Shown here: one piece after another, positions 1 through 64,000 of the stretch
How the letters are laid out: every line of letters begins with the position of its first letter
How positions within the stretch are numbered: position 1 is the first letter of the stretch
NCBI RefSeq assembly: GCF_018881605.1
Contig: NZ_JACVPZ010000001.1
Location: 1,426,001 to 1,490,000, forward strand
DNA: 64,000 nt
Source: Polynucleobacter sp. UB-Tiil-W10
Lineage (GTDB): Bacteria; Pseudomonadota; Gammaproteobacteria; Burkholderiales; Burkholderiaceae
Direction: 5' to 3'
Notes under the pieces: model-generated
Told to the model about the DNA's origin: nothing
Database searches by the model: none
The model's input: the letters and a program-made list of their open reading frames with translations, nothing else
Translations under genes and position numbers: made by a program

Positions 1-1131
1 AGTCTCGCGATTGATACGGATATTGTTAATTCCTTAGGAAACCCTGCATCAGCCACCGGCGAAAGAAGTTTTTCAGAATTTAAGGCGTCTTATGGGTTGC
101 GCAATAAGAATGCCATGCTTGGATCCTATTTGGGCAGCAAGCTGGACTGGAGAATCTCCAGCAGCATCACCTTTTTCTTCGCCCTGATCGCTTGCATCCC
201 TTGGCTAATGAGGTCGTATTTTAAAACTCGTAAGAAACTAGGTCGTTTAATCACTATTGAATCTGGGTTATTGGCCGTCTTTTTTGTAGAGATCTGTTTA
301 TTTTTTAGCCCCGCCCTAGATAAGGTAAATGCTATCTGGTTAGTTACTATTCAGAATGCATTCACTGCTTTTTACTATTTTGCAATTGCCGCCACTTTAA
401 ATCTCGGTGTGGATTGGCTTATCGAAAGACAAAAGTCAAAGAAGACGGCGCTTCAGGGCTCTTTAAGGGTACTTCTGGCCACCATCATTTATTCAACTTT
501 TTTTGGTTTCTATTACACGGATGTATTAAACCGTGACATTCTTCCTGTCTTGGCCGCCTCCTCGGTCATTCTTACCGTGGTCGGATTAGCCTTGCGGGAA
601 TTAATTTTAGATGCTTTGGGTGGAATAACAATAGGACTTGAAGGCGCAATTAAGCCAGGAGATTGGGTATTTATAAACGCTAAAGATCACAACATTGATG
701 GAATGGTCGAAGAATTGGGCTGGAGGAATGTGCGAATTCATTCTAGAGATGGATTGGTGCACTTCATTCCAAATTCAATCCTCATTCAGCAAACAGTCAC
801 CAATGCATCCAGTGATGGTGGATTCTCCAGAGTTGAAATTCCATTTGAAGTAAGCACATCAGCCAACTTAGAACAGTTGATTGAAGTCATTAGATTGGCT
901 GTCATTGACTTACTTAAGGACAATGAATTTGTTGATCATTCAAGGTCAATCCGAATCATTTGTGAAGAAATTGAGTCGGATGGAGTTCAGTTAGAAGCGC
1001 ATATTTTCTATCGAGCCGATCAATCAAAAGATCAGTTATCTACATCCGTTCTAGAGTTGGTAAATCGCATACTACTAGAGCAAAACGCTTTGCCGTTTAT
1101 GTCAATTGCTGTTAGGGAGCGATCTAACTAG
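1..1131 (+). CDS. MscS-family mechanosensitive channel (5' partial)
   Basis: Small-conductance mechanosensitive channel family, an inner-membrane pore that opens on osmotic downshock. The reading frame is open from base 1 with no stop, so the true start lies before the window; 376 residues are visible. Several hydrophobic helices are followed by the pore helix and the start of the MscS beta domain (ALRELILDALGGITIGLEG, then IKPGDWVFI), and an alpha/beta C-terminal domain ends at a TAG stop. No cyclic-nucleotide-binding domain is attached. The TTG at 97 could be read as a start but cuts into clearly coding sequence. The family call is firm; the physiological gating stimulus is inferred. Confidence 0.9.
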   Translation, partial: SLAIDTDIVNSLGNPASATGERSFSEFKASYGLRNKNAMLGSYLGSKLDWRISSSITFFFALIACIPWLMRSYFKTRKKLGRLITIESGLLAVFFVEICLFFSPALDKVNAIWLVTIQNAFTAFYYFAIAATLNLGVDWLIERQKSKKTALQGSLRVLLATIIYSTFFGFYYTDVLNRDILPVLAASSVILTVVGLALRELILDALGGITIGLEGAIKPGDWVFINAKDHNIDGMVEELGWRNVRIHSRDGLVHFIPNSILIQQTVTNASSDGGFSRVEIPFEVSTSANLEQLIEVIRLAVIDLLKDNEFVDHSRSIRIICEEIESDGVQLEAHIFYRADQSKDQLSTSVLELVNRILLEQNALPFMSIAVRERSN

Positions 1132-1165
1132 AGCGCAAGAAGTTATTGCTTTAGTATTTGCGCTC
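1131..1165 (+). terminator. Weak inverted repeat after the MscS gene
   Basis: GAGCGCAA (1131-1138) pairs perfectly with TTGCGCTC (1158-1165) across a 19-base loop, starting on the last base of the MscS stop codon. There is no clear T-run after it, so it may be a weak terminator or a 3'-end stabilising hairpin. Confidence 0.35.
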
Positions 1166-1453
1166 TTAACGATGTGTCCGCTACACCTACGCCTGCAACG
1201 TACAACCAGTACTTGCGTAAAATACGTAAGCGTATAGAGCCTTCATTAATCAACAACTCTGCACCACCGAGTTACTTATGTAAAAGTTGCAAAAATATCA
1301 TTAATAAATATAACTCATTGTTTTATAAGTATTTTTTAATAAAGTCACTATTGGATGTCAGTGGATAGTCGAAGATTTCCCAATTGGTTATTACCGCATA
1401 AATAAAGTTTCGCCTTTAATATACTGGTAGCCCAACAGACAAGGATATTGTTA
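1166..1453. other. Non-coding gap before yqhA
   Basis: An AT-rich stretch of about 290 bases. An imperfect hairpin (CTTGCGTA, AAA, TACGTAAG) lies near 1214-1232. A -10-like TATACT lies at 1420-1425, with no convincing -35. I see no convincing gene; a 64-codon frame with a GTG start is present but has no SD and no recognisable content. Confidence 0.5.
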
Positions 1454-1996
1454 ATGAATCAAGATGCAACAAAAGGTCAGCCCGATAACTCTGGCTTTAT
1501 TGAAAAAAGCTTAGAGCAGTTGATATTCAATAGCCGCTGGATTTTGACTATCTTTTACGTCTTTCTAGTGTTTGCACTCGTGATTTTGGCTATCAAGTTT
1601 CTACAAGAATTTGCGCATTTTAGTTTGAGTTTTTGGGATGCATCAGAAGCTGAATTTTTAACTAGTGTATTAGCGCTTGTTGATAAAACACTTTTAGCAA
1701 ACTTATTAATCCTGGTTATCTTTTCAGGTTATGAAAATTTTGTTTCTGTTATTGGCGCCGCTAAAGACAGCGATGATAGGCCGCGTTGGATGGGGGAGGT
1801 TGATTTTGCTGGCCTTAAACTCAAACTGATCGGCTCAATTGTCGCCCTCTCTGGCATTAATCTTCTTGCTGCATTCTTGGAAATTTCTACTACTAATAAA
1901 GATGACTTGGGTTGGATGATTGGCATCCATCTTGTTTTTGTTGTTACTGGTGTGTTATTTGCGTTATCTGAGCGCGTGATGATTCATCACAAATAG
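1454..1996 (+). CDS. yqhA: YqhA/UPF0114 family membrane protein
   Basis: A 180-residue inner-membrane protein of the UPF0114 (YqhA) family, function unknown. It shows three or four hydrophobic segments: one after the N-terminal NSRWILTIFYV, one around LANLLILVIFSGYENF, one in LKLIGSIVALSGINLLAAFLE and one near the C-terminus (IGIHLVFVVTGVLFAL). The family-typical SGYENFVS and the short charged loop with RPRWMGEVDF are visible. The ATG at 1454 was preferred to a TTG two codons upstream because an AAGG at 1441-1444 is well spaced from it. It stands alone, with a TATACT -10-like element at 1420-1425. Confidence 0.85.
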   Translation: MNQDATKGQPDNSGFIEKSLEQLIFNSRWILTIFYVFLVFALVILAIKFLQEFAHFSLSFWDASEAEFLTSVLALVDKTLLANLLILVIFSGYENFVSVIGAAKDSDDRPRWMGEVDFAGLKLKLIGSIVALSGINLLAAFLEISTTNKDDLGWMIGIHLVFVVTGVLFALSERVMIHHK

Positions 1997-2032
1997 AGTG
2001 TCTTAGGTCGTAAATGAAATCAATCAACACCC

Positions 2033-2830
2033 ATGCTTGAGTTACGAGAAGCTTCCCTCGCAATATTAGCAAGCGCGGATGTAAGAACTAAGGTCAGTCA
2101 GTTATTCGAGTTGTACGACGGGTATCAAAATCACGAAGTCACTCTCGACCTTGCCCGTAAGATTAACGGTGGAGATTTCATTCTGCCTGGGCGCCCAGAA
2201 AAGCCTGAATTGGTACTTCCTAAGTTGGTTCCCAAAAGAAGAATGGATACGCCAGAAGGTAGGGCGGGATTATTGCATTCACTTGCCCATATTGAATTTA
2301 ACGCGATGAACCTTGCCTTAGATGCTATTTGGCGATTTTCTGATATGCCCAAGGAATACTACGAGGACTGGCTTAAGGTTGCCAAAGAAGAGGCCTACCA
2401 CTTCAGCCTGGTCAATGAGCATTTGCTTTCACTTGGATTTTCTTATGGAGACTTCCCTGCGCACAATAGTCTATGGGAGATGGTCGAGAGAACTACTGAC
2501 TCAGTAATCGCCAGAATGGCGCTAGTTCCCAGAACAATGGAAGCAAGAGGCTTGGATGCGGTACCAATGATTCGTGATCGTTTCATGCAAATCAAAGAGA
2601 CTAGAGCAGTTGAGATTCTTGAAATCATTCTGAATGATGAAATAGGCCACGTATTGATTGGCAATCGTTGGTTTAATTTTCTTTGCACAAAAGATCATCT
2701 TTCCCCAATTGCAGCCTATCGAGAGTTGGCAATGAAATATCGTGCGCCCGTATTAAAAGGGCCATTTAATATAGAGGCGCGCAAACAGGCGGGTTTTACA
2801 ACTGAAGAATTAAATCTTCTTGAGGCTTAG
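2033..2830 (+). CDS. DUF455 ferritin-like protein
   Basis: A 265-residue DUF455 protein with a ferritin-like four-helix fold. Carboxylate/histidine motifs typical of di-iron proteins are visible: HIEFNAM near residue 87, EEAYHF near 120 and NDEIGH near 203. No substrate is known for the family. The start at 2033 matches the family N-terminus (LELREASLAIL) but has no clear SD. An 8-codon frame starting at 2014, with an upstream AGG, ends across this start, so translation may be coupled. The radical SAM gene follows after 3 bases, so the two are probably cotranscribed and may act together. Confidence 0.85.
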   Translation: MLELREASLAILASADVRTKVSQLFELYDGYQNHEVTLDLARKINGGDFILPGRPEKPELVLPKLVPKRRMDTPEGRAGLLHSLAHIEFNAMNLALDAIWRFSDMPKEYYEDWLKVAKEEAYHFSLVNEHLLSLGFSYGDFPAHNSLWEMVERTTDSVIARMALVPRTMEARGLDAVPMIRDRFMQIKETRAVEILEIILNDEIGHVLIGNRWFNFLCTKDHLSPIAAYRELAMKYRAPVLKGPFNIEARKQAGFTTEELNLLEA

Positions 2831-2833
2831 TAG

Positions 2834-4738
2834 ATGAATATGAAGGTATTAAGCCTCATTCCGCCAATGACGCAGCTTAATACGCCATACCCTTCCACGG
2901 CTTATCTCACTGGATTTCTGAGGTCTCGCGGCATTGATGCGGTTCAAGAGGATCTCGCATTGGCTCTTGTCCTGAGCTTTTTTACTCCTGAGGGCATGGC
3001 TGAGATTCGTTCTGAAGCGCTTAATATTCCTGAAGAGAATCGTAGTGCCAGCGTCAATTTTTTCTTAGATTATTTTGATTCTTATCGGTCCACCATCTCG
3101 CCGGTGATTCGATTCTTGCAGGGTCGCGATAGCACCTTGAGTCATCGCATTAATACCCGTGATTTTTTACCTGAGGGTCCTCGCTTTGCATCGCTCGATG
3201 TATTTGAAGACGAGGAAGCCTCTGACTCATTGGCTTGGGCTTTTGGCGCGCTCGGCTCACAGGATAGGGCTCGTCATCTGGCAACCCTATATCTCAATGA
3301 TCTTTCGGATGTATTGCGTGATGCTGTTGATGATCGTTTTGAGTTTGTGCGCTATGCAGAATCACTTGCAAGCAGTCAGCCTACCTTCACACCTTTGGCT
3401 GAGGCACTCAAAGCCAGTCCAACACTGATGGATTTGCATTTACAGGCGCTTGCTAGTAATGCGATTGAGTGCCATCAGCCTGGCTTGGTGCTTTTGTCTG
3501 TACCTTTTCCGGGGGCGATGTACGCAGCCTTACGCATAGCCCAGGTGATTAAGGGTACTCATCCAGAAATCAAGATTGCATTAGGGGGTGGCTACGTCAA
3601 TACAGAGCTACGAGAATTATCGGATTCTCGCATTTTTGATTATGTTGACTTCATCACGCTAGATTCAGGAGAGAGGCCGCTCTTGGCTTTGCTTGAGCAT
3701 CTCAAGGGTAAGCGTTCTGCAGAGCGATTGGTCCGCACTTTTATACGCAACGCTAGCAATCAGGTGCAGTATTTAAATTGGCAAGAGCCCGACGTACCTT
3801 TTGAGGAGGTCGGCACTGCCACTTGGGATGGTTTGCCTCTAGATTCCTATTTATCACTTCTCGACATGCTAAATCCCATGCATCGCCTTTGGAGTGATGG
3901 CCGTTGGAATAAGCTAACAGTTGCACATGGCTGTTATTGGAAAAAATGTAGCTTCTGTGATGTGTCTCTCGACTATATTTCTCGTTATGAAACTGCTTCG
4001 GCAAGTTTATTGGTAGATCGTATTGAGCAAATAGTTGCTGAGACTGGTCAGACAGGCTTTCATTTTGTAGATGAGGCTGCTCCTCCGAAAGTATTAAAGG
4101 CCTTAGCTGAGGAACTTATCCGTCGCAAGGTACTTATCTCTTGGTGGGGAAACATTCGCTTTGAGAAAACCTTTACTTCTGAATTGGCTGATCTTTTGGC
4201 AAGAAGTGGTTGCATCGCCATGTCTGGTGGTCTTGAGGTGGCCTCTGATCGCCTGTTGAACCTCATGAAGAAGGGCGTCTCAGTTGAGCAGGTGGCTCAG
4301 GTTACTAAAGGATTTTCAGATGCTGGCATCTTAGTGCATGCCTATCTCATGTATGGCTTCCCCACACAAACCGTGCAAGAAACAGTAGATGCCTTGGAAT
4401 ATGTAAGGCAACTTTTTGAGAATGACTGCATTCAAAGCGGCTTCTTTCATCGCTTTATTTGTACAGTGCATTCTCCGGTTGGCATCAATCCACAAGAGTA
4501 TGGAATTGAATTAATCCCATTACCAGAAATTACTTTTGCCAAAAATGACGTTAGCTTTATTGATCCCACTGGTGTTGATCATGATGCCTTAGGACAAGGG
4601 TTAAAAAAGGCTATTTATAACTATATGCATGGCGTAGGTTTTGACATCAAAGCGCAAACTTGGTTTGATGGGCTTGGAATGACTATTCCTAAGACAACAG
4701 TCCCTAAAAACTTCATTGAGAAAGTCTTATTTCAATAG
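2834..4738 (+). CDS. B12-binding-like radical SAM protein
   Basis: A 634-residue radical SAM enzyme. The N-terminal half has a Rossmann-like B12-binding type domain (LVLLSVPFPG to ALGGGYVNTEL, about residues 218-258) without the DXHXXG cobalt-ligand motif. The radical SAM core follows, with cluster cysteines C367, C372 and C375 in GCYWKKCSFCD. This is CX4CX2C spacing rather than canonical CX3CX2C. Glu/Asp and SGGLE motifs lie downstream. The substrate is unknown. It starts 3 bases after the DUF455 gene; an ATG at 2840 is an alternative start two codons in. The class is firm; any shared pathway with DUF455 is inferred from position only. Confidence 0.85.
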   Translation: MNMKVLSLIPPMTQLNTPYPSTAYLTGFLRSRGIDAVQEDLALALVLSFFTPEGMAEIRSEALNIPEENRSASVNFFLDYFDSYRSTISPVIRFLQGRDSTLSHRINTRDFLPEGPRFASLDVFEDEEASDSLAWAFGALGSQDRARHLATLYLNDLSDVLRDAVDDRFEFVRYAESLASSQPTFTPLAEALKASPTLMDLHLQALASNAIECHQPGLVLLSVPFPGAMYAALRIAQVIKGTHPEIKIALGGGYVNTELRELSDSRIFDYVDFITLDSGERPLLALLEHLKGKRSAERLVRTFIRNASNQVQYLNWQEPDVPFEEVGTATWDGLPLDSYLSLLDMLNPMHRLWSDGRWNKLTVAHGCYWKKCSFCDVSLDYISRYETASASLLVDRIEQIVAETGQTGFHFVDEAAPPKVLKALAEELIRRKVLISWWGNIRFEKTFTSELADLLARSGCIAMSGGLEVASDRLLNLMKKGVSVEQVAQVTKGFSDAGILVHAYLMYGFPTQTVQETVDALEYVRQLFENDCIQSGFFHRFICTVHSPVGINPQEYGIELIPLPEITFAKNDVSFIDPTGVDHDALGQGLKKAIYNYMHGVGFDIKAQTWFDGLGMTIPKTTVPKNFIEKVLFQ

Positions 4739-4802
4739 CCCGCTTCTCAGATCCAGATTTACAATAATCCTAAGAATCTTTCATTAAAAGCAGGGGAAAT
4801 AA

Positions 4803-5504
4803 ATGAACTTATCGCGTCGTACTTTCATTGCATCAGCTGCCTTAGCGCCAATAGCTTGTGGTGTGCCACTGGCTTATCAAAGGGGAACGCCAGTGGCACA
4901 GCCGACTCCTACGCCCATTGTGCGAGCTCCTCAGGTGGGGCAGGAATGGACATATATAAAGCGCGATACTTTTAATGGCAAGGCATTAGATGTTATTACC
5001 GAAAAAGTGGTCAGCCTAGGATCAAGTGTTGTGATTGATCGTTCGGATGAGGGTGGTGCAAGGCTGCCTAGTGAGATTCAGGGCCCTTGGGGAATAGTGC
5101 AGACCGATACTTCTTGGCCGCGCGTGATTAGCTTTAAACCGCCAATTCCCTTATGGCCTCAAGAATTAACTTCCAGCTGGAGCAAGCAGTTCACTGCAAA
5201 ATATAGTGTGTCAGGATATTCTGATGGTGCATTCGCTTGGCAGGAATATATGAGTGCACATGGTTGGGAGCAAATCACCGTGCCTGCTGGAACTTTTTTG
5301 ACTTTACGTTATCAAAACCTCATCAACTATGACAGTGATGATGCCAATAAAGTGAACTGCATTCGCAAAGAGACTATTTGGTTTGCTCCTAGTATTGGCC
5401 GTTGGGTAGCTCGCGAATCATCTGGTTCTTACAGGATTCAAGGTCAAATTGGTGCAGAAATTTTAGAGGGCAGCTACCAATGGCAACTCACTTCCTACAA
5501 ATAA
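4803..5504 (+). CDS. Exported protein with Tat-like signal, paralogue 1
   Basis: A 233-residue exported protein of unknown function. The N-terminus carries a twin-arginine-like motif (SRRTFIASAALAP) and a cysteine at 19 (PIAC) that could be a lipobox cysteine, although Pro at -3 is unusual. The mature part opens with a Pro/Thr-rich linker, then RAPQVGQEWTY, and shows repeated Trp-containing strands that suggest a beta-rich fold. The next gene encodes a clear paralogue sharing VRAPxVGQEW, IPLWPxxL, VPAGxFLTLxY and WFxPxIGRWVxRxSSG. SD AGGGGA lies at 4792-4797. It is likely cotranscribed with the downstream copy, which overlaps its end. Confidence 0.7.
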   Translation: MNLSRRTFIASAALAPIACGVPLAYQRGTPVAQPTPTPIVRAPQVGQEWTYIKRDTFNGKALDVITEKVVSLGSSVVIDRSDEGGARLPSEIQGPWGIVQTDTSWPRVISFKPPIPLWPQELTSSWSKQFTAKYSVSGYSDGAFAWQEYMSAHGWEQITVPAGTFLTLRYQNLINYDSDDANKVNCIRKETIWFAPSIGRWVARESSGSYRIQGQIGAEILEGSYQWQLTSYK

Positions 5505-6208
5505 AATATCCACAAAAATACTTTCTTTTCATGCTGCCATTTTTCTTGGCGGCCTGCATTTCTTCGCAACCTTACCCAAAGGGCATTGTTGAATCTCAAC
5601 CCCAAACAACACCGGTAGTTCGTGCTCCAAAGGTTGGTCAAGAATGGGTTTATCAGGTTCGCAATGTATTTAATCAGGAGCTAGTTGATACAGTGACTGA
5701 GCGAGTGGTTTCCGTTGGGGACCAGATTCGAATCTCACGTGTTGGTGTTAAGGCTGGTCCATTGCCGGATGAAGTTCAATCGCCATGGGGGTATGTAGTT
5801 CAAGATCCACATTGGAATCCCCCTCAAAAACTCACTACTGCGATTCCCCTTTGGCCGGAGCAATTAAAGGCTAATTGGAGTGGTTTTTATCAATCGAGAT
5901 ACGAAGTCTTGGGTTACCCAGATGGCACTTATTACTGGGGCTTGAGTATGAACGCTTCCCAGTGGGAGCGTTTATCAGTTCCCGCTGGCCAATTCTTGAC
6001 CCTCAAATACCGAAACGAAATCCCTTACTTTCAGAGTCAAGATATCTTTAGGCTCTCCAATTATCGTGAGGAGGAGCTCTGGTTTTCTCCTGAAATTGGT
6101 CGCTGGGTCGTTCGCAGATCCTCTGGACGCTATTTGCTTGGAGGTATGAGGTGGAATGGCGCTCTTTGGGAGGATTACCTGGAGTGGCAGCTAATCTCCT
6201 GGAAATAA
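5480..6208 (+). CDS. Lipoprotein, paralogue 2 of the preceding gene
   Basis: A 242-residue predicted lipoprotein with a Sec-type signal (FLFMLPFFLAAC) and lipobox cysteine near residue 26. It shares the body motifs of the upstream gene but has a completely different export signal. The ATG at 5480 was chosen because AGAGGG at 5465-5470 is well spaced and the signal then has a basic n-region. It overlaps the upstream gene by 25 bases; a longer frame from 5402 would overlap by 103 bases without an SD. The ATG at 5531 would leave too short a signal. Function unknown; tandem duplication is the simplest origin. Confidence 0.7.
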   Translation: MATHFLQIKYPQKYFLFMLPFFLAACISSQPYPKGIVESQPQTTPVVRAPKVGQEWVYQVRNVFNQELVDTVTERVVSVGDQIRISRVGVKAGPLPDEVQSPWGYVVQDPHWNPPQKLTTAIPLWPEQLKANWSGFYQSRYEVLGYPDGTYYWGLSMNASQWERLSVPAGQFLTLKYRNEIPYFQSQDIFRLSNYREEELWFSPEIGRWVVRRSSGRYLLGGMRWNGALWEDYLEWQLISWK

Positions 6209-6236
6209 GCAAAGCGCTTAAAATAGATGCATTGCT

Positions 6237-6890
6237 ATGTATACCGTAAAAGAACTATTTCCCACGCTCCAGGGCGAAGGTGCCCACGCTGGTAGAGCGG
6301 CTGTGTTTTGCCGTTTCGCAGGATGCAATCTTTGGAGTGGGCGTGAAGAAGATCGTGCGTCGGCTATTTGCCAGTTTTGCGATACCGATTTTGTGGGCAA
6401 TGATGGTGCAGGCGGGGGTAAGTTTGAGACTGCAGCTTTGCTTGCAGATGCAATTGAGGCCTCATGGCGAAGTACCTCTGCTGGACCTCAACAGCGATAT
6501 GTCGTTTTCACTGGTGGAGAGCCCCTCTTGCAATTGGATGATGCATTAATTGCAGCGCTTCATCAAAAAGGTTTTGCAGTGGCAATTGAAACGAATGGCA
6601 CCATCAAAGTTCCTAAAGGGGTTGATTGGATTTGTGTAAGCCCTAAAGCTGGCTCTGAATTAATTGTTCTTCAGGCGGATGAGTTAAAGCTGGTGATTCC
6701 ACAGCATGATCTTCGAGAGTTGGAAAAGCAAATGGCACGATTCGAGGGAATGGATTATCGCAATCGCTTCTTGCAGCCTATGGATGGCCTAAACCTTAAA
6801 AGTAATACTGAGTTAGCGGTAAGCTTGTGTCAAAAACGCCCCTTGTGGAGATTGAGTTTGCAGTCCCATAAGCTTATTGGGATTCGGTAA
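6237..6890 (+). CDS. queE: 7-carboxy-7-deazaguanine synthase QueE
   Basis: A 217-residue radical SAM enzyme that converts 6-carboxy-tetrahydropterin to 7-carboxy-7-deazaguanine in queuosine biosynthesis. Visible motifs are FPTLQGEG near the N-terminus, cluster cysteines C30, C45 and C48 in CX14CX2C spacing, TGGEPLLQ, and ETNGT. The CX14CX2C form is the one known from Burkholderia QueE and differs from the usual CX3CX2C. queD follows after 16 bases, consistent with one operon. Length is normal for the short clade. The start ATG has no strong SD. Confidence 0.95.
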   Translation: MYTVKELFPTLQGEGAHAGRAAVFCRFAGCNLWSGREEDRASAICQFCDTDFVGNDGAGGGKFETAALLADAIEASWRSTSAGPQQRYVVFTGGEPLLQLDDALIAALHQKGFAVAIETNGTIKVPKGVDWICVSPKAGSELIVLQADELKLVIPQHDLRELEKQMARFEGMDYRNRFLQPMDGLNLKSNTELAVSLCQKRPLWRLSLQSHKLIGIR

Positions 6891-6906
6891 ATTAAATAAG
6901 TATCTA

Positions 6907-7371
6907 ATGACAAATAAACAGCCAGACATCTCCATCACTCGCCGTCTTGAGTTTGACTCAGGACATCGCATTCCTAACCATGGTGGCCAATGTCGTCATT
7001 TGCATGGACATCGTTATGCAATTGAAGTCACGCTTACTGGAGAAGTGGCGGATCATCCCGGCAAAGCCGACGACGGCATGGTGCTGGATTTTGGGGATAT
7101 CAAACGCTTAACCAATCAACATGTTGTTGATCTTTGGGACCATGCATTTTTGGTGGCTAAAGAGGATGAGGGTTTGGTGGCTTTCTTGGCAACCTTGCCC
7201 AACCATAAGACAGTCATCATGGAGCATGTTCCTACCGTAGAAAACTTGGCAAATGCTGCATTTGCAATATTAAAGCCGGTATTTAGCAAAGCCTTTGATG
7301 GCCATTTGGAACTATCTGCCATTCGTCTCTATGAGACGCCCAATTGTTGGGCTGATGTTCATTCGACCTAA
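6907..7371 (+). CDS. queD: 6-carboxy-5,6,7,8-tetrahydropterin synthase QueD
   Basis: A 154-residue QueD that makes 6-carboxy-tetrahydropterin from 7,8-dihydroneopterin triphosphate, the step before QueE. Zinc ligands are H20, H33 and H35 (FDSGHR and HLHGH), the catalytic cysteine is C29 (GGQCRH), and a conserved DHAF and PTVENLA follow. The ATG at 6907 was chosen; a TTG at 6877 would overlap queE and add ten unconserved residues. The SD is weak, so translation may be coupled to queE. tadA begins on the base after its stop codon. Confidence 0.93.
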   Translation: MTNKQPDISITRRLEFDSGHRIPNHGGQCRHLHGHRYAIEVTLTGEVADHPGKADDGMVLDFGDIKRLTNQHVVDLWDHAFLVAKEDEGLVAFLATLPNHKTVIMEHVPTVENLANAAFAILKPVFSKAFDGHLELSAIRLYETPNCWADVHST

Positions 7372-8771
<1,400 letters not shown>

Positions 8772-8788
8772 CGTTATTTGGCGATCGT

Positions 8789-9418
8789 ATGAGTCATTCT
8801 TTCTATAAGGGCGCACTCATTTCCATTGCGCTCACTTTTGCAGGAGCGGTAATGGCAACTGAAGAGCCCAAATATTCTATTCTCGAAAAAGAACCTCCTT
8901 TTGAAGTTCGATCGTATGCGCCAATGATTGTGGCCGAGGTTCAAGTCGATGGCAATTTAGATGAAGCCTCTAGTCAGGGATTTCGTTTGATTGCGGGTTA
9001 TATTTTTGGCCAGAATCAAGTTAGTGAAAAAATTGCCATGACCGCACCCGTGATGGTTGAGGATCAACAACAAAAGAGTGCAAAGATTGCCATGACTGCC
9101 CCTGTGGGAATTGAATCTAACGCAGGTAAATGGACTGTGTCATTTGTTATGCCCGCAGAGTACACCATGGAAACAATACCTAAGCCAATGAATCCGCAGG
9201 TGCAATTACGTCAAATTCCCGCGACTAAAAAGGCTGTAATCAGTTTTACTGGTTTTTATAATCAGCAAAAAGTTGCTGAGAAAACGCTGGAGCTTGAGCA
9301 GTGGATGAAAACACGGAATCTTCAAGGTGTTGGAGTCCCTAATTTCTCCCGTTACAACCCGCCATGGACTTTACCCTTCATGCGGCGTAATGAGGTCATG
9401 ATGAACTTGCGTGATTAG
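8789..9418 (+). CDS. SOUL haem-binding family protein
   Basis: A 209-residue SOUL-family protein, a haem-binding fold of unclear bacterial function. A Sec signal (ISIALTFAGAVMA, cut before TEEPKY) predicts periplasmic location. The family motif KIAMTAPV occurs twice, followed by SFVMPAEYTMETIPKP and a C-terminal RRNEVMM. The ATG at 8789 fits the signal; an in-frame GTG at 8765 overlaps ldcA and would add eight residues. The 3' end overlaps the convergent rlmJ gene by 4 bases. Confidence 0.85.
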   Translation: MSHSFYKGALISIALTFAGAVMATEEPKYSILEKEPPFEVRSYAPMIVAEVQVDGNLDEASSQGFRLIAGYIFGQNQVSEKIAMTAPVMVEDQQQKSAKIAMTAPVGIESNAGKWTVSFVMPAEYTMETIPKPMNPQVQLRQIPATKKAVISFTGFYNQQKVAEKTLELEQWMKTRNLQGVGVPNFSRYNPPWTLPFMRRNEVMMNLRD

Positions 9419-10302
9419 TTCTTAGCTTCGAGGCTTTTCAATAAAAATTGGCCGCCGCCATTGATTCCCAAGGCTTTAACCAAAATCGGTAGAGCCTGTG
9501 CCAAGTGTTTTTCTAGCGTCCATGGGGGATTGATGATGAACATGCCGCTTGCTTGTAAGCGACGCTCGCCCGGTGCATTTTCAACGCGCAACTCTGTATG
9601 CAGCCAAGAACGTTTATGAATGGCTGCGATCTTTTTCAGGCGATCTGGTAGAGCTGCCGACTCTCTTCTTGAGAGTACAGGGTACCAAATTGCATAGCAG
9701 CCAGTTGCAAAACGTTGCAGAGCTTCTTCCATAGCAACTTCTAGATAGCGATAGTCTTGCTTGTCTTCGTAGGAGGGATCAATTAAAACTAAGCCGCGTC
9801 GACTAGGAGGAGGGAGTAGGCCCTTGAGCCTGGCAAAGCTATCTTCGGCATAAATATTAATCTGCTTAGACTGCTTTAGCTGACCAATATTGTGTCTCAG
9901 GATATCAATTTCTTTAGGATGTAGTTCAAATAATTTGAGACGATCTTGCTGCCGTAACAATTGAGCCAAAATGAAAGGGGAGCCTGGATAGGTGGAGAGT
10001 TCTCCGTCTAGATTTTCTACATCAATAGATTTCACATACTCTTGGATGCTCTCTGGAATTGCTACGTTTGCGTGTTTGCATGTTTCTATAAACTGATGAA
10101 GGCGAAAAATCCCTCCATCAGCCTCTTTACTCACCGTAGAAAAGCCATCCTTTAGGCTGTAGATGCCAGCACCAGCATGTGTATCCACAATCGTGAGTGC
10201 CCCAGGCTTCTCTTGCAAGTACTCGACCAAATGAATTAAGGTTAGATGCTTCAGGATGTCAGCATGACTGCCAGCATGAAAAGCATGTCGATAGCTAAAC
10301 AT
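9415..10302 (-). CDS. rlmJ: 23S rRNA (adenine(2030)-N6)-methyltransferase RlmJ
   Basis: A 295-residue methyltransferase that makes m6A2030 in 23S rRNA. The family N-terminus (MFSYRHAFHAGSHADILKH) and the SAM-binding stretch THAGAGIY are visible. The catalytic LIDPSYE replaces the commoner DPPY by DPSY. It is the last gene of a minus-strand run and follows the PAP2 gene by 3 bases; the link is positional and not obviously functional. The end overlaps the SOUL gene by 4 bases. Confidence 0.93.
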   Translation of the reverse strand: MFSYRHAFHAGSHADILKHLTLIHLVEYLQEKPGALTIVDTHAGAGIYSLKDGFSTVSKEADGGIFRLHQFIETCKHANVAIPESIQEYVKSIDVENLDGELSTYPGSPFILAQLLRQQDRLKLFELHPKEIDILRHNIGQLKQSKQINIYAEDSFARLKGLLPPPSRRGLVLIDPSYEDKQDYRYLEVAMEEALQRFATGCYAIWYPVLSRRESAALPDRLKKIAAIHKRSWLHTELRVENAPGERRLQASGMFIINPPWTLEKHLAQALPILVKALGINGGGQFLLKSLEAKN

Positions 10303-10305
10303 AAA

Positions 10306-11097
10306 TTACTTTGGAGTTCCTGGGTTTTGATGAAATTGCGCTTTAACAAAAAAGACCAAGGTAATGGCTACGATAGCAATTGAGACGTATTGCAAAGGCA
10401 GATTAAGTTCGAGATCCATCGTTTGGGTGAAATGCGCATATATTGCAGCGCCACCACTAAGTGCAATGAAGCGAGGCCAGAAATTCTTGGGGGTGAGTTG
10501 ATTTTCGGGAACGTATTGTGCAAGTATTGCACCGATCATTCCGCACCAAATACCAATCCCCGCTCCCGCTAAAACATCAGAAAGCCAGTGGGCTCCGACC
10601 CCAATTCGCGAGAGACCTACAAGTGAGGCCACAATAAATAACAAAGACATTTTGATACGCTTAGATTGATCGCAGGCGAAATACAGTGCGCTTGCGATAG
10701 CAAATGCAGTTAATGTATGACCCGATGGGAACGCCTTGCTCAGCAATGGCTCTCCGAAATGGTAAAAACTTTCGCTATTAAGAACGCTTTCAGGTCTTGG
10801 TAAGTCAAAGGTGCGTTTGAGACTAAAGCTTGCTAACGCAGTAATTGCCCCAGCAAATATCCCAGCAGTTAATAAGCGGGGCGCTATCAGTAGTAATGGA
10901 AAAGTTAAAGCAAACAATCCCCAGCCATTACCTAAAAAAGTCAGCCAAGCCCAAAGAGTGTCAGGTAGAAGCTGTGTAAATCGATTGATGAATAAAAAAC
11001 TGCTGGTTTGCAGCTCGCCAAAGTAAATAGCGCAAGCGAGCGTAAGAGGAGCTAATGGAATAAACCAAGCAAACGCAGGAATTGCTTTGTTGTTCAT
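10306..11097 (-). CDS. PAP2-family membrane phosphatase
   Basis: A 263-residue multi-pass membrane protein with the three phosphatidic-acid-phosphatase type 2 signatures: KRTFDLPRP, FPSGHT and SRIGVGAHWLSDV. Members dephosphorylate lipid phosphates such as undecaprenyl pyrophosphate, phosphatidylglycerol phosphate or lipid A. Its position after a GT39, a UPF0104 and a GT9 gene suggests work on a lipid carrier or lipid A, but the substrate cannot be read from sequence. Five bases separate it from the GT9 gene. Confidence 0.87.
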   Translation of the reverse strand: MNNKAIPAFAWFIPLAPLTLACAIYFGELQTSSFLFINRFTQLLPDTLWAWLTFLGNGWGLFALTFPLLLIAPRLLTAGIFAGAITALASFSLKRTFDLPRPESVLNSESFYHFGEPLLSKAFPSGHTLTAFAIASALYFACDQSKRIKMSLLFIVASLVGLSRIGVGAHWLSDVLAGAGIGIWCGMIGAILAQYVPENQLTPKNFWPRFIALSGGAAIYAHFTQTMDLELNLPLQYVSIAIVAITLVFFVKAQFHQNPGTPK

Positions 11098-11102
11098 CCA
11101 GC

Positions 11103-12362
11103 TTAGCGAGCCTTCACCTGATCAGCATCTTGAAGTTGATGGATTACTTTATCAAGAACTTGTGGGACAGTAATCGCCTGCATACACACGTTGTCGTGAC
11201 AAGGTGTTTTACGATGATTGGCGGCACTCACGCAGGGAGAGCAGGCGAGATTTGCAGTAATGGCGATTGAGTTACCAACTGAGCCATAAAGGGCAGGAGT
11301 CTCAGGCCCAAAGAGAACTACCGTTCTCAATGGTGTGACTGCTGAAAAGTGGCCAGGACCAGAATCATTTGTCACCATCACATCCGAAAGGGTGTAGAGC
11401 GGCGGTAGTTCAGCAAAGCTGACCTGCCCAGCAAAGTTCAAGGCATTTTTAACATTAGCTACGGCACGCACTTTTTCTACGTAGACGAATTCAGCAGGTG
11501 AGCCAGTAATCAGAATGAGATCGTTTGGGAATTGCTGATGGATCGCTTGAATCAATTCAGAAAAACGTTGCTGTGCCCAGCGACGCTGTGGAAGTAAATC
11601 ACTTGCATTCGGGTTAATCAGAATCAGACGATCCTTGCCTGCGGTGTAGTCGATGCGTGCCTCCTTGGCCATCTTCTCAATACGCTCACGCACCTTTTTT
11701 AGGGCGTCTGGATTGATGATGGCCTGTTCTAAGCGCACTTCAGAATCTTTAATCTCAATTTTGCTAAAAGGCACTTCAATCTTTTGGGCAAAGGCAGCAT
11801 GAATTAAGGATAGAAAATTCTTGGTAATGTGAATGTGTGGGTTGTAATGCACCTTGCGAGTCAACATAAATCCACGCCATAGTCCTTCGCCGTGATAGAT
11901 GTGATATCCCACGCGGCGACGTGCACCGCACATGCCGGTCAGTAGTGCGGTAAATCGAGAGAATAGCTCCAAGTCAATCACGGTATCAATGCGGTGCTTA
12001 CGAGCAAGAATCAGAAAGCGCAGCGTATCCTTCATTAAGCCGCCCAAGCTTGATGAGTCAATAGTAAAAATATTTTCTGGTTTTACGGTATTGAGTAAGG
12101 TGAGGCTGGCACGATTACTTTTGAAGATTAAGAAAAATAACTCGGCTCCACGAGCTTGTGCATTACGCATTGCAGGGTCAACCAAAATAGCGCTTCCCAT
12201 TTCAGAGAGTTCAATAAACAGTAATTTCTTTGGAGTCTCTGGTCCGCGATTGAAAATATTTTTCACGCCATCAATGAGGGCGATAAATGGGCTAACAACA
12301 GCACAAAGTGGTACGCCGACCCAGTGGTCAATGGCGCGCATGGTGTTGACGCTAATAGTCAT
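11103..12362 (-). CDS. Glycosyltransferase family 9 protein (heptosyltransferase-like)
   Basis: A 419-residue GT9 protein, the family of ADP-heptose:LPS heptosyltransferases. The C-terminal nucleotide-sugar site is clear (TNDSGPGHFSAV, then LFGPETP), as is the central LINPNASD. A cysteine-rich stretch (ACSPCVSAANHR to CHDNVCM) lies near the end. The N-terminus adds about 45 residues, partly hydrophobic, before the usual KKLLFIELSEMG start, which may place it at the membrane. The acceptor is unknown. It sits in a tight minus-strand cluster. Confidence 0.83.
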   Translation of the reverse strand: MTISVNTMRAIDHWVGVPLCAVVSPFIALIDGVKNIFNRGPETPKKLLFIELSEMGSAILVDPAMRNAQARGAELFFLIFKSNRASLTLLNTVKPENIFTIDSSSLGGLMKDTLRFLILARKHRIDTVIDLELFSRFTALLTGMCGARRRVGYHIYHGEGLWRGFMLTRKVHYNPHIHITKNFLSLIHAAFAQKIEVPFSKIEIKDSEVRLEQAIINPDALKKVRERIEKMAKEARIDYTAGKDRLILINPNASDLLPQRRWAQQRFSELIQAIHQQFPNDLILITGSPAEFVYVEKVRAVANVKNALNFAGQVSFAELPPLYTLSDVMVTNDSGPGHFSAVTPLRTVVLFGPETPALYGSVGNSIAITANLACSPCVSAANHRKTPCHDNVCMQAITVPQVLDKVIHQLQDADQVKAR

Positions 12363-12379
12363 AGTTTTACTCTAGAGAA

Positions 12380-13423
12380 TTATTTTCGTTTTAATAAAAA
12401 ATAGGCGCCTGGCAGTACAGACAAAACGGTAATTGCTCCGTAGCTAATGGAAGCTAGCACCGTTAATGATGGGTTAACACCCCATAAGGCCAAGACCGAT
12501 GAAAGGGTTGCTTCGCGCAATCCCCATCCTGAAATACTAATTGGCAACATCAGTAACAAACTTAACGCAGGCAGGCCAATCATTAAGCCTTCAATTGGAG
12601 CGTCTACTCCGTAAGCTTTCATGCAAAACAGCAAGGCCAAAATAGTCAGAAAGTGAATACCAATTGCTAAGCATGCTTGAGCAATATTATTGGGCCACGC
12701 AAATGCAAGATTAATGCCAGGCATCGCATTATTCATGTTGAAGCGATCCAAGAATTTCTGGAGTAGTTGCTTGCTAGGTGCCCAGGCAAGGATCAGGGCA
12801 ATTGCTACGCCTGCTAGCAACATGACTGCCATCACCGCATAGCCCAGGTCCTGACCCCAGGCTGCCAATGTGGCACCGCCCAATATCAAGCCAATTCCGC
12901 CAAGTAGGTTATTGCCGGCTAAGCCTAAGAGGCGGTCGACCAATACCATCGAAAAACTTAAACGCAATTTGGGTGTGGCGCTTTCGAGATCTACCGAATG
13001 GTGCAGCTCTTCATCTAATTCTTTTGTTTCGCTTAAATTGCCAGCACTCGTTAAATGGGTTGCAGTAATAGCGCGATAGCTATCGCCACCCAATGTACTT
13101 GGTAGACCTTGGTTAATTAGACCGCCTGCAAAATACAGACCAATGTAGGAGTGAATGCGCCGTGGAAATCCCACCGCTTGCATAAATAATCCCCAGCGAT
13201 ATCCACCGCAAATAAAGGCAAACATCATGCATGCTAGTGCCGCCAAGAACCATAAGGGTTGCATCTGAAGATGGGTATCAAATAGAGAGTGCCAATCAAT
13301 TCCACTCGTTGCTTTCCAGAGGAGAGCAATCGAAAGTAGAGCGCGAATCGTGGGCCAAGCTCGTTTGAGAATGGATTTCCATCTCGATTGGGGTTTGGTG
13401 CTGGGCTGGGCTTGTGAACTCAT
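12380..13423 (-). CDS. UPF0104 / LPG-synthase-type membrane protein
   Basis: A 347-residue polytopic protein of the lysylphosphatidylglycerol synthase transmembrane (UPF0104) family. It lacks the cytosolic aminoacyl-transfer domain, so a flippase or lipid-carrier role is more likely than lysyl transfer. Seen are YRWGLFMQAVG, the conserved NQGLPSTLGGDSYRA and, near the end, LPISISGWGLREA. The ATG at 13423 was taken because an in-frame start at 13552 would run 80 bases into the GT39 gene; no SD is evident at either. An unusual charged insert (about residues 130-150) separates membrane segments. Confidence 0.8.
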   Translation of the reverse strand: MSSQAQPSTKPQSRWKSILKRAWPTIRALLSIALLWKATSGIDWHSLFDTHLQMQPLWFLAALACMMFAFICGGYRWGLFMQAVGFPRRIHSYIGLYFAGGLINQGLPSTLGGDSYRAITATHLTSAGNLSETKELDEELHHSVDLESATPKLRLSFSMVLVDRLLGLAGNNLLGGIGLILGGATLAAWGQDLGYAVMAVMLLAGVAIALILAWAPSKQLLQKFLDRFNMNNAMPGINLAFAWPNNIAQACLAIGIHFLTILALLFCMKAYGVDAPIEGLMIGLPALSLLLMLPISISGWGLREATLSSVLALWGVNPSLTVLASISYGAITVLSVLPGAYFLLKRK

Positions 13424-13472
13424 AAGCGTAAGGATAATGCCTTGGGCGCCTAAGGTCTTGAATTTGGGGGAA

Positions 13473-14969
13473 TTACTCCGAGCGGCTGGAGTCCTGCCAA
13501 TTACTGCAAAGGCTAAAGTCAAATTTTGATAAAACTCGGCCAAAACGCTCAATTTCTAGACTATCTAGGGGCTCGCATGCCTCAAAACCGGATTTATTGC
13601 CGACCGGTATGGGGTGCGGCATGCCTGACCAGTTAATGAGTAGGACATTTGACCCTCTTGGTAAATCCCCAAACCACAGATCGAACTGATCTTGTCGCTG
13701 ATCCAAAACAAATACCGGAGTGGGGTAGGCATACCAAGCCGCGCGACTGCCTAGCGTCCAGTTTTGAACTGCAATACCATCGACTTTGGTGGCCTTGCTA
13801 AGAGCCGCTGCTTTTTGACCTGCCACTTTCCAGCCATACAAATCAGCAATGGGATTCGATTTGATTGCAGCAGAACTAATGCCACCAGACAATACATAAG
13901 CAAAGCCGATGCAGCACAGGGCAATTTGGATAAAAAATAAAATACGAATCCAGTAGCGATGATGTGTAGCCCAAGTTTTTGCTAAACCAATTCCGGCAAA
14001 TGGCGCCAGACAAAACCATGCGGGTGAGGTCCAGTGAGGAAGGCCGCCTCCACCGGAAAGGCCAACAAAGATTGCGAATGGAATCAGAAAGAATCCGAAG
14101 AGTGCAAGCAATGAAATCTTTGTAGCATGCATGGAGTCTTTTAAAAATACAAAAGCTCCCAATATGTAAAGAGGGCCAAAGACGAGTATTTGAATGCCAA
14201 TATAAGCGCCCAATCTGCGCCAGAGCCACTCACCACCACCGCCATGGGCAAGTTGGTATTTAAAAGAAATCCAATCATTTGCCCAATTCCAATACAGAAC
14301 AGGGGTGATGAGTAGCAATGCAATGACAACTGCTAGCCAAAAACCGACTTTAGTAATCCATGGTTTTCTTGGAGTACTCAGAAAAACACATAACAATGCA
14401 AACGCAGTGAAAGCGGCAGTGTATTTACTAAGGCCTGCTAGGCCCAATAAAACGCCAGTAACAATCCAGTCGCTAATGCTAAATTGATCTTTGTTCAGCC
14501 AACGTATGCCCATCAACATCAGCCCAAGACTGATGGGTGCCAGTAAGGTATCGGGCAGCAAACCAATTGCCAGAACATGCAGCATGGGCGCTGCGATCAC
14601 AATGAGGATCGCTAGTAGCCCACACAAATTTGCAGATGGAAGAGCGCTTGTTAGATAGCCTGCGTTACGACCGCGAATAAAGTGATGCACTTCAACTGTG
14701 ACTTCATATACCAGGTAACAGGAAAAAATCCACAACAGCTCTGGGATCAGGCGAATAACACCTTCTGAAGAGGTTAGCGCCACCAGTGGCCATTGAATCC
14801 AGCCAACCAAAGGCGGATGATCGAAATAGCTCCACGCTAAGTGTTGGGCATACAAAGCATAGTGAGCCTCATCAACTGAAAATTCTATTGAAAAGCCTAA
14901 GGCTAGATGCACTGCTGCAGCAATAATGACGCAGATTGCAGCCCAGCTTGAGGGTGATTGTTGGCGCAT
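13473..14969 (-). CDS. Glycosyltransferase family 39 membrane protein (ArnT/PMT-like)
   Basis: A 498-residue polytopic GT39-type transferase, which moves a sugar from a polyprenyl-phosphate donor to lipid A, protein or another envelope acceptor on the periplasmic side. The first periplasmic loop has the catalytic acidic motif (SVDEAHYALYAQHL) followed by YFDHPPLVGW, as in ArnT and other PMT relatives. About ten membrane segments follow, and a soluble C-terminal domain ends in SLCSNWQDSSRSE. It is the first gene of the minus-strand envelope cluster. The donor and acceptor are not predictable here. Confidence 0.85.
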   Translation of the reverse strand: MRQQSPSSWAAICVIIAAAVHLALGFSIEFSVDEAHYALYAQHLAWSYFDHPPLVGWIQWPLVALTSSEGVIRLIPELLWIFSCYLVYEVTVEVHHFIRGRNAGYLTSALPSANLCGLLAILIVIAAPMLHVLAIGLLPDTLLAPISLGLMLMGIRWLNKDQFSISDWIVTGVLLGLAGLSKYTAAFTAFALLCVFLSTPRKPWITKVGFWLAVVIALLLITPVLYWNWANDWISFKYQLAHGGGGEWLWRRLGAYIGIQILVFGPLYILGAFVFLKDSMHATKISLLALFGFFLIPFAIFVGLSGGGGLPHWTSPAWFCLAPFAGIGLAKTWATHHRYWIRILFFIQIALCCIGFAYVLSGGISSAAIKSNPIADLYGWKVAGQKAAALSKATKVDGIAVQNWTLGSRAAWYAYPTPVFVLDQRQDQFDLWFGDLPRGSNVLLINWSGMPHPIPVGNKSGFEACEPLDSLEIERFGRVLSKFDFSLCSNWQDSSRSE

Positions 14970-15016
14970 AAGATGATTTTAGACTCAGAAGCAGCATTCT
15001 TTGGGACAATTGAGAC

Positions 15017-15814
15017 ATGTTGAAGCGAGCCCCCCTATTTTTAATCATCAGTACGGTTCTATTTATGGCTGGATGCGCTGGGTTGAGTGGTGATTCTGTG
15101 CAAAACGAAGCTGGTCAATCGTTTAATGCGGATCAATTGCCGGCCCAAGAGGAGTTACCAAAATTCTCGGCTGAGACCGCGCGTGATGGCATGCCTAATG
15201 GCTGGAATTTCTATCGCATCGCGCCATTTAAAAAGAATACGGTGTATCGCCTTGAGAGCTATCAAGGTAAAACAGTACTTAGCGCTAACTCCAAAACATC
15301 TGCTTCTGGATTGGCTGTCAAATTACGTCCGCGTCAGGCTGCTAATTTATTGTTGCAGTGGGAATGGAAAGCAATTAACCCAATCATCAATGCTGATAAT
15401 GCGGATGGTTATGCTGATGATGCGCCACTTCGCATACTGGTTGCATTTGATGGCAATAAATCCAAGCTGCCCTTGAAAGAAAAAATGACTTTTGAGATGG
15501 CTAATCTCATCAGCGGACAAGAGATGCCTTATGCAACTTTGATGTACATCTGGTCCGGAAAATCACCTGTCGACACCATCATTACTAATGCCCATACCTC
15601 TAGGGTAAAAATGATTGTGGTGGATTCTGGTTGGGATAGTTTAGGCCAGTGGCATAAGCATCAACGTGATTTGGCAGCTGACTATAAGCGTGCTTATGGC
15701 GAAGCGCCAGGCGAGGTTATTGGTATTGCCTTGCTTACTGATACAGACAATACCAAGTCAGAGACGCGTGCCTTTTATGGTGATATTGAATTGATTCGCA
15801 AGAATCAAAAGTAA
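15017..15814 (+). CDS. DUF3047 lipoprotein
   Basis: A 265-residue DUF3047 protein of unknown function. The N-terminus is a lipoprotein signal (FLIISTVLFMAGC, lipid cysteine C20). The mature part shows GWNFYRIAPFKKNT, the family's LLQWEWKA and a C-terminal IGIALLTDTDNT/FYGDIEL, suggesting a beta-sandwich. It is divergent from the GT39 gene and convergent with copA, with only 7 bases between stops and no clear terminator between them. Confidence 0.8.
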   Translation: MLKRAPLFLIISTVLFMAGCAGLSGDSVQNEAGQSFNADQLPAQEELPKFSAETARDGMPNGWNFYRIAPFKKNTVYRLESYQGKTVLSANSKTSASGLAVKLRPRQAANLLLQWEWKAINPIINADNADGYADDAPLRILVAFDGNKSKLPLKEKMTFEMANLISGQEMPYATLMYIWSGKSPVDTIITNAHTSRVKMIVVDSGWDSLGQWHKHQRDLAADYKRAYGEAPGEVIGIALLTDTDNTKSETRAFYGDIELIRKNQK

Positions 15815-15821
15815 ACGTTTT

Positions 15822-18110
15822 CTAAGAATGGGTAGGGCGCCATCTTTTCAGGAGTAGCGCATTACTGAGAACGCAGAAGCTCGATAGTGCCATGGCGCTT
15901 CCAGCCAGCATGGGCGAGAGATAACCTAGTGCTGCCAAGGGAATGCCGATAGCGTTAAAGATGAAAGCCCAAAATAAATTTTGCTGAATCTTTTTCCAAG
16001 TGCGTTTGGAGATATCAATTGCATTCGCTACTAAGTTAGGATCGCCTCTCATCAAGGTGATGCCAGCGGCCTCCATAGCGACATCAGTACCCGTGGACAT
16101 TGCCATACCAACATCTGCAGTTGCTAGAGCAGGCGCGTCGTTCACACCATCGCCCACCATTGCCACAAATTGGCGTTCACCATTTTTTGATTTGAGTTTG
16201 CGAATAATGTCTGCCTTATCGCTTGGCATAATTTGGGCAAATACTTCTTCAATACCAATGGTTTTTGCAACACGATTAGCCGCGGTATTATTGTCACCAG
16301 ACAGCATCACTGCGCGGATATGTAAGTGATGCAAAGAAGCAATCGCCTCTTTCGCGCTGTCTTTAAGCTCATCCCCAAAGGCGATGATTGCAATCGGGAA
16401 TGAGGGAGCTGAGGACGCTGAAGAAGATTCGTTACTCATCAATACACTCACAGTTTGCCCAGCATCAAAACATGCTTTGGCTTTTTCTAATATTGCGGAG
16501 TGATGTTGGCTGCCCTCTAAAGAAGTGATGCTTTGCAGACTAAGGCTTTGGCCCACAAAAAAGCCTGAACTGGGTGTACCGCTAATGCCGATACCCGGCA
16601 TCGCTTTGCTGTCAGTTGGAGTAATGGGGCTGAATCCCTTTTGCTTGGCAGCATCTAAAAGTGCTTTTGCGAGAGGGTGCTCACTGCCAAGTTGTAAGCC
16701 TGCAGCAGTAGCTAAGATGTAATCCTTGGTAAATGTGTTTGAAACTGGAATGATCTCTAGCAAGCGAGGCTTGCCAGCAGTGAGCGTGCCTGTCTTATCA
16801 AAAGCAACCACATTTAAGCGATGTGCCAACTCTAATACCTGAGGGTCCTTAATGAGAATCCCAAAGCGTGCTGCAACACCAGTTCCGGCCATGATCGCTG
16901 CGGGTGTTGCAAGACCTAATGCGCATGGGCATGCAATAACAAGAACTGAGACTGCTCGCAAAATAGCAATTGATGCCGAGTCCAAATAAAACCAGTTCGC
17001 CAATCCAGTAAGGATCGCAATCGCAATCACGCTGGGCACAAAAATTGCGCTGACTTGATCTACTAATTTTTGTATCGGAGCTTTTTGGGTCTGAGCATCC
17101 TCTACCATGGAGATAATTTTGGAGAGAACGCTCTCCACGCCTACAGCTTGGGCCTCAATCACCAATAGGCCTTCGCCGTTGAGTGAGCCACCAATGACTT
17201 TTTCACCAATATGCTTTTTGACGGAGTCACTTTCTCCTGTGAGAAGGGATTCATCAATATGGCTGTGGCCAAGCAAAATGATTCCATCTACCGGAATACG
17301 CTCACCTGGCAATACTAAGACTCGATCTTTTGGAAATACCTGATCTAAGGGGAGGTCACGAAATTGGTCTAGTGGGGAGTGCTCAGTGATGACGATATTT
17401 TGATCAATCACTTTTGCGTGCTCGGGCCAAAGTTTCTGTAGCGCGCGAATGGCTTCGCTAGTTTGTTGTTTTGCTCTAGCTTCTAGCCATTTGCCAAGCA
17501 TGACCATGCAGATAATGACGGCCGAACCTTCAAAATAGAGTTCATGTGTTGCATGAGTTGAGCTCACCATTTGATAGACACTTAAACCGTAGGCGGCGCT
17601 AGTACCAAGGGCTACCAATAAATCCATATTGCCAACGCCCGACATTAGGGATTTGAAGCCAGCCTTATAAAAGCGCCACCCTAAAAAAAATTGCACTGGG
17701 GTGGCGAGCAGAAGTTGCCATTTTGGCGAGAGCGCCCAATGAATGCCTAAAGGCATGAGAAACATGGGTAAAAAGAGTGGGGCAGAGAGCGTAAAGCCTA
17801 GGATGACGCGACCCAGACCATCGCTCCCCCAGAACAATTTAGAGGGTGCCAAGTCTGAAATTCCATGAGGGATGCTGATTTTGGCCTCATAGCCTGTCTT
17901 TTGAACTAAAGCGATGATTTCATCGATGCTGACTCCAGAATCCGCTTTTAGGCGAATTTTGGCTTGTTCGGTAGCCAAATTCACGCTAGCCGCCTCCACC
18001 CCCGGAATCTTGTGTAAAGCCTTCTCAACCCTGCCAACACAGGAGGCACAGGTCATGCCGCCGATATCTAGAGTAAAAAGCTCTGAATTAGCGTCTTTTG
18101 GGGGGTTCAT
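15822..18110 (-). CDS. copA: Copper-translocating P1B-type ATPase CopA
   Basis: A 762-residue P-type ATPase exporting Cu(I) across the inner membrane. It has one N-terminal metal-binding domain (C21/C24 in GMTCASC), the transmembrane CPC motif near residue 394, phosphorylation motif DKTGTLT near 437, SEHPLAKAL, and the hinge GDGVNDAPAL. The C-terminal membrane pair ends before KRWRPTHS. It diverges from a copZ-like gene across a 51-base gap that must hold both promoters. No CueR regulator is seen nearby. The metal preference follows from CPC plus GMTCxxC. Confidence 0.92.
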   Translation of the reverse strand: MNPPKDANSELFTLDIGGMTCASCVGRVEKALHKIPGVEAASVNLATEQAKIRLKADSGVSIDEIIALVQKTGYEAKISIPHGISDLAPSKLFWGSDGLGRVILGFTLSAPLFLPMFLMPLGIHWALSPKWQLLLATPVQFFLGWRFYKAGFKSLMSGVGNMDLLVALGTSAAYGLSVYQMVSSTHATHELYFEGSAVIICMVMLGKWLEARAKQQTSEAIRALQKLWPEHAKVIDQNIVITEHSPLDQFRDLPLDQVFPKDRVLVLPGERIPVDGIILLGHSHIDESLLTGESDSVKKHIGEKVIGGSLNGEGLLVIEAQAVGVESVLSKIISMVEDAQTQKAPIQKLVDQVSAIFVPSVIAIAILTGLANWFYLDSASIAILRAVSVLVIACPCALGLATPAAIMAGTGVAARFGILIKDPQVLELAHRLNVVAFDKTGTLTAGKPRLLEIIPVSNTFTKDYILATAAGLQLGSEHPLAKALLDAAKQKGFSPITPTDSKAMPGIGISGTPSSGFFVGQSLSLQSITSLEGSQHHSAILEKAKACFDAGQTVSVLMSNESSSASSAPSFPIAIIAFGDELKDSAKEAIASLHHLHIRAVMLSGDNNTAANRVAKTIGIEEVFAQIMPSDKADIIRKLKSKNGERQFVAMVGDGVNDAPALATADVGMAMSTGTDVAMEAAGITLMRGDPNLVANAIDISKRTWKKIQQNLFWAFIFNAIGIPLAALGYLSPMLAGSAMALSSFCVLSNALLLKRWRPTHS

Positions 18111-18161
18111 ATAGAAGATAATCTACTGCATTAAAGCCATATTTACATCAAAAGGGCCTAT

Positions 18162-18356
18162 ATGTTGAGTTTAAAAGTATCTGGAATGACTTGTGGGGGC
18201 TGCATTAATGCAGTAACTCGAGCTATTCAGGCCCAGGATCCGCAAGCAACAGTTCATGTGGATTTAGCGAGCCAGACCGTGAATCTGGAGACCAGCTTAT
18301 CCGAAGAAAAGGCTAGTGAACTCATAAATGACGCTGGATTTCCAGTTTCTAAATAG
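18162..18356 (+). CDS. copZ: CopZ-like heavy-metal-associated domain protein
   Basis: A 64-residue single HMA domain with the metal-binding motif GMTCGGC, the length of a cytosolic copper chaperone that passes Cu(I) to CopA. It is divergent from copA. The small size, the CXXC motif near the N-terminus and the neighbouring ATPase make the copper role likely. Other soft metals are possible. A gap of 190 bases with several inverted repeats separates it from apbC. Confidence 0.85.
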   Translation: MLSLKVSGMTCGGCINAVTRAIQAQDPQATVHVDLASQTVNLETSLSEEKASELINDAGFPVSK

Positions 18357-18427
18357 TCATTGCTTGGGGTGTTTATAACCCCCCAATGAAATCCCTCAGC
18401 GCCTAGTATTTTTCAAGGCACTAAAAG

Positions 18428-18526
18428 GAAAGTGGTTGGACTCACTTTCAGCAAATATTTGCAGCTACGAGTAAGCTAGCGCTAATTAAGAAAAGTACTA
18501 AAAACCTAGAAGCACTTTCTAGGTTT
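18428..18526 (+). promoter_or_regulatory. Inverted repeats in the leader of apbC and the fdh accessory genes
   Basis: Three dyads lie in order in the gap before apbC: GAAAGTG/CACTTTC (18428-18434 and 18443-18449), a 12-base palindrome GCAAATATTTGC (18451-18462), and a perfect 10-bp hairpin AAACCTAGAA/TTCTAGGTTT (18502-18511 and 18517-18526) with a 5-base loop. The last ends about 20 bases before the GTG start and lacks a T-run, so it is not an ordinary terminator. A role as operator or leader structure is inference. Confidence 0.4.
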
Positions 18527-18546
18527 ATTCATATTAGGAGAAGGTA

Positions 18547-19635
18547 GTGTCAGTTACACCAGAGTCAGTACAGGCAGCACTCAAAAACTTAGTCGATCCC
18601 AATACGAAGATTGATTTTGTCACTGCGAAAAATATTAAAAATCTCCGCGTGGAAGATGGCGATATTTCTTTAGATATTGTCTTGGGCTATCCCGCTAAAA
18701 GCCAGTTTGATTCGATTCGTAAGTCGGTGATCAATGCTTTGCGTGAGTTATCTGGCGTTAAAAATGTCAGCGTTAATATTTCCAGTCAAATTGTTGCGCA
18801 TGCAGTGCAGCGTGGCGTCAAACTTTTACCCGGCGTAAAAAACATTATTGCAGTGGCGAGCGGTAAGGGTGGAGTAGGGAAGTCCACAACTGCTGTGAAT
18901 CTCGCTTTAGCACTTTCTGCCGAGGGTGCGCAGGTTGGCATTTTGGATGCGGATATTTATGGCCCCAGTCAGCCAATGATGTTGGGCATTACTGGTAGAC
19001 CGGACTCTATTGAAGAAAATACGATTGAGCCAATGGAAGCCTATGGTTTGCAGGCAAGCTCGATTGGGTTCTTGATCGATGATGATGCTCCGATGGTGTG
19101 GCGTGGCCCCATGGTGACCTCTGCTCTAGAGCAATTGCTTCGCCAAACCCGTTGGCGAGATTTGGATTACTTAATAGTAGATATGCCGCCTGGTACAGGT
19201 GATATTCAATTGACTTTGGCGCAAAAGGTTCCCGTTACCGGATCTGTCATTGTCACTACGCCACAGGATATAGCCTTATTAGATGCGCGCAAAGGTCTGA
19301 AGATGTTTGAGAAGGTCGGCGTACCCATTATTGGCATTATTGAAAATATGAGCACTTACGTTTGTACAAAATGTGGACATGAAGAGCATGTATTTGGTAC
19401 TGGCGGCGGTGAAAAAATGTGCAAAGAGTATTCAGTCGATTTCTTGGGCTCTTTACCGCTAAACCTATCGATTCGTGAACAGGCGGATGCAGGTCGTCCT
19501 ACTGTAGTGGCCGATCCGGATGGCGCAATCAGCGCTATCTATAAAGGTATTGCTAGACAGGTCGCTATCCGTGTTGCTACTCTATCAAAAGACATGAGCA
19601 GTAAATTTCCGAACATTGTGGTTCAAAACACCTAA
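18547..19635 (+). CDS. apbC: Fe-S cluster carrier ApbC/Mrp
   Basis: A 362-residue Mrp/NBP35-type ATPase that binds and delivers Fe-S clusters. It has an N-terminal MIP18-type domain (about residues 1-85), the deviant Walker A GKGGVGKST near 106-114, DADIYGPSQP, DMPPGTGD, and the C-terminal CXXC (CTKCGHEEH near residue 273) for the bridging cluster. It starts with GTG after AGGAGAAGG (18536-18544). Only 14 bases separate it from DUF3305, so it may be the first gene of the formate dehydrogenase accessory operon, which encodes several proteins rich in 4Fe-4S clusters. Confidence 0.92.
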   Translation: MSVTPESVQAALKNLVDPNTKIDFVTAKNIKNLRVEDGDISLDIVLGYPAKSQFDSIRKSVINALRELSGVKNVSVNISSQIVAHAVQRGVKLLPGVKNIIAVASGKGGVGKSTTAVNLALALSAEGAQVGILDADIYGPSQPMMLGITGRPDSIEENTIEPMEAYGLQASSIGFLIDDDAPMVWRGPMVTSALEQLLRQTRWRDLDYLIVDMPPGTGDIQLTLAQKVPVTGSVIVTTPQDIALLDARKGLKMFEKVGVPIIGIIENMSTYVCTKCGHEEHVFGTGGGEKMCKEYSVDFLGSLPLNLSIREQADAGRPTVVADPDGAISAIYKGIARQVAIRVATLSKDMSSKFPNIVVQNT

Positions 19636-19649
19636 GGCTCTGAACATTT

Positions 19650-20183
19650 ATGCGCTTTGCGGTAATCATGCGTAAACAAAATATTGATAACCCATGGGTT
19701 TCATACCGCTGGGCGCCTCAGGAAGTGTTGCCTGATTTTGGGCAATTTAATAGCAATCAAAGCAACGCCATCTCGGGTCAGTTTCTGGGGCGAGATGCCG
19801 ATGGTGAGTCTTGGTTATTCACAGGTTACGAGCTTGATCTCTTCCCGGATGAGGCCGAGGGCTACTACCTCAATGTTTCAGCCACAGCCCCGAGTTGGTT
19901 TGTGATGTGGCGCCTTGAGGAAGATATTGAGCGTTATATCGATGAGCAATTTATTGCCTTGGCCAAAGCTGAAGCATCCTTTGCAGTACCACACCGTATT
20001 TGTGTCAGCTACAACGAAGCTGCGCGCTTACTGGATGGTGGCGAGTCAGTTGATACCGTTCCCATGATTGACGAGCATGCCGCTTGGTTGCAAGAGTACG
20101 TTAATGACAACTATCGTCCTGAGCCTAAAAAGCGCCACAAGCCTGCTTCATTCAAGGGTGCCCAACGCCCTGCGGAGGAATAA
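19650..20183 (+). CDS. DUF3305 protein of the formate dehydrogenase locus
   Basis: A 177-residue DUF3305 protein, function unknown. No signal peptide, membrane segment or cysteine cluster is visible. Conserved-looking blocks are PWVSYRWAP, FTGYELDLFPDEAEGYYLN and SAPSWFVMWRLE-like sequence. It lies between apbC and DUF3306; its stop overlaps the next start as TAATG. As I know the family, it regularly travels with DUF3306 and formate dehydrogenase genes in betaproteobacteria, so an assembly role is inferred. Confidence 0.8.
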   Translation: MRFAVIMRKQNIDNPWVSYRWAPQEVLPDFGQFNSNQSNAISGQFLGRDADGESWLFTGYELDLFPDEAEGYYLNVSATAPSWFVMWRLEEDIERYIDEQFIALAKAEASFAVPHRICVSYNEAARLLDGGESVDTVPMIDEHAAWLQEYVNDNYRPEPKKRHKPASFKGAQRPAEE

Positions 20184-20734
20184 TGGCCGATGGATTTCTG
20201 GGCCGTTGGTCTAAGCGCAAAGCAGGTAAGGAAGATGTCGCGCTCGAGAAGAAAGTAGAAACTCCCAAAGAGGTAGCTCAGGCTCCGCTCGTTGAGGGCG
20301 CCCAAGAGACTGCACCTCCGCCAGCCAACCTAGAAGATGTAGCCAAGATCGATCGCTTTGATCCTGACTTTTCTGCTTTTATGAAGCCAGATGTAGATCC
20401 AGTCGTTCAGCAAGCCGCCCTTAAGAAAATGTTTACCGATCCTCATTTCAATATCATGGATGGCTTGGACATCTATATTGGTGACTATAGCCAGCCAGAT
20501 CCACTTCCTCCTGGAATGCTCGAGAGGATGGTCCAGAGTGATATGTTGAAGCTTTTCACTAAGTCAGCCGAGCCTGCAACTCAAGAGCCCAAGCCAATTG
20601 AGGGTCAAGAGGCTAGTTCGTTATTGGATGTGCAAAAGCAAAGTGATTTAACATCCACACAGCAAAAACCTTCTGCTCCGTTGGATGTCGTGCCAAATGA
20701 AGTGCCGATTGAGTCAGAACAGAAAAAAACCTAA
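20183..20734 (+). CDS. DUF3306 protein of the formate dehydrogenase locus
   Basis: A 183-residue DUF3306 protein. The N-terminus FLGRWSKRK is the family's characteristic basic opening. A low-complexity linker follows, then a core around RFDPDFSAFMKPDV and PHFNIMDGLDIYIGDYS. The C-terminus is a variable, acidic/Ser-Pro tail with no visible domain. The start overlaps the DUF3305 stop (TAATG), so the two are translationally coupled. No catalytic residues are recognisable; an accessory role in FDH maturation is inferred from position. Confidence 0.8.
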   Translation: MADGFLGRWSKRKAGKEDVALEKKVETPKEVAQAPLVEGAQETAPPPANLEDVAKIDRFDPDFSAFMKPDVDPVVQQAALKKMFTDPHFNIMDGLDIYIGDYSQPDPLPPGMLERMVQSDMLKLFTKSAEPATQEPKPIEGQEASSLLDVQKQSDLTSTQQKPSAPLDVVPNEVPIESEQKKT

Positions 20735-20745
20735 GAAGATAGCGC

Positions 20746-22836
20746 ATGAGTCAAAAATTAGTCTGTAACTGCAATGGCACTATGCCCTTAGATGCAAAAG
20801 AAATGGGTGTGCCGATTCACCAATCTTTATGCAGGCAGGAAGTAGGATCTTTTTTAAAAGCCCTCGACGGATCTGACTCATTGGTTGTGGCTTGCACGCA
20901 AGAGGGTGTGCTATTTAGAGAGTTGGCTGATCAATCTGAAAAGCCTTTGGTTGCGCCACTGCGTTTTGTGAATATTCGAGAGGTTGCCGGCTGGACGCAA
21001 GAGGCTAAAACCTCTGGCCCCAAAATTGCCGCATTACTAGCTTTAGCGGATATGCCGGAAGCTGAGCCTGTCCCAGTAGTAAATTATGAAAGCCAGGGAA
21101 GACTGCTCATCGTCGGCGCTGGCTCTCAAGCCATCCCTTGGGCTGAAAAATTAAGCCAGTCATTGGATGTGTCTGTTCTCTGTACTGAGCCAGGTGACTT
21201 GCCCCTTGCCCGCAGTTATCCAATCTTTACTGGTGTAGTCACTAAGTTAGATGGCTATCTAGGTAATTTTTCAGTGAACTGGGACCTGCAAAATCCAATT
21301 GACCCCGAGATGTGTACGCGCTGTGGAGCCTGCGTTGAAGTGTGTCCTGAAGGCGCCATTGATCTTTCCTTTCAGATTGATTTAAGTAAATGTAAATCCC
21401 ATCGCGATTGCGTGACAGCATGCGCCAGTATTGGTGCCATTTCTTTTGATCGAAAAGAGCGTGAACGTAATTCTGAATTTGATCTCATTTTGGATTTAAG
21501 AGTAGACCCCAAAATGCGGATGAGCCAAACACCGCAAGGCTATTTCGCCCCTGGTGCGGATCCCTTGGAGCAAGCGCTGTCAGTAAATCAATTGTCAGAG
21601 ATGGTGGGGGAGTTTGAGAAGCCTAAATATTTTGTCTACAACGAAAAAATTTGTGCCCATGGGCGCAATGGCAAAGTGGGTTGCAATGCTTGTATTGATG
21701 TTTGTTCAACCGGAGCCATTGGTTCGATCTTTAAAAATGGCCAAGGTTCTGTGGAGGTCAATCCAAATCTCTGCATGGGTTGCGGCGCATGTGCCACCAC
21801 CTGCCCTTCCGGGGCAATGCGTTACAACTATCCAAGCGTTGCTCATCAAGGTAAAGAACTGAAAACGGTAGCAAGTGTTTTTACCGCCGAAGCTAAAAAG
21901 ATCAATAAGGCAATGGCCCCAAGCTTGCTTTTGCATACATTAAAAGCTGGCACACACATGATTGATGGCTTAGGCCGCTCTTCACACATCATGCCAAAGC
22001 AGTTTGAAGGTCTTCCGTCATTTGTCATACCTTATGGCATTGAACATATTGCTTCAACAGGTTTGGACTTATGGCTTGGTGCCCTGACATATGGTTTTGC
22101 TGAGGTGACATTGCTATTAAGCGGTGATGAAGATCCCGCGTATCGTGCTGCGCTTGAAGAGCAGGTAGATTTAGCAAATAGCATTCTTAAGGCATATGGC
22201 TTTGATGGGCGAGTTCATTTGATCTTGGCGAATTCTGTTGAAGATCTATCGACATTGTCAAAAGCAATGGGAGCATTGCGTCAGCGTGGATCACTCGGTC
22301 CTATTTGCACGCCTGCAAGTATTGGTCTCTCCAATCAAAAACGCGAAACGCTAGAGGCGGTCCTAGAGCACTTACAAAAACAAGCCAAGACACCATTACC
22401 AGAGGCGGGAGTTGTACTTCCAAAATCTTCCTTATTGGGCGGGCTGACAATTAACAAAGACGCTTGTACCTTGTGCATGTCTTGTGTCAGCGGCTGCCCC
22501 GAGGGCGCGCTGTTAGATAACCCAGATGAGCCCATACTTTCTTTTATTGAAAAGCAGTGCGTTCAGTGCGGCATCTGCGTACAAACCTGCCCCGAGAAAG
22601 CCTTAACTCTTGCTCCTCGTTTGCAAACAGTAGAGCAGCGCAAGCAACGGACCACTTTGAATGAAACACAAGCCTTCCATTGCATTAGCTGTGGCAAGCC
22701 TTTTGGAACACTCAAGATGGTTGATCTTATGCTCACCAAGCTAGGTGCTCACGGTGCATTTGCTGGTGCTGCAATGGATCGATTGAAGATGTGCAGTGAT
22801 TGTCGAGTTGTAGATATGGTGAAAAAAGAAACATGA
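20746..22836 (+). CDS. Multi-cluster 4Fe-4S ferredoxin-like protein of the fdh locus
   Basis: A 696-residue cytoplasmic iron-sulfur protein. Cysteine groups include CTRCGACVEVCP, a CX6CX3C block (CKSHRDCVTAC), CNACIDVC with an upstream CAHGRNGKVG, CMGCGACATTCP, CTLCMSCVSGCP and CVQCGICVQTCP, so several 4Fe-4S sites. Two further CXXC pairs (CISC, CSDC) near the end look like a zinc or rubredoxin-type site. A non-Fe-S domain sits at residues 380-560. Its likely role is electron transfer or cluster handling for FDH assembly. The TorD-type chaperone start overlaps its stop (ATGA). Confidence 0.85.
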   Translation: MSQKLVCNCNGTMPLDAKEMGVPIHQSLCRQEVGSFLKALDGSDSLVVACTQEGVLFRELADQSEKPLVAPLRFVNIREVAGWTQEAKTSGPKIAALLALADMPEAEPVPVVNYESQGRLLIVGAGSQAIPWAEKLSQSLDVSVLCTEPGDLPLARSYPIFTGVVTKLDGYLGNFSVNWDLQNPIDPEMCTRCGACVEVCPEGAIDLSFQIDLSKCKSHRDCVTACASIGAISFDRKERERNSEFDLILDLRVDPKMRMSQTPQGYFAPGADPLEQALSVNQLSEMVGEFEKPKYFVYNEKICAHGRNGKVGCNACIDVCSTGAIGSIFKNGQGSVEVNPNLCMGCGACATTCPSGAMRYNYPSVAHQGKELKTVASVFTAEAKKINKAMAPSLLLHTLKAGTHMIDGLGRSSHIMPKQFEGLPSFVIPYGIEHIASTGLDLWLGALTYGFAEVTLLLSGDEDPAYRAALEEQVDLANSILKAYGFDGRVHLILANSVEDLSTLSKAMGALRQRGSLGPICTPASIGLSNQKRETLEAVLEHLQKQAKTPLPEAGVVLPKSSLLGGLTINKDACTLCMSCVSGCPEGALLDNPDEPILSFIEKQCVQCGICVQTCPEKALTLAPRLQTVEQRKQRTTLNETQAFHCISCGKPFGTLKMVDLMLTKLGAHGAFAGAAMDRLKMCSDCRVVDMVKKET

Positions 22837-23495
22837 GCGAAATAGCAAAAGACGCGGCTAATGCAGTGGCTAAAGATGATTTATCTGCTGAAATAGGGGA
22901 TGTTGGTTTGCCAGAGGATTTAGCAAGGGCAGACTTATATGGCTTAATTGCTCGTTTTTTTCAGATGCCGCCTGATCAAGAGCTTTTAGATCAAATTGCA
23001 GCATCAGCAGAGCAACATGATGCTGCTGATGAGGCTCCATTGGCCAAGGCCTGGATGGACGTGGTTGAGGTAGCTAAAAATAATTCTGCTAAGGCTTGGC
23101 TTGATGAGTTTGATTTGAATTTCATTAGCGTTGGCAAGCCCAACGTTGTGCTCAATGGCTCCTTTTACATGGCAGGCCATTTAAATGAGAAGCCTTTGAT
23201 CAATATTCGGAATGCATTGGCTGAATTTGGGCTTGAGGCTGCGCAAGAGATAACAGAGACTGAAGATCATATTTCCGCACTTTGCGAGGTGATGCGATAT
23301 CTGATTGCAGGGGATGATGTTGAAATCTCAAACCTTACAAATCAAAGGGTTTTTTTCAACCAACACATTCGACCCTGGTACGACGAATTATGCGATGCAA
23401 TAGAGGGCATTCCTGAGATGCATCTTTACCACCCAATCGCCACCTTAACCAGAGAATTCCTAGCCATTGAGGGTCAAGGTTTCGACATGATTTAA
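22833..23495 (+). CDS. TorD/DmsD-family molybdoenzyme chaperone
   Basis: A 220-residue TorD-family chaperone that binds a Tat signal and inserts the molybdo/tungsto-pterin cofactor into its partner. Helical sequence has the typical EFDLNFISVGKPNVVLNGSFY and TEDHISALCEVM. The ATG at 22833 overlaps the ferredoxin stop (ATGA); an earlier in-frame start at 22800 would only add ferredoxin-overlapping residues. Its obvious client is FdhA, whose gene follows. A 115-base gap with a palindrome at 23496 separates it from the structural genes. Confidence 0.88.
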   Translation: MSEIAKDAANAVAKDDLSAEIGDVGLPEDLARADLYGLIARFFQMPPDQELLDQIAASAEQHDAADEAPLAKAWMDVVEVAKNNSAKAWLDEFDLNFISVGKPNVVLNGSFYMAGHLNEKPLINIRNALAEFGLEAAQEITETEDHISALCEVMRYLIAGDDVEISNLTNQRVFFNQHIRPWYDELCDAIEGIPEMHLYHPIATLTREFLAIEGQGFDMI

Positions 23496-23541
23496 TGTTG
23501 CAATGCAACATAGGGTAAGCCTTAGATGGGTTTTGTTACAA
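23496..23541 (+). promoter_or_regulatory. Paired palindromes in the fdh structural-gene promoter region
   Basis: A perfect 15-base palindrome TGTTGCAATGCAACA (23496-23510) starts directly after the chaperone stop codon. A second, shorter one, TTGTTACAA (23533-23541), is centred 34 bases downstream, both before the small Tat gene. The shared TTG/CAA ends suggest one dimeric regulator binding twice. It is not a terminator (no T-run). No regulator gene is adjacent, so identity is unknown. Confidence 0.45.
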
Positions 23542-23610
23542 CGATATGTCAAAAATGCAATTACCAATTACACTTGTCCAAAATCAAGAAAAACTACTTA
23601 GGAGCATGCC

Positions 23611-23832
23611 ATGCGCACCAAATCTACCGTTGCTTTAAGCGAAGAAAATAAACCATCGCGCCGTAAGTTCTTTATTGGTGCAGGCGCCGCTGTTGGTGCT
23701 GTCGCAGTAGTGAGTCAAACCCCGGTTGGCAAGGCGGTTATTCAAGAAATTAGCGGCACCAAAGTGGTGAAAGATGTTGGTCAAACCATGACCGCTCACA
23801 TGCGCAAGTACTACGAATCTACTTTGATTTAA
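23611..23832 (+). CDS. Small Tat-signal protein of the fdh operon
   Basis: A 73-residue protein with a twin-arginine signal (SRRKFFIGAGAAVGAVAVVS) and a short remainder (AHMRKYYESTLI). Small Tat proteins like this precede the FDH catalytic subunit in several proteobacteria and have been called FdhX. SD AGGAG lies just upstream. It may stay attached by its signal helix and help Tat export or stability of the complex; that is inference. Residues 20-38 could be a membrane anchor. Confidence 0.8.
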   Translation: MRTKSTVALSEENKPSRRKFFIGAGAAVGAVAVVSQTPVGKAVIQEISGTKVVKDVGQTMTAHMRKYYESTLI

Positions 23833-23899
23833 GAAACCTTAATTTGCTTTTGTTTCAACAGTTATTCAATAAATAAAAAAACTTTATCAGGGACACCAT

Positions 23900-26878
23900 A
23901 TGAGTCTGACTCGTAAATCCAATACCCCACAAAGCAGTCGCACAACATCGCACCTGATTGGCAGTCTGTCACGCGGCTTAAAAGCTGCTGTGCCAACCAT
24001 GGATCGCCGCGCATTCCTCAAGCGTTCAGGCGTAGGAGTTGGTGCTGGTATCGCCGCTAGTCAATTGAGCTTTGTTCAAAGGGCGGCCGCTGAACCAAGT
24101 AAGGCAATGCTTGATGGCAAAGGCAAGATCGAAGTCAAAAGATCAATTTGCACCCACTGTTCAGTAGGTTGCGCAGTGGATGCCACTGTTGAGAATGGTG
24201 TTTGGGTACGTCAAGACCCAGTATTTGATTCTCCAATCAATATGGGCGCTCACTGTGCTAAAGGCGCTGCCTTGCGCGAGCATGGTCATGGTGATTACCG
24301 CTTACGTTACCCAATGAAGTTAGTTGATGGAAAGTACCAACGTATTTCTTGGGACCAAGCCTTAACTGAAATTACTGCACAGATGAAGAGCATTCGTGAG
24401 AAGTATTCTCCGGATGCGATGTTCTTCATCGGCTCTTCTAAGCACAACAATGAACAGGCCTACTTACTCCGTAAGTGGGTTTCTTTCTTTGGTACAAACA
24501 ATACAGACCATCAGGCTCGTATTTGTCACTCCACAACAGTTGCCGGTGTTGCAAACACCTGGGGCTATGGTGCGATGACCAATAGCTATAACGACATGAT
24601 GAATGCCAAGGCTGCTTTGTACATTGGTTCAAATGCTGCGGAAGCTCACCCAGTTTCTATGTTGATGCTCTTGCACGCAAAAGAAAATGGTTGCAAAGTG
24701 ATTGTGGTTGATCCACGTTACACCCGAACTGCTGCTAAGTCAGATCAATATATCCGTATTCGATCTGGTACTGATATTCCATTCTTGTTTGGCATGCTGT
24801 ATCACATCTTTAAAAATGGATGGGAAGATAAGAAGTACATCAATGACCGTGTATACGGCATGGATGAGATTCGCAAAGAAGTCATGGAAAAGTGGACGCC
24901 TGCAGCGGTTGAAGAAGCTTGCGGAGTTCCTGAAGCGCAGGTTTATCAGGCAGCTAAAACCATGGCAATGAATCGTCCTAGTACGGTTGTTTGGTGTATG
25001 GGTCAAACCCAGCACACTATTGGTAATGCCATCGTGCGTGCTTCCTGTATTTTGCAATTAGCCTTAGGCAACGTAGGCAAGTCTGGCGGCGGTACCAACA
25101 TTTTCCGCGGTCACGATAACGTTCAAGGTGCAACTGACGTAGGTCCTAACCCAGACTCCTTGCCTGGCTACTATGGCTTGGCTGCTGGCTCATGGAAACA
25201 CTTCGCGGCTGTTTGGGGTGTTGACTACGACTGGATCAAGGGTCGTTATGCGCCTGACATGATGGAGAAATCCGGCACTACTGTTTCTCGTTGGGTCGAT
25301 GCCGTTCTCGAGAAGAATGACATGATCGATCAGCAGACTAACGTTAAGGGTCTGTTCTTCTGGGGTCATGCTCCTAACTCACAAACTCGCGGCCTCGATA
25401 TGAAGCGTGCGATGGATAAGTTAGATCTCTTAGTGGTTGTGGATCCATATCCAAGTGCTACTGCTGCAATGGCTGCGATGCCTGCTGCAGAAGGACAAGC
25501 GGTTAATAAGAATCGTAATGTGTATTTGTTGCCTGCAGCAACTCAGTTTGAAACTTGTGGCTCTGCGACGGCTTCCAACCGTTCATTGCAGTGGCGTGAA
25601 AAAGTGATCGACCCATTGTTTGAGTCTGTACCTGACCACGTAATCATGCAGGCTTTCGCTGATCGCTTAGGCTTCGGTGAAGAGTTGTCCAAGAATTACA
25701 AGATGCTCAACTCTAAATTTGCTGGTAAGCAATGGAAAGAGCCGCAGATTGAAGATATCTTGCGTGAGATTAATCGCTCTTGCTGGACCATTGGCTATAC
25801 CGGTCAAACACCAGAGCGCCTCAAGGCACACATGAGAATGGTTGCCACATTTGATCCGAAGACATTGAAGTCACGTGGTGGTGTTGACCCGGTAACTGGC
25901 TATGACACAACCGGCGACTACTACGGTTTGCCTTGGCCTTGCTACGGCACAGCTGCAATCAAGCACCCTGGCTCACCAAATCTGTATGACACAAGTAAGA
26001 GTGTTATGGAGGGCGGTGGTAACTTCCGCGCTAACTTCGGTGTTGAGCGTGAAGGCAAGAGTTTGTTGGCTGAAGATGGTTCCTACTCTAAGGGCTCAGC
26101 GATCACCACTGGCTACCCAGAATTTGATCACGTGTTTGTGAAGAAATTAGGTTGGTGGGATCAGTTAACTGATGACGAGAAAAAACTTGCAGAAGGTAAA
26201 AACTGGAAGACCGACTTATCTGGCGGTATTCAGCGCGTAGTGATGAAAAACGGTTGCCATCCATTCGGTAACGCCAAAGCACGTGCAGTGGTTTGGAACT
26301 TCCCTGATGCAATTCCAATTCACCGTGAAGCGCTTTACAGTACAAACGCTCCAATGATGCGCAAGTACCCAACAGCTGCTGATAAGAAGAATTTCTGGCG
26401 CTTACCAACTCTCTATAAGACTGTTCAAGATCAAAACTTGAATCAGAAGTTATACGAGAAGTTTCCAATCATTCTGACTTCTGGTCGTTTGGTTGAGTAC
26501 GAGGGCGGTGGTGACGAGACACGTTCTAATCCATGGTTGGCAGAACTCCAGCAAGAAAACTTTGTGGAGATTAATCCAAAGGCTGCTGCAGATCGCGGTA
26601 TTAAGAACTGGGATTATGTTTGGGTGAAGTCGCCAACGGGTGCGCAGATTAAAGTACGCGCCTTAGTGACAGAACGTGTTGATCAAGGAACTGCTTTTGT
26701 GCCATTCCACTTTGCTGGCTGGTGGCAGGGTGCGGACTTGCGTAAATACTATCCAGAGGGTGCAGCCCCAGTAGTTCAGGGTGAAGCTGTTAATACTGCA
26801 ACTACTTATGGTTATGACATGGTGACGATGATGCAAGAAACAAAAACCACTATGTGTCAAATCGAAAAATTTGCCTAA
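23900..26878 (+). CDS. fdhA: Formate dehydrogenase catalytic subunit (alpha)
   Basis: A 992-residue molybdo/tungsto-bis-pterin enzyme that oxidises formate to CO2. A Tat signal (DRRAFLKRSG, residues 35-43) follows an unusually long 33-residue n-region and is likely cut near AAA/EPSK. The 4Fe-4S site is C84, C87, C91 and C119 (CX2CX3CX27C). The metal ligand is C209 in ARICHSTT, so it is a cysteine and not a selenocysteine enzyme. SD AGGGAC precedes the ATG; M34 is a possible later start. It lies with beta and gamma subunit genes, so the complex is membrane-bound and periplasm-facing. Confidence 0.95.
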   Translation: MSLTRKSNTPQSSRTTSHLIGSLSRGLKAAVPTMDRRAFLKRSGVGVGAGIAASQLSFVQRAAAEPSKAMLDGKGKIEVKRSICTHCSVGCAVDATVENGVWVRQDPVFDSPINMGAHCAKGAALREHGHGDYRLRYPMKLVDGKYQRISWDQALTEITAQMKSIREKYSPDAMFFIGSSKHNNEQAYLLRKWVSFFGTNNTDHQARICHSTTVAGVANTWGYGAMTNSYNDMMNAKAALYIGSNAAEAHPVSMLMLLHAKENGCKVIVVDPRYTRTAAKSDQYIRIRSGTDIPFLFGMLYHIFKNGWEDKKYINDRVYGMDEIRKEVMEKWTPAAVEEACGVPEAQVYQAAKTMAMNRPSTVVWCMGQTQHTIGNAIVRASCILQLALGNVGKSGGGTNIFRGHDNVQGATDVGPNPDSLPGYYGLAAGSWKHFAAVWGVDYDWIKGRYAPDMMEKSGTTVSRWVDAVLEKNDMIDQQTNVKGLFFWGHAPNSQTRGLDMKRAMDKLDLLVVVDPYPSATAAMAAMPAAEGQAVNKNRNVYLLPAATQFETCGSATASNRSLQWREKVIDPLFESVPDHVIMQAFADRLGFGEELSKNYKMLNSKFAGKQWKEPQIEDILREINRSCWTIGYTGQTPERLKAHMRMVATFDPKTLKSRGGVDPVTGYDTTGDYYGLPWPCYGTAAIKHPGSPNLYDTSKSVMEGGGNFRANFGVEREGKSLLAEDGSYSKGSAITTGYPEFDHVFVKKLGWWDQLTDDEKKLAEGKNWKTDLSGGIQRVVMKNGCHPFGNAKARAVVWNFPDAIPIHREALYSTNAPMMRKYPTAADKKNFWRLPTLYKTVQDQNLNQKLYEKFPIILTSGRLVEYEGGGDETRSNPWLAELQQENFVEINPKAAADRGIKNWDYVWVKSPTGAQIKVRALVTERVDQGTAFVPFHFAGWWQGADLRKYYPEGAAPVVQGEAVNTATTYGYDMVTMMQETKTTMCQIEKFA

Positions 26879-26905
26879 GTCAAAAAATAAAGTCAGGAGA
26901 ACACA

Positions 26906-27562
26906 ATGGCAAGAATGAAATTTATTTGCGACACAGAGCGATGCATTGAATGCAACGGTTGTGTCACGGCCTGTAAAAATGATAATGAAGTACCTTGGGG
27001 TGTTAATCGCCGCCGTGTTGTTACGGTAAACGATGGCATCATCGGTCAAGAAAAATCAGTTTCAGTTGCATGTATGCACTGTAGCGATGCTCCTTGTATG
27101 GCGGTATGTCCAGTAGATTGTTTCTACCGTACTGATGAAGGTGTTGTATTGCACGATAAAGATATCTGTATCGGTTGCGGCTACTGCTCTTTTGCTTGCC
27201 CATTTGGCGCGCCACAGTTCTTAAGCAAGGGCGCCTTTGGCTCCCGCAGCAAGATGGATAAGTGCACATTCTGTAGCGGTGGTCCAGAAGAAAACGGCAG
27301 CGTTGCTGAGTTCGAAAAGTATGGGCGCAATCGTTTGGCAGAAGGCAAGTTGCCACTCTGCGCTGAGATGTGTTCTACAAAAGCATTGATCGGTGGTGAT
27401 AGCGATATTATTTCTGGCATCTTTAATAATCGTGTTGCGACACGTGAGAAGAATGGCAAGTACCCAGGATCCAAAGCCTTTGGTTGGACTACTGCGTACG
27501 GTGGACCGGATGCACCAGCGCCTACACCAACACCTGCTGCAAAAATTCCAGGAGCTCAATAA
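26906..27562 (+). CDS. fdhB: Formate dehydrogenase iron-sulfur subunit (beta)
   Basis: A 218-residue ferredoxin-type subunit that passes electrons from FdhA to the cytochrome b subunit. Four cysteine groups for 4Fe-4S clusters are visible: CIECNGCVTAC, CMHCSDAPCMAVCPVDC, CIGCGYCSFACP and CTFCSG with CAEMC. Unlike E. coli FdnH it has no C-terminal membrane helix; the tail is Pro/Ala-rich (APAPTPTPAAK). SD AGGAGA lies 5-10 bases upstream. The stop overlaps the next start (TAATG). It has no signal and is probably exported with FdhA. Confidence 0.94.
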   Translation: MARMKFICDTERCIECNGCVTACKNDNEVPWGVNRRRVVTVNDGIIGQEKSVSVACMHCSDAPCMAVCPVDCFYRTDEGVVLHDKDICIGCGYCSFACPFGAPQFLSKGAFGSRSKMDKCTFCSGGPEENGSVAEFEKYGRNRLAEGKLPLCAEMCSTKALIGGDSDIISGIFNNRVATREKNGKYPGSKAFGWTTAYGGPDAPAPTPTPAAKIPGAQ

Positions 27563-27798
27563 TGAAAGTGAATTTCAAAACTCTCGGTTTGTGTTTTGCA
27601 GCAGCAGCTTTGTTGGGGGCTTGCTCTGAGCCTCCAGAAATTGCTGCAAAGGCTGCTAAGCGTCCAGATGTTGCCCCTTATATGGGCGCTAATAACGGGT
27701 TTGTTACTAAGGGCTGGACGCCAGGTAACCAGGCTAGTTGGACCGAGTCGATTGACAAGCGCAATCAAGGTCAAAACGAATACAGTCGCGTTAAGTGA
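27562..27798 (+). CDS. Small lipoprotein of the fdh operon
   Basis: A 78-residue predicted lipoprotein. The signal CFAAAALLGAC has a good lipobox. The mature part is short and polar (RPDVAPYMGANNGFVTKGWTPGN) and ends NEYSRVK, with no domain I recognise. The ATG at 27562 overlaps the fdhB stop and has AGGAG at 27550-27554; a longer in-frame start at 27484 lies inside fdhB. Its place between beta and gamma subunit genes points to an outer-membrane- or inner-membrane-anchored accessory to the FDH complex. Confidence 0.75.
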   Translation: MKVNFKTLGLCFAAAALLGACSEPPEIAAKAAKRPDVAPYMGANNGFVTKGWTPGNQASWTESIDKRNQGQNEYSRVK

Positions 27799-27845
27799 TC
27801 AACTAAATAACAATAAATAAAACGAAAACGTTTAAGGACATGTGT

Positions 27846-28901
27846 ATGAAACGATCATTTTCTAAAGTTCTACGCACTTTGGTAGTGGCTGCAGGTTTGT
27901 CACTGACTCTAGCGAGTGGTATGAGCTTTGCTGAACGTGCACCGATGGCGCCTTTGCCTTCTCCTAGCGGAGTAGATGTGCCTCCTGCATCTGTGCCGGC
28001 AAATCCAAATGCTTTGGCCAATGGAACTCAAGCGCAGGCTCAGCCAGCAAATCCATCAATTTTCATGGCGCCAAACAGCGACCCACAAAACTACGTCAGT
28101 ATTCCTGACAAGCAAGCAGGTGTTTTGATCCAACGTGCTGGTCAAGAATGGCGTGTGATTCGTAACGGCATCATTACCGTTTACGGTGGCTGGTTATTGG
28201 CGATTGCCTTCTTTGGCATTATTGCGATGTACACCATTAAAGGCTCAATCAAGCTGCATGAGCCATTGTCAAGCATTAAAGTGAAGCGTTTTAGTGCATT
28301 TGACCGCATCACTCACTGGGTGATGGCATTTAGTTTCTTGGCTCTTGCATTTACAGGTCTATTAATTCTGTACGGTAAATATTTTGCGATGCCTTTAATG
28401 GGGGGTGTTGCTTACGGCTCCTTCTTGATGGTTTGTAAAAATATTCATAATTTTACTGGCCCATTATTTACCCTGAGCATCGTGATTTTCTTCTTGCTCT
28501 TTGTGGGTAAAAATATTCCTGGAAAAGGCGACCTCAATTGGCTGTTAACTTTTGGTGGAATGTTTAGCGGCAAGCATGTGCCAGCTGGCTTCTTCAATAT
28601 GGGTGAGAAATTTTGGTTCTGGTTTGGTATGACTTTCTTAGGCTTAGTAATTTCTGCCTCAGGATTTGTGCTCGACATGATCGTGCCGTTTATGCAGATC
28701 GAGTATCTGCGTGGCACGATGCAAATCGCCAACATCATTCATAGCAGTGCTGCAATCTTGATGACTACCATGGCGATGGGCCACATTTATATCGGTACCA
28801 TTGGTATGCAAGGCTCAATCGATGGCATGAAGACCGGCTATGTAGATGCTACTTGGGCTAAAGAGCACCATGAGCTCTGGTATGACAAGTTAAATAAATA
28901 A
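27846..28901 (+). CDS. fdhC: Formate dehydrogenase cytochrome b subunit (gamma)
   Basis: A 351-residue dihaem cytochrome b that anchors the complex and passes electrons to quinone. An N-terminal signal (LRTLVVAAGLSLTLASGMSFA) and a Pro-rich stretch precede the first of four or five membrane helices. Haem histidines probably include those in RITHWVMAF, KNIHNFTG and IIHSS or MGHIYIG. The ATG at 27846 was chosen because AAGGA at 27834-27838 is 7 bases away; the ATG at 27840 is too close. The N-terminal extension is longer than in E. coli FdnI. Confidence 0.9.
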   Translation: MKRSFSKVLRTLVVAAGLSLTLASGMSFAERAPMAPLPSPSGVDVPPASVPANPNALANGTQAQAQPANPSIFMAPNSDPQNYVSIPDKQAGVLIQRAGQEWRVIRNGIITVYGGWLLAIAFFGIIAMYTIKGSIKLHEPLSSIKVKRFSAFDRITHWVMAFSFLALAFTGLLILYGKYFAMPLMGGVAYGSFLMVCKNIHNFTGPLFTLSIVIFFLLFVGKNIPGKGDLNWLLTFGGMFSGKHVPAGFFNMGEKFWFWFGMTFLGLVISASGFVLDMIVPFMQIEYLRGTMQIANIIHSSAAILMTTMAMGHIYIGTIGMQGSIDGMKTGYVDATWAKEHHELWYDKLNK

Positions 28902-28910
28902 GGACAAGCC

Positions 28911-29204
28911 ATGAAAAAAATCATTGCTTTTACATTCTGTGCATTTGCTTCTGCATCATCTTTTGCGACTCTTCCACCCCTGACTCCGGAAGCTCAGGCA
29001 GCAGCAGATTTGGCTAAAGCAAAAACTGCCTACGGCGATAAAGTTGGTGCATATCAACTCTGCCAGGCTCAAAACCGGGTTGCTGATCGATTTAAGGTCT
29101 CCGGAACTGCGGCTCCAGCAGCTTGTACTGCACCACCACCATTTGTTCCGCCAGTTGCGTCAGCAGCTACTCCTGCCGCTCCAGCGGCACCCGCTGCCAA
29201 GTAA
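28911..29204 (+). CDS. Small exported protein of the fdh operon
   Basis: A 97-residue protein with a Sec signal (MKKIIAFTFCAFASASSFA), a helical stretch with two cysteines (YQLCQAQNR and PAACTA) and a Pro/Ala-rich C-terminal tail. It starts 10 bases after fdhC with SD AAGGAC nearby. No known domain is recognised. It closes the operon; its stop abuts the convergent tupC stop, and the operon terminator lies further on inside tupC. Confidence 0.7.
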   Translation: MKKIIAFTFCAFASASSFATLPPLTPEAQAAADLAKAKTAYGDKVGAYQLCQAQNRVADRFKVSGTAAPAACTAPPPFVPPVASAATPAAPAAPAAK

Positions 29205-29912
29205 TTAGTCGGTGAGCAGCTCTTGTTGTAAGTAGCGTTTAGCTGCTGGTGTTTGAGGATTGTTAAAGAAGGGGCCTACGGGTCCCTTTTCTTTTATTTC
29301 CCCTTGGTCAATAAAGATAATGTGTTCAGCTAGTCTTTGTACTTGGGCAAGTTGATGGGATGAAAAAATCACATTAACTCCCTGGCGGTCAAATTGACGG
29401 ATCAACTCTTCAACTTGTTCGGTAGTCTTGGGATCGAGATTGGCAGTCGGCTCATCCAGTAAAACCAAATTGGGTTTTTGAAGAATTGCTCTTCCAAGGC
29501 AAACCTTTTGTCTTTCACCGGCAGATAATTTATGCGCTGGGCTGTTAGCTAGCTCGCTTAAACCTACTTGCTCAATCACGCGATCTATATCAGCATTCTC
29601 AATGGACCTATCCGCGTCACAAACCATTGTGATATTGGTTTTAGCTGAGGTTTTGATCATTGGTGTGTGATGTAAAACCAAAGCCGTTTTTGTTTTGAAG
29701 GAGTAACTTACCGTCCCGCTATCTGGCTTGATGAGGCCGTCTAGAAGTTTGAGAAGAGTGGTTTTGCCTGCACCATTAGGGCCAATGCAGGCTGTGATTC
29801 TGTCTGCTGGAATAATGGCATGGGGGATGTTGAGAATAGTTCTGCCATTGCTCTTGACGATGATTTCCTTGAGTTCAATGAACTTTTCGAAATTATCTGC
29901 AGCATTAACCAT
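29205..29912 (-). CDS. tupC: ABC transporter ATPase, tungstate/molybdate type
   Basis: A 235-residue ABC ATPase, shorter than ModC, in the size range of tungstate TupC. Walker A is GPNGAGKTT, signature LSAGERQK, Walker B LVLLDEPTA with D/E, and a switch histidine in FSSHQ. It starts at ATG 29912, which overlaps the permease stop; GGAG seven bases upstream fits. A longer frame from 29942 overlaps the permease more. No TOBE domain is visible. The neighbouring fdh operon supports a W or Mo role; which oxyanion is inferred. Its tail codes the fdh terminator on the other strand. Confidence 0.85.
   Translation of the reverse strand: MVNAADNFEKFIELKEIIVKSNGRTILNIPHAIIPADRITACIGPNGAGKTTLLKLLDGLIKPDSGTVSYSFKTKTALVLHHTPMIKTSAKTNITMVCDADRSIENADIDRVIEQVGLSELANSPAHKLSAGERQKVCLGRAILQKPNLVLLDEPTANLDPKTTEQVEELIRQFDRQGVNVIFSSHQLAQVQRLAEHIIFIDQGEIKEKGPVGPFFNNPQTPAAKRYLQQELLTD
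29269..29298 (+). terminator. fdh operon terminator inside the tupC gene
   Basis: AAGGGGCC (29269-29276), loop TACG, GGTCCCTT (29281-29288), then TTCTTTTATTT. The stem is 8 bp with one G-U pair, and the loop is a UACG tetraloop closed by C-G, a very stable type. It lies about 65 bases past the last fdh stop, within the 3' coding part of the opposite-strand tupC gene (GPVGPFF region). Confidence 0.75.
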
Positions 29913-30600
29913 AGCGGCGCTCCGCAATTTGACGGACTGCAAAAGTAAATAGATTGGCTAGTAAAACAATGGTCAGTAGAACCATGCCTAGCGCAAGGGC
30001 TAAAGGCAAATCACCTTTACTGGTTTCCAAGGCAATAGCAGTGGTCATCGTTCTGGTGGAGTGATCAATATTGCCGCCGACGATCATGACAGCCCCAACC
30101 TCTGAAATCGCTCTAGCCAGGCCGGCAAGGATGGCAATCGTAAGCGAGAAGCGACAATCCCATATCAACCACTTAAAACGGGATAGAGGTGGCAATCTCA
30201 GACTTAGAAAGGAGTCGCGATGGATCTTCCACGCGTCTTCCAGTATTTGTCGGCTGAGGGCGGCAATTAAAGGGGTTGTGAGCAGTGTTTGAGCGACGAT
30301 CATGCCTTTGACTGTAAATAGCCAGCCCCATACTCCAAGAGGCCCCGTACGGGAGAGCATGAGGTATACCAAGACACCCACAATGACTGTGGGCACTCCC
30401 ATTAGGGTATTGAGGGTCACAATAATCGTTTTTTTACCTACAAACCGTTCGGTGGCCAGTAGGGCGCCGATAGGAAGACCTAAAAGTGTCCCAATCAAGA
30501 GGGCGCTTAGGCTTACTTGCAAGGAAACCCAGACGATTCCCAATACCCCTGCATCTAGATGGGCAAGCAAGGAAAGGGCGTCTTGAAAAGCTTTCAACAT
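29905..30600 (-). CDS. tupB: ABC permease, tungstate type (TupB-like)
   Basis: A 231-residue permease with five or six membrane segments. The conserved binding-protein-dependent loop is ARAISEVGAVMIVGGNI, which matches the tungstate/TupB-type sequence well. The ATPase gene overlaps its end, but no substrate-binding protein (TupA) is encoded on either side. The start codon is 3 bases from a hairpin and has no SD. It diverges from the BFD-like gene. With FDH next door, it likely feeds metal to the cofactor. Confidence 0.85.
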   Translation of the reverse strand: MLKAFQDALSLLAHLDAGVLGIVWVSLQVSLSALLIGTLLGLPIGALLATERFVGKKTIIVTLNTLMGVPTVIVGVLVYLMLSRTGPLGVWGWLFTVKGMIVAQTLLTTPLIAALSRQILEDAWKIHRDSFLSLRLPPLSRFKWLIWDCRFSLTIAILAGLARAISEVGAVMIVGGNIDHSTRTMTTAIALETSKGDLPLALALGMVLLTIVLLANLFTFAVRQIAERRYG

Positions 30601-30603
30601 GCG

Positions 30604-30618
30604 CTTGATTCTATCAAG
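30604..30618 (-). promoter_or_regulatory. 15-base palindrome just before the tupB start
   Basis: CTTGAT, TCT, ATCAAG (30604-30609 and 30613-30618) is a perfect inverted repeat ending 3 bases before the tupB ATG, where an SD would be expected. As RNA it folds with a 3-base loop. It could be an operator or could limit ribosome access; both are inference. Confidence 0.4.
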
Positions 30619-30666
30619 GCAATGGCAAAATGACTGTAATGAGATTGATTCCCCTATTTTTGACCT

Positions 30667-30867
30667 ATGGCTGAAGTGGTTTGCCTCTGTAATGAGGTCC
30701 TCGACGTGGATTTGCGCGATTATTTAGATGCTCACCCGATAGACTCGATTGACGAGTTGCGGGAGCAGGCATCGATTTGTAATAAATGCATGCAGTGTCA
30801 GGATCTCGTTGAGGGCGAGATCTACTTAGCGCGAGTTAGACGACAGCGCGCAGCGGGACAGTTCTAA
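30667..30867 (+). CDS. BFD-like [2Fe-2S] protein
   Basis: A 66-residue protein with a BFD-like [2Fe-2S] domain: CLCNEV near the N-terminus and CNKCMQC near residue 38. This resembles bacterioferritin-associated ferredoxin, which helps iron release from bacterioferritin, but the family also occurs in other redox roles. The CX2CX2C at the second site gives one more cysteine than the usual CX2C. It starts after a 66-base divergent gap with tupB, and its stop overlaps the next start as TAATG. Confidence 0.8.
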   Translation: MAEVVCLCNEVLDVDLRDYLDAHPIDSIDELREQASICNKCMQCQDLVEGEIYLARVRRQRAAGQF

Positions 30868-31619
30868 TGGTTCTCAATAAAACTACCCGGTTCACCATAC
30901 TGAGTATGAATGTTCATAAGGGTTTATCGCCTTTACATCGCCATTCGACTATTTATCAGTTGCGCCAAAAAATGCGCAGCCAACATCCAGACCTACTGTT
31001 CTTGCAAGAGTTTCAGCAAGAGCATCGAGGAAGGATTCGGCGTTTTAACCAATGGCCTTTGACAGAGTTGACACATTTTCTCTCTGAAGATTTTTGGCAT
31101 GACTGGCATTACGGCAAAAATGTTGAGTATCAAGATGGGCATCATGGCAATGCTATCTTCTCTAAGCATCCTCAGCAAAAGGGCAATAACTACGATATAT
31201 CGGCCTATCGCTTTGAGAGTCGCGGCCTGCTGCATAGCGTTGCAAAAATTGATGGTGTGGATACACCCATACATTGCTTTTGTGTTCATTTAGCGCTCTT
31301 TGAGCGAGGTAGAGAGCGACAGCTAGAAGCGATCATTGGGCATATTCGAGATTTGACTCAAAATGGTCCTGCGATCGTGGCGGGAGACTTTAATGATTGG
31401 CGCAATCGTGTGAGTGCTCCCATGAAGGCTGCTGGCTTTGACGAGGTATTTGAAGTGCTCACTGGCTCTCCAGCAAAAACATTTCCCAGTGTGAAGCCTC
31501 TACTACCCATGGACAGAATTTATGTGCGTGGAATAAAAATCCATTCTGCACAAATTTTGCATGAATGGTTAAAACTATCGGATCATCTAGGCATTACAGC
31601 TGAATTGGAACTTTTATGA
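30867..31619 (+). CDS. Endonuclease/exonuclease/phosphatase family protein
   Basis: A 250-residue EEP-fold metal-dependent phosphodiesterase or nuclease. The fold motifs are all present: MNVHKGL, FLQEFQ with the metal Glu, GNAIFSKHP, CVHLALFERGR, AGDFNDW, and the catalytic SDHLGI at the end. The substrate could be nucleic acid or a lipid headgroup. It overlaps cardiolipin synthase by four bases (ATGA); EEP proteins are often encoded beside clsB-type genes (YbhP-like), so a lipid link is reasonable. Confidence 0.85.
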   Translation: MVLNKTTRFTILSMNVHKGLSPLHRHSTIYQLRQKMRSQHPDLLFLQEFQQEHRGRIRRFNQWPLTELTHFLSEDFWHDWHYGKNVEYQDGHHGNAIFSKHPQQKGNNYDISAYRFESRGLLHSVAKIDGVDTPIHCFCVHLALFERGRERQLEAIIGHIRDLTQNGPAIVAGDFNDWRNRVSAPMKAAGFDEVFEVLTGSPAKTFPSVKPLLPMDRIYVRGIKIHSAQILHEWLKLSDHLGITAELELL

Positions 31620-33091
31620 ATATTCTGGCGTTTATTTTCGGATACCTTTTTGGGTTCTCATTAATCTGGGTTCCGATCGCGCACACCATCATCGTATTCT
31701 TATTTGGTATTCATTTAATCTCCGTGAGAAGGCCAGTCGGTGTGGCGTTCGCATGGTTTTTAATTGTGATTCTGCTGCCTCTTCTGGGTATCAGTTTATA
31801 TATTCTGATTGGCGAGCGACCAGTTGGGCGAAAGCTCACGCGCAAGATTGTTCGCATGAATCGTGAATTCGAAAAAATTACTGAAACGATGCGTCAGGAG
31901 TTCGCGGGTGATAGGCTAAAGTTACCTGTTGAGGGAAGAGCGCTCAGTCTTTTGGCTGAATCTAAAAACGGTTCACCGGTGGTGGCTGGCAATAAGATCG
32001 AATTGCACACCAACTCACTCAAAATCCTGCAAAATTTTATTGATGAAATTCATCAGGCCAAAAAAACTTTGCGCCTGGAATTTTATATTTGGGCCCTTGG
32101 TGGTGATGCCGACCGTGTGTGTGAAGCCTTAATTGCAGCCTCTGAGCGGGGCGTTGCCTGTCAAGTTCTGCTCGATTCATTGGGTAGTAAAGACTGGTTT
32201 AAATCTCAGTGGCCGGTACGTTTTCGTAAGGCGGGCATCAGGGTGACAGAAGCACTTCCTATTCAGATTGGTCGTTTTCAGTTTCGCCGCGCTGATTTAA
32301 GACTTCACCGGAAAATTTTTGTGATTGATGGCGCAGTTGTTTGGACGGGCAGTATGAATTTGGTTGATCCTCGGACCTTCAAGCAAGATTCTGGAGTGGG
32401 TGAATGGGTTGATGCCATGGTTCGTATTGAGGGCCCAGTGGCTGCGCAGTTTGAATTGACGTTTGCGTTCGACTGGAGCGTTGATGATCCTAGTATCACT
32501 AGCTTTAAAGACCGTGAACCACCTGCATCACCTCATGTGGGAGGCGCTCTGGCTCAGGAATTTTCGTCCGGGCCAGTCTATCGTGATGATATTTTGTACC
32601 AAGTTTTGTTGTCAGCCATCATGGATGCGCGCGAAGAATTAACCATTACTACTCCATACTTTGGTCCTGATGATGGATTACTTCAGGCGCTGATGGCCGC
32701 TGCTGCTAGGGGGGTTAAGGTGACCCTCATCGTACCTAAGTTAAATGACTCTACCTTGGTGGCATGGAGCAGTAAAAGTTTCTATGAAGATTTAATGAAC
32801 TCAGGCGTAACCATTGCTGAGTTTCATGGCGGCCTATTACATACAAAGAGTCTATTGATCGACAAGCGGATTGCCATCTTTGGGTCAGTAAATTTTGACC
32901 AACGCAGCTTACGCCTCAATTTTGAAATCAGCTTGATTGTTTATAACGTCGACTTCTGCGCTAAGCTGGAAAAGTTAATTGAGTCTTATCTGGCGCAATC
33001 GGAGTATGTTGATCCTAAAGTTTGGGTAAAAAGACCGGTATGGAAACGCTATATTGAGAACGCAGCACATCTCACTTCACCACTGCTTTAA
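31616..33091 (+). CDS. clsA: Cardiolipin synthase (phospholipase D family)
   Basis: A 491-residue enzyme making cardiolipin from phosphatidylglycerol. Two N-terminal membrane helices (FGYLFGFSLIWVPIAHTIIV and GVAFAWFLIVILLPLLGI) come before two HKD catalytic motifs: HRKIFVIDGAVVWTGSMN near residue 227 and HTKSLLIDKRIAIFGSVN near residue 407. This is ClsA architecture and length. Its start overlaps the EEP gene stop (ATGA), and its last 4 bases overlap the convergent CoA-transferase gene. Confidence 0.92.
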   Translation: MNILAFIFGYLFGFSLIWVPIAHTIIVFLFGIHLISVRRPVGVAFAWFLIVILLPLLGISLYILIGERPVGRKLTRKIVRMNREFEKITETMRQEFAGDRLKLPVEGRALSLLAESKNGSPVVAGNKIELHTNSLKILQNFIDEIHQAKKTLRLEFYIWALGGDADRVCEALIAASERGVACQVLLDSLGSKDWFKSQWPVRFRKAGIRVTEALPIQIGRFQFRRADLRLHRKIFVIDGAVVWTGSMNLVDPRTFKQDSGVGEWVDAMVRIEGPVAAQFELTFAFDWSVDDPSITSFKDREPPASPHVGGALAQEFSSGPVYRDDILYQVLLSAIMDAREELTITTPYFGPDDGLLQALMAAAARGVKVTLIVPKLNDSTLVAWSSKSFYEDLMNSGVTIAEFHGGLLHTKSLLIDKRIAIFGSVNFDQRSLRLNFEISLIVYNVDFCAKLEKLIESYLAQSEYVDPKVWVKRPVWKRYIENAAHLTSPLL

Positions 33092-34272
33092 ATCGCTCCG
33101 CTAGCGCGCATCTTCTTGATGTCAGACTCCGTTACACCCAGTTCTTTGAGAATGGAGTCTGTATGCTCTCCTACTGCAGGAATAGGGTCCATGCGATAGT
33201 CATAAGTATCATTTAGTCCGGGTGGTAAAAGGGCTGCAATAGCGCCATTAGGGGTATCCACTTCCGTCCAGCGATTTCGCGCCTTCAGTTGCTCGTGTTT
33301 CCAAAGACCTGCCATGTCATTCAGATGAGCATTTGCAATTTGTGCTTTCTCGAGTCTGGCGATGAGTTGTTCAGAGGTCAGTTTGCTAAAGCATGCATCA
33401 ATAATCTCTAAAAGCTCAGAACGTTTTTCATTGCGCTTAAAGTTGCGATCAAACCGCTCATCCTTTGCCAGCGCTGGATTCTCCAAGACAGTCTCGCAAA
33501 ACTGCACCCATTCACGTTCATTTTGTAGTCCCAGCATGACAGTCTTGCCATCTCCGGCTTTAAAAGGGGCGTAGGGATAAATGGTTGCATGAGATGCGCC
33601 ATTTCTTGGGGGCGGCTCTGCACCTTTATAAGCGTAATACATTGGAAAGTTCATCCACTCACCAAGAGATTCGAGCATGGAGATATCAATCACCGAGCCT
33701 TTGCCTGTTTTACCTCTTTGCAAAAGGGCTGCCAAGATATTGGTATAGGCGTACATGCCGGCTGCAATATCAGCAATAGAGTTTCCAGCTTTGCTTGGAG
33801 TTTCAGGCGTTCCCGTAATGGAAAGGAAGCCAGCCTCGCTCTGAATGAGTAAGTCGTAAGCCTTTTTATCGCGATAGGGACCGTTATTGCCGTAACCTGA
33901 GATGTCGCACAGAATGAGTCGTGGGTTATCTTTTTGCAAGATCTCTGCGGTGAGTCCCATGCGAGCAGCAGCACCTGGCGCAAGGTTTTGTACCAAGACA
34001 TCAGCAGTCTTTAATAAGGTCTTGAGTGTTGCAATTGCAGCTGGCTGTTTCAGATCCAAGGTCAAACTTTCCTTAGAGCGATTTACCCAAACGAAGTGAG
34101 AGCATAGTCCGTCTACCTGCGTGTCATACCCTCTCGCAAAGTCGCCGCCACCAGGCCGCTCAACTTTAATGACTCTGGCGCCTAAATCCGCTAATTGGCG
34201 AGTGCAGAAAGGTGCAGCAATGGCATGCTCAAGAGAAACAACGGTAATGCCATCTAATGGACGAATGCTCAT
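33088..34272 (-). CDS. CaiB/BaiF family CoA-transferase (class III)
   Basis: A 394-residue class III CoA-transferase moving CoA between carboxylic acids. The N-terminal LDGITVVSLEHAIAAPFCTRQLADLGARVIKVE and the catalytic-Asp region (ISGYGNNGPYRDKKAYDLLIQ) are typical. It lies 12 bases downstream of an acyl-CoA dehydrogenase gene on the same strand, so the pair likely activates and oxidises an organic acid. Which acid cannot be told. The 3' end overlaps clsA by 4 bases. Confidence 0.9.
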   Translation of the reverse strand: MSIRPLDGITVVSLEHAIAAPFCTRQLADLGARVIKVERPGGGDFARGYDTQVDGLCSHFVWVNRSKESLTLDLKQPAAIATLKTLLKTADVLVQNLAPGAAARMGLTAEILQKDNPRLILCDISGYGNNGPYRDKKAYDLLIQSEAGFLSITGTPETPSKAGNSIADIAAGMYAYTNILAALLQRGKTGKGSVIDISMLESLGEWMNFPMYYAYKGAEPPPRNGASHATIYPYAPFKAGDGKTVMLGLQNEREWVQFCETVLENPALAKDERFDRNFKRNEKRSELLEIIDACFSKLTSEQLIARLEKAQIANAHLNDMAGLWKHEQLKARNRWTEVDTPNGAIAALLPPGLNDTYDYRMDPIPAVGEHTDSILKELGVTESDIKKMRASGAI

Positions 34273-34284
34273 ATATCAGTTCTC

Positions 34285-35454
34285 TTAGAAAGACCTTGGT
34301 AGACCAAGTACATGTTCGGCAATGTAGGAGTAAATCAAATTTGTAGAAATTGGAGCCACTTGATAGAGGCGAGTCTCTCTAAACTTACGTTCGACATCGT
34401 ATTCATTGGCAAAGCCGAATCCACCATGTGTTTGTAGGCAGACATTGGCTGCTTCCCAGGATGCTTTAGCAGCCAGGTACTTGGCCATGTTGGCCTCAGG
34501 TCCGCAGGGTTGGTGATTATCAAATAACTCGCAAGCCTTAAAGCGCATCAGGTTGGCAGCCTCAGTCTCGATATAGCTATCGGCAATCGGAAACTGAATC
34601 CCTTGATTTTTTCCAATTGGACGATCAAAAACAACACGATCATTAGCATAGCGACGGGCGCGGTCAATAAACCAATAGGCATCACCAATACATTCGGCGG
34701 CAATTAATACGCGCTCTGCATTGAGGCCATCCAGAATGTATTTAAAGCCTTGGCCTTCCGTGCCGATGAGATTCTCAGCGGGGATTTCAAGATTATCAAA
34801 AAACACTTCGTTAGTTTCATGGTTGACCATGTTGGCGATTGGCCTTACTTCCATCCCTTTGCCAATGGCATCAGCAAGGTTGACGATAAAAATCGACATC
34901 CCTTCCGACTTGCGTTGCACTTCATTCAGTGGAGTGGTGCGAGCCAATAAAATCATGAGGTCAGAATGTTGAATGCGGGAGATCCAAACTTTTTGACCGT
35001 TGACTACATACTTATCACCCTTCTTTACTGCGGTAGTTTTTAGTTTGGTTGTATCGGTTCCAGTTGTGGGTTCGGTAACCGCCATGCTTTGGAGTCGCAA
35101 TTCACCCGAAGCAATCTTAGGAAGGTACATTTTTTTCTGGATCTCTGAACCATGACGCAATAAGGTACCCATGTTGTACATTTGTCCGTGACATGAGCCT
35201 GAGTTACCACCCGAAAAATTGATCTCTTCCATGATCACAGAGGCCTCAGCTAGGCCTAAACCAGAACCACCGTATTCCTCCGGAATTAAAGCAGCCAACC
35301 AACCAGCTTTAGTCATCGCATCCACAAAAGCTTCTGGATAGCCTCGCTCATGATCTATTTTTTGCCAATAGGCGGAATCAAAAGAACTACAAAGATCACG
35401 CAATGCTTCACGCATATCTTGATACTGGTCAGGCTTGGGGATAGGGTGATTCAT
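34285..35454 (-). CDS. Acyl-CoA dehydrogenase
   Basis: A 389-residue FAD acyl-CoA dehydrogenase. The flavin signature is visible in MAVTEPTTGTD and KVWISRIQHSD, with the C-terminal QTHGGFGFANEYDVERKFRE. It introduces a double bond into an acyl-CoA and passes electrons to ETF. Cotranscription with the downstream class III CoA-transferase suggests a short carboxylic-acid catabolic pair. Chain-length or branched preference is not clear from sequence. Confidence 0.9.
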   Translation of the reverse strand: MNHPIPKPDQYQDMREALRDLCSSFDSAYWQKIDHERGYPEAFVDAMTKAGWLAALIPEEYGGSGLGLAEASVIMEEINFSGGNSGSCHGQMYNMGTLLRHGSEIQKKMYLPKIASGELRLQSMAVTEPTTGTDTTKLKTTAVKKGDKYVVNGQKVWISRIQHSDLMILLARTTPLNEVQRKSEGMSIFIVNLADAIGKGMEVRPIANMVNHETNEVFFDNLEIPAENLIGTEGQGFKYILDGLNAERVLIAAECIGDAYWFIDRARRYANDRVVFDRPIGKNQGIQFPIADSYIETEAANLMRFKACELFDNHQPCGPEANMAKYLAAKASWEAANVCLQTHGGFGFANEYDVERKFRETRLYQVAPISTNLIYSYIAEHVLGLPRSF

Positions 35455-35614
35455 GAAAGTCTCAATTTATAGGTTTTATGGGTGATTTACCGATTTAGGT
35501 GCTAGTTTAAGCAAGAATTGAAAATCTTGGGGATTGGGTAAAACAAGGCAAAATAGACTTAATGAGATCCAAAGTAATTCACCCGCATGCTGGCACCTTA
35601 AGGGCTATTGCTTA

Positions 35615-36118
35615 ATGGAACATATGTTCGAGCATTTTTTTGGATGGTTTGGAATGCCCTCGGTGGGTTTGCCAGCGGTATTCATCAGCGCATTTATTTC
35701 CGCAACATTAATACCAGCCGGATCCGAGCCAATTTTATTTGGCTATATCACTCTGAACCCTCAATTATTTTGGGTTGCAATTATGGTTGCCACCGTTGGT
35801 AATACATTGGGCGGAATGGTTGATTGGTGGTTGGGGGTAGTGGCACGTAACAGCTTTAAGGCGATGGATGAGCCTAGTAATAGCCGCCTGAAGCGCTGGC
35901 TTGGGGAGTGGGGCCCTAAGTTATTGCTGCTATCTTGGTTGCCAGGATTGGGTGATCCCTTGTGTCTGGCAGCAGGATGGTTAAAGCTCCCATGGCAGCC
36001 ATGCCTTATTTATATGTTTATTGGCAAGCTAATACGTTTCATTTTGTTTACTTGGTTGCTAACTTTAGTCCCAGATAGTTTTTGGCATCAACTGGGGCAT
36101 TGGCTGCATCTGATTTAA
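35615..36118 (+). CDS. yqaA: YqaA/DedA-type membrane protein
   Basis: A 167-residue membrane protein of the YqaA branch of the SNARE-associated/DedA (VTT) superfamily. The sequence SAFISATLIPAGSEPILFGY, GNTLGGMVDWWLG and the GLGDPLCLAAGWLKLP motif are family-typical. DedA relatives move lipid carriers or phospholipids, but this branch has no assigned substrate. The ATG at 35615 fits an AAGGG ten bases upstream; an in-frame start at 35534 would add an unlikely polar extension, and ATG 35624 is also possible. Confidence 0.82.
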   Translation: MEHMFEHFFGWFGMPSVGLPAVFISAFISATLIPAGSEPILFGYITLNPQLFWVAIMVATVGNTLGGMVDWWLGVVARNSFKAMDEPSNSRLKRWLGEWGPKLLLLSWLPGLGDPLCLAAGWLKLPWQPCLIYMFIGKLIRFILFTWLLTLVPDSFWHQLGHWLHLI

Positions 36119-36231
36119 ATCTAGCTATTCTGGTGCATTACCTTAGGGTGTTTTCAGCACATCCTGTAACATCAAGTTTTGGGCATGGCGATAGGAAGAA
36201 TGCCCTCTAGTTAACTTGATACGGTAAAGAT

Positions 36232-37008
36232 ATGTCCACATTAAAAGGTAAAACTGCTCTAGTCACTGGCTCTACTAGTGGCATTGGTTTGGGAATGGCC
36301 ATTGCATTGGCAAAGCAAGGTGCAAATATTATGGTGAATGGCTTTGGTGAGAAGGATGAAGCCATTGCCAAAATTAAAGCCTGTGGTGTAGAGGTTGATT
36401 ATCACGGCGCAGATATGAGCAAGCCTGCTGAGATCGAGGACTTGATTAAGCAAACAGAAAAACGTTTTGGTACGCTCGATATACTGATCAATAACGCTGG
36501 TATTCAATACACTGCAAACATTGAAGAGTTTCCAACAGATAAATGGGATGCCATCATCGCCATTAATTTAAGTTCTGCATTTCATACAACACATCATGCA
36601 TTGCCCGGTATGAAAAAACGTAACTGGGGTCGCATTATTAATATTGCTTCAGTGCATGGCTTGGTTGCATCTACCCAGAAGGCAGCTTATGTTGCTGCTA
36701 AACATGGCATTATTGGCCTCACAAAAGTTACCGCTCTTGAAAATGCGCGAACTGGTATTACCTGCAACGCCATTTGTCCAGGTTGGGTTTTAACTCCGCT
36801 AGTGCAGAAACAGGTGGATGCTCGCGCAGAGCGCGAAGGTATTTCTATTGAAGCTGCCAAGACTGCCCTGGTATCCGAGAAGCAGCCCTCTGGAGAATTT
36901 GTCAGTCCCGAGCAATTGGCGGCCCTGGCAGTATTTCTTTGTGGGGCTGATGCATCTGAAGTTCGTGGGGTGGCTTGGAATATGGATGGCGGTTGGACAG
37001 CCCAATAA
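36232..37008 (+). CDS. bdhA: 3-hydroxybutyrate dehydrogenase (SDR)
   Basis: A 258-residue short-chain dehydrogenase that interconverts 3-hydroxybutyrate and acetoacetate with NAD. The cofactor motif TGSTSGIG, the NNAG motif, and the catalytic Ser/Tyr/Lys (ASVHGL, then YVAAKHG) are complete. The PGWVLTPLVQKQ and EKQPSGEF sequences match known bacterial HBDHs. With the phasin at 57691 it points to PHB metabolism. A strong terminator follows at 37034. Confidence 0.93.
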   Translation: MSTLKGKTALVTGSTSGIGLGMAIALAKQGANIMVNGFGEKDEAIAKIKACGVEVDYHGADMSKPAEIEDLIKQTEKRFGTLDILINNAGIQYTANIEEFPTDKWDAIIAINLSSAFHTTHHALPGMKKRNWGRIINIASVHGLVASTQKAAYVAAKHGIIGLTKVTALENARTGITCNAICPGWVLTPLVQKQVDARAEREGISIEAAKTALVSEKQPSGEFVSPEQLAALAVFLCGADASEVRGVAWNMDGGWTAQ

Positions 37009-37033
37009 ACTGCTTCAGGCTGAGTCCCGTTAG

Positions 37034-37063
37034 ATGCCGGCGCGCTTTTTGCCGGCATTTTTC
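37034..37063 (+). terminator. Terminator after bdhA
   Basis: ATGCCGGC (37034-37041) pairs with GCCGGCAT (37051-37058) across a GCGCTTTTT loop and is followed by TTTTTC. A rho-independent terminator for the hydroxybutyrate dehydrogenase gene. Confidence 0.85.
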
Positions 37064-37089
37064 TTAGCCCAAACAAAAACCCCAGAATA

Positions 37090-37113
37090 GTCTATAGTTA
37101 TCGAAAAATAGAC
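37090..37113 (+). promoter_or_regulatory. Inverted repeat in the sodB promoter region
   Basis: GTCTAT (37090-37095) and ATAGAC (37108-37113) form a perfect inverted repeat with a 12-base spacer, 40 bases before the sodB ATG. The arrangement looks like a dimeric operator overlapping the promoter; the regulator is not identifiable. Confidence 0.35.
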
Positions 37114-37152
37114 CACATTTTGCTTAATGTAATTAAAAGGAATATAGATCAA

Positions 37153-37731
37153 ATGGAACACACATTACCTCAGTTGCCATATGCACTGGATGCTTTAGCT
37201 CCATATATCTCCAAGGAAACTTTGGAGTATCACTATGGTAAGCACCACCAAACTTATGTCACTAATTTGAATAATTTAATCAAAGGCACTGAGTTTGAAA
37301 ATGCTTCTCTTGAAGATATTGTTAAGAAATCAGCAGGTGGTGTTTTCAATAATGCCGCACAGGTTTGGAACCATACGTTTTATTGGTTGGGAATGAAGCC
37401 AAATGGCGGCGGTGCACCTACTGGCGCATTGGCCGATGCCATTAATGCTAAGTGGGGTTCATTTGATAAATTCAAAGAAGAGTTTACAAAGTGCGCTGTA
37501 GGAACTTTTGGATCAGGCTGGGCTTGGTTGGTAAAAAAAGCAGATGGCAGTCTCGATCTAGTATCTACTAGCAATGCTGCAACCCCGCTTACTACGGATG
37601 CAAAAGCACTGCTTACCTGCGATGTTTGGGAGCATGCTTACTATATTGATACTCGTAATGCGCGACCAAAATATTTGGAAAATTTTTGGAATTTGGTTAA
37701 TTGGGATTTTGCAAATCAAAACTTTGCTTAA
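37153..37731 (+). CDS. sodB: Iron superoxide dismutase SodB
   Basis: A 192-residue Fe-type superoxide dismutase. Metal ligands lie in [18 protein letters not shown], and [26 protein letters not shown] is conserved. It lacks a signal, so it is cytosolic. The ATG at 37153 matches the family N-terminus ([13 protein letters not shown]) and follows AAAGGAA; a TTG at 37120 would add eleven unlikely residues. The next gene follows closely, and the rubrerythrin-OxyR group is nearby, giving a compact oxidative-stress area. Confidence 0.95.
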
Positions 37732-37760
37732 TGAACTAACTCAATATTTAGGAACACTAT

Positions 37761-38354
37761 ATGACTTCTATCTTGACCTCTTTGGGACGTACCGTTTTTG
37801 CGGGATTTGTCCTCCTTGTTTTAATTATCTTGGCTTTGGGCGGCAACTTTAGCTCTGTTGAACTCCCGTTTATTTTCCGTTGGTTGCACGTAATGTTTGG
37901 TGTGATGTGGATCGGTTTGCTCTGGTACTTTAACTTCGTGCAAATTCCTTCGATGCCAAAGATTCCGGATGAGCAAAAACCTGCTATTGGTAAAGTGATT
38001 GCTCCAACGGCATTGTTTTGGTTCCGTTACGCGGCTTTGTTTACAGTAGTAACCGGTTTAATTGTTGCTGGTTTAAATGGTTACTTGCATCAAGCTTTTA
38101 CCTTGCAAGCTCCGTTCCGAGCAATCGGTTTGGGTATGTGGATTGCTTTGATAATGGCCATTAACGTTTGGTTCATTATTTGGCCAAATCAAAAGCGCGC
38201 TTTGGGCATTGTTACCGTTGAAGCTGATGTAAAGGCAAAATCTGCTCGTGTTGCAATGTTGACCTCCCGCTTAAACACAATGCTATCAGTACCAATGTTG
38301 TTCTTGATGGTTGCACAATCACACAACACTACTTGGTTTGTGATCGTTTCTTAA
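37761..38354 (+). CDS. PuuD-like (DUF989) membrane protein
   Basis: A 197-residue membrane protein with four helices, matching the N-terminal membrane domain of urate hydroxylase PuuD. Conserved features are FRWLHVMFGVMWIGLLWYFNFVQIP, ALFWFRYAALFTVVTG and IWPNQKRALG, with candidate haem histidines. It lacks the C-terminal cytochrome c domain of full PuuD, so urate oxidation is not assured. It lies 29 bases after sodB and may be cotranscribed; a terminator follows. Confidence 0.78.
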   Translation: MTSILTSLGRTVFAGFVLLVLIILALGGNFSSVELPFIFRWLHVMFGVMWIGLLWYFNFVQIPSMPKIPDEQKPAIGKVIAPTALFWFRYAALFTVVTGLIVAGLNGYLHQAFTLQAPFRAIGLGMWIALIMAINVWFIIWPNQKRALGIVTVEADVKAKSARVAMLTSRLNTMLSVPMLFLMVAQSHNTTWFVIVS

Positions 38355-38374
38355 TCACTGTCAGTGAGACAAAC

Positions 38375-38401
38375 AAAAAGGCCCGCTCTGCGGGCCTTTT
38401 T
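38375..38401 (+). terminator. Terminator after the PuuD-like gene
   Basis: GGCCCGC (38380-38386), loop TCT, GCGGGCC (38390-38396), then TTTTT, with AAAAA on the left side. A strong, bidirectional rho-independent terminator between the sodB pair and the convergent rubredoxin reductase gene. Confidence 0.92.
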
Positions 38402-38440
38402 GTTTCCTTGATGCAATGAAGTCAAGGAGTAGGGCGATGT

Positions 38441-39625
38441 TTAAGCTAAGATGGCTGGCAATTCCTTGGTCAAGGCACCACGCTGCGCGGTAGCTGTTCC
38501 CATGAGAACAAAGCCCAATAACTTTCCATCCGCAGATTCGAAGCGAGACTCTAGACCGCCTTCAATGGATGTTGTGATCCACTTACCTTCGGCGCCTTTA
38601 GATGGCGGAGAAACGATGGTGGCTAAGGCAGGTGTTTTCACCATCACCGGCATTGCGGGATAGGTGAGTGCAGTAGTTTGCCCTATCAAGGTTGGAGCCA
38701 ATGCTCTTGCAGCTTGCATGATGGGCATCACGTAAGGCAAAACCAAGCCTTCAACTTCGGCACAATCTCCAATAGCAAAGATATTTTTAATATTGGTTTC
38801 GAGTTCGCGATTTACCTGAATGCCAATGCCGGCATTGATACCAGTAGCTTTAGCCAATTCAATTCTAGGCTTTAGTCCAACAGCAGATAAAAAGACATCG
38901 CAAGAAATCAATTTGCCATTCGCTAGAGTGACTTGCAAAGAATCTCCTTGCCGATCAATTGCTTGAACTGTTGTAGAGAGATGCCAGCGTACACCGGCAG
39001 CGCTTAATTTACCTTGCAACTCAAGAGCTGCAGCCTCGGGCAAGAGGCGACCTAAAGCCTGTGGAGCTAGATCAATAACATCTACTTCATAACCACCCAA
39101 CACAAGATCATTAGCAAATTCGCAGCCAATGAGGCCAGCACCTAGAATCGCAATCTTCTTTTTCCCATTGATGGCATCACGAAAACGCGCATAGTCCTCC
39201 AAATCATTGACAGTAATGACTTCATTGGCAGCGCTACCTTGGAGTGGCAAGCGGATTTGATCAGCACCCAAAGCCATGACCAGTTTTCCGTAAGGGATCT
39301 CTCCTTTATTGGTCTGAATGGTTTGTGTACCAACATCAATAGCGCTGACATCACACTCCACTAAAACGGTTAGCTCTAGTTGTGTTGCCATGCCATCTGT
39401 CGGCGTAGAGATTAACTGCGCAGCTTCTTTCTTGCTGGCGAGAGCGGTCGAGAGCATGGGCTTGGAGTAAAAATATCCAGGCTCGCGTGTCACCAGGGTA
39501 ATTGGAACTGCTTTATCCAATTTACGGATTTCACGGATGACGGTGTAGCCAGCTAATCCACTGCCAATGATGACAATCGCAGATTGGGATTGAGGGGTGG
39601 TTTGATCCAAAGCTAAGCTCTCCAA
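38441..39625 (-). CDS. Rubredoxin reductase-type FAD/NAD(P)H oxidoreductase
   Basis: A 394-residue flavoprotein that reduces rubredoxin with NAD(P)H. The FAD site is VIIGSGLAGYT at the N-terminus, the NAD site AILGAGLIGCEF near residue 155, and FAIGDCAEV is the second FAD motif. It lies 43 bases downstream of the rubredoxin gene, which itself follows rubrerythrin, so a NAD(P)H-reductase-rubredoxin-rubrerythrin electron chain is encoded in order. NorW/AlkT are close relatives. Confidence 0.88.
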   Translation of the reverse strand: MESLALDQTTPQSQSAIVIIGSGLAGYTVIREIRKLDKAVPITLVTREPGYFYSKPMLSTALASKKEAAQLISTPTDGMATQLELTVLVECDVSAIDVGTQTIQTNKGEIPYGKLVMALGADQIRLPLQGSAANEVITVNDLEDYARFRDAINGKKKIAILGAGLIGCEFANDLVLGGYEVDVIDLAPQALGRLLPEAAALELQGKLSAAGVRWHLSTTVQAIDRQGDSLQVTLANGKLISCDVFLSAVGLKPRIELAKATGINAGIGIQVNRELETNIKNIFAIGDCAEVEGLVLPYVMPIMQAARALAPTLIGQTTALTYPAMPVMVKTPALATIVSPPSKGAEGKWITTSIEGGLESRFESADGKLLGFVLMGTATAQRGALTKELPAILA

Positions 39626-39668
39626 ATAACGAAAAAGTAAAACAGGGTACGGGGGTAATGAATTGGTC

Positions 39669-39836
39669 TTAGCTTACTTGAACCATTTCAAAGTCGGCCT
39701 TTGCTACGCCGCAGTCAGGACATTCCCAGTCATCTGGAACATCCGCCCAAAGTGTTCCGGCGGGAATCCCATCCTCCGGGATTCCTTTTGCTTCGTCATA
39801 GATATAGCCGCACACGATACATTGATAAGATTTCAT
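39669..39836 (-). CDS. Rubredoxin (short gene)
   Basis: A 55-residue rubredoxin with a single Fe(SCys)4 centre: C6 and C9 ([10 protein letters not shown]) and C39 and C42 ([12 protein letters not shown]), with the family's [11 protein letters not shown]. It is a soluble electron carrier from the downstream reductase to the upstream rubrerythrin. ATG 39836 was chosen because AAGGA is 8 bases upstream; the ATG at 39842 is too close to it. At 55 codons it is easily missed by length cut-offs. Confidence 0.95.
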
Positions 39837-39897
39837 ATTCATTCCTTAAATAGTTTGTTGATTTTAGATTTAATTCCCAATTCTTTCTGAGTCCTGC

Positions 39898-40383
39898 TTA
39901 TTGGGCTGCAAAAACCTTTGCTTTTTCCAAAGCTTGCTTATAGTGGTTCGCATGGCGCTCTTCAACATTGGCTAGTGCGGCGAAGCGTTTTGCTGCTTTA
40001 GCCAATACCGCCTGAAATTGCTCAGCATGCTCTTTGGATTCCGCAATTTGCCCATCAATTTCCTGTATCGCGGCAGCATTACCTTCTTCCACTGCTGTTT
40101 TACGAAATGATGGATACATTTCAGTGTATTCATAAGTTTCGCCTTCAATGGCGATCTCTAAGGCACGTTCGGGCGTGATTGTGCCAGCAGGGTAGAGTAA
40201 ATCCAAGTGGCCAAACGCATGCATCACTTCTTGATCGGCAGTCGCTTCAAAGATCTTTGCAGTTTCTTCATCGCCAGCAGCGCGAGCCAATTTAGCAAAA
40301 TAACGATACTTGATATGAGCCATAGATTCGCCTGCGAAGGCAGACTCTAAGTTGTGGATAGTTTTGATTTCTGGGCGGGTCAT
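39898..40383 (-). CDS. rbr: Rubrerythrin without rubredoxin domain
   Basis: A 161-residue ferritin-like di-iron peroxidase. Helix motifs with iron ligands are ESMAHIKYRYFA, ADQEVMHAFGH, EYTEMYPSF and EERHANHYKQAL. The C-terminal rubredoxin domain of classical rubrerythrin is absent and is supplied by the separate downstream rubredoxin. The ATG at 40383 has AAGGAAT just upstream; a longer frame to 40443 has no such support. It is divergent from oxyR, which probably regulates it. Confidence 0.92.
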   Translation of the reverse strand: MTRPEIKTIHNLESAFAGESMAHIKYRYFAKLARAAGDEETAKIFEATADQEVMHAFGHLDLLYPAGTITPERALEIAIEGETYEYTEMYPSFRKTAVEEGNAAAIQEIDGQIAESKEHAEQFQAVLAKAAKRFAALANVEERHANHYKQALEKAKVFAAQ

Positions 40384-40491
40384 TTTGATTCCTTTGTTTA
40401 AACAGATGGTTTGTTGAGTTTTCAAGCTTGCTTTCTCAACCATGAATACAGTGTGCGCTTAATTTATTAATCAGTCCAATGAATCATTATG

Positions 40492-40506
40492 ATAGTATTT
40501 ATCTAA
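40492..40506 (+). promoter_or_regulatory. OxyR/LysR-type site upstream of oxyR
   Basis: ATAG, 7 bases, CTAA (40492-40506) matches the OxyR half-operator ATAG-N7-CTAT in 7 of 8 fixed positions. It lies 22 bases before the oxyR ATG in the divergent gap with rubrerythrin. Autoregulation and joint control of the rubrerythrin operon are inferred. Confidence 0.55.
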
Positions 40507-40527
40507 TTATTCGATAATGGAGGGGAA

Positions 40528-41433
40528 ATGGCCAATCTACCGTCTTTACGGCAACTGGGGTATTTCGTTGCATTGGCAAAAGAGCTCAATTTCACCCGTG
40601 CAGCCCAAGCCTGTTTTGTAGGGCAATCGACTTTAAGTGCTGGACTAAAGGAGCTAGAAGATGCTCTAGGAATTCATTTGGTGGAGCGTGATCGCCAAAA
40701 TGTTTCCATTACCCCCATTGGGCTAGAGGTGCTCGAACGTGCCAAACTGATCTTGGCAGCATCGCAGGATTTGGTTGAATATGCAGGCGCTACTGGTAAG
40801 CCAATGACTGCAACCATTCGATTGGGCGTCATACCAACCATTGCGCCATTCTTACTGCCTGCAGTCTTACCAGAAATTCGCAGACGTTTTCCGGAACTCA
40901 AGGTCACCCTCAGGGAGGATCTCACTGCAAACTTACTGTCAAGATTGGCTGAGCATAAATTAGATTTTGCTTTGATTGCCTTGCCCTATGATGTTGAGGG
41001 TCTTCTTGTTCAAGAATTATTTGATGATCATTTTTGGCTAGTTGCTAAAGAGGGGGATCCTGCCTTAAAAGGAAAAGAAGTGACCTTGCCAGCCAAGATG
41101 GCTGAGCGCCTTTTATTGTTGGAGGAGGGTCATTGCTTGCGAGACCATAGTTTGCAAGCATGCAAGCGCGCCGATATTCGGAAGGCAGAAGGCTTGGAAG
41201 CCACTAGCTTGCTGACCTTGTTACAAATGGTGGAGTCTGGTCTTGGCATCGCCTTACTTCCTGGCTTGGCAGTAAAAAGCAGTCTATTAAATAATTCTGA
41301 ATTAGTGGCAAAGGAGTTGGCATCCCCGGCACCTAAACGAGTGATAGCTTTAGTGGCAAGACCCTCTACCGCACATACCCAAGAATTTAGTGCGCTGGCC
41401 AACTGTATTCGTGAGCAATTTGGGGTAACTTAA
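40528..41433 (+). CDS. oxyR: OxyR, peroxide-sensing LysR-type regulator
   Basis: A 301-residue LysR-type regulator with the winged-helix domain at residues 1-65 (LPSLRQLGYFVALAKELNFTR). The two redox cysteines of OxyR are present with the right 9-residue offset: C203 and C212 in GHCLRDHSLQAC, which form a disulfide on peroxide exposure. It is divergent from rubrerythrin and upstream of an old yellow enzyme gene. SD GGAGGGG lies just before the ATG. Confidence 0.95.
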   Translation: MANLPSLRQLGYFVALAKELNFTRAAQACFVGQSTLSAGLKELEDALGIHLVERDRQNVSITPIGLEVLERAKLILAASQDLVEYAGATGKPMTATIRLGVIPTIAPFLLPAVLPEIRRRFPELKVTLREDLTANLLSRLAEHKLDFALIALPYDVEGLLVQELFDDHFWLVAKEGDPALKGKEVTLPAKMAERLLLLEEGHCLRDHSLQACKRADIRKAEGLEATSLLTLLQMVESGLGIALLPGLAVKSSLLNNSELVAKELASPAPKRVIALVARPSTAHTQEFSALANCIREQFGVT

Positions 41434-41515
41434 ACACTCCCACACTTGTTCTGCAAATTAAATCAATTCTTGTTAAAGTCTCCCATCTTATTTATTACTC
41501 ACTAAAAGGCAGCAA

Positions 41516-42616
41516 ATGTCAGGCAAAGAAATGATGTTCACTCCGGTCAATCTTGGATCGATTCAATTAAAAAATCGTCTAGTGATGGCGCCGCTTACTC
41601 GAATGCGTGCAGTTGACGGTGATGTACCCAGCCCGTTAGCAAAAACCTACTACGCACAACGGGCGAGTGCCGGATTAATTATTACTGAGGCTACGCAAAT
41701 TTCTCCTTTGGGCAAAGGTTATCCAGCTACCCCTGGCATCTATTCTCCCGAGCAAACTACAGCTTGGAAAGAGATTGTTGCAGCAGTGCATGCTAAGGGC
41801 GGTTCGATTGTTGCCCAGTTATGGCATGTGGGCCGCATCTCTCATTCTTCTTTGCACCCAGAGCAGGGTATGCCTGAGGCGCCCTCCGCAATTGCTGCGG
41901 CTGGTCAAACCTATGGTGCAGATTGGAAGCTGCATGACTATGAGACACCAAAAGCAATGAGCTTGGAAGATATTGCTCGCTTACTCAAAGAGTTTGAAGT
42001 CGCTGCGCAAAATGCAAAAGCTGCTGGTTTTGATGGTATTGAGATTCACGCAGCGAATGGCTATTTGCTGGACCAGTTCCTGCAAGACAAAACCAATCAA
42101 CGTACCGATGAATTTGGTGGCTCGATTGAGAATCGCCTGCGCTTGCTGAGTCAAGTGATTGAGGCTGTCAGCAAAGTATTTCCAAGTGATCGGGTGGGGG
42201 TTCGTCTTTCACCATACGGCACATTTAACGATATGAGTGATAGTGATCCAGTAACTTTGTTTACTGCAGTAATCGCAAAACTCAATACTTATAACTTGGC
42301 TTATGTGCACATGATCGAGCCTCGCTCAACTAGTGCTGGCGGCGGCGATCAAGTCTATGAAGATGCTCCTGTTACTTCAGAGATGTTCCGTACCGCTTAT
42401 CAAGGAAAATTTATTACAGCTGGTGGCTATGACCAGGCAATGGGTGAAAAGGTGTTAGAAGAGGGCTTAGCCGATGCAGTCGCTTATGGACGACTCTATA
42501 TTGCTAATCCGGACTTAGCGGAGCGATTCCAGCAGGGCGCTGCTCTCAATCCCTATGATCGCACTACTTTTTATGGCGGCAAGGAAGTTGGTTACACAGA
42601 CTACCCAAGTCTTTAA
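41516..42616 (+). CDS. nemA: Alkene reductase, old yellow enzyme family (NemA-like)
   Basis: A 366-residue FMN old yellow enzyme that reduces activated C=C bonds and electrophiles such as N-ethylmaleimide. Motifs are MAPLTRMRA, WHVGRISH, HAANGYLLDQFLQDKTNQRTD (trimmed here) with FGGSIENR, and VAYGRLYIANPDL. The position after oxyR suits detoxification, and oxidative control is possible. It is followed by a strong terminator. Confidence 0.92.
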   Translation: MSGKEMMFTPVNLGSIQLKNRLVMAPLTRMRAVDGDVPSPLAKTYYAQRASAGLIITEATQISPLGKGYPATPGIYSPEQTTAWKEIVAAVHAKGGSIVAQLWHVGRISHSSLHPEQGMPEAPSAIAAAGQTYGADWKLHDYETPKAMSLEDIARLLKEFEVAAQNAKAAGFDGIEIHAANGYLLDQFLQDKTNQRTDEFGGSIENRLRLLSQVIEAVSKVFPSDRVGVRLSPYGTFNDMSDSDPVTLFTAVIAKLNTYNLAYVHMIEPRSTSAGGGDQVYEDAPVTSEMFRTAYQGKFITAGGYDQAMGEKVLEEGLADAVAYGRLYIANPDLAERFQQGAALNPYDRTTFYGGKEVGYTDYPSL

Positions 42617-42649
42617 TGAGCGACCCCAGTAATGGGGTGTACTCTGATC

Positions 42650-42682
42650 AATCCCGCTCTTAAAAAAGCGGGATTATTTTTT
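42650..42682. terminator. Terminator between nemA and the small membrane ORF
   Basis: AATCCCGCT (42650-42658) pairs with AGCGGGATT (42667-42675), followed by ATTTTTTG. It ends nemA on the plus strand. Its right arm holds the stop codon of the minus-strand small gene (42674-42676), and the loop is A-rich on plus (T-rich on minus), so it may act both ways. Confidence 0.85.
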
Positions 42683-42850
42683 GTCTTCGGGATCTTTTAG
42701 TAAATCGTACTGATTAGCGACAAGCAACATTGCAAGGGAAGCGCAACCCATCGCAAAAAATTGCCATTGGTGCAGCATTGCAGTTCCCACAACAGTCATC
42801 AAGACTGTCCAGCCTATTGCCATCTTGGCTTTTTTAGAAAGTGGCTTCAT
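42674..42850 (-). CDS. Small membrane protein downstream of cytochrome b561
   Basis: A 58-residue protein with two hydrophobic segments (AIGWTVLMTVVGTAML and FFAMGCASLAMLLVA) and a charged tail ending LLKDPEDKK. The start ATG 42850 has GGAG ten bases upstream. It follows the cytochrome b561 gene by 23 bases on the same strand, so cotranscription under the Fur site is likely. No family is recognised; below usual length cut-offs. Confidence 0.65.
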   Translation of the reverse strand: MKPLSKKAKMAIGWTVLMTVVGTAMLHQWQFFAMGCASLAMLLVANQYDLLKDPEDKK

Positions 42851-42873
42851 TTAATGATTGCTCCGTCTTTAGT

Positions 42874-43410
42874 TTAGGCGCGTACCTTGTTCAACATACG
42901 ACGAAGTGTATCGTCCTTTATGACGTAATGTTGCCATAAGCCAGCTAAGGCATGAATACCAATTAAAAAGTAGAGTGAGTTTCCGAGAAATTCATGAATT
43001 CCTTCAACGACTTTTTTCATCTCTGGATTGGGGGTAAGCAGTTGAGGCCATACCAAGCCAAAGAAGTGGATTTCTTTGCCGCCATACTGAAAATACAGGA
43101 TGCCAAAGATAGGGGATATCAAGAGCAGGGCATAGAGTAACCAATGCATTGCCTTGGCTAAGGTAACAAATAAAGGTTTTGGGTTCGTGGGTTTAGGAAC
43201 GCCATACTTTAAGCGGATCACTAGGCGAATCGCCATTGCTATAAAAATAAGCTGTCCAATGACACCATGGACTGATTTGCATAGCTCACGAGGCTCACTT
43301 CCTTTAGGGAACTGCCCCTTGAGCTCAATCACCGCAAAAGCAGCCACAACTAGGGCGGCAACAAGCCAGTGGAAGAATATAGAAGCTGGGTGGTATTCAG
43401 TTCTTGTCAT
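42874..43410 (-). CDS. Cytochrome b561
   Basis: A 178-residue four-helix b561-type dihaem cytochrome. The likely haem histidines are in HPASIFFHWLVA, SVHGVIG, KAMHWLLY and GIHALAGLWQH. Members move electrons between quinol and periplasmic acceptors, or reduce superoxide (CybB). A Fur-like site sits 34 bases upstream of the start, so it is probably iron-regulated. A small membrane ORF follows. Confidence 0.9.
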   Translation of the reverse strand: MTRTEYHPASIFFHWLVAALVVAAFAVIELKGQFPKGSEPRELCKSVHGVIGQLIFIAMAIRLVIRLKYGVPKPTNPKPLFVTLAKAMHWLLYALLLISPIFGILYFQYGGKEIHFFGLVWPQLLTPNPEMKKVVEGIHEFLGNSLYFLIGIHALAGLWQHYVIKDDTLRRMLNKVRA

Positions 43411-43443
43411 GGCTGCTAAGTATTAAGTTGATTCATCATAAAT

Positions 43444-43462
43444 GATAATGAATCTCATTAAC
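43444..43462 (-). promoter_or_regulatory. Fur-box-like site before cytochrome b561
   Basis: GATAATGAATCTCATTAAC agrees with the 19-base Fur consensus GATAATGATAATCATTATC at 15 positions and is placed 34 bases before the start of the cytochrome b561 gene. The match is by eye. It predicts derepression of the b561 gene when iron is scarce. Confidence 0.7.
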
Positions 43463-43507
43463 ATTAGCAATATCAGGGGTATTTCCCTCTAATTTAGCCA
43501 ACCAATC

Positions 43508-43699
43508 TCAGTTATTAAGCCTGACCTTGGCGCTGAGTTCGTTTACTGCGCCCCGTTTATCTACTTGGGAGAGTCTCAGAGCTTCAACTTCAAAGTCTAG
43601 TTGTCCAGGATGAAATTCTTCGTCATTTCGCAGGTGAATGACATAGGTCCAGACCAGTTCGCGACCACGGTTTTTAAAGACATCAACTACACGTTTCAT
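43508..43699 (-). CDS. Hypothetical protein, 63 residues
   Basis: A 63-residue soluble protein (starts MKRVVDVFKNRG) with no known domain that I recognise. The ATG at 43699 is preceded by AAGGCGG, a fair SD, and lies 23 bases after the bestrophin-like gene on the same strand, which supports a real gene. Charged and hydrophobic residues alternate in a globular way. Unknown function. Confidence 0.55.
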   Translation of the reverse strand: MKRVVDVFKNRGRELVWTYVIHLRNDEEFHPGQLDFEVEALRLSQVDKRGAVNELSAKVRLNN

Positions 43700-43722
43700 C
43701 TGGACCGCCTTTATGGTGAAGC

Positions 43723-44523
43723 TTATTTATTACCGACAGATGGGCTACTTACATTCATCTGTTGAGCGAGGTTATTTTTTAATGCCACCAAGTTTCTGGC
43801 CTCAATACGAATGACCCCGCCCCTAGGGCTATCAATATCAGCAATTAAAAAGAAGGATACTGAAACGACAAAAGGGAAGATCATGAATAGACCAATATTC
43901 TTCTCAAAATTGCGCGCACCAAATCCGACCAAGAGGTTGGCGCAAATGGCGATCGCTGCCATCAATGCCCAGGCCGTAAAAGGGATGCGGTTCCACCAAG
44001 CAGCTTGTGCGTAACCTTGGGAATTAAGAACCTCATTCATGCCGGAGGCAACTAGTGCCATGACTGGGGTGGCCTGCGTGCGAACAGTCGGAAGAATTTC
44101 ATTCCAAAGGGCAGTTTGCAATTGATCTGTTTTACTGCGGATTTCTTGAATCTTATCTGGACTCTGTTTTGAATAAAACAGAATGCGTTGGTCTATGTAT
44201 TGAAGGAGTAAATCTTTAGTCGCTGCCGACGCTTTAGGGGGCAGTAGATCAGCCCTTAAATACTCAGTTCCAATGGCATTTGCCTCGCCCTCCTCAAATA
44301 CCTCTCGCTGATCATGGCGATCAATAGCCATTGAAAAAGTAAAGCCAATAATCAGGGCTAACAAAGTTAATGTAGCCGTCTGAATAATGCCGAGATCTGC
44401 AGATGTCTCTGTGTCTTTTGTACGGAAGCGACCCAGTATGGCGTGCCCAAACCAAACGGAGAAGGAAAATACTAGGATCGATATGCCAAAGATTGCAAGA
44501 GGGTAGTTGAGGAGATGAAAAAT
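43723..44523 (-). CDS. DUF4239 bestrophin-like membrane protein (ATT start)
   Basis: A 266-residue DUF4239 (bestrophin-like) membrane protein. The first helix (LAIFGISILVFSFSVWFGHAI) and the family core LLALIIGFTFSMAIDRHDQR, EEGEANAIGTEYLRADLLPP are intact; a C-terminal pair of helices follows. The frame runs upstream without an ATG, GTG or usable TTG until the lldD stop, so the apparent start is ATT at 44521-44523, with AGGA nine bases upstream in lldD. A TTG at 44364 would delete the first helix. Probably an ion channel; unproven. Confidence 0.75.
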   Translation of the reverse strand: MFHLLNYPLAIFGISILVFSFSVWFGHAILGRFRTKDTETSADLGIIQTATLTLLALIIGFTFSMAIDRHDQREVFEEGEANAIGTEYLRADLLPPKASAATKDLLLQYIDQRILFYSKQSPDKIQEIRSKTDQLQTALWNEILPTVRTQATPVMALVASGMNEVLNSQGYAQAAWWNRIPFTAWALMAAIAICANLLVGFGARNFEKNIGLFMIFPFVVSVSFFLIADIDSPRGGVIRIEARNLVALKNNLAQQMNVSSPSVGNK

Positions 44524-45669
44524 TTAAAAGGTTCCTGGATACAAAATATCTTTAGTTACATTCTGAATATCGCGATGGCCAGTAAATGCCATAGTGATAT
44601 CCAACTCGTTATGAATAATCTCTAAGCACTTGGTTACACCTGCTTCACCCATAGCGCCCAATCCATAGAGGAATGGGCGACCAATCATTGTGCCGCGTGC
44701 GCCCAAGGCCCATGCTTTTAGAACGTCTTGACCTGAACGAATACCGCCGTCCATCCACACTTCGATGTCCTTGCCAACAGCATCCACAATTCCAGGTAAG
44801 GCCTGAATGCTAGAGATCGCGCCATCTAATTGACGACCGCCATGGTTGGAAACAATTAATGCATCTGCCCCAGAGTTTGCTGCTAAGCGAGCATCACCTT
44901 CATCCAAGATTCCTTTGATGATGAGTTTGCCGCCCCAAAGTTTTTTGATCCACTCAACATCACCCCAATTAAGCCCTGGATCAAATTGCTCTGCAGTCCA
45001 AGAGGATAGGGAGGACATATTGCCTACACCGGTAGCGTGCCCAACAATGTTGCGGAAAGTTCTACGCGGCGTCATTGCCATTCCAAGACACCAGCGAGGC
45101 TTGGTGGCCATATTGATCATATTGGCAATCGTCAGCTTAGGAGGGGCTGAGAGACCATTCTTTAAATCCTTATGACGCTGCCCTAGGATTTGCAAATCTA
45201 AGGTTAAAACGAGAGCAGAGCATTTGGCTGCTTTAGCGCGCTCAATCAAGCGCTCAATAAAGCCGCGATCTTTCATGACATAGAGTTGAAACCAAAATGG
45301 TTTCGTAGTGCGCTCTGCGACATCTTCAATTGAGCAAATGCTCATAGTAGACAAACAGAATGGCACACCAAATTTCTCGGCAGCTTGAGCTGCCAATATT
45401 TCACCATCAGCATGTTGCATGCCAGTAAGGCCAGTAGGCGCAAGAGCAACTGGCATTGCCACTTCTTGACCGACCATCGTTGTCTTGGTGGTGCGGTTAG
45501 TCATATTTACTGCTACACGCTGGCGCAGCTTAATCTTTTGAAAATCAGATTCATTGGCGCGGTAGGTTGATTCAGTCCATGATCCAGAGTCAGCATAGTC
45601 ATAGAACATCTTGGGGGTGCGTTTTTGATGGAGGACCCGCAAGTCTTCTATATTGGTAATGATTGCCAC
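44524..45669 (-). CDS. lldD: FMN-dependent L-lactate dehydrogenase LldD-like
   Basis: A 381-residue FMN alpha-hydroxy-acid dehydrogenase oxidising L-lactate (or a related 2-hydroxy acid) into the respiratory chain. The active-site motif SNHGGRQLDGA, catalytic FQLYVMKDR, VLTLDLQILGQRHKD and DGGIRSGQDVLKAWALGA are present. The DUF4239 frame begins directly after its stop codon. Substrate choice between lactate and other 2-hydroxy acids is inferred from family similarity. Confidence 0.88.
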   Translation of the reverse strand: MAIITNIEDLRVLHQKRTPKMFYDYADSGSWTESTYRANESDFQKIKLRQRVAVNMTNRTTKTTMVGQEVAMPVALAPTGLTGMQHADGEILAAQAAEKFGVPFCLSTMSICSIEDVAERTTKPFWFQLYVMKDRGFIERLIERAKAAKCSALVLTLDLQILGQRHKDLKNGLSAPPKLTIANMINMATKPRWCLGMAMTPRRTFRNIVGHATGVGNMSSLSSWTAEQFDPGLNWGDVEWIKKLWGGKLIIKGILDEGDARLAANSGADALIVSNHGGRQLDGAISSIQALPGIVDAVGKDIEVWMDGGIRSGQDVLKAWALGARGTMIGRPFLYGLGAMGEAGVTKCLEIIHNELDITMAFTGHRDIQNVTKDILYPGTF

Positions 45670-45815
45670 AATGGTTCCTTCGGATTGATGCTCATTTGTT
45701 GAAGCAAAAGCTTAATTTAAGCTCTATCTTAGCAATACCGGGGATTTGTTTCTACAATGCTAGGGTATCCCTTGCTTGGGGACCTCAAATAACTCATTCC
45801 CTAATACGCTGCTGA

Positions 45816-46718
45816 ATGCATCAACTGAATTTTTCCACCATTTTCTCCTTGCTGACAGCTACGGCCTTATGGGCCGGCAATGCAATTGCTGGGCGCGTAT
45901 TGGTGGGTAGCATTTCTCCAATTACCTTAAGTGCAGCACGCTGGGGATTGGCCGCCTTACTTTTGCTGCCTTTGGGTTGGCGCGTCTTCACGCCAGGAAG
46001 TGCCTTGTGGCAAAACAAGAAACGCTTCCTGCTCTTGGGTTTATTCGGGGTAGGTAGTTATAACGTGCTGCTCTACCTTGCGCTGCAAACCTCCACTGCT
46101 ATTAATGTCACCTTGATTGGTGCCAGCATGCCGATTTGGATGTTATTCATTGGCGCAGTGTTTTACCAAGTGAAGCCTAGCATCTTGCAAATGGTTGGCG
46201 CATTGGTGAGTTTGCTAGGCGTGGGTATTGTGCTTTCACGAGGAGATCTGGCAGCTCTTCTATCTATGCAGATGGTTGTGGGGGATCTTTTAATAATGCT
46301 GGCCACTATCTTGTGGGCTTTTTACAGTTGGATGTTAAGTCGTCCGGGATCCAGTACAGAGCGTCAATGGCCGTGGGCTGAATTTTTAATGGCGCAAGTA
46401 ACGGTAGGTCTGTTGTGGACAGGTTTTTTTGACAGCTTTGAGATTGCAGCTGGCCACGCTTTTATTGATCTCAATTGGTGGACTGCATCGTTGATTCTCT
46501 TTGTCGCCATTGGCCCCTCTCTCATTGCTTATCGTTGTTGGGGTTACGGTGTTAATGGGGCAGGCCCTACGGTGGCCGCCTTTTTTGCTAATTTCATCCC
46601 CTTGTTTACTGCGCTTTTATCAGCCGCGATGTTGGGTGAGCCTCCTCAGGTCTTTCATGGCCTTGCCTTTACTTTGATTGTTGCCGGCATTGTTATCTCC
46701 TCCAAAAGAGGGAAGTAA
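45816..46718 (+). CDS. DMT (EamA) family transporter
   Basis: A 300-residue, ten-helix drug/metabolite transporter with two EamA repeats (first around ATALWAGNAIAGRVL and APITLSAARWGLA-type sequence; second around ILWAFYSWMLSRPG). It is typically an exporter of amino acids or metabolites; the substrate is not predictable. It stands alone with a 124-base gap before the aminotransferase. Confidence 0.88.
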   Translation: MHQLNFSTIFSLLTATALWAGNAIAGRVLVGSISPITLSAARWGLAALLLLPLGWRVFTPGSALWQNKKRFLLLGLFGVGSYNVLLYLALQTSTAINVTLIGASMPIWMLFIGAVFYQVKPSILQMVGALVSLLGVGIVLSRGDLAALLSMQMVVGDLLIMLATILWAFYSWMLSRPGSSTERQWPWAEFLMAQVTVGLLWTGFFDSFEIAAGHAFIDLNWWTASLILFVAIGPSLIAYRCWGYGVNGAGPTVAAFFANFIPLFTALLSAAMLGEPPQVFHGLAFTLIVAGIVISSKRGK

Positions 46719-46842
46719 GTCAGATAAATCAGGCAAAACAGGCAAAAATGCCCTTTTAAGTGGGTTTTTGGCCCTGAGCCCCCAAAAAAGTCGTAAATCG
46801 GTATCATTTAGGGCTAATCACTGAAATCCCTAGGAAATTACT

Positions 46843-47991
46843 ATGCCAGGCTTACTTCCCAATGTTGATCCAGACGGTTTATTAGAGTTCTCGGTCGTGT
46901 ATACCGACCGCTCTTTGAATCACATGTCTGAAGAATTCAAGCGTGTAATGGTCGATATTTCGAGCGTCCTGAAAGACGCTTATAACGCCAGCTCTGCAGT
47001 GATCGTTCCTGGTAGCGGCACTTTTGGTATGGAAGCAGTTGCCCGCCAATTTGGCAATAATAAGAAATGCCTAGTCCTACGCAACGGATGGTTTAGCTAT
47101 CGTTGGACGCAAATTTTCGACTTGGATAGTTCTTTCAAAGATATCTCCATATTAAAAGGTCGGCAAGTAGATAACTCTGCTCAAGGTGCTTTTGAGCCTG
47201 CTCCAATTGAAGAGGTGGTTGCATTCATTAAGAAGGAAAAGCCTGCGGTTGTTTTTGCGCCGCATGTAGAAACTTCAGCGGGCATCATTCTTCCTGATGA
47301 CTACATCAAGGCAGTTGGTGAAGCAGTACGCTCTGTTGATGGTATTTTTGTATTGGACTGCATCGCCTCAGGCGCAATGTGGGTTGATATGAAAGCATGT
47401 AATGTTGATGTGTTGATTTCAGCTCCGCAAAAAGGCTGGAGTAGCTCACCATGCTGCGCGTTGATCGCGCTGGGCGAGAGAGGTCGTGAGCGCATTGACT
47501 CTACTCAAAGCACTAGCTTTTCGATGGACTTAAAAAAATGGTTGCAGATTATGGAGGCCTATGAAAAAGGTGGCCACGTGTATCACACCACTATGCCTAC
47601 GGATGCCTTAAAGATTTTGCGTAACGTGATGAAAGAAACCCAGTCACTTGGTTTTGCAGCACTTAAAGCTAAGCAAATTGAATTGGGCACTAAGGTTCGC
47701 GATCTTTTGGTATCCAAAGGTTACCCTTCGGTGGCTGCTAAGGGCTATCAATCTCCAGGCGTCATCGTGAGCTTTACCAAAGATCCTGATATTCAATCTG
47801 GTAAGAAGTTCATTGCGCTAGGCTTGCAAACTGCTGCTGGCGTTCCTTTGCAGTGTGATGAGCGTCCAGACTTCCGTACCTTCCGTCTTGGATTGTTTGG
47901 TTTGGAAAAATTAGCCCATGTTGATCGCACAGTTGGACATCTTGCAACTGCATTAGAGAAAATTACTGAGGCTGAAGCTCAGCCTGCTTAA
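46843..47991 (+). CDS. Class V aminotransferase (alanine/serine-glyoxylate type)
   Basis: A 382-residue PLP aminotransferase of class V. The N-terminal PGSGTFGMEAVARQF binds PLP phosphate; the Schiff-base lysine is in SAPQKGWSSSP, with DCIASGAMWVDM upstream. Relatives act on alanine, serine or 2-aminoethylphosphonate with glyoxylate or pyruvate. The sequence does not resolve which. It is single, followed by a strong bidirectional terminator. Confidence 0.85.
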   Translation: MPGLLPNVDPDGLLEFSVVYTDRSLNHMSEEFKRVMVDISSVLKDAYNASSAVIVPGSGTFGMEAVARQFGNNKKCLVLRNGWFSYRWTQIFDLDSSFKDISILKGRQVDNSAQGAFEPAPIEEVVAFIKKEKPAVVFAPHVETSAGIILPDDYIKAVGEAVRSVDGIFVLDCIASGAMWVDMKACNVDVLISAPQKGWSSSPCCALIALGERGRERIDSTQSTSFSMDLKKWLQIMEAYEKGGHVYHTTMPTDALKILRNVMKETQSLGFAALKAKQIELGTKVRDLLVSKGYPSVAAKGYQSPGVIVSFTKDPDIQSGKKFIALGLQTAAGVPLQCDERPDFRTFRLGLFGLEKLAHVDRTVGHLATALEKITEAEAQPA

Positions 47992-48016
47992 TCAACTCAA
48001 GTAGTACAGTATTAAA

Positions 48017-48046
48017 AATAAAGGCCATCATCTGATGGCCTTTATT
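48017..48046. terminator. Bidirectional terminator after the aminotransferase gene
   Basis: AATAAAGGCCATCA (48017-48030) and TGATGGCCTTTATT (48033-48046) form a perfect 14-bp stem, AT-rich at both ends, between the convergent aminotransferase and haem-binding genes. It can serve both strands. Confidence 0.88.
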
Positions 48047-48083
48047 ACCTTTAGCGAAACGAAATCCAAATTGATGAAGCGAC

Positions 48084-48713
48084 TTATCTAGCCAAGGGAT
48101 TCGGGGTAGCGTCACCAATTTTGTGAAGCGTGTTGTTATCAACGTGATGAAATAGTTCTGCCTGACCTTTGATCTTCATGACAGTGTCCTGCTCATAAGA
48201 CCAGGTGCCATCATCATGAGTGGAAACCTGAATCCGAAACTCCACCGTTCTAAATGCGTAATCTAAAAATGGGTTGGATGATATTCCTGCGCATCGATCA
48301 CCTTCTTTGGCATAAAGCTCAAATTGCTTTGCATCTGAGGTGGCATTACCTGTGGCCATTGTGATCATGCCACGCGGTATGCTAAGCGTATGAATCACGC
48401 TACCGGTAGCAGGCTCCCAGAGCCAGTAACCCACTTGGTCATGATAGGTCTTTACTTGATCGGGCTTGGTGATATGGGTGTGATACCTCAAGCCATAAAA
48501 CAATTGAGGGCCATTCGTTTGGGGATCGATAGGTTGAAGCTCAATGCGTTCTTCATAAGCTTGTTTCTTTGGACCTTCAGCTTTGGGTTTGACATCTAAG
48601 CCACGAATGCCTTCCCAAATTCCGGCCATGCCAGTCAAGGGCCCAAGCTGCTCTAGGGTGTTCACTGAATAGCCTTGGGGCTCAGTAAAAATGTCGCTGG
48701 GGAAATGGCTCAT
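48084..48713 (-). CDS. FABP/nitrobindin-type haem-binding beta-barrel protein
   Basis: A 209-residue lipocalin-like beta-barrel protein of the FABP/nitrobindin-related family. The opening LGPLTGMAGIWEGIRGLD is the typical first strand with Gly-x-Trp; the body contains VGYWLWEPATGSVIHTLSIPRG. Such proteins can bind haem; the His ligand is not clear. The ATG at 48713 was chosen with AAAAGG eight bases upstream over a TTG at 48719. Single gene; function unknown. Confidence 0.75.
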   Translation of the reverse strand: MSHFPSDIFTEPQGYSVNTLEQLGPLTGMAGIWEGIRGLDVKPKAEGPKKQAYEERIELQPIDPQTNGPQLFYGLRYHTHITKPDQVKTYHDQVGYWLWEPATGSVIHTLSIPRGMITMATGNATSDAKQFELYAKEGDRCAGISSNPFLDYAFRTVEFRIQVSTHDDGTWSYEQDTVMKIKGQAELFHHVDNNTLHKIGDATPNPLAR

Positions 48714-48794
48714 AACCAACCTTTTAAAAATGAAGCATTAATGTCAAATTTTTGAGTATTATTAAACTATCCACAAACTCTCTTGGAGAATGAC

Positions 48795-49061
48795 ATGATT
48801 TCACGTATTGTGCGCTTGAGCTTAGCCTCCCTTATTACCGCTGCTATCGGTATTACTCCAATTTCCGTGATGGCTGCTGATCCAGCGCCTGCGCCAACTC
48901 CAGCCGCGGCTCCAGTTGCTGCGCCTGCTTCGACTCCAGCGGAAAAATCTGCAGAGAAGAAAGCTAAGAAGAAAGCAAAGAAAGAAAAAAAGGCTGAGAA
49001 AAAAGCCAAAAAGAAATCTAAGAAGAAATCTAAACCAGCCGCTGACGCTGCAGCTCAGTAA
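48795..49061 (+). CDS. Exported Ala/Pro linker and Lys-rich protein
   Basis: An 88-residue protein: a signal or anchor (IVRLSLASLITAAIGITPISVMA), an Ala/Pro-rich linker, then a highly basic Lys/Ala tail of about 30 residues (mostly KKAKK-type repeats). The tail resembles histone H1-like or nucleic-acid-binding low-complexity sequence, yet the signal predicts export. The ATG at 48795 has GGAGAA just upstream. The underlying DNA is a purine-rich repeat. No function is known. Confidence 0.65.
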   Translation: MISRIVRLSLASLITAAIGITPISVMAADPAPAPTPAAAPVAAPASTPAEKSAEKKAKKKAKKEKKAEKKAKKKSKKKSKPAADAAAQ

Positions 49062-49076
49062 AGTAAATCAATCCCT

Positions 49077-50054
49077 TTAATTAAGGGGTTCTGCACTATC
49101 TAAATCATCAGATCTTTTGGGGTCTGGTGATTTTTTTATTGGAGCATCCTTGCGCACTAGCAACCACATCGCTGCCATAACCAAAGTCATGCCGCTAATT
49201 TGTATCCAGGTAATGGGCTCTGCCAAAATTAAATATCCCATGAAGATGGTAGACACTGGACCCAGTATTCCAGCTTGTGCTACCAAGGGAGACCCAATCC
49301 GATTAATAGCAATCATGATCAGTAGCATTGGAATGACGGTACATAAGCTAGCGTTCAAAAGACTAAACCCATAGATCTGCGGCAATTGTTGAAAAATTGC
49401 CAATGGATTGTGAATGGTTGACTGCGCAATACTCAGAATGGCGGAAGCGGAGCTTGCATAGACCACTAGGCGTACGCTACCAATGCGTTTGACCATCTCA
49501 CCGGCACCAATCATATAAGCCGCATAGGAACAGGCGCTGCCAAATACAAGAGCCATGCCAAACCAAGCGCTGATACCGGTGGAGTTGGCATCTTGAATAA
49601 AAACGATAAAAACCCCGATGTAGCCAACGACTAGTGCATACCACTGCAAGCGGGAAATGGGTTTCTTTAAAACAAAATAGGAGATCAACAGAACAATCGT
49701 AGGCGTGAGATAAAGAACAATTCTCTCAAGACCAACCGAGATATATTGAAGACCCAAGAAGTCGACATAGCTTGCTAAGAAGTATCCTAAAAAGCCGAGG
49801 AAAAATAATTTACCGCGATCAAGCCAAGTAATTGGGCTCATTTCTTTACGGCGAGATTCCCACCAGAAGATTCCCCAAAACAAGGGAAGGGCCATGAGCA
49901 TGCGTAAGGCCAAAAGTGTTTCTGCATTTGCTCCGTACTCAAACGCTAGTTTCACCAGAATGGCTTTTCCAGAGAAAAGCATGGAACCCACACCGGCCAT
50001 CAAAATGCCATAGAGGTAGCGTCGATGATGGTGAGCTGCGCTTACAGAATGCAT
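49077..50054 (-). CDS. DMT (EamA) family transporter, second copy
   Basis: A 325-residue ten-helix EamA-type transporter. The repeat sequences are ALRMLMALPLFWGIFW and LVFGSACSYAAYMIGAGEMV. It is unrelated in detail to the one at 45816. It lies directly downstream of nnrD (6 bases) on the same strand, so they may be cotranscribed, with no obvious functional link. Substrate unknown. Confidence 0.87.
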   Translation of the reverse strand: MHSVSAAHHHRRYLYGILMAGVGSMLFSGKAILVKLAFEYGANAETLLALRMLMALPLFWGIFWWESRRKEMSPITWLDRGKLFFLGFLGYFLASYVDFLGLQYISVGLERIVLYLTPTIVLLISYFVLKKPISRLQWYALVVGYIGVFIVFIQDANSTGISAWFGMALVFGSACSYAAYMIGAGEMVKRIGSVRLVVYASSASAILSIAQSTIHNPLAIFQQLPQIYGFSLLNASLCTVIPMLLIMIAINRIGSPLVAQAGILGPVSTIFMGYLILAEPITWIQISGMTLVMAAMWLLVRKDAPIKKSPDPKRSDDLDSAEPLN

Positions 50055-50060
50055 CGCTAT

Positions 50061-50945
50061 TTATAACAGTTTATTGAGAAGTGCTCGCATTTCTAGAATG
50101 GTTTCGGAGGGAGTAAGGCCAATGGGTCCAACCCCTTTGCTTACTAGGTTATCTGCCGCATGGGCATGTAGCTCAACTGCAATCCCCGAGGCTTGCCATA
50201 GATCTAGCTGATGACGCACGCCTTGACCGGCGATAGCAGCAATACTTCCCGTCAGAATGTCTCCCATACCTCCAGTACCCATGCCTGGGTTACCGGCGAG
50301 ACACTGAGCGGGTGGGTGCTGTGGTGAGGCAATGAGAGTGTGCTGTCCCTTCAGAACCACAATTGATTGTGTTAGTTCAATGAGTTGTTGAATGGCATCT
50401 ACGCGATTGGCTTGCACTATTTCAGTTGTGGTCTTTAAAAGCTTCGCTGCTTCGCCAGGGTGAGGGGTGAGAACTGTAAGCCCCGGAAAATCGGAGTTAC
50501 GCTTCTTCAAGCAATCTAATAGCCCAACATTCTCGCTAATAAGATTGAGAGCATCAGCATCAATGACCAGTGGAATATTGGGATAGGCAAGTGATGCGCG
50601 TAGACATTGATAAGCCAATTCTGATTTACCAAGTCCTGGACCGATGGCAATGACATCAGGCTGCGTAGCGAGGAGTACATCATTAATATTGTCTGTGGCA
50701 AGACGAATCATGAGTTCAGGTTGATTGGCATCGGCATGCGCTGAAGCGGAATCTAACATTTCTAAGATAGTCCAACCGGCTCCAAGATGTAAACAGGCAT
50801 TTCCCGCCAAAATAAGGGCACCAGCCATTCCTGGCGCACCACCTATTAAAACTACTTTCCCAGCATTGCCTTTATGTTCTGCAGGTTTGCGTCGCAGTAG
50901 CTTGGCTAGCTTGAGAGTGTCTAGGGTGGCTGGTTGCGGCTTCAT
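50061..50945 (-). CDS. nnrD: ADP/ATP-dependent NAD(P)H-hydrate dehydratase (NnrD domain only)
   Basis: A 294-residue YjeF C-terminal-type (ribokinase-like) enzyme repairing damaged, hydrated NAD(P)H. Motifs are GNAGKVVLIGGAPGMAGA, IGPGLG, DADALNLI, LTPHPGEAAKLL, and the nucleotide site NPGMGTGGMGDILTG. The epimerase domain (NnrE) found fused in E. coli YjeF is absent and not seen nearby. Start ATG 50945; single-domain forms are common in other bacteria. Confidence 0.92.
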   Translation of the reverse strand: MKPQPATLDTLKLAKLLRRKPAEHKGNAGKVVLIGGAPGMAGALILAGNACLHLGAGWTILEMLDSASAHADANQPELMIRLATDNINDVLLATQPDVIAIGPGLGKSELAYQCLRASLAYPNIPLVIDADALNLISENVGLLDCLKKRNSDFPGLTVLTPHPGEAAKLLKTTTEIVQANRVDAIQQLIELTQSIVVLKGQHTLIASPQHPPAQCLAGNPGMGTGGMGDILTGSIAAIAGQGVRHQLDLWQASGIAVELHAHAADNLVSKGVGPIGLTPSETILEMRALLNKLL

Positions 50946-51009
50946 GTGGTTAGTATCGCTCTGAATTGGGCAGTATTGAGCTAATTATAGGAAAGAGTAT
51001 GCTCGTCAT

Positions 51010-52425
51010 ATGAAGATCCAATTTCTTGGTGCGGCAGGCGAGGTAACGGGCTCACGTCATTTGGTTGAAGTCATGTTATCTGGAAAGCTAAGACATTTCA
51101 TGGTTGACTATGGAATGTTTCAGGGTGGGCGAGAGGCAACCAATAAAAATCTCGAGCCACTACCATTCTCACCAAAAGATCTCGAATTTGTAGTGCTAAC
51201 ACATGCGCATATTGACCATAGTGGTTTATTGCCTCGTCTTTGCGCTCAAGGATTTTCAGGACCCATCTACTGTACAAATGCTACCTTTGAGTTATTGAAA
51301 ATTCTGTTGCTCGACAGCGCCCATTTGCAGCGCGCAGATGTAGAGAGGGCTGAGAGAAAGATTAAGGTAGGCAAATGGCGCGGAGAAGTGCCGGTTGCCT
51401 TATATTCTAGAGAAGAGGTGGAGATGACTCTGACCCAGTTCCAGCCATTGGAGTATGGGCAGTTAGTTGAATTGTTGCCAGGAATCCAGTTAGAGTTTCG
51501 CAACGCTGGACATATTTTAGGTTCCGCAATTGCCCTTATCAATATCACCGAAGATGGGCTTGAGAAAAAGTTATGTGTCTTTTCGGGAGATATTGGTATG
51601 AAGGGGAAAGTCTTAATGCCTGACCCGGAATTAATTAAAGGCGCGGATATCGTGGTAGTTGAGTCTACCTATGGTGATCGCTTACATCGCAGCTTGCAAG
51701 ATACTGAGGATGAGTTGGTTGAAGTGATTGCTTCAACAATGAGTGCACATGGCAATGTAGTCATGCCAGCCTTTGCGGTAGGGCGCACTCAAGAAATACT
51801 ATTTCTTTTAATTGACTTGGTCAGAAGGGGGCGCCTACCCCATTTAAATATTTGGGTAGATTCACCGATGGCTACTGCAGCAACTCATCTCACACAGCAC
51901 TTTTTCTCTCAATTAGATGGCCAGTCTCAAGCTACTTTTGAGTGGTATAAAAATAATCCAGGCGCAGCAGATCTTCGCTTTATCGCCGATGTTGAAGAAT
52001 CTAAGGCGTTGAATAAAATTAAGGGTGGTGCAATCATTATTTCTGCCAGCGGTATGTGTGATGCTGGTCGTATAGTGCATCATCTAGCCAGCAATTTACC
52101 GCGAGCACAAAATGCTATTGTGATAACGGGATTCCAGGCTTATGGAAGTCTCGGTAGGCGCTTGGTGGATAAGGTGCAGAAGGTTCGATTGTTTGGTGAG
52201 GAGGTGCCTGTAAAAGCCTCGATCCATACGATTGGCGGTTTATCTGCCCATGCTGATCAGGCCGGATTGCTTGATTGGCTCAGGGGATTTGAGCGCCCTC
52301 CAAAAACAGTATTTGTTGTACACGGTGAGCCAGAGTCATCTTCTGTATTGGCTGCAAGCATCAGAGAAGAATTGCATTGGGATAACGTCATTATCCCTGA
52401 GCGTTTACATTCTTATCGGTGCTAA
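51010..52425 (+). CDS. MBL-fold/beta-CASP RNA exonuclease-type protein
   Basis: A 471-residue metallo-beta-lactamase protein with beta-CASP and RMMBL domains, as in CPSF73 or RNase J relatives. Zinc ligands are in THAHIDHSG near residue 64, GHILGSA, and SGDIG; the beta-CASP part has SGMCDAGRIVHHL and FQAYGSLGRRL, and the C-terminus IGGLSAHADQ. It is probably an RNA or DNA exonuclease; the substrate is not known. Divergent from nnrD. Confidence 0.88.
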   Translation: MKIQFLGAAGEVTGSRHLVEVMLSGKLRHFMVDYGMFQGGREATNKNLEPLPFSPKDLEFVVLTHAHIDHSGLLPRLCAQGFSGPIYCTNATFELLKILLLDSAHLQRADVERAERKIKVGKWRGEVPVALYSREEVEMTLTQFQPLEYGQLVELLPGIQLEFRNAGHILGSAIALINITEDGLEKKLCVFSGDIGMKGKVLMPDPELIKGADIVVVESTYGDRLHRSLQDTEDELVEVIASTMSAHGNVVMPAFAVGRTQEILFLLIDLVRRGRLPHLNIWVDSPMATAATHLTQHFFSQLDGQSQATFEWYKNNPGAADLRFIADVEESKALNKIKGGAIIISASGMCDAGRIVHHLASNLPRAQNAIVITGFQAYGSLGRRLVDKVQKVRLFGEEVPVKASIHTIGGLSAHADQAGLLDWLRGFERPPKTVFVVHGEPESSSVLAASIREELHWDNVIIPERLHSYRC

Positions 52426-52439
52426 CCCATTTAGAACAA

Positions 52440-53258
52440 TTAGTCAGCTACTTTTGCGCCTTGGATGTTATGACGCTTCATGGATTCCGCTACAAATCCA
52501 GATTGCTTTAACTCTGCGATGACACTACTCAAGAAAGCATTTGTAGTTTCATAGCTGGACCTTGCCTTTGGAATGCCAATTGCTTGATTAATCACCATGA
52601 AACGACCCGGTAGCATACGAAGACCTTCGTAGCGCTTTGCATCACTCTCTAGCTGCTGCTTTACACCTGCCGCCACATTTCCTAGTCCAGACATAAAGTC
52701 ATCAATGACCGCTTGCGAACTCGCTGCTCTTAATAGGGTGGCATTCTTAATCTCACGCGTCAGATAAAGATCATAAGCGCTACCTTTCCCAACGACGATT
52801 TCATTGCCTGCAGCATCCACCTCTGCATTTGTCTTTAAAGGGGATGAAGTCTTCACCATATAAGCCCCTTCAATTTGAATGTAAGCCGGGGTATAGCTGA
52901 TATCGGCGCCGCGAACGGGATCGATGGCCACAAATACTAAATCGATATCTCCAGTCTTCACCGCGTCGACCGTTGCGCCCGCAGTTTTGAAAGGGATGAG
53001 TCGCACAGGCAATGAAATGCGTTTTCCTATTTCATTGGCTATATCAATGGTTACTCCATATAGATTTTTTGAGGCGAGATCTTCGTTTGCAAGAATGGGA
53101 TTGCCTAAATTAATGCCGACACGCAGAGTGCCAGTTGGCGCAAAAGAGGTGAGCGATGTGGAATCAATGGTTTTCATAGTGGCAGATGATTGACTAATAG
53201 CAAATTGAGGTAAGCACAGAAGCGCAAGCGAAGTGATTAGAAAAAGTAGTGACTTCAT
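52440..53258 (-). CDS. Transporter substrate-binding protein (amino-acid type)
   Basis: A 272-residue periplasmic solute-binding protein of the SBP_bac_3 family. A Sec signal (LFLITSLALLCLPQFAIS) precedes the fold; GTLRVGINLG, NLYGVTIDIANEIGKR and VGKGSAYDLYLTRE are typical. No ABC permease or ATPase is nearby, so the partner is elsewhere, or it acts in signalling. ATG 53258 was chosen over a TTG one codon before it. Confidence 0.82.
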   Translation of the reverse strand: MKSLLFLITSLALLCLPQFAISQSSATMKTIDSTSLTSFAPTGTLRVGINLGNPILANEDLASKNLYGVTIDIANEIGKRISLPVRLIPFKTAGATVDAVKTGDIDLVFVAIDPVRGADISYTPAYIQIEGAYMVKTSSPLKTNAEVDAAGNEIVVGKGSAYDLYLTREIKNATLLRAASSQAVIDDFMSGLGNVAAGVKQQLESDAKRYEGLRMLPGRFMVINQAIGIPKARSSYETTNAFLSSVIAELKQSGFVAESMKRHNIQGAKVAD

Positions 53259-53275
53259 CAAAATATTGAGATAAA

Positions 53276-53299
53276 AAAACCGCGGCGGACCGCGGTTTT
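53276..53299 (-). terminator. Terminator between the small protein and the binding-protein gene
   Basis: AAAACCGCGG (53276-53285), loop CGGA, CCGCGGTTTT (53290-53299). On the minus strand it is followed by a run of seven T, so it terminates the small Ala-rich protein gene (53317-53523). Confidence 0.9.
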
Positions 53300-53316
53300 A
53301 TATGCAAATGAAAAGA

Positions 53317-53523
53317 TTATTTCTTAGCATCAGCTGCAGCAGGAGCTGCTGCAGGAGCCGCAGGGGCTTCTGCCGGAGCATCTTTCTTAGCTTCTTCCAT
53401 ATGAGCAGCTTCTGAACCATGCTTTTCACCGCTCATATCAACGTTACCGTCGCCTTTGAGGAGTAAGTATGCTGTGGCACCGATTAAGACTAGTACCATG
53501 ATGATGATTGAACGGTTGCTCAT
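53317..53523 (-). CDS. Small membrane-anchored Ala-rich protein
   Basis: A 68-residue protein with an N-terminal membrane helix (IIIMVLVLIGATAYLLLKG) followed by a charged, then Ala/Pro-rich tail. It is a likely single-span inner-membrane protein, tail in the periplasm or cytoplasm unknown. A strong terminator lies downstream. No domain is recognised. Confidence 0.65.
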   Translation of the reverse strand: MSNRSIIIMVLVLIGATAYLLLKGDGNVDMSGEKHGSEAAHMEEAKKDAPAEAPAAPAAAPAAADAKK

Positions 53524-53688
53524 TGCTTATCCTTCGATTTAGTTGAAATTAAGCCGATATTAACTCGGGATGGACGCCGGGTAAATCCCAATAATCCCTA
53601 GAAGCCCATATCTTTGATTGAACTAGGTATTAACACTAATTTAGCCTGCGAGTTAAGATGGCGCTATAGAGACCAAGAAAGTTGCAAT

Positions 53689-54546
53689 ATGAGCCCCAAG
53701 CTACCCGTTCATAACTCGCAAACCATTACGGAGTTTTTGAATCTTCATCATAGTCAAATATCAGAGGAGGATTCAGACGATTCGTATAAGTTTGCATTTG
53801 ATGACGAAGCATTTCTAGCTCGTAGAGAAACGATGGGCATTCGCTTTGAATTAGAGCTACTGAAACCCGAAGTTCTGCTCAAACAGCATGGTATTGACCA
53901 TACGATTACTGTCTTTGGCTCTACTCGTTTTATTAGTCAAGAGCAAGCGCTGGAGCTAGAAGGGCGAGCCAAGACGCCAGAAGAGATTGCGCATGCTAAT
54001 AAGGCTATGCTGCACAGTGAGTACTATGAGTCAGCACGAGAATTTGGATCCTTAGTCGCCCACTACAACGCAACCCAACAAAAAGATTCTAATAAGCTTC
54101 ATATCTGTACTGGTGGTGGTCCTGGCATTATGGAGGCAGTAAACCGCGGGGCATTTGAAGCGGGCGATAAAACCATTGGTTTTAATATCAGCCTCCCTAG
54201 GGAGCAACAACCCAATCAGTACATTAGTCCAGGACTCAGTTTTCGCTTTCATTACTTTGCGCTACGCAAGATGCATTTCATGTTGAGGGCTAGGGCAATC
54301 GTCGCCTATCCAGGAGGCTTTGGCTCCTTTGATGAGTTGTTTGAGGTCTTAACCCTGATTCAAACCAAAAAGGTTGTTCGCATTCCGGTGATTTTGGTGG
54401 GCACGAGCTACTGGAATGAGATGCTGAACTTTAAGCAGATGGTGGAATTCGGTGTGATTGATGAAGAAGATATGCAGAGTATTCACTTTACAGAGACGGC
54501 AGAGGAGGCTTGGCAGGTAATTCAAGATTGGTATCAGTTAGGCTGA
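53689..54546 (+). CDS. LOG family protein (TIGR00730-like)
   Basis: A 285-residue LOG-family (Rossmann) protein, whose members release cytokinin-type bases from nucleotides or act as nucleotide 5'-monophosphate phosphoribohydrolases. The PGGFGSFDELFE motif is the conserved PGGxGTxxE with Ser in place of Thr; TGGGPGIMEAVNRGA precedes it. An N-terminal extension of about 85 residues precedes the fold, longer than standard LOG. The ATG at 53689 is preferred over 53614; the SD is weak. Confidence 0.83.
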   Translation: MSPKLPVHNSQTITEFLNLHHSQISEEDSDDSYKFAFDDEAFLARRETMGIRFELELLKPEVLLKQHGIDHTITVFGSTRFISQEQALELEGRAKTPEEIAHANKAMLHSEYYESAREFGSLVAHYNATQQKDSNKLHICTGGGPGIMEAVNRGAFEAGDKTIGFNISLPREQQPNQYISPGLSFRFHYFALRKMHFMLRARAIVAYPGGFGSFDELFEVLTLIQTKKVVRIPVILVGTSYWNEMLNFKQMVEFGVIDEEDMQSIHFTETAEEAWQVIQDWYQLG

Positions 54547-54574
54547 GCATCCTAGCCCCTGTAAAATCATCACC

Positions 54575-55087
54575 ATGAATCCCCCGCAAGCCAATCTCGC
54601 CACTTCACTTGACCTTCCTGGCTATCTGCTTGGGGGTGCCATGTTATTGCTGGTGATGATTTTTCATGGCGTTGTATTGCTCCAGATCGCGAAGCGATAT
54701 GAGGTGAAAACCTTTTTGTATTTGGCTGAAAAGAAATACTCTGCTGTAGCACTCTGTTTTTACGTTAGTGTCTTTTGCTTGTTCTTGACCCATATTGCTG
54801 AAATATTAATTTGGGGTATCGCTTTGTACGCATTTAAGCTGCTGCCTGCTCTGGGCCAAAGCATTTTATTTAGTGGCAGTACATACACTGCAATGGGATT
54901 TATGGAAGATATTCTTCCTGACGGATGGAAAATGCTTGCGGTCATCATCGCTTTTTCTGGGATGTTTTCTTTTGCATGGACTGCATCGGTCATGATTTCT
55001 ATGACCAAGAACTTTCGTCAAGCGTACACCAAGCTTCATATGAGAAAACTCAATATCTCATCCGATATCATTGATCGTTTTGAGTAA
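54575..55087 (+). CDS. Ion-channel-like membrane protein
   Basis: A 170-residue protein with hydrophobic segments at about 16-38, 58-86 and 119-142 and a pore-like loop STYTAMGFMEDIL at 102-114. This resembles the two-helix potassium-channel (Ion_trans_2) layout, but the filter reads TAMGF rather than TVGYG and is followed by acidic residues. The selectivity is therefore uncertain. It starts 28 bases after the LOG gene and is followed 3 bases later by the flavoprotein, likely one transcript. Confidence 0.65.
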   Translation: MNPPQANLATSLDLPGYLLGGAMLLLVMIFHGVVLLQIAKRYEVKTFLYLAEKKYSAVALCFYVSVFCLFLTHIAEILIWGIALYAFKLLPALGQSILFSGSTYTAMGFMEDILPDGWKMLAVIIAFSGMFSFAWTASVMISMTKNFRQAYTKLHMRKLNISSDIIDRFE

Positions 55088-55090
55088 TGT

Positions 55091-56314
55091 ATGAGTAAAG
55101 CTTGGGATGCCATCATTATCGGTGGTGGTGCTGCAGGTCTATTCTGTGCTGGAGTTGCTGGCCAGTTAGGAAAAAAAGTACTCGTACTTGATCACGCAGA
55201 AGTATTGGGTGAAAAGATTCGTATTAGTGGGGGTGGCCGCTGTAACTTCACCAATCTACATAGCAGCCCAGCAAATTTTCTATCCCTCAATCAGCATTTT
55301 GTTAAAAGTGCGCTTGCTCGTTATCCCTCAACGGAATTCATCAAGCTAGTTGCCTCTTATGGAATTAATTACCATGAGAAGCACCAGGGTCAATTATTTT
55401 GTGATGACTCTGCCAAACAAATTATCGACTTGCTTTTCGCTGAATGTGCCAAAGGGAATGTGGCCCTACGAAATCCAGTCGTGGTTCAGTCAATTCAGCA
55501 AGAGGGTGATCAATGGACTGTTATGACTAACGCTGGCACTGAAAAATCTAAGGCAGTAGTGATGGCAACTGGTGGTTTACCAGTTCCTGCGATTGGTGCA
55601 ACTGCTTACTCTTTGGATATTGCCAAGCAGTTTGGGCTAAATGTGATAGATCCAAGACCCGCTCTAGTGCCGCTTTCATTTACTGCTGATAATTTTGGGA
55701 GTCTCAATGAGTTAGCCGGCCTTAGTGTCCCAGTCAGAATCGCTTCTGGCTCTAAAGGCCATCGTTATGGTGCTTGTAGATTTAATGAGGATCTGCTGCT
55801 TACTCATAAAGGGCTGTCTGGCCCTGCGGTTCTGCAAGCAAGTAGCTATTGGGAAGAGGGCGAACCCATCCATATTGATTGGTTGGGTGCAATTGAGCGT
55901 CCCGGTGGGTTTAATTGCGATACGCTTTTTAATGATGAAGAAAATCGCCTAAAGCTTGTCGAAACGATTCTGGCCTCGGTTCTACCGCAGCGCCTAGCCA
56001 AAGCATTTGCTGATCAAAAAAACTTAACGGGACGTAAGTGGGCGGAAGTTTCTAAAAAAGATCGTCAATCCCTCAAAGAGCTTATTACAAACTGGTCAGT
56101 TAAGCCTGCGGGCACATTAGGATGGAAAAAAGCTGAGGTGATGCTTGGTGGCGTAGACACTAAAGATCTCGATGGGCAGACCATGATGTCGCGTAAACAT
56201 GCAGGACTATTCTTTATTGGCGAATGCGTGGATGTCACAGGCCACTTAGGCGGACATAACTTCCAATGGGCCTGGGCGAGCGGCTTTGCTTGCGCGCAGG
56301 CTTTATCAATTTAG
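55091..56314 (+). CDS. BaiN/HI0933-type FAD oxidoreductase
   Basis: A 407-residue flavoprotein of the BaiN/RdsA-like (HI0933) family. The N-terminal FAD site is IIGGGAAGLFCAGVAG, with GGGRCNFTN, and the C-terminus has the second FAD motif (FIGECVDVTGHLGG). Function is not settled; members have been linked to redox steps with unknown substrates. It overlaps the convergent terC gene by four bases. Confidence 0.85.
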   Translation: MSKAWDAIIIGGGAAGLFCAGVAGQLGKKVLVLDHAEVLGEKIRISGGGRCNFTNLHSSPANFLSLNQHFVKSALARYPSTEFIKLVASYGINYHEKHQGQLFCDDSAKQIIDLLFAECAKGNVALRNPVVVQSIQQEGDQWTVMTNAGTEKSKAVVMATGGLPVPAIGATAYSLDIAKQFGLNVIDPRPALVPLSFTADNFGSLNELAGLSVPVRIASGSKGHRYGACRFNEDLLLTHKGLSGPAVLQASSYWEEGEPIHIDWLGAIERPGGFNCDTLFNDEENRLKLVETILASVLPQRLAKAFADQKNLTGRKWAEVSKKDRQSLKELITNWSVKPAGTLGWKKAEVMLGGVDTKDLDGQTMMSRKHAGLFFIGECVDVTGHLGGHNFQWAWASGFACAQALSI

Positions 56315-57072
56315 GGCTGTCGCTTTTTCTTTTCTCGCGAGCGGATGTTTAAAAGCTCGACCGCTAGTGAAAATGCCATGGCTACATAGACATAGCCTTT
56401 GGGAATGTGAACACCCATACCCTCAGCTATCAGCACTACACCTACAACTGTCAGAAACGACAAGGCCAGCACTTTGATTGAGGGGTGGCGATGAACAAAA
56501 TCACCAATTGGTTTTGCTGCAATCAACATAATAAGGACGGATGCCAGAACTGCTGCGATCATGATGCTAATTTGATCGACCATACCTACCGCGGTAATGA
56601 CGCTGTCTAAAGAGAAGATAATATCTAGCAGACCGATTTGTAAAACGGATCCAATAAATAAAAAAAGCATCGACTTAGTATTACTTTTCCCTTGAGATTC
56701 ACCTTGCTCGTCACCATGCTCCCCAACTTCGACCTCTACATAAATTTCTTTAGAGGCTTTCCAGATTAAGAAGAAGCCGCCAAGTAGCAAGATTAAATCT
56801 CTACCGCTAATGGATTTCTCGGCAATACTAAAAAGTGGCTCGGTCAGGCCCATGACCCATGAAAGGCTGAGCAATAAAAGAATTCGAGTGACTAAGGCAA
56901 AAATCAAACCAAAGCGGCGAACTTTCTCACGAATCTCTGCAGGAAGTCTGTTGGCGATAACGCTAATGAAAATAATGTTATCGATGCCAAGAATAATCTC
57001 TAGGGCGGAGAGTGTTAAAAAGGCGACCCATGCATTGGGGTCGCACAGAAGTTGCATGATGCTTTCGATCAT
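56311..57072 (-). CDS. TerC family integral membrane protein
   Basis: A 253-residue TerC-family protein with seven or so membrane segments. The signature LEIILGIDNIIFISV and the second acidic motif (LDIIFSLDSVITAVG) are complete. TerC-family members act in metal (manganese) efflux or in assisting secreted metalloproteins. A charged insert EVEVGEHGDEQGES lies in the middle. Single gene. Confidence 0.9.
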   Translation of the reverse strand: MIESIMQLLCDPNAWVAFLTLSALEIILGIDNIIFISVIANRLPAEIREKVRRFGLIFALVTRILLLLSLSWVMGLTEPLFSIAEKSISGRDLILLLGGFFLIWKASKEIYVEVEVGEHGDEQGESQGKSNTKSMLFLFIGSVLQIGLLDIIFSLDSVITAVGMVDQISIMIAAVLASVLIMLIAAKPIGDFVHRHPSIKVLALSFLTVVGVVLIAEGMGVHIPKGYVYVAMAFSLAVELLNIRSREKKKRQP

Positions 57073-57196
57073 TGTTTACTTTACAGATATGACAATAGAC
57101 AAAGTGTATCTAAGTTAAATAACGGCCACCCCAGGTTCTGAAGCCCATACTAAATATCGGGACATTCTCTGAATGCCAGGTTTGACAGATTTATTA

Positions 57197-57586
57197 CTAT
57201 TTAGGCTGATTTCTCATCCAGTCGGCAGTATTAAAAAAGGATTCTTCTAATTGCTTTGCAGCATTGCCGTCAATTCCACATTCTTTCATAGCTGTATACA
57301 TACAAGCTAGCCATTGATCTCGTTCCTTTAAGCCAATCTTGAACGGTAGATGACGTGCTCTGAGCATTGGGTGGCCATATTTTGGGGAGTAAATATCAGA
57401 ACCCCCCATCCAGCCAGTGAGAAAAAATTTGAGCTTTTCACGAGAGCCTGACAAATCCTGGGGATGCATTGCGCGCAAATCGCTAAAAATGGGTTCTAGG
57501 GCCATCAAATCGTAAAAACGATCAACCAATTGGTCAATTTGGTCTATTCCGCCTATGGACTCATAAATGGATATTTTTTTAGTCAT
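57197..57586 (-). CDS. Group II truncated haemoglobin
   Basis: A 129-residue truncated globin of group II. Key features are SIYESIGGIDQIDQLVDRFYDLM, the FFLTGWMGG stretch, and GHPMLRARHLPFKIG, which carries the proximal His of the haem. Such proteins bind O2, NO or take part in redox protection. Single gene, with a 104-base gap to the divergent phasin. Confidence 0.92.
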   Translation of the reverse strand: MTKKISIYESIGGIDQIDQLVDRFYDLMALEPIFSDLRAMHPQDLSGSREKLKFFLTGWMGGSDIYSPKYGHPMLRARHLPFKIGLKERDQWLACMYTAMKECGIDGNAAKQLEESFFNTADWMRNQPK

Positions 57587-57690
57587 ATTGTCATTTTAAT
57601 GCGGTAAATTCGGGGAATTGGCAGTTGAGCAAATTCGGTATAGAGTTAAATGTTGAAACACTATTAACCCTTGTTTATAGGAGCGTAAAA

Positions 57691-58218
57691 ATGGATGCAA
57701 AAGATTTACAAAAATGGCAAAGAGAAAAAGCTAAAGAACTATTTGACTACTCGCATACTCTTCTAGAGGCTGCTAAAAAGTTAAGTGAACATCATTTAGC
57801 CGAGATTGAATGGGGCATGAAGAATGCACTTGATAGCGCTAAGTCAGCTGCTAAAAATGATTTAGCTAAATTAAAAGATCTACAAGAAGAGGCAACAAAA
57901 GAGGCTGCCAAGCGTGCAACCGTTTATCAGAAGAAGGTAAAGTCGGTTTTAAAAGAGCTTGGTGATGGAGCTGCCGATGAAACTGAAAAGCATTTGGAAA
58001 AAGTTCGCAGCTCCTTAGTCAGCTGGTTGGAAGATGCTGAAAATAAATTGCCAGCTCATGCTGACAAGCTATCAAAAGTTGTCCATGAGATGTCGACTAC
58101 AGGTCAGAATATGTTTAAAGAAGGTCGCCGTATTGTTAATGAAGTAGCCGAGACTGCGGAAAAGAATATTGACGACTTGGTTAAAAAATCTGCAACCAAG
58201 AAGAAGTCGGGTGAGTAG
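57691..58218 (+). CDS. Phasin family protein
   Basis: A 175-residue helical, Lys/Glu-rich protein of the phasin family that coats polyhydroxyalkanoate granules. Almost all of it is amphipathic helix with Ala/Lys heptads (LEAAKKLSEHHLAEIEWGMK) and a Lys tail. The ATG at 57691 has TAGGAGCG at the right spacing; a longer in-frame start at 57625 adds a stretch with no SD. It fits with the hydroxybutyrate dehydrogenase. Confidence 0.78.
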   Translation: MDAKDLQKWQREKAKELFDYSHTLLEAAKKLSEHHLAEIEWGMKNALDSAKSAAKNDLAKLKDLQEEATKEAAKRATVYQKKVKSVLKELGDGAADETEKHLEKVRSSLVSWLEDAENKLPAHADKLSKVVHEMSTTGQNMFKEGRRIVNEVAETAEKNIDDLVKKSATKKKSGE

Positions 58219-58241
58219 TAACTTCTGTTGATGTAAATACG

Positions 58242-58275
58242 AAAACCGCTTCAGAGATGAGGCGGTTTTTATTTC
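58242..58275 (+). terminator. Terminator after the phasin gene
   Basis: AAAACCGC (58242-58249) pairs with GCGGTTTT (58262-58269), followed by further T. It overlaps the end of the convergent Trp-rich gene (58269). Confidence 0.85.
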
Positions 58276-58490
58276 CAGCCCTGTAACCATAACTCGCTAT
58301 TGCTGAGGTCACGCCAAGGAATCTGCGTGGTTTTCTTGGAATAGACCGCCTCAATTTCCACAAACTCAATTTTTTCGCTAGGAGGCTCAGGAAGTATTAC
58401 CTTGCTAACCAAAAAATGTTTTTGCTTGGCGATGGGTTGAACTGCCGTCCATTTGGTCAGCAGTAATTTCTTGGGACTTAATCGATTCAT
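58269..58490 (-). CDS. TIGR02450 Trp-rich small protein
   Basis: A 73-residue protein matching the TIGR02450 Trp-rich family: NRLSPKKLLLTKWTAVQP, QKHFLVSKV, and a C-terminal IPWRDLSNSELWLQGWK with conserved Trp residues. The family is common in Proteobacteria, with no known function. The phasin terminator overlaps its stop end. Confidence 0.82.
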   Translation of the reverse strand: MNRLSPKKLLLTKWTAVQPIAKQKHFLVSKVILPEPPSEKIEFVEIEAVYSKKTTQIPWRDLSNSELWLQGWK

Positions 58491-58511
58491 CTTGTGCCGC
58501 TTATCCTATTC

Positions 58512-58829
58512 TTATAAAGCAGCGCATTGAAACTCTTGCCCATTATTCAGAAGCAACCCTGAGGAAGGGGTAAATGTAACGCTTGATTGTGTCGTTTGAG
58601 CCGGACATTTTTGATCAAAATAACTTTGATTGCCCAGACTTCCGCAGAAGTCTAATTGATCACCCTTAAATTCCATTTGGGCTTTGCGCAGCACCATGGA
58701 AATCTTTGCATCACTCGTGGAGCTGCAATTCCAAGTGGTGTAACTCTCTCGTCCACAGGCGCAGAGCCCCAAGAGAATTGAAAAGCAGGCAAGAAGGCGA
58801 ATGTAGGCTGGGTTTTGCGGAGGGTGCAT
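58512..58829 (-). CDS. Hypothetical lipoprotein
   Basis: A 105-residue predicted lipoprotein with signal LLACFSILLGLCAC (lipobox LCAC). The mature part has cysteine pairs (WNCSSTSD, DFCGSL, QKCPAQ, FQCAAL) that could form disulfides. No family recognised. It precedes the Trp-rich gene on the same strand by 21 bases and may be cotranscribed. Confidence 0.6.
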   Translation of the reverse strand: MHPPQNPAYIRLLACFSILLGLCACGRESYTTWNCSSTSDAKISMVLRKAQMEFKGDQLDFCGSLGNQSYFDQKCPAQTTQSSVTFTPSSGLLLNNGQEFQCAAL

Positions 58830-58957
58830 CCGCCAAGGATAGTCATTTTTTCAATATTCTGCCTAAGATCTGGGTTTGGTATTAATATTTACGGCAGATC
58901 GTTTGGACAACGTATCAGCATTCATAAAACATTAATAAAAAGATCAAAGGAGACGCT

Positions 58958-60007
58958 GTGGATACAAATCGTAGAGATGCTCTTAAATTAGGAGCATCCG
59001 CTGCTGTGAGTGGCATGTTTATTTCTAATGCCATTGCCGCCCCTGATGGCCAGCCACCCATTGTGGTTGAGCCTTTAACTGGTAATGCTGGTCTCAGAAT
59101 TGCCAACTTCCTACCAAAAATGGGCGCCACTTCTAGATTAGGTTTAGTAACAAATGACGGCCTGGTAGTGGATATTCCTGTTGAGGCTGCTCGGCAAAAA
59201 ATACAGCTCTCATTTGACCCCACTTCAATGATTTCACTGGCGGCTTCGGGGAACAAAGGTTTGCTTGAGTTGGCAGCGTTATTTAAGGGTCGCGGAAGTA
59301 ATTTAATTAATGTTAATCAAGTGATTTTGTTATCACCTATTCCTAAACCACAAAGTAATATTTATTGTGTGGGCTGGAACTATTTAGATCATTTTGAAGA
59401 GGGTCTTAAACACCGTGCTGATACTGCTGTAAAGGAGTATCCAAAGGTTCCCGTACTCTTTACAAAAGGTACGCAAACCATGAACGGCCCCTTCGATCCC
59501 ATTCCATACGATGGTAGTTACTCGACTATGATTGACTGGGAGGCTGAGTTAGCGCTAGTAATCGGTAAGAAGGGCAAAAATATCTCTGAAGAGAATGCGA
59601 TGGATTATGTCTTTGGCTATTCCGCTTATAACGACACTACTGCTCGCGATGTGCAGCAAAAACGTCACTCTGGGCAATGGTTCAAGGGCAAGAGTTTGGA
59701 TGGACATGGCCCAATGGGTCCGTGGATCGTTACTGCCGGTGGCGTTAATTTAGATGACACTCGCATTATCTGTCGCGTTAATGGGGTTGAAAAACAAAAC
59801 GCCAGCTATAAGCAAATGTACTTCAAGATTCCGGTAATTATCTCCGAGCTCTCACGTAGTCTTACTCTATTGCCTGGTGACATCATTGCAACTGGAACTC
59901 CATCTGGGGTTGGTGCCGGAAGAACTCCTCAGGAGTTTATGAAGCCGGGCGATGTAATGGAGACAAATATCACCGGCATCGGCATCATCCGAAACAAGAT
60001 TGTTTAA
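58958..60007 (+). CDS. Tat-exported fumarylacetoacetate hydrolase-fold protein
   Basis: A 349-residue FAH-fold hydrolase/isomerase with a Tat signal (NRRDALKLGASAAVSGMFIS, R5/R6) likely cut after A28. The catalytic core is plain: CVGWNYLDHFEEG, IDWEAELALVIG, YSAYNDTTARDVQ, and DIIATGTPSGVG with the metal-binding Glu/Asp set. Most FAH proteins are cytosolic, so a periplasmic member is unusual. The start is GTG with AAAGGAGA upstream. It converges with the rhodanese gene. Confidence 0.85.
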   Translation: MDTNRRDALKLGASAAVSGMFISNAIAAPDGQPPIVVEPLTGNAGLRIANFLPKMGATSRLGLVTNDGLVVDIPVEAARQKIQLSFDPTSMISLAASGNKGLLELAALFKGRGSNLINVNQVILLSPIPKPQSNIYCVGWNYLDHFEEGLKHRADTAVKEYPKVPVLFTKGTQTMNGPFDPIPYDGSYSTMIDWEAELALVIGKKGKNISEENAMDYVFGYSAYNDTTARDVQQKRHSGQWFKGKSLDGHGPMGPWIVTAGGVNLDDTRIICRVNGVEKQNASYKQMYFKIPVIISELSRSLTLLPGDIIATGTPSGVGAGRTPQEFMKPGDVMETNITGIGIIRNKIV

Positions 60008-60044
60008 CCGGTTAACCCAGCGCTTTCCTGATAACAGCAAGGAC

Positions 60045-61634
60045 CTAGAGAACCCAGAAGTGATGGGTTCCGTCCTTGCCCAACTGCTCAACTAAACCAA
60101 ACTCCCAGTCGAGATAGGCCTGCATTGCTGCGGGATCTACGTTGGTTCCTTCATAAGGGCGCTTGTAGCGATCTAGGGGAGGTGAGGCTAGATGACTTGG
60201 ACCCTTCTCTAGTTCCAGTCCCGCTTTTACCCAAGCAGCATTTCCGCCTTCCAAAATAAGGACTTCAGCATTTGTTAATGCTTGAAGCTCTTGTGCTGCA
60301 AAGAGGCTGAGTTCGCTCGGTGAGCTCGTCACGATATAGCGATCTACCTGAGGAATCTTTTTCATGGCTTGTGCAAGCTGTGATCGCAGGGCGTACCAGC
60401 CACCAGGAATGTGTCCCTTAACGTAGTTAGCATGTGTGCTGAAGTCAATAGCAACCGTATTGCTATCTGTTTTTAACCAATTGGAGACTGTTGCCGCATC
60501 AACGGTGTCAAGTGCTGGAAGGGCGGGTAGGGGCGTCTTCCAGATTCCCTTTTCAGTCAGGTCAGAAAGCGTCACTCCATCAAGCACATATACATCCCAA
60601 GCCATTTGTGCCAACCAGGAAGCGGGCATATTTGCACGTACACCGCCACCACTAGGATCAACTAACACTACGCGAGCACCTCGGACTGGAGCAACCATCT
60701 CGGTTTCTTGAACTAGCTGTCCGCCAGGCACGGATCTAAATCCTGGAAGATGACCCGCCTCATATTCTTCGGGCGTACGTGTGTCAAAAAAATACGTGGT
60801 CCGTTCGGACTGCGCTTGCCATTTCTGAGTATCCGCAAGGCTGGCACGTTTAACGCCTGCTCTATCGGCAACGCTACGGGCGCGTTCTGCCGCATCATTT
60901 TTGGTAGCTTCACTCACTTCCTGAAATTTCCTGCTTTGACCTTTATCTAACTCTTGTCCTGCTAAGGTCCAACCAATCGTACCGTTGCGTAGCGCATTCA
61001 CTTCGTTTGGAATACCGGCATTAATGAGCGACTGTGTGCCGATAATGCTACGGGTTCTGCCTGCGCAGTTCACAATCACTTTTGTTTTGGGATTGGGTGC
61101 TAATTCTGGGAGGCGAAGAACAAGCTCTGCACCTGGAACGCTAATTCCCGTAGGGATGCTCATCGTGTTGTATTCATCAAAGCGACGGACATCCACAACA
61201 ACGACATCTTCTTTGCTATCGATTAATTGCTTTACCTCTTGGGCGGATAAGGATGGGGTGTGTCGTTTGGATTCAACGAACTCGCCAAAAGACTTACTTG
61301 GAACATTGACATCTTTAAATACTTCACCGCCTGCCGCCTTCCAACCCTTTACACCACCTTCGAATACGGATACATCGGTAAAGCCTAAATTGATTAAGCG
61401 CCCAGCTGCTAACTGGGCAAATCCTTCGCCGTCATCTAGCGTAATGATGGGTACATTTTTCTTTGGTAGCTTAGCGTAAGCATCAACTTCAACTCTAGAG
61501 AGAGGAAGGTTTGCAGCAAAAAGAGGGTGCTCTTGTGCATGAGGATCTTCTTCGCGCACATCTAGAAAGCCAATTTCTTCTTTGTTAAGAAGTTTGTTGC
61601 GAACATAGGAATAGTTTTTGGTCTGAATGGTCAT
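60045..61634 (-). CDS. Four-domain rhodanese-like protein
   Basis: A 529-residue protein with four rhodanese domains. Only domain 2 has an active-site cysteine (C190, IVNCAGRTRS). Domain 1 has TLDDGEG at the position, domain 3 VDPSGGG (D326), domain 4 TSSPSE (near S437). So at most one domain can carry sulfur. A linker rich in charged residues separates domains 2 and 3. No signal peptide. It lies 31 bases after a Bug binding protein gene. Role unknown. Confidence 0.85.
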   Translation of the reverse strand: MTIQTKNYSYVRNKLLNKEEIGFLDVREEDPHAQEHPLFAANLPLSRVEVDAYAKLPKKNVPIITLDDGEGFAQLAAGRLINLGFTDVSVFEGGVKGWKAAGGEVFKDVNVPSKSFGEFVESKRHTPSLSAQEVKQLIDSKEDVVVVDVRRFDEYNTMSIPTGISVPGAELVLRLPELAPNPKTKVIVNCAGRTRSIIGTQSLINAGIPNEVNALRNGTIGWTLAGQELDKGQSRKFQEVSEATKNDAAERARSVADRAGVKRASLADTQKWQAQSERTTYFFDTRTPEEYEAGHLPGFRSVPGGQLVQETEMVAPVRGARVVLVDPSGGGVRANMPASWLAQMAWDVYVLDGVTLSDLTEKGIWKTPLPALPALDTVDAATVSNWLKTDSNTVAIDFSTHANYVKGHIPGGWYALRSQLAQAMKKIPQVDRYIVTSSPSELSLFAAQELQALTNAEVLILEGGNAAWVKAGLELEKGPSHLASPPLDRYKRPYEGTNVDPAAMQAYLDWEFGLVEQLGKDGTHHFWVL

Positions 61635-61665
61635 GCTGTCTCTGATTAATTTGATTGATTGATTT

Positions 61666-62640
61666 TTAGTCTAATTTAGCGCCGGACTTTTTAACTACTT
61701 CGCCCCAGCGTGTAATTTCTTGGTTGATATAAGCAGCAAGCTCAGGGCGCGTCATCTTGGGTACGCTTGCACCCATGGCTGCCCAGCGCTCTTTGATCTC
61801 AGGTGAGGCTAATGCAATCTGTACTTCAGCGCTCATCTTATCGGCGATATCTTTAGGCGTTCCTTTGATTGCCCACATGGCGTACCAGCTAGATACGATG
61901 AAATTGGATATACCTAATTCCTGGGCGGTCGGTACATTCGGAAATGCATCTACTCGTTTAGAGGTTGCTACCGCTACTGCAATAAGTTGACCGTTCTTAA
62001 TGAATGGTGCTGCACCTGCGAGGGTGTCAAACATCATGTCAACTTGGCCAGCAACTAAGTCTTGGAGAGCAGGCCCAGTACCGCGATAGGGAATGTGCGT
62101 AATGAACAATTTGTTCTGCATCTTAAAGAGTTCGCCGGTTAAATGTTGCGAGGTGCCATTACCCGTAGATGCATAGTTATATTTGCCCGGATGCTTGCGA
62201 ATCTCTTCCATGATCGATTTCAGATCATTCTTTGGGAACTTAGTTGGGTTCACAACGATGACATGGGGAACGCTACCAATAATCGCAATAGGCTCAAAAT
62301 CTTTGGTGATGTCATAAGAGAGGTTGGTATACATGCTTGGCGCAATGGAATGATGCACCGCACCAAGAAGCCAGGTATAGCCATCTGGCGCCATTTTTGC
62401 TGCAACTGCAGCACCCAGAGTTCCGCCTGCACCACCGCGGTTATCAACCACGATTGAGTCATTTAATTGGGTTGAAAGCTGTTTGGCAAGAGGGCGTCCA
62501 AAAGCGTCTACAGCCCCGCCTGGCGGGAAGGGGTTGATAAAGGTGATCGGTTTGTTAGGCGTTGGCCAGGAAGTGTTTTGGGCATTGGCTGAGAGCCCAA
62601 TAAGGGCGCCAATAAGCAATAGAACAACTTTTTTAATCAT
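61666..62640 (-). CDS. Bug-family tripartite tricarboxylate binding protein
   Basis: A 324-residue periplasmic binding protein of the Bug (TctC) family, with Sec signal VVLLLIGALIGLSANA. Motifs are PTPNKPITFINPFPPGGAVD, VVDNRGGAGGTLGA and NYASTGNGTSQHLTGELF. Bug proteins bind carboxylates. No TctA/TctB membrane genes are nearby, which is common for this expanded betaproteobacterial family. It lies upstream of the rhodanese gene. Confidence 0.88.
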   Translation of the reverse strand: MIKKVVLLLIGALIGLSANAQNTSWPTPNKPITFINPFPPGGAVDAFGRPLAKQLSTQLNDSIVVDNRGGAGGTLGAAVAAKMAPDGYTWLLGAVHHSIAPSMYTNLSYDITKDFEPIAIIGSVPHVIVVNPTKFPKNDLKSIMEEIRKHPGKYNYASTGNGTSQHLTGELFKMQNKLFITHIPYRGTGPALQDLVAGQVDMMFDTLAGAAPFIKNGQLIAVAVATSKRVDAFPNVPTAQELGISNFIVSSWYAMWAIKGTPKDIADKMSAEVQIALASPEIKERWAAMGASVPKMTRPELAAYINQEITRWGEVVKKSGAKLD

Positions 62641-62801
62641 GATGTATGTCTCTGGACTATATTTTTATTAATACTCCTATTTTGGCTGAACACGCCGATA
62701 TAAGAGTTATCCCTGATTTAGGGGGCGATTTTCTATGGTTTTTATGGGGATATACTGACTTCGCTGTCGGTACAAATACTCAATTATTCATAGGAGACGA
62801 G

Positions 62802-62990
62802 ATGTCACAACACGATACATTGTTGGCTGCTTTTGAGACTTACAAAGCTGAAAACGAAAAATTTATTGAAAAAGGTATTAAGGCATCTGCTGCACGTGCA
62901 CGTAAGGCCTTGCAAGAAATCGCTGGCGCCTGCAAAGAGCGTCGTAAAGAAATTACTGCTACTAAAGAGGCAATGGAAGCAAAGAAGTAA
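62802..62990 (+). CDS. Small basic protein, histone H1/Hc1-like
   Basis: A 62-residue, Lys/Ala/Glu-rich helical protein. The sequence EKFIEKGIKASAARARKALQEI resembles the N-terminal region of bacterial H1/Hc1-like proteins and small nucleoid-type proteins of Burkholderiaceae, so DNA association is possible. The ATG at 62802 follows AGGAGA (62792-62797); an open frame to 62646 upstream lacks SD and is probably not translated. A strong terminator follows. Confidence 0.65.
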   Translation: MSQHDTLLAAFETYKAENEKFIEKGIKASAARARKALQEIAGACKERRKEITATKEAMEAKK

Positions 62991-63012
62991 TTCTCACTCC
63001 AGACTGATTATC

Positions 63013-63042
63013 AAGCCTAGCTTTTACGAGCTAGGCTTTTTT
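63013..63042 (+). terminator. Terminator after the small basic protein gene
   Basis: AAGCCTAGC (63013-63021), loop of eight, GCTAGGCTT (63030-63038), then TTTTTT. A strong rho-independent terminator 23 bases after the stop codon. Confidence 0.93.
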
Positions 63043-63084
63043 GCTTGTGCGCAACGAAATTAAAAATAGCGCGAGATTGCAACC

Positions 63085-63375
63085 CTAAGTAGTAATGCTA
63101 AATAAAGTGAGTTTCATTGCCTTGCTTCTAATGGGAACAAGCGCTTGGTACTCAGGGCTATTGGCCCAAGTATGCGCATCCTGTGTACTTGGAAATTCCA
63201 GCTCTACAAAGGTGTTGAATGGTGCGCTACCTAGTTCATTCCAAAAGAGCTCGGCAACTGAGCCCCGATTTTTTATCGAGCCTTTATAAAGCTCAACCGT
63301 TTGACCAACTTGGGAGCGGTATTGCTCAAAGGCGCTCAGATCACCCAATTCCATTAGACCAATGACTTTGACCAT
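63085..63375 (-). CDS. DUF1330 protein
   Basis: A 96-residue dimeric ferredoxin-fold-like DUF1330 protein: VIGLMELGDLSAFEQYRSQVG, FVELEFPSTQDAHTWANSPEYQ and a short C-terminal strand. The ATG at 63375 is well placed for GGGAG; another ATG one codon upstream at 63378 is too close to it. Function unknown in the family. Divergent from mmsB-like gene. Confidence 0.8.
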   Translation of the reverse strand: MVKVIGLMELGDLSAFEQYRSQVGQTVELYKGSIKNRGSVAELFWNELGSAPFNTFVELEFPSTQDAHTWANSPEYQALVPIRSKAMKLTLFSITT

Positions 63376-63494
63376 CATGACTCCCTATATATAAATTACC
63401 GAAAACCAAAAGAGTATATCCACGCTATAGTGAAGGTGTGAATACAAGGCAATTTTTTCAGTTGGGCCTCAAGAAAGCAATCAAAAGGAGCATT

Positions 63495-64000
63495 ATGAAA
63501 ATCGGATTTATTGGGCTTGGCAATATGGGCTTACCAATGGCCCTCAGCTTATTAAAAGCAGGTCATCAAGTTACAGGCTTTGATTTAGTAAAGAGTCAAC
63601 TAGATGCATTTGCTGCTGCAGGGGGTGTTGTTGCGGTCGATGCAAACGCTACAGCAAAGGATGCGGATGTATTAATTAGCATGTTGCCTGCGTCCCGCCA
63701 TGTGGAAGGCTTGTATCTTGGAGATGCCGGCTTATTGGCAAATGCCAATCCTAAGACGCTCCTAATCGACTGCTCAACGATTTCACCGAACGTAGCGCAA
63801 ACAGTTGCCGCTGCTGCCAAAGCAAAAGGATTTGTCATGATTGATGCGCCAGTCTCAGGCGGGACTGCTGGGGCACAAGCGGGTACCTTAACCTTTATGG
63901 TCGGCGGCGATACCGGTGGGGTTGAGTGCGCGCGTCCCCTTTTGGAAAAGATGGGCAAGAATATCTTTCATGCAGGCGCCAATGGAGCAGGACAGACCGT
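63495..64000 (+). CDS. mmsB: 3-hydroxyisobutyrate dehydrogenase-like (3' partial)
   Basis: The first 168 residues of a 6-phosphogluconate/beta-hydroxyacid dehydrogenase family enzyme, cut by the window end. The NAD(P) site FIGLGNMGLPMA, ISMLPASRHVEGLYLG, DCSTISP and the substrate motif DAPVSGGTAGAQAGTL are clear and match 3-hydroxyisobutyrate dehydrogenase of valine degradation; tartronate semialdehyde reductase is an alternative. SD AAAAGGAG (63483-63490) precedes the ATG. No stop occurs before base 64000. Confidence 0.9.
   Translation, partial: MKIGFIGLGNMGLPMALSLLKAGHQVTGFDLVKSQLDAFAAAGGVVAVDANATAKDADVLISMLPASRHVEGLYLGDAGLLANANPKTLLIDCSTISPNVAQTVAAAAKAKGFVMIDAPVSGGTAGAQAGTLTFMVGGDTGGVECARPLLEKMGKNIFHAGANGAGQT

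Follow-up and report, generated by a model that had tools for sequence, protein, structure and literature searches.

A bestrophin-like gene of Polynucleobacter with a conserved, putative AUU start codon directly behind lldD

The gene for a bestrophin-like membrane protein (PF14023, formerly DUF4239) of Polynucleobacter sp. UB-Tiil-W10 almost certainly starts on AUU, judging from comparison of the locus across the genus, where the triplet is identical in 110 of the 114 genomes that carry the gene 0-2 nt behind the dehydrogenase gene lldD. The explanation that we favour, and consider likely, is that this AUU would act as a coupled, IF3-disfavoured start of low output behind lldD.

Gene arrangement behind lldD and the predicted protein

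The window analysed here is a stretch of 64,000 nucleotides from a genome of 2.04 Mb. On its minus strand an FMN-dependent alpha-hydroxy-acid (L-lactate type) dehydrogenase is encoded at 44524-45669 (381 codons; PF01070, E 2e-136), for which we took over the name lldD from the first-pass annotation, and the gene ends ...CCA GGA ACC TTT TAA with its stop codon at 44526-44524. An ATT triplet (44521-44523, minus strand) adjoins the TAA with a gap of 0 nt and in the frame of lldD, and from it the bestrophin-like gene (43723-44523, minus strand) runs without interruption for 266 codons to a stop codon at 43725-43723, confirming the first-pass description of a DUF4239 frame that is intact from the TAA and ATT onward, to which we add the strand. 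The Shine-Dalgarno-like AGGA reported nine bases upstream of ATT was likewise found (44533-44536, minus strand), lying within the Pro-Gly codons of lldD. The first in-frame ATG, GTG or TTG of the bestrophin-like gene in this genome is a TTG at codon 54 (44362-44364, minus strand), which is the sole canonical codon among the first 60, and the preceding 53 codons form the longest run before a first canonical start among the 58 non-overlapping frames of at least 150 codons in the window.

Other frames in the window also attracted attention. A small open frame with its own ATG lies 23 nt past the bestrophin-like stop codon (43508-43699, minus strand; beginning MKRVVDVFKNRGRELVW); it had no Pfam match in the profile scan and is perhaps a third gene of the operon. 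An open frame of about 272 codons at 29905-30720 (minus strand) extends 41 codons ahead of its first ATG, GTG or TTG, with no Pfam match to the whole frame, and another frame with a long pre-canonical run (1-1131) is truncated by the window edge. The frame at 37024-37728 was rejected as a further non-canonical start, as it encodes a superoxide dismutase and already has a canonical codon at position 33, ahead of the domain, which starts at residue 45.

The predicted bestrophin-like protein matched PF14023 over residues 16-243 of 266 (E 1e-13; 51.9 bits against a curated cut-off of 32), and an AlphaFold2 model built from 58 sequences (mean pLDDT 88.6) placed helix 1 at residues 8-28 (44440-44502, minus strand) and helix 2 at residues 38-93. 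In VIA-align the model matched the bacterial bestrophin channel KpBest (6iv3_A) with Z 16.1 and rmsd 4.3 over 248 aligned residues (model 7-258 to 16-289) and VCCN1 with Z 13.8, and the first non-bestrophin row followed at Z 11.9; helical bundles can reach Z of about 13 by chance, and the KpBest rows lie above that. Foldseek gave a best E of 4.8e-05 between bestrophin structures and the model. The match stands above those to unrelated helical proteins, and in the model helix 1 is part of the bestrophin fold. Translation from codon 54 or 65 would delete helix 1, and any internal canonical codon used in this genome would leave it out of the product. This agrees with the first-pass claim that no ATG, GTG or TTG is available without losing the helix, since a start at TTG54 would remove helix 1 together with part of helix 2.

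Selection on the N-terminus was estimated from 160 pairs of genes more than 80% identical, out of 3000 sampled. Over codons 2-53 pN/pS was 0.146 (0.316 for codons 2-20 and 0.075 for codons 21-53), compared to 0.038-0.124 in the four blocks that span codons 54-245, and it rose to 0.396 in the tail (codons 246-266). This pattern shows a bestrophin-like N-terminus under purifying selection, in a frame that reads as protein from its first codons on. A gene finder restricted to ATG, GTG and TTG would choose TTG54, and the true start might be sought in such an internal canonical codon (TTG54 here), with a non-protein part upstream. However, although TTG54 is present in 42 of the 106 intact genes compared, it is not conserved, and 13 of the 106 have no ATG, GTG or TTG in codons 2-60 at all; the earliest nearly fixed internal canonical codon is ATG65 (105/106), with none conserved before it. 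Together with the low pN/pS over codons 2-53 and the alignment of helix 1 with bestrophin structures, this makes an internal start highly improbable.

Conservation of the ATT triplet and of its Shine-Dalgarno-like codon

A search of 186 genomes of the genus gave matches in 127, and 125 loci were fetched from 124 genomes, leaving out G123 and G166 (weak matches), G169 (match spread across contigs) and, apart from that of G110, any second, distant matches. Eleven of the 125 fell outside a gap of 0-2 nt to lldD (L150, L151, L153, L155-L160, the broken L161 and the remote L163); in L150 the gap is 11 nt and an ATG lies four codons earlier. Besides the 110 ATT codons, the 114 remaining genomes carry ATC once (L125), ATG twice (L148 and L149) and TTG once (L147), and ATT at this frequency is far beyond chance. 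The first-pass annotation had left room for a lost start codon, or a sequencing error, in this one genome, and had proposed a comparison with relatives to decide. A single genome alone cannot exclude either, but the identical triplet in 110 separate genomes refutes both, and we regard their probability as negligible. The comparison thus spoke for ATT, and a canonical codon at the site turned up only in three genomes of a sister lineage (TTG in G068, ATG in G039 and G040), which indicates the ancestral state and not an error in this genome.

For a codon-by-codon comparison we used the 106 intact ATT or ATC genes. A gene was taken as intact from 250 open codons upward, which includes L081 with its early stop after 253; five broken genes among the 114 (L073, L087, L152, L154, and L162) were set aside. 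Codon 1 was ATT in 105 and ATC in one of these genes, a constancy matched only by Trp and Met columns, and codon 2 took 21 different forms. In the 14 further columns where Ile is conserved (in at least 85% of genes) the commonest codon accounted for 52-83%. On the gene tree, parsimony required 0, 0, and 1 changes at the three positions of the start codon, where the medians over 263 columns were 6, 1, and 29; the single third-position change compares with 11-31 in the 14 other Ile columns. The column is thus unlike an ordinary Ile codon in its substitution pattern, as a start codon would be, and the comparison shows the AUU triplet itself to be under purifying selection across the genus. With one ATC among the 111 non-canonical starts, ATT is not absolute. 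In the genome with this only ATC variant (G108), the infC locus (L203) also begins with ATC.

The distance between the lldD stop codon and the start codon is 0 nt in 68 of the 114 genomes, 1 nt in 45 and 2 nt in one, and the extra base in the 1-nt set is T, A or G. The conserved start therefore lies within a few nucleotides of the upstream stop codon, as in a coupled gene pair. Where the two frames are identical and one stop codon apart, as in those 68 genomes, the arrangement would also suit a programmed read-through of the lldD UAA giving an LldD-bestrophin fusion, with ATT as a plain Ile codon. However, in the other 46 genomes a shift of 1 or 2 nt puts the gene out of frame with lldD and yet ATT (ATC in one) is unchanged, which read-through of the stop codon cannot explain. 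An internal Ile codon should moreover swap between ATT and ATC as the 14 other Ile columns do, and read-through leaves unexplained the conservation of the Shine-Dalgarno-like codon described below, so that we consider it very unlikely. An upstream in-frame canonical codon was absent from 37 of the 46 genes with a gap of 1 or 2 nt and sporadic in the other nine. The gene thus has a conserved non-canonical triplet and no canonical codon able to serve as its start, except in 4 of the 106 intact genes, where one as early as codon 2 or 4 could serve. RNAalifold found no conserved RNA structure over the start site (0 pairs; 46 of the 111 ATT or ATC sites, about -60 to +60).

The short Shine-Dalgarno-like motif of the bestrophin-like gene lies in a Gly codon of lldD, the third codon from its end (column 378 in zero-based numbering), and its conservation was judged against other Gly codons. 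Among the 105 of 114 lldD genes with 381 unbroken codons back from the stop, a filter that also admitted the ATG or TTG species where they passed it, this codon was GGA or GGG in all 105, compared to 1-60% at 34 other conserved Gly columns. A relative of lldD (E <= 1e-100) was found in 56 of the 59 genomes in which the bestrophin-like gene was not matched, and of the best 30 of these loci, which were read, 29 could be parsed (all but L215). The Gly codon was GGA or GGG in 4 of the 21 lldD genes with neither the gene nor an ATT at +0 or +1, and in 8 of 8 with no gene match but an ATT at +0 or +1. Fisher's test of 105/105 against 4/21 gave p 1.3e-17, a value that is overstated because related genomes are treated as independent. 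The comparison shows that the SD-bearing codon of lldD has been kept SD-like chiefly in genomes that have the bestrophin-like gene. The same loci speak against the idea that ATT is conserved because the end of lldD needs it, as 21 of the 29 lldD ends without the gene have no ATT at +0 or +1. By eye, seven of the eight gene-less ends with ATT look like deletion remnants (L217-L219, L221, and L223-L225) and the eighth (L238) like chance. In L218 and L219 (G084 and G014) the gene has apparently been deleted, leaving TAA-T-ATT and a few codons; a frame that opens with ATGAAGCG is found about 36 nt past the lldD stop codon in both.

Taken together, the conservation of the triplet, the selection on the N-terminus, the conservation of the Shine-Dalgarno-like codon and the frame-shifted clade strongly support the first-pass proposal of a true ATT start.

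Origin and loss of the ATT start, and the starts of infC and pcnB

Phylogenetic analysis of 125 proteins with outgroups placed the 106 ATT rows, the ATC row among them, in one group (support 91/86) that needs one change and was recovered in 96% of 200 bootstrap trees. Its sister consists of the ATG or TTG species together with L150 (support 93/82). The support values are moderate, and several of the outgroups sit on long branches. A quick tree with the first residue removed from every row again gave one ATT group (SH-aLRT 86). Eight homologues within the genus (L151, L153, and L155-L160; about 49-55% identical) carry an ATG that either coincides with the site or precedes it by 3 to 12 codons, and no lldD was found in the stretches fetched for them. 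Similarly, in six Burkholderia and Paraburkholderia loci ATG stands at the site in five and one codon before it in L068, with no lldD match in these six loci. A wider family search gave matches in 169 of 398 genomes, the genus included, and among the matches listed, those from other genera do not exceed about 53% identity. Together with the trees, the presence of ATG at or near the site in homologues and outgroups suggests that ATG was probably the earlier state and that ATT arose once.

The gene was not matched in 59 of the 186 genomes, some of which are incomplete, and it is visibly broken in 5 of the 114, indicating that it is dispensable. Broken copies retain ATT, as expected of recent decay, and the identity of the triplet alone therefore proves no function in any single genome; for this reason the argument for function rests on the substitution pattern among intact copies. 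A weak start is not required everywhere, since the sister species begin the gene with ATG or TTG at that position.

We also read the starts of infC and pcnB in the genus. In 50 infC loci (L164-L213; 50 of 160 matching genomes) the conserved first codon, apparently the start, was ATC in 40 and ATA in 10, and by eye no canonical codon lay between the in-frame stop codon and the ATC or ATA in 48 of the 50. The translation system of the genus thus seems to cope with starts that IF3 disfavours, and from the known biology of infC we expect that IF3 autoregulates infC here as well. The infC gene of the genome under study (L194, G000:C2:1692642-1693545) has AAAGGA ahead of its start, and the ten ATA loci all come from genomes without a match to the bestrophin-like gene. 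A candidate that was discarded is pcnB as another ATT gene of the genus: matched in 41 of 41 genomes and read in 20 loci, it shows an in-frame ATG no later than codon 19 of the open frame in 19 of the 20, and in L270 the first canonical codon is TTG.

Possible mechanism and relation to known systems

We infer from established biology the following steps. Ribosomes that finish lldD at UAA, or 30S subunits that have loaded onto the AGGA within lldD, would start anew on the adjacent AUU, where fMet-tRNA would be mispaired at the third base, and IF3 would destabilise the mispaired complexes, so that a small fraction of the LldD ribosomes would make the channel. Sensitivity to IF3 would follow from the AUU codon itself. 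The purpose would most likely be a low, lldD-linked amount of an anion-channel-like protein that may be harmful in excess. By analogy with known systems, the AUU start is probably both weak and coupled to lldD. Published work bears on these steps: AUU is listed among the non-canonical starts discriminated by IF3 (PMC4611024), and E. coli re-initiation is described as aided by an SD, lower with stop-start distance and reduced by excess IF3 (PMC2268962). In S. aureus reporters, starts on AUU or AUA reached about 10% of the AUG level in poor medium (PMC13009471).

The first-pass annotation had also suggested self-limiting control. Self-limitation belongs to infC, the product of which, IF3, is itself the discriminating factor. 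The product here is a bestrophin-like protein (PF14023) and not IF3, so the loop cannot close and the suggestion fails as worded; its nearest viable reading would be that IF3, as the product of another gene, limits the bestrophin-like gene. A further step, that the level of IF3 is used as a signal through the AUU start, is possible by analogy but rather doubtful. Equally tentative is the idea that the channel may be a second IF3-governed output, with synthesis per LldD ribosome rising as free IF3 falls.

A plainer reading is that AUU is the true start and a mere dosage reducer: little channel is needed, a weak start was fixed early, and the level of IF3 is uninformative. It overlaps our preferred explanation, differs from IF3 signalling only in denying IF3 that role, and has in our judgement an even chance of being right. 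The single origin of ATT and the frequent absence of the gene fit selection for a low amount. Also in favour of this reading, the AUU start of cvfC1 showed no medium effect in S. aureus (PMC13009471). On the other hand, the occurrence of one ATC and no ATA among the 111 non-canonical starts hints at something narrower than any weak start, a scarcity qualified by ATT also being the starting state on the tree. Between a dosage reducer and IF3-signalled control, nothing in the sequence separates the two.

Non-canonical starts of this kind are already known, from infC, pcnB, sigR, cvfC1, and ccpN. The IF3-autoregulated infC, with its AUU, AUC or AUA start, resembles the bestrophin-like gene in that a non-canonical AUN start is conserved over a lineage; an ATT start is given for infC of Xanthomonas (PMC5559785). 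The bestrophin-like gene differs from infC in having a channel-like membrane protein as its product, hence no self-limiting loop, and in its short SD inside the upstream gene, whose stop codon adjoins the start. Likewise, sigR of Streptomyces is a gene other than infC whose expression a non-canonical start keeps down; that start is conserved within one genus, and other genera give no evidence of it. Its GTC start is repressed by IF3, as was shown experimentally, and sigR has an extensive RBS and is the first of a coupled pair (PMC5472188). In contrast, the bestrophin-like gene is known from comparison only, has a short SD and is the second gene of its pair. Conserved AUU and AUA starts outside infC are also described for cvfC1 (AUU) and ccpN (AUA) of Staphylococcus; the conserved non-canonical starts of S. 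aureus have strong, extended SDs and cvfC1 is first in its operon (PMC13009471), unlike the bestrophin-like gene, which directly follows a stop codon.

The fold of the model is common to KpBest, yet identity to KpBest is about 11-16%, the Pfam family is PF14023 and channel activity of the bestrophin-like protein is a prediction. The E. coli pcnB gene is said to use an AUU start to limit expression, as proposed here for the bestrophin-like gene, although pcnB of the genus mostly has ATG. To our knowledge, few bacterial genes outside infC start on AUU. A search of the open-licence literature, which is no proof of absence, found no published account of the start of the bestrophin-like gene and no publication on Polynucleobacter and bestrophin. 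What is new is the gene, encoding a predicted bestrophin-like channel, the near-fixation of ATT through a genus, and the position of the start, which adjoins a stop codon and has its short SD within the upstream gene. As gene finders limited to ATG, GTG, and TTG miss AUU starts, the bestrophin-like protein is likely truncated or missed in Polynucleobacter annotations.

With ATT kept in 110 of 114 species-level genomes despite changes of frame, and with a sister lineage that uses ATG or TTG, the genus offers a natural experiment on the purpose of weak starts and on whether re-initiating ribosomes follow the codon rule of IF3. If the channel is indeed a second IF3-governed output, membrane anion conductance in Polynucleobacter would depend on how the initiation machinery stands as well as on lactate oxidation, an arrangement that would have been kept across the genus since a single change from ATG to ATT.
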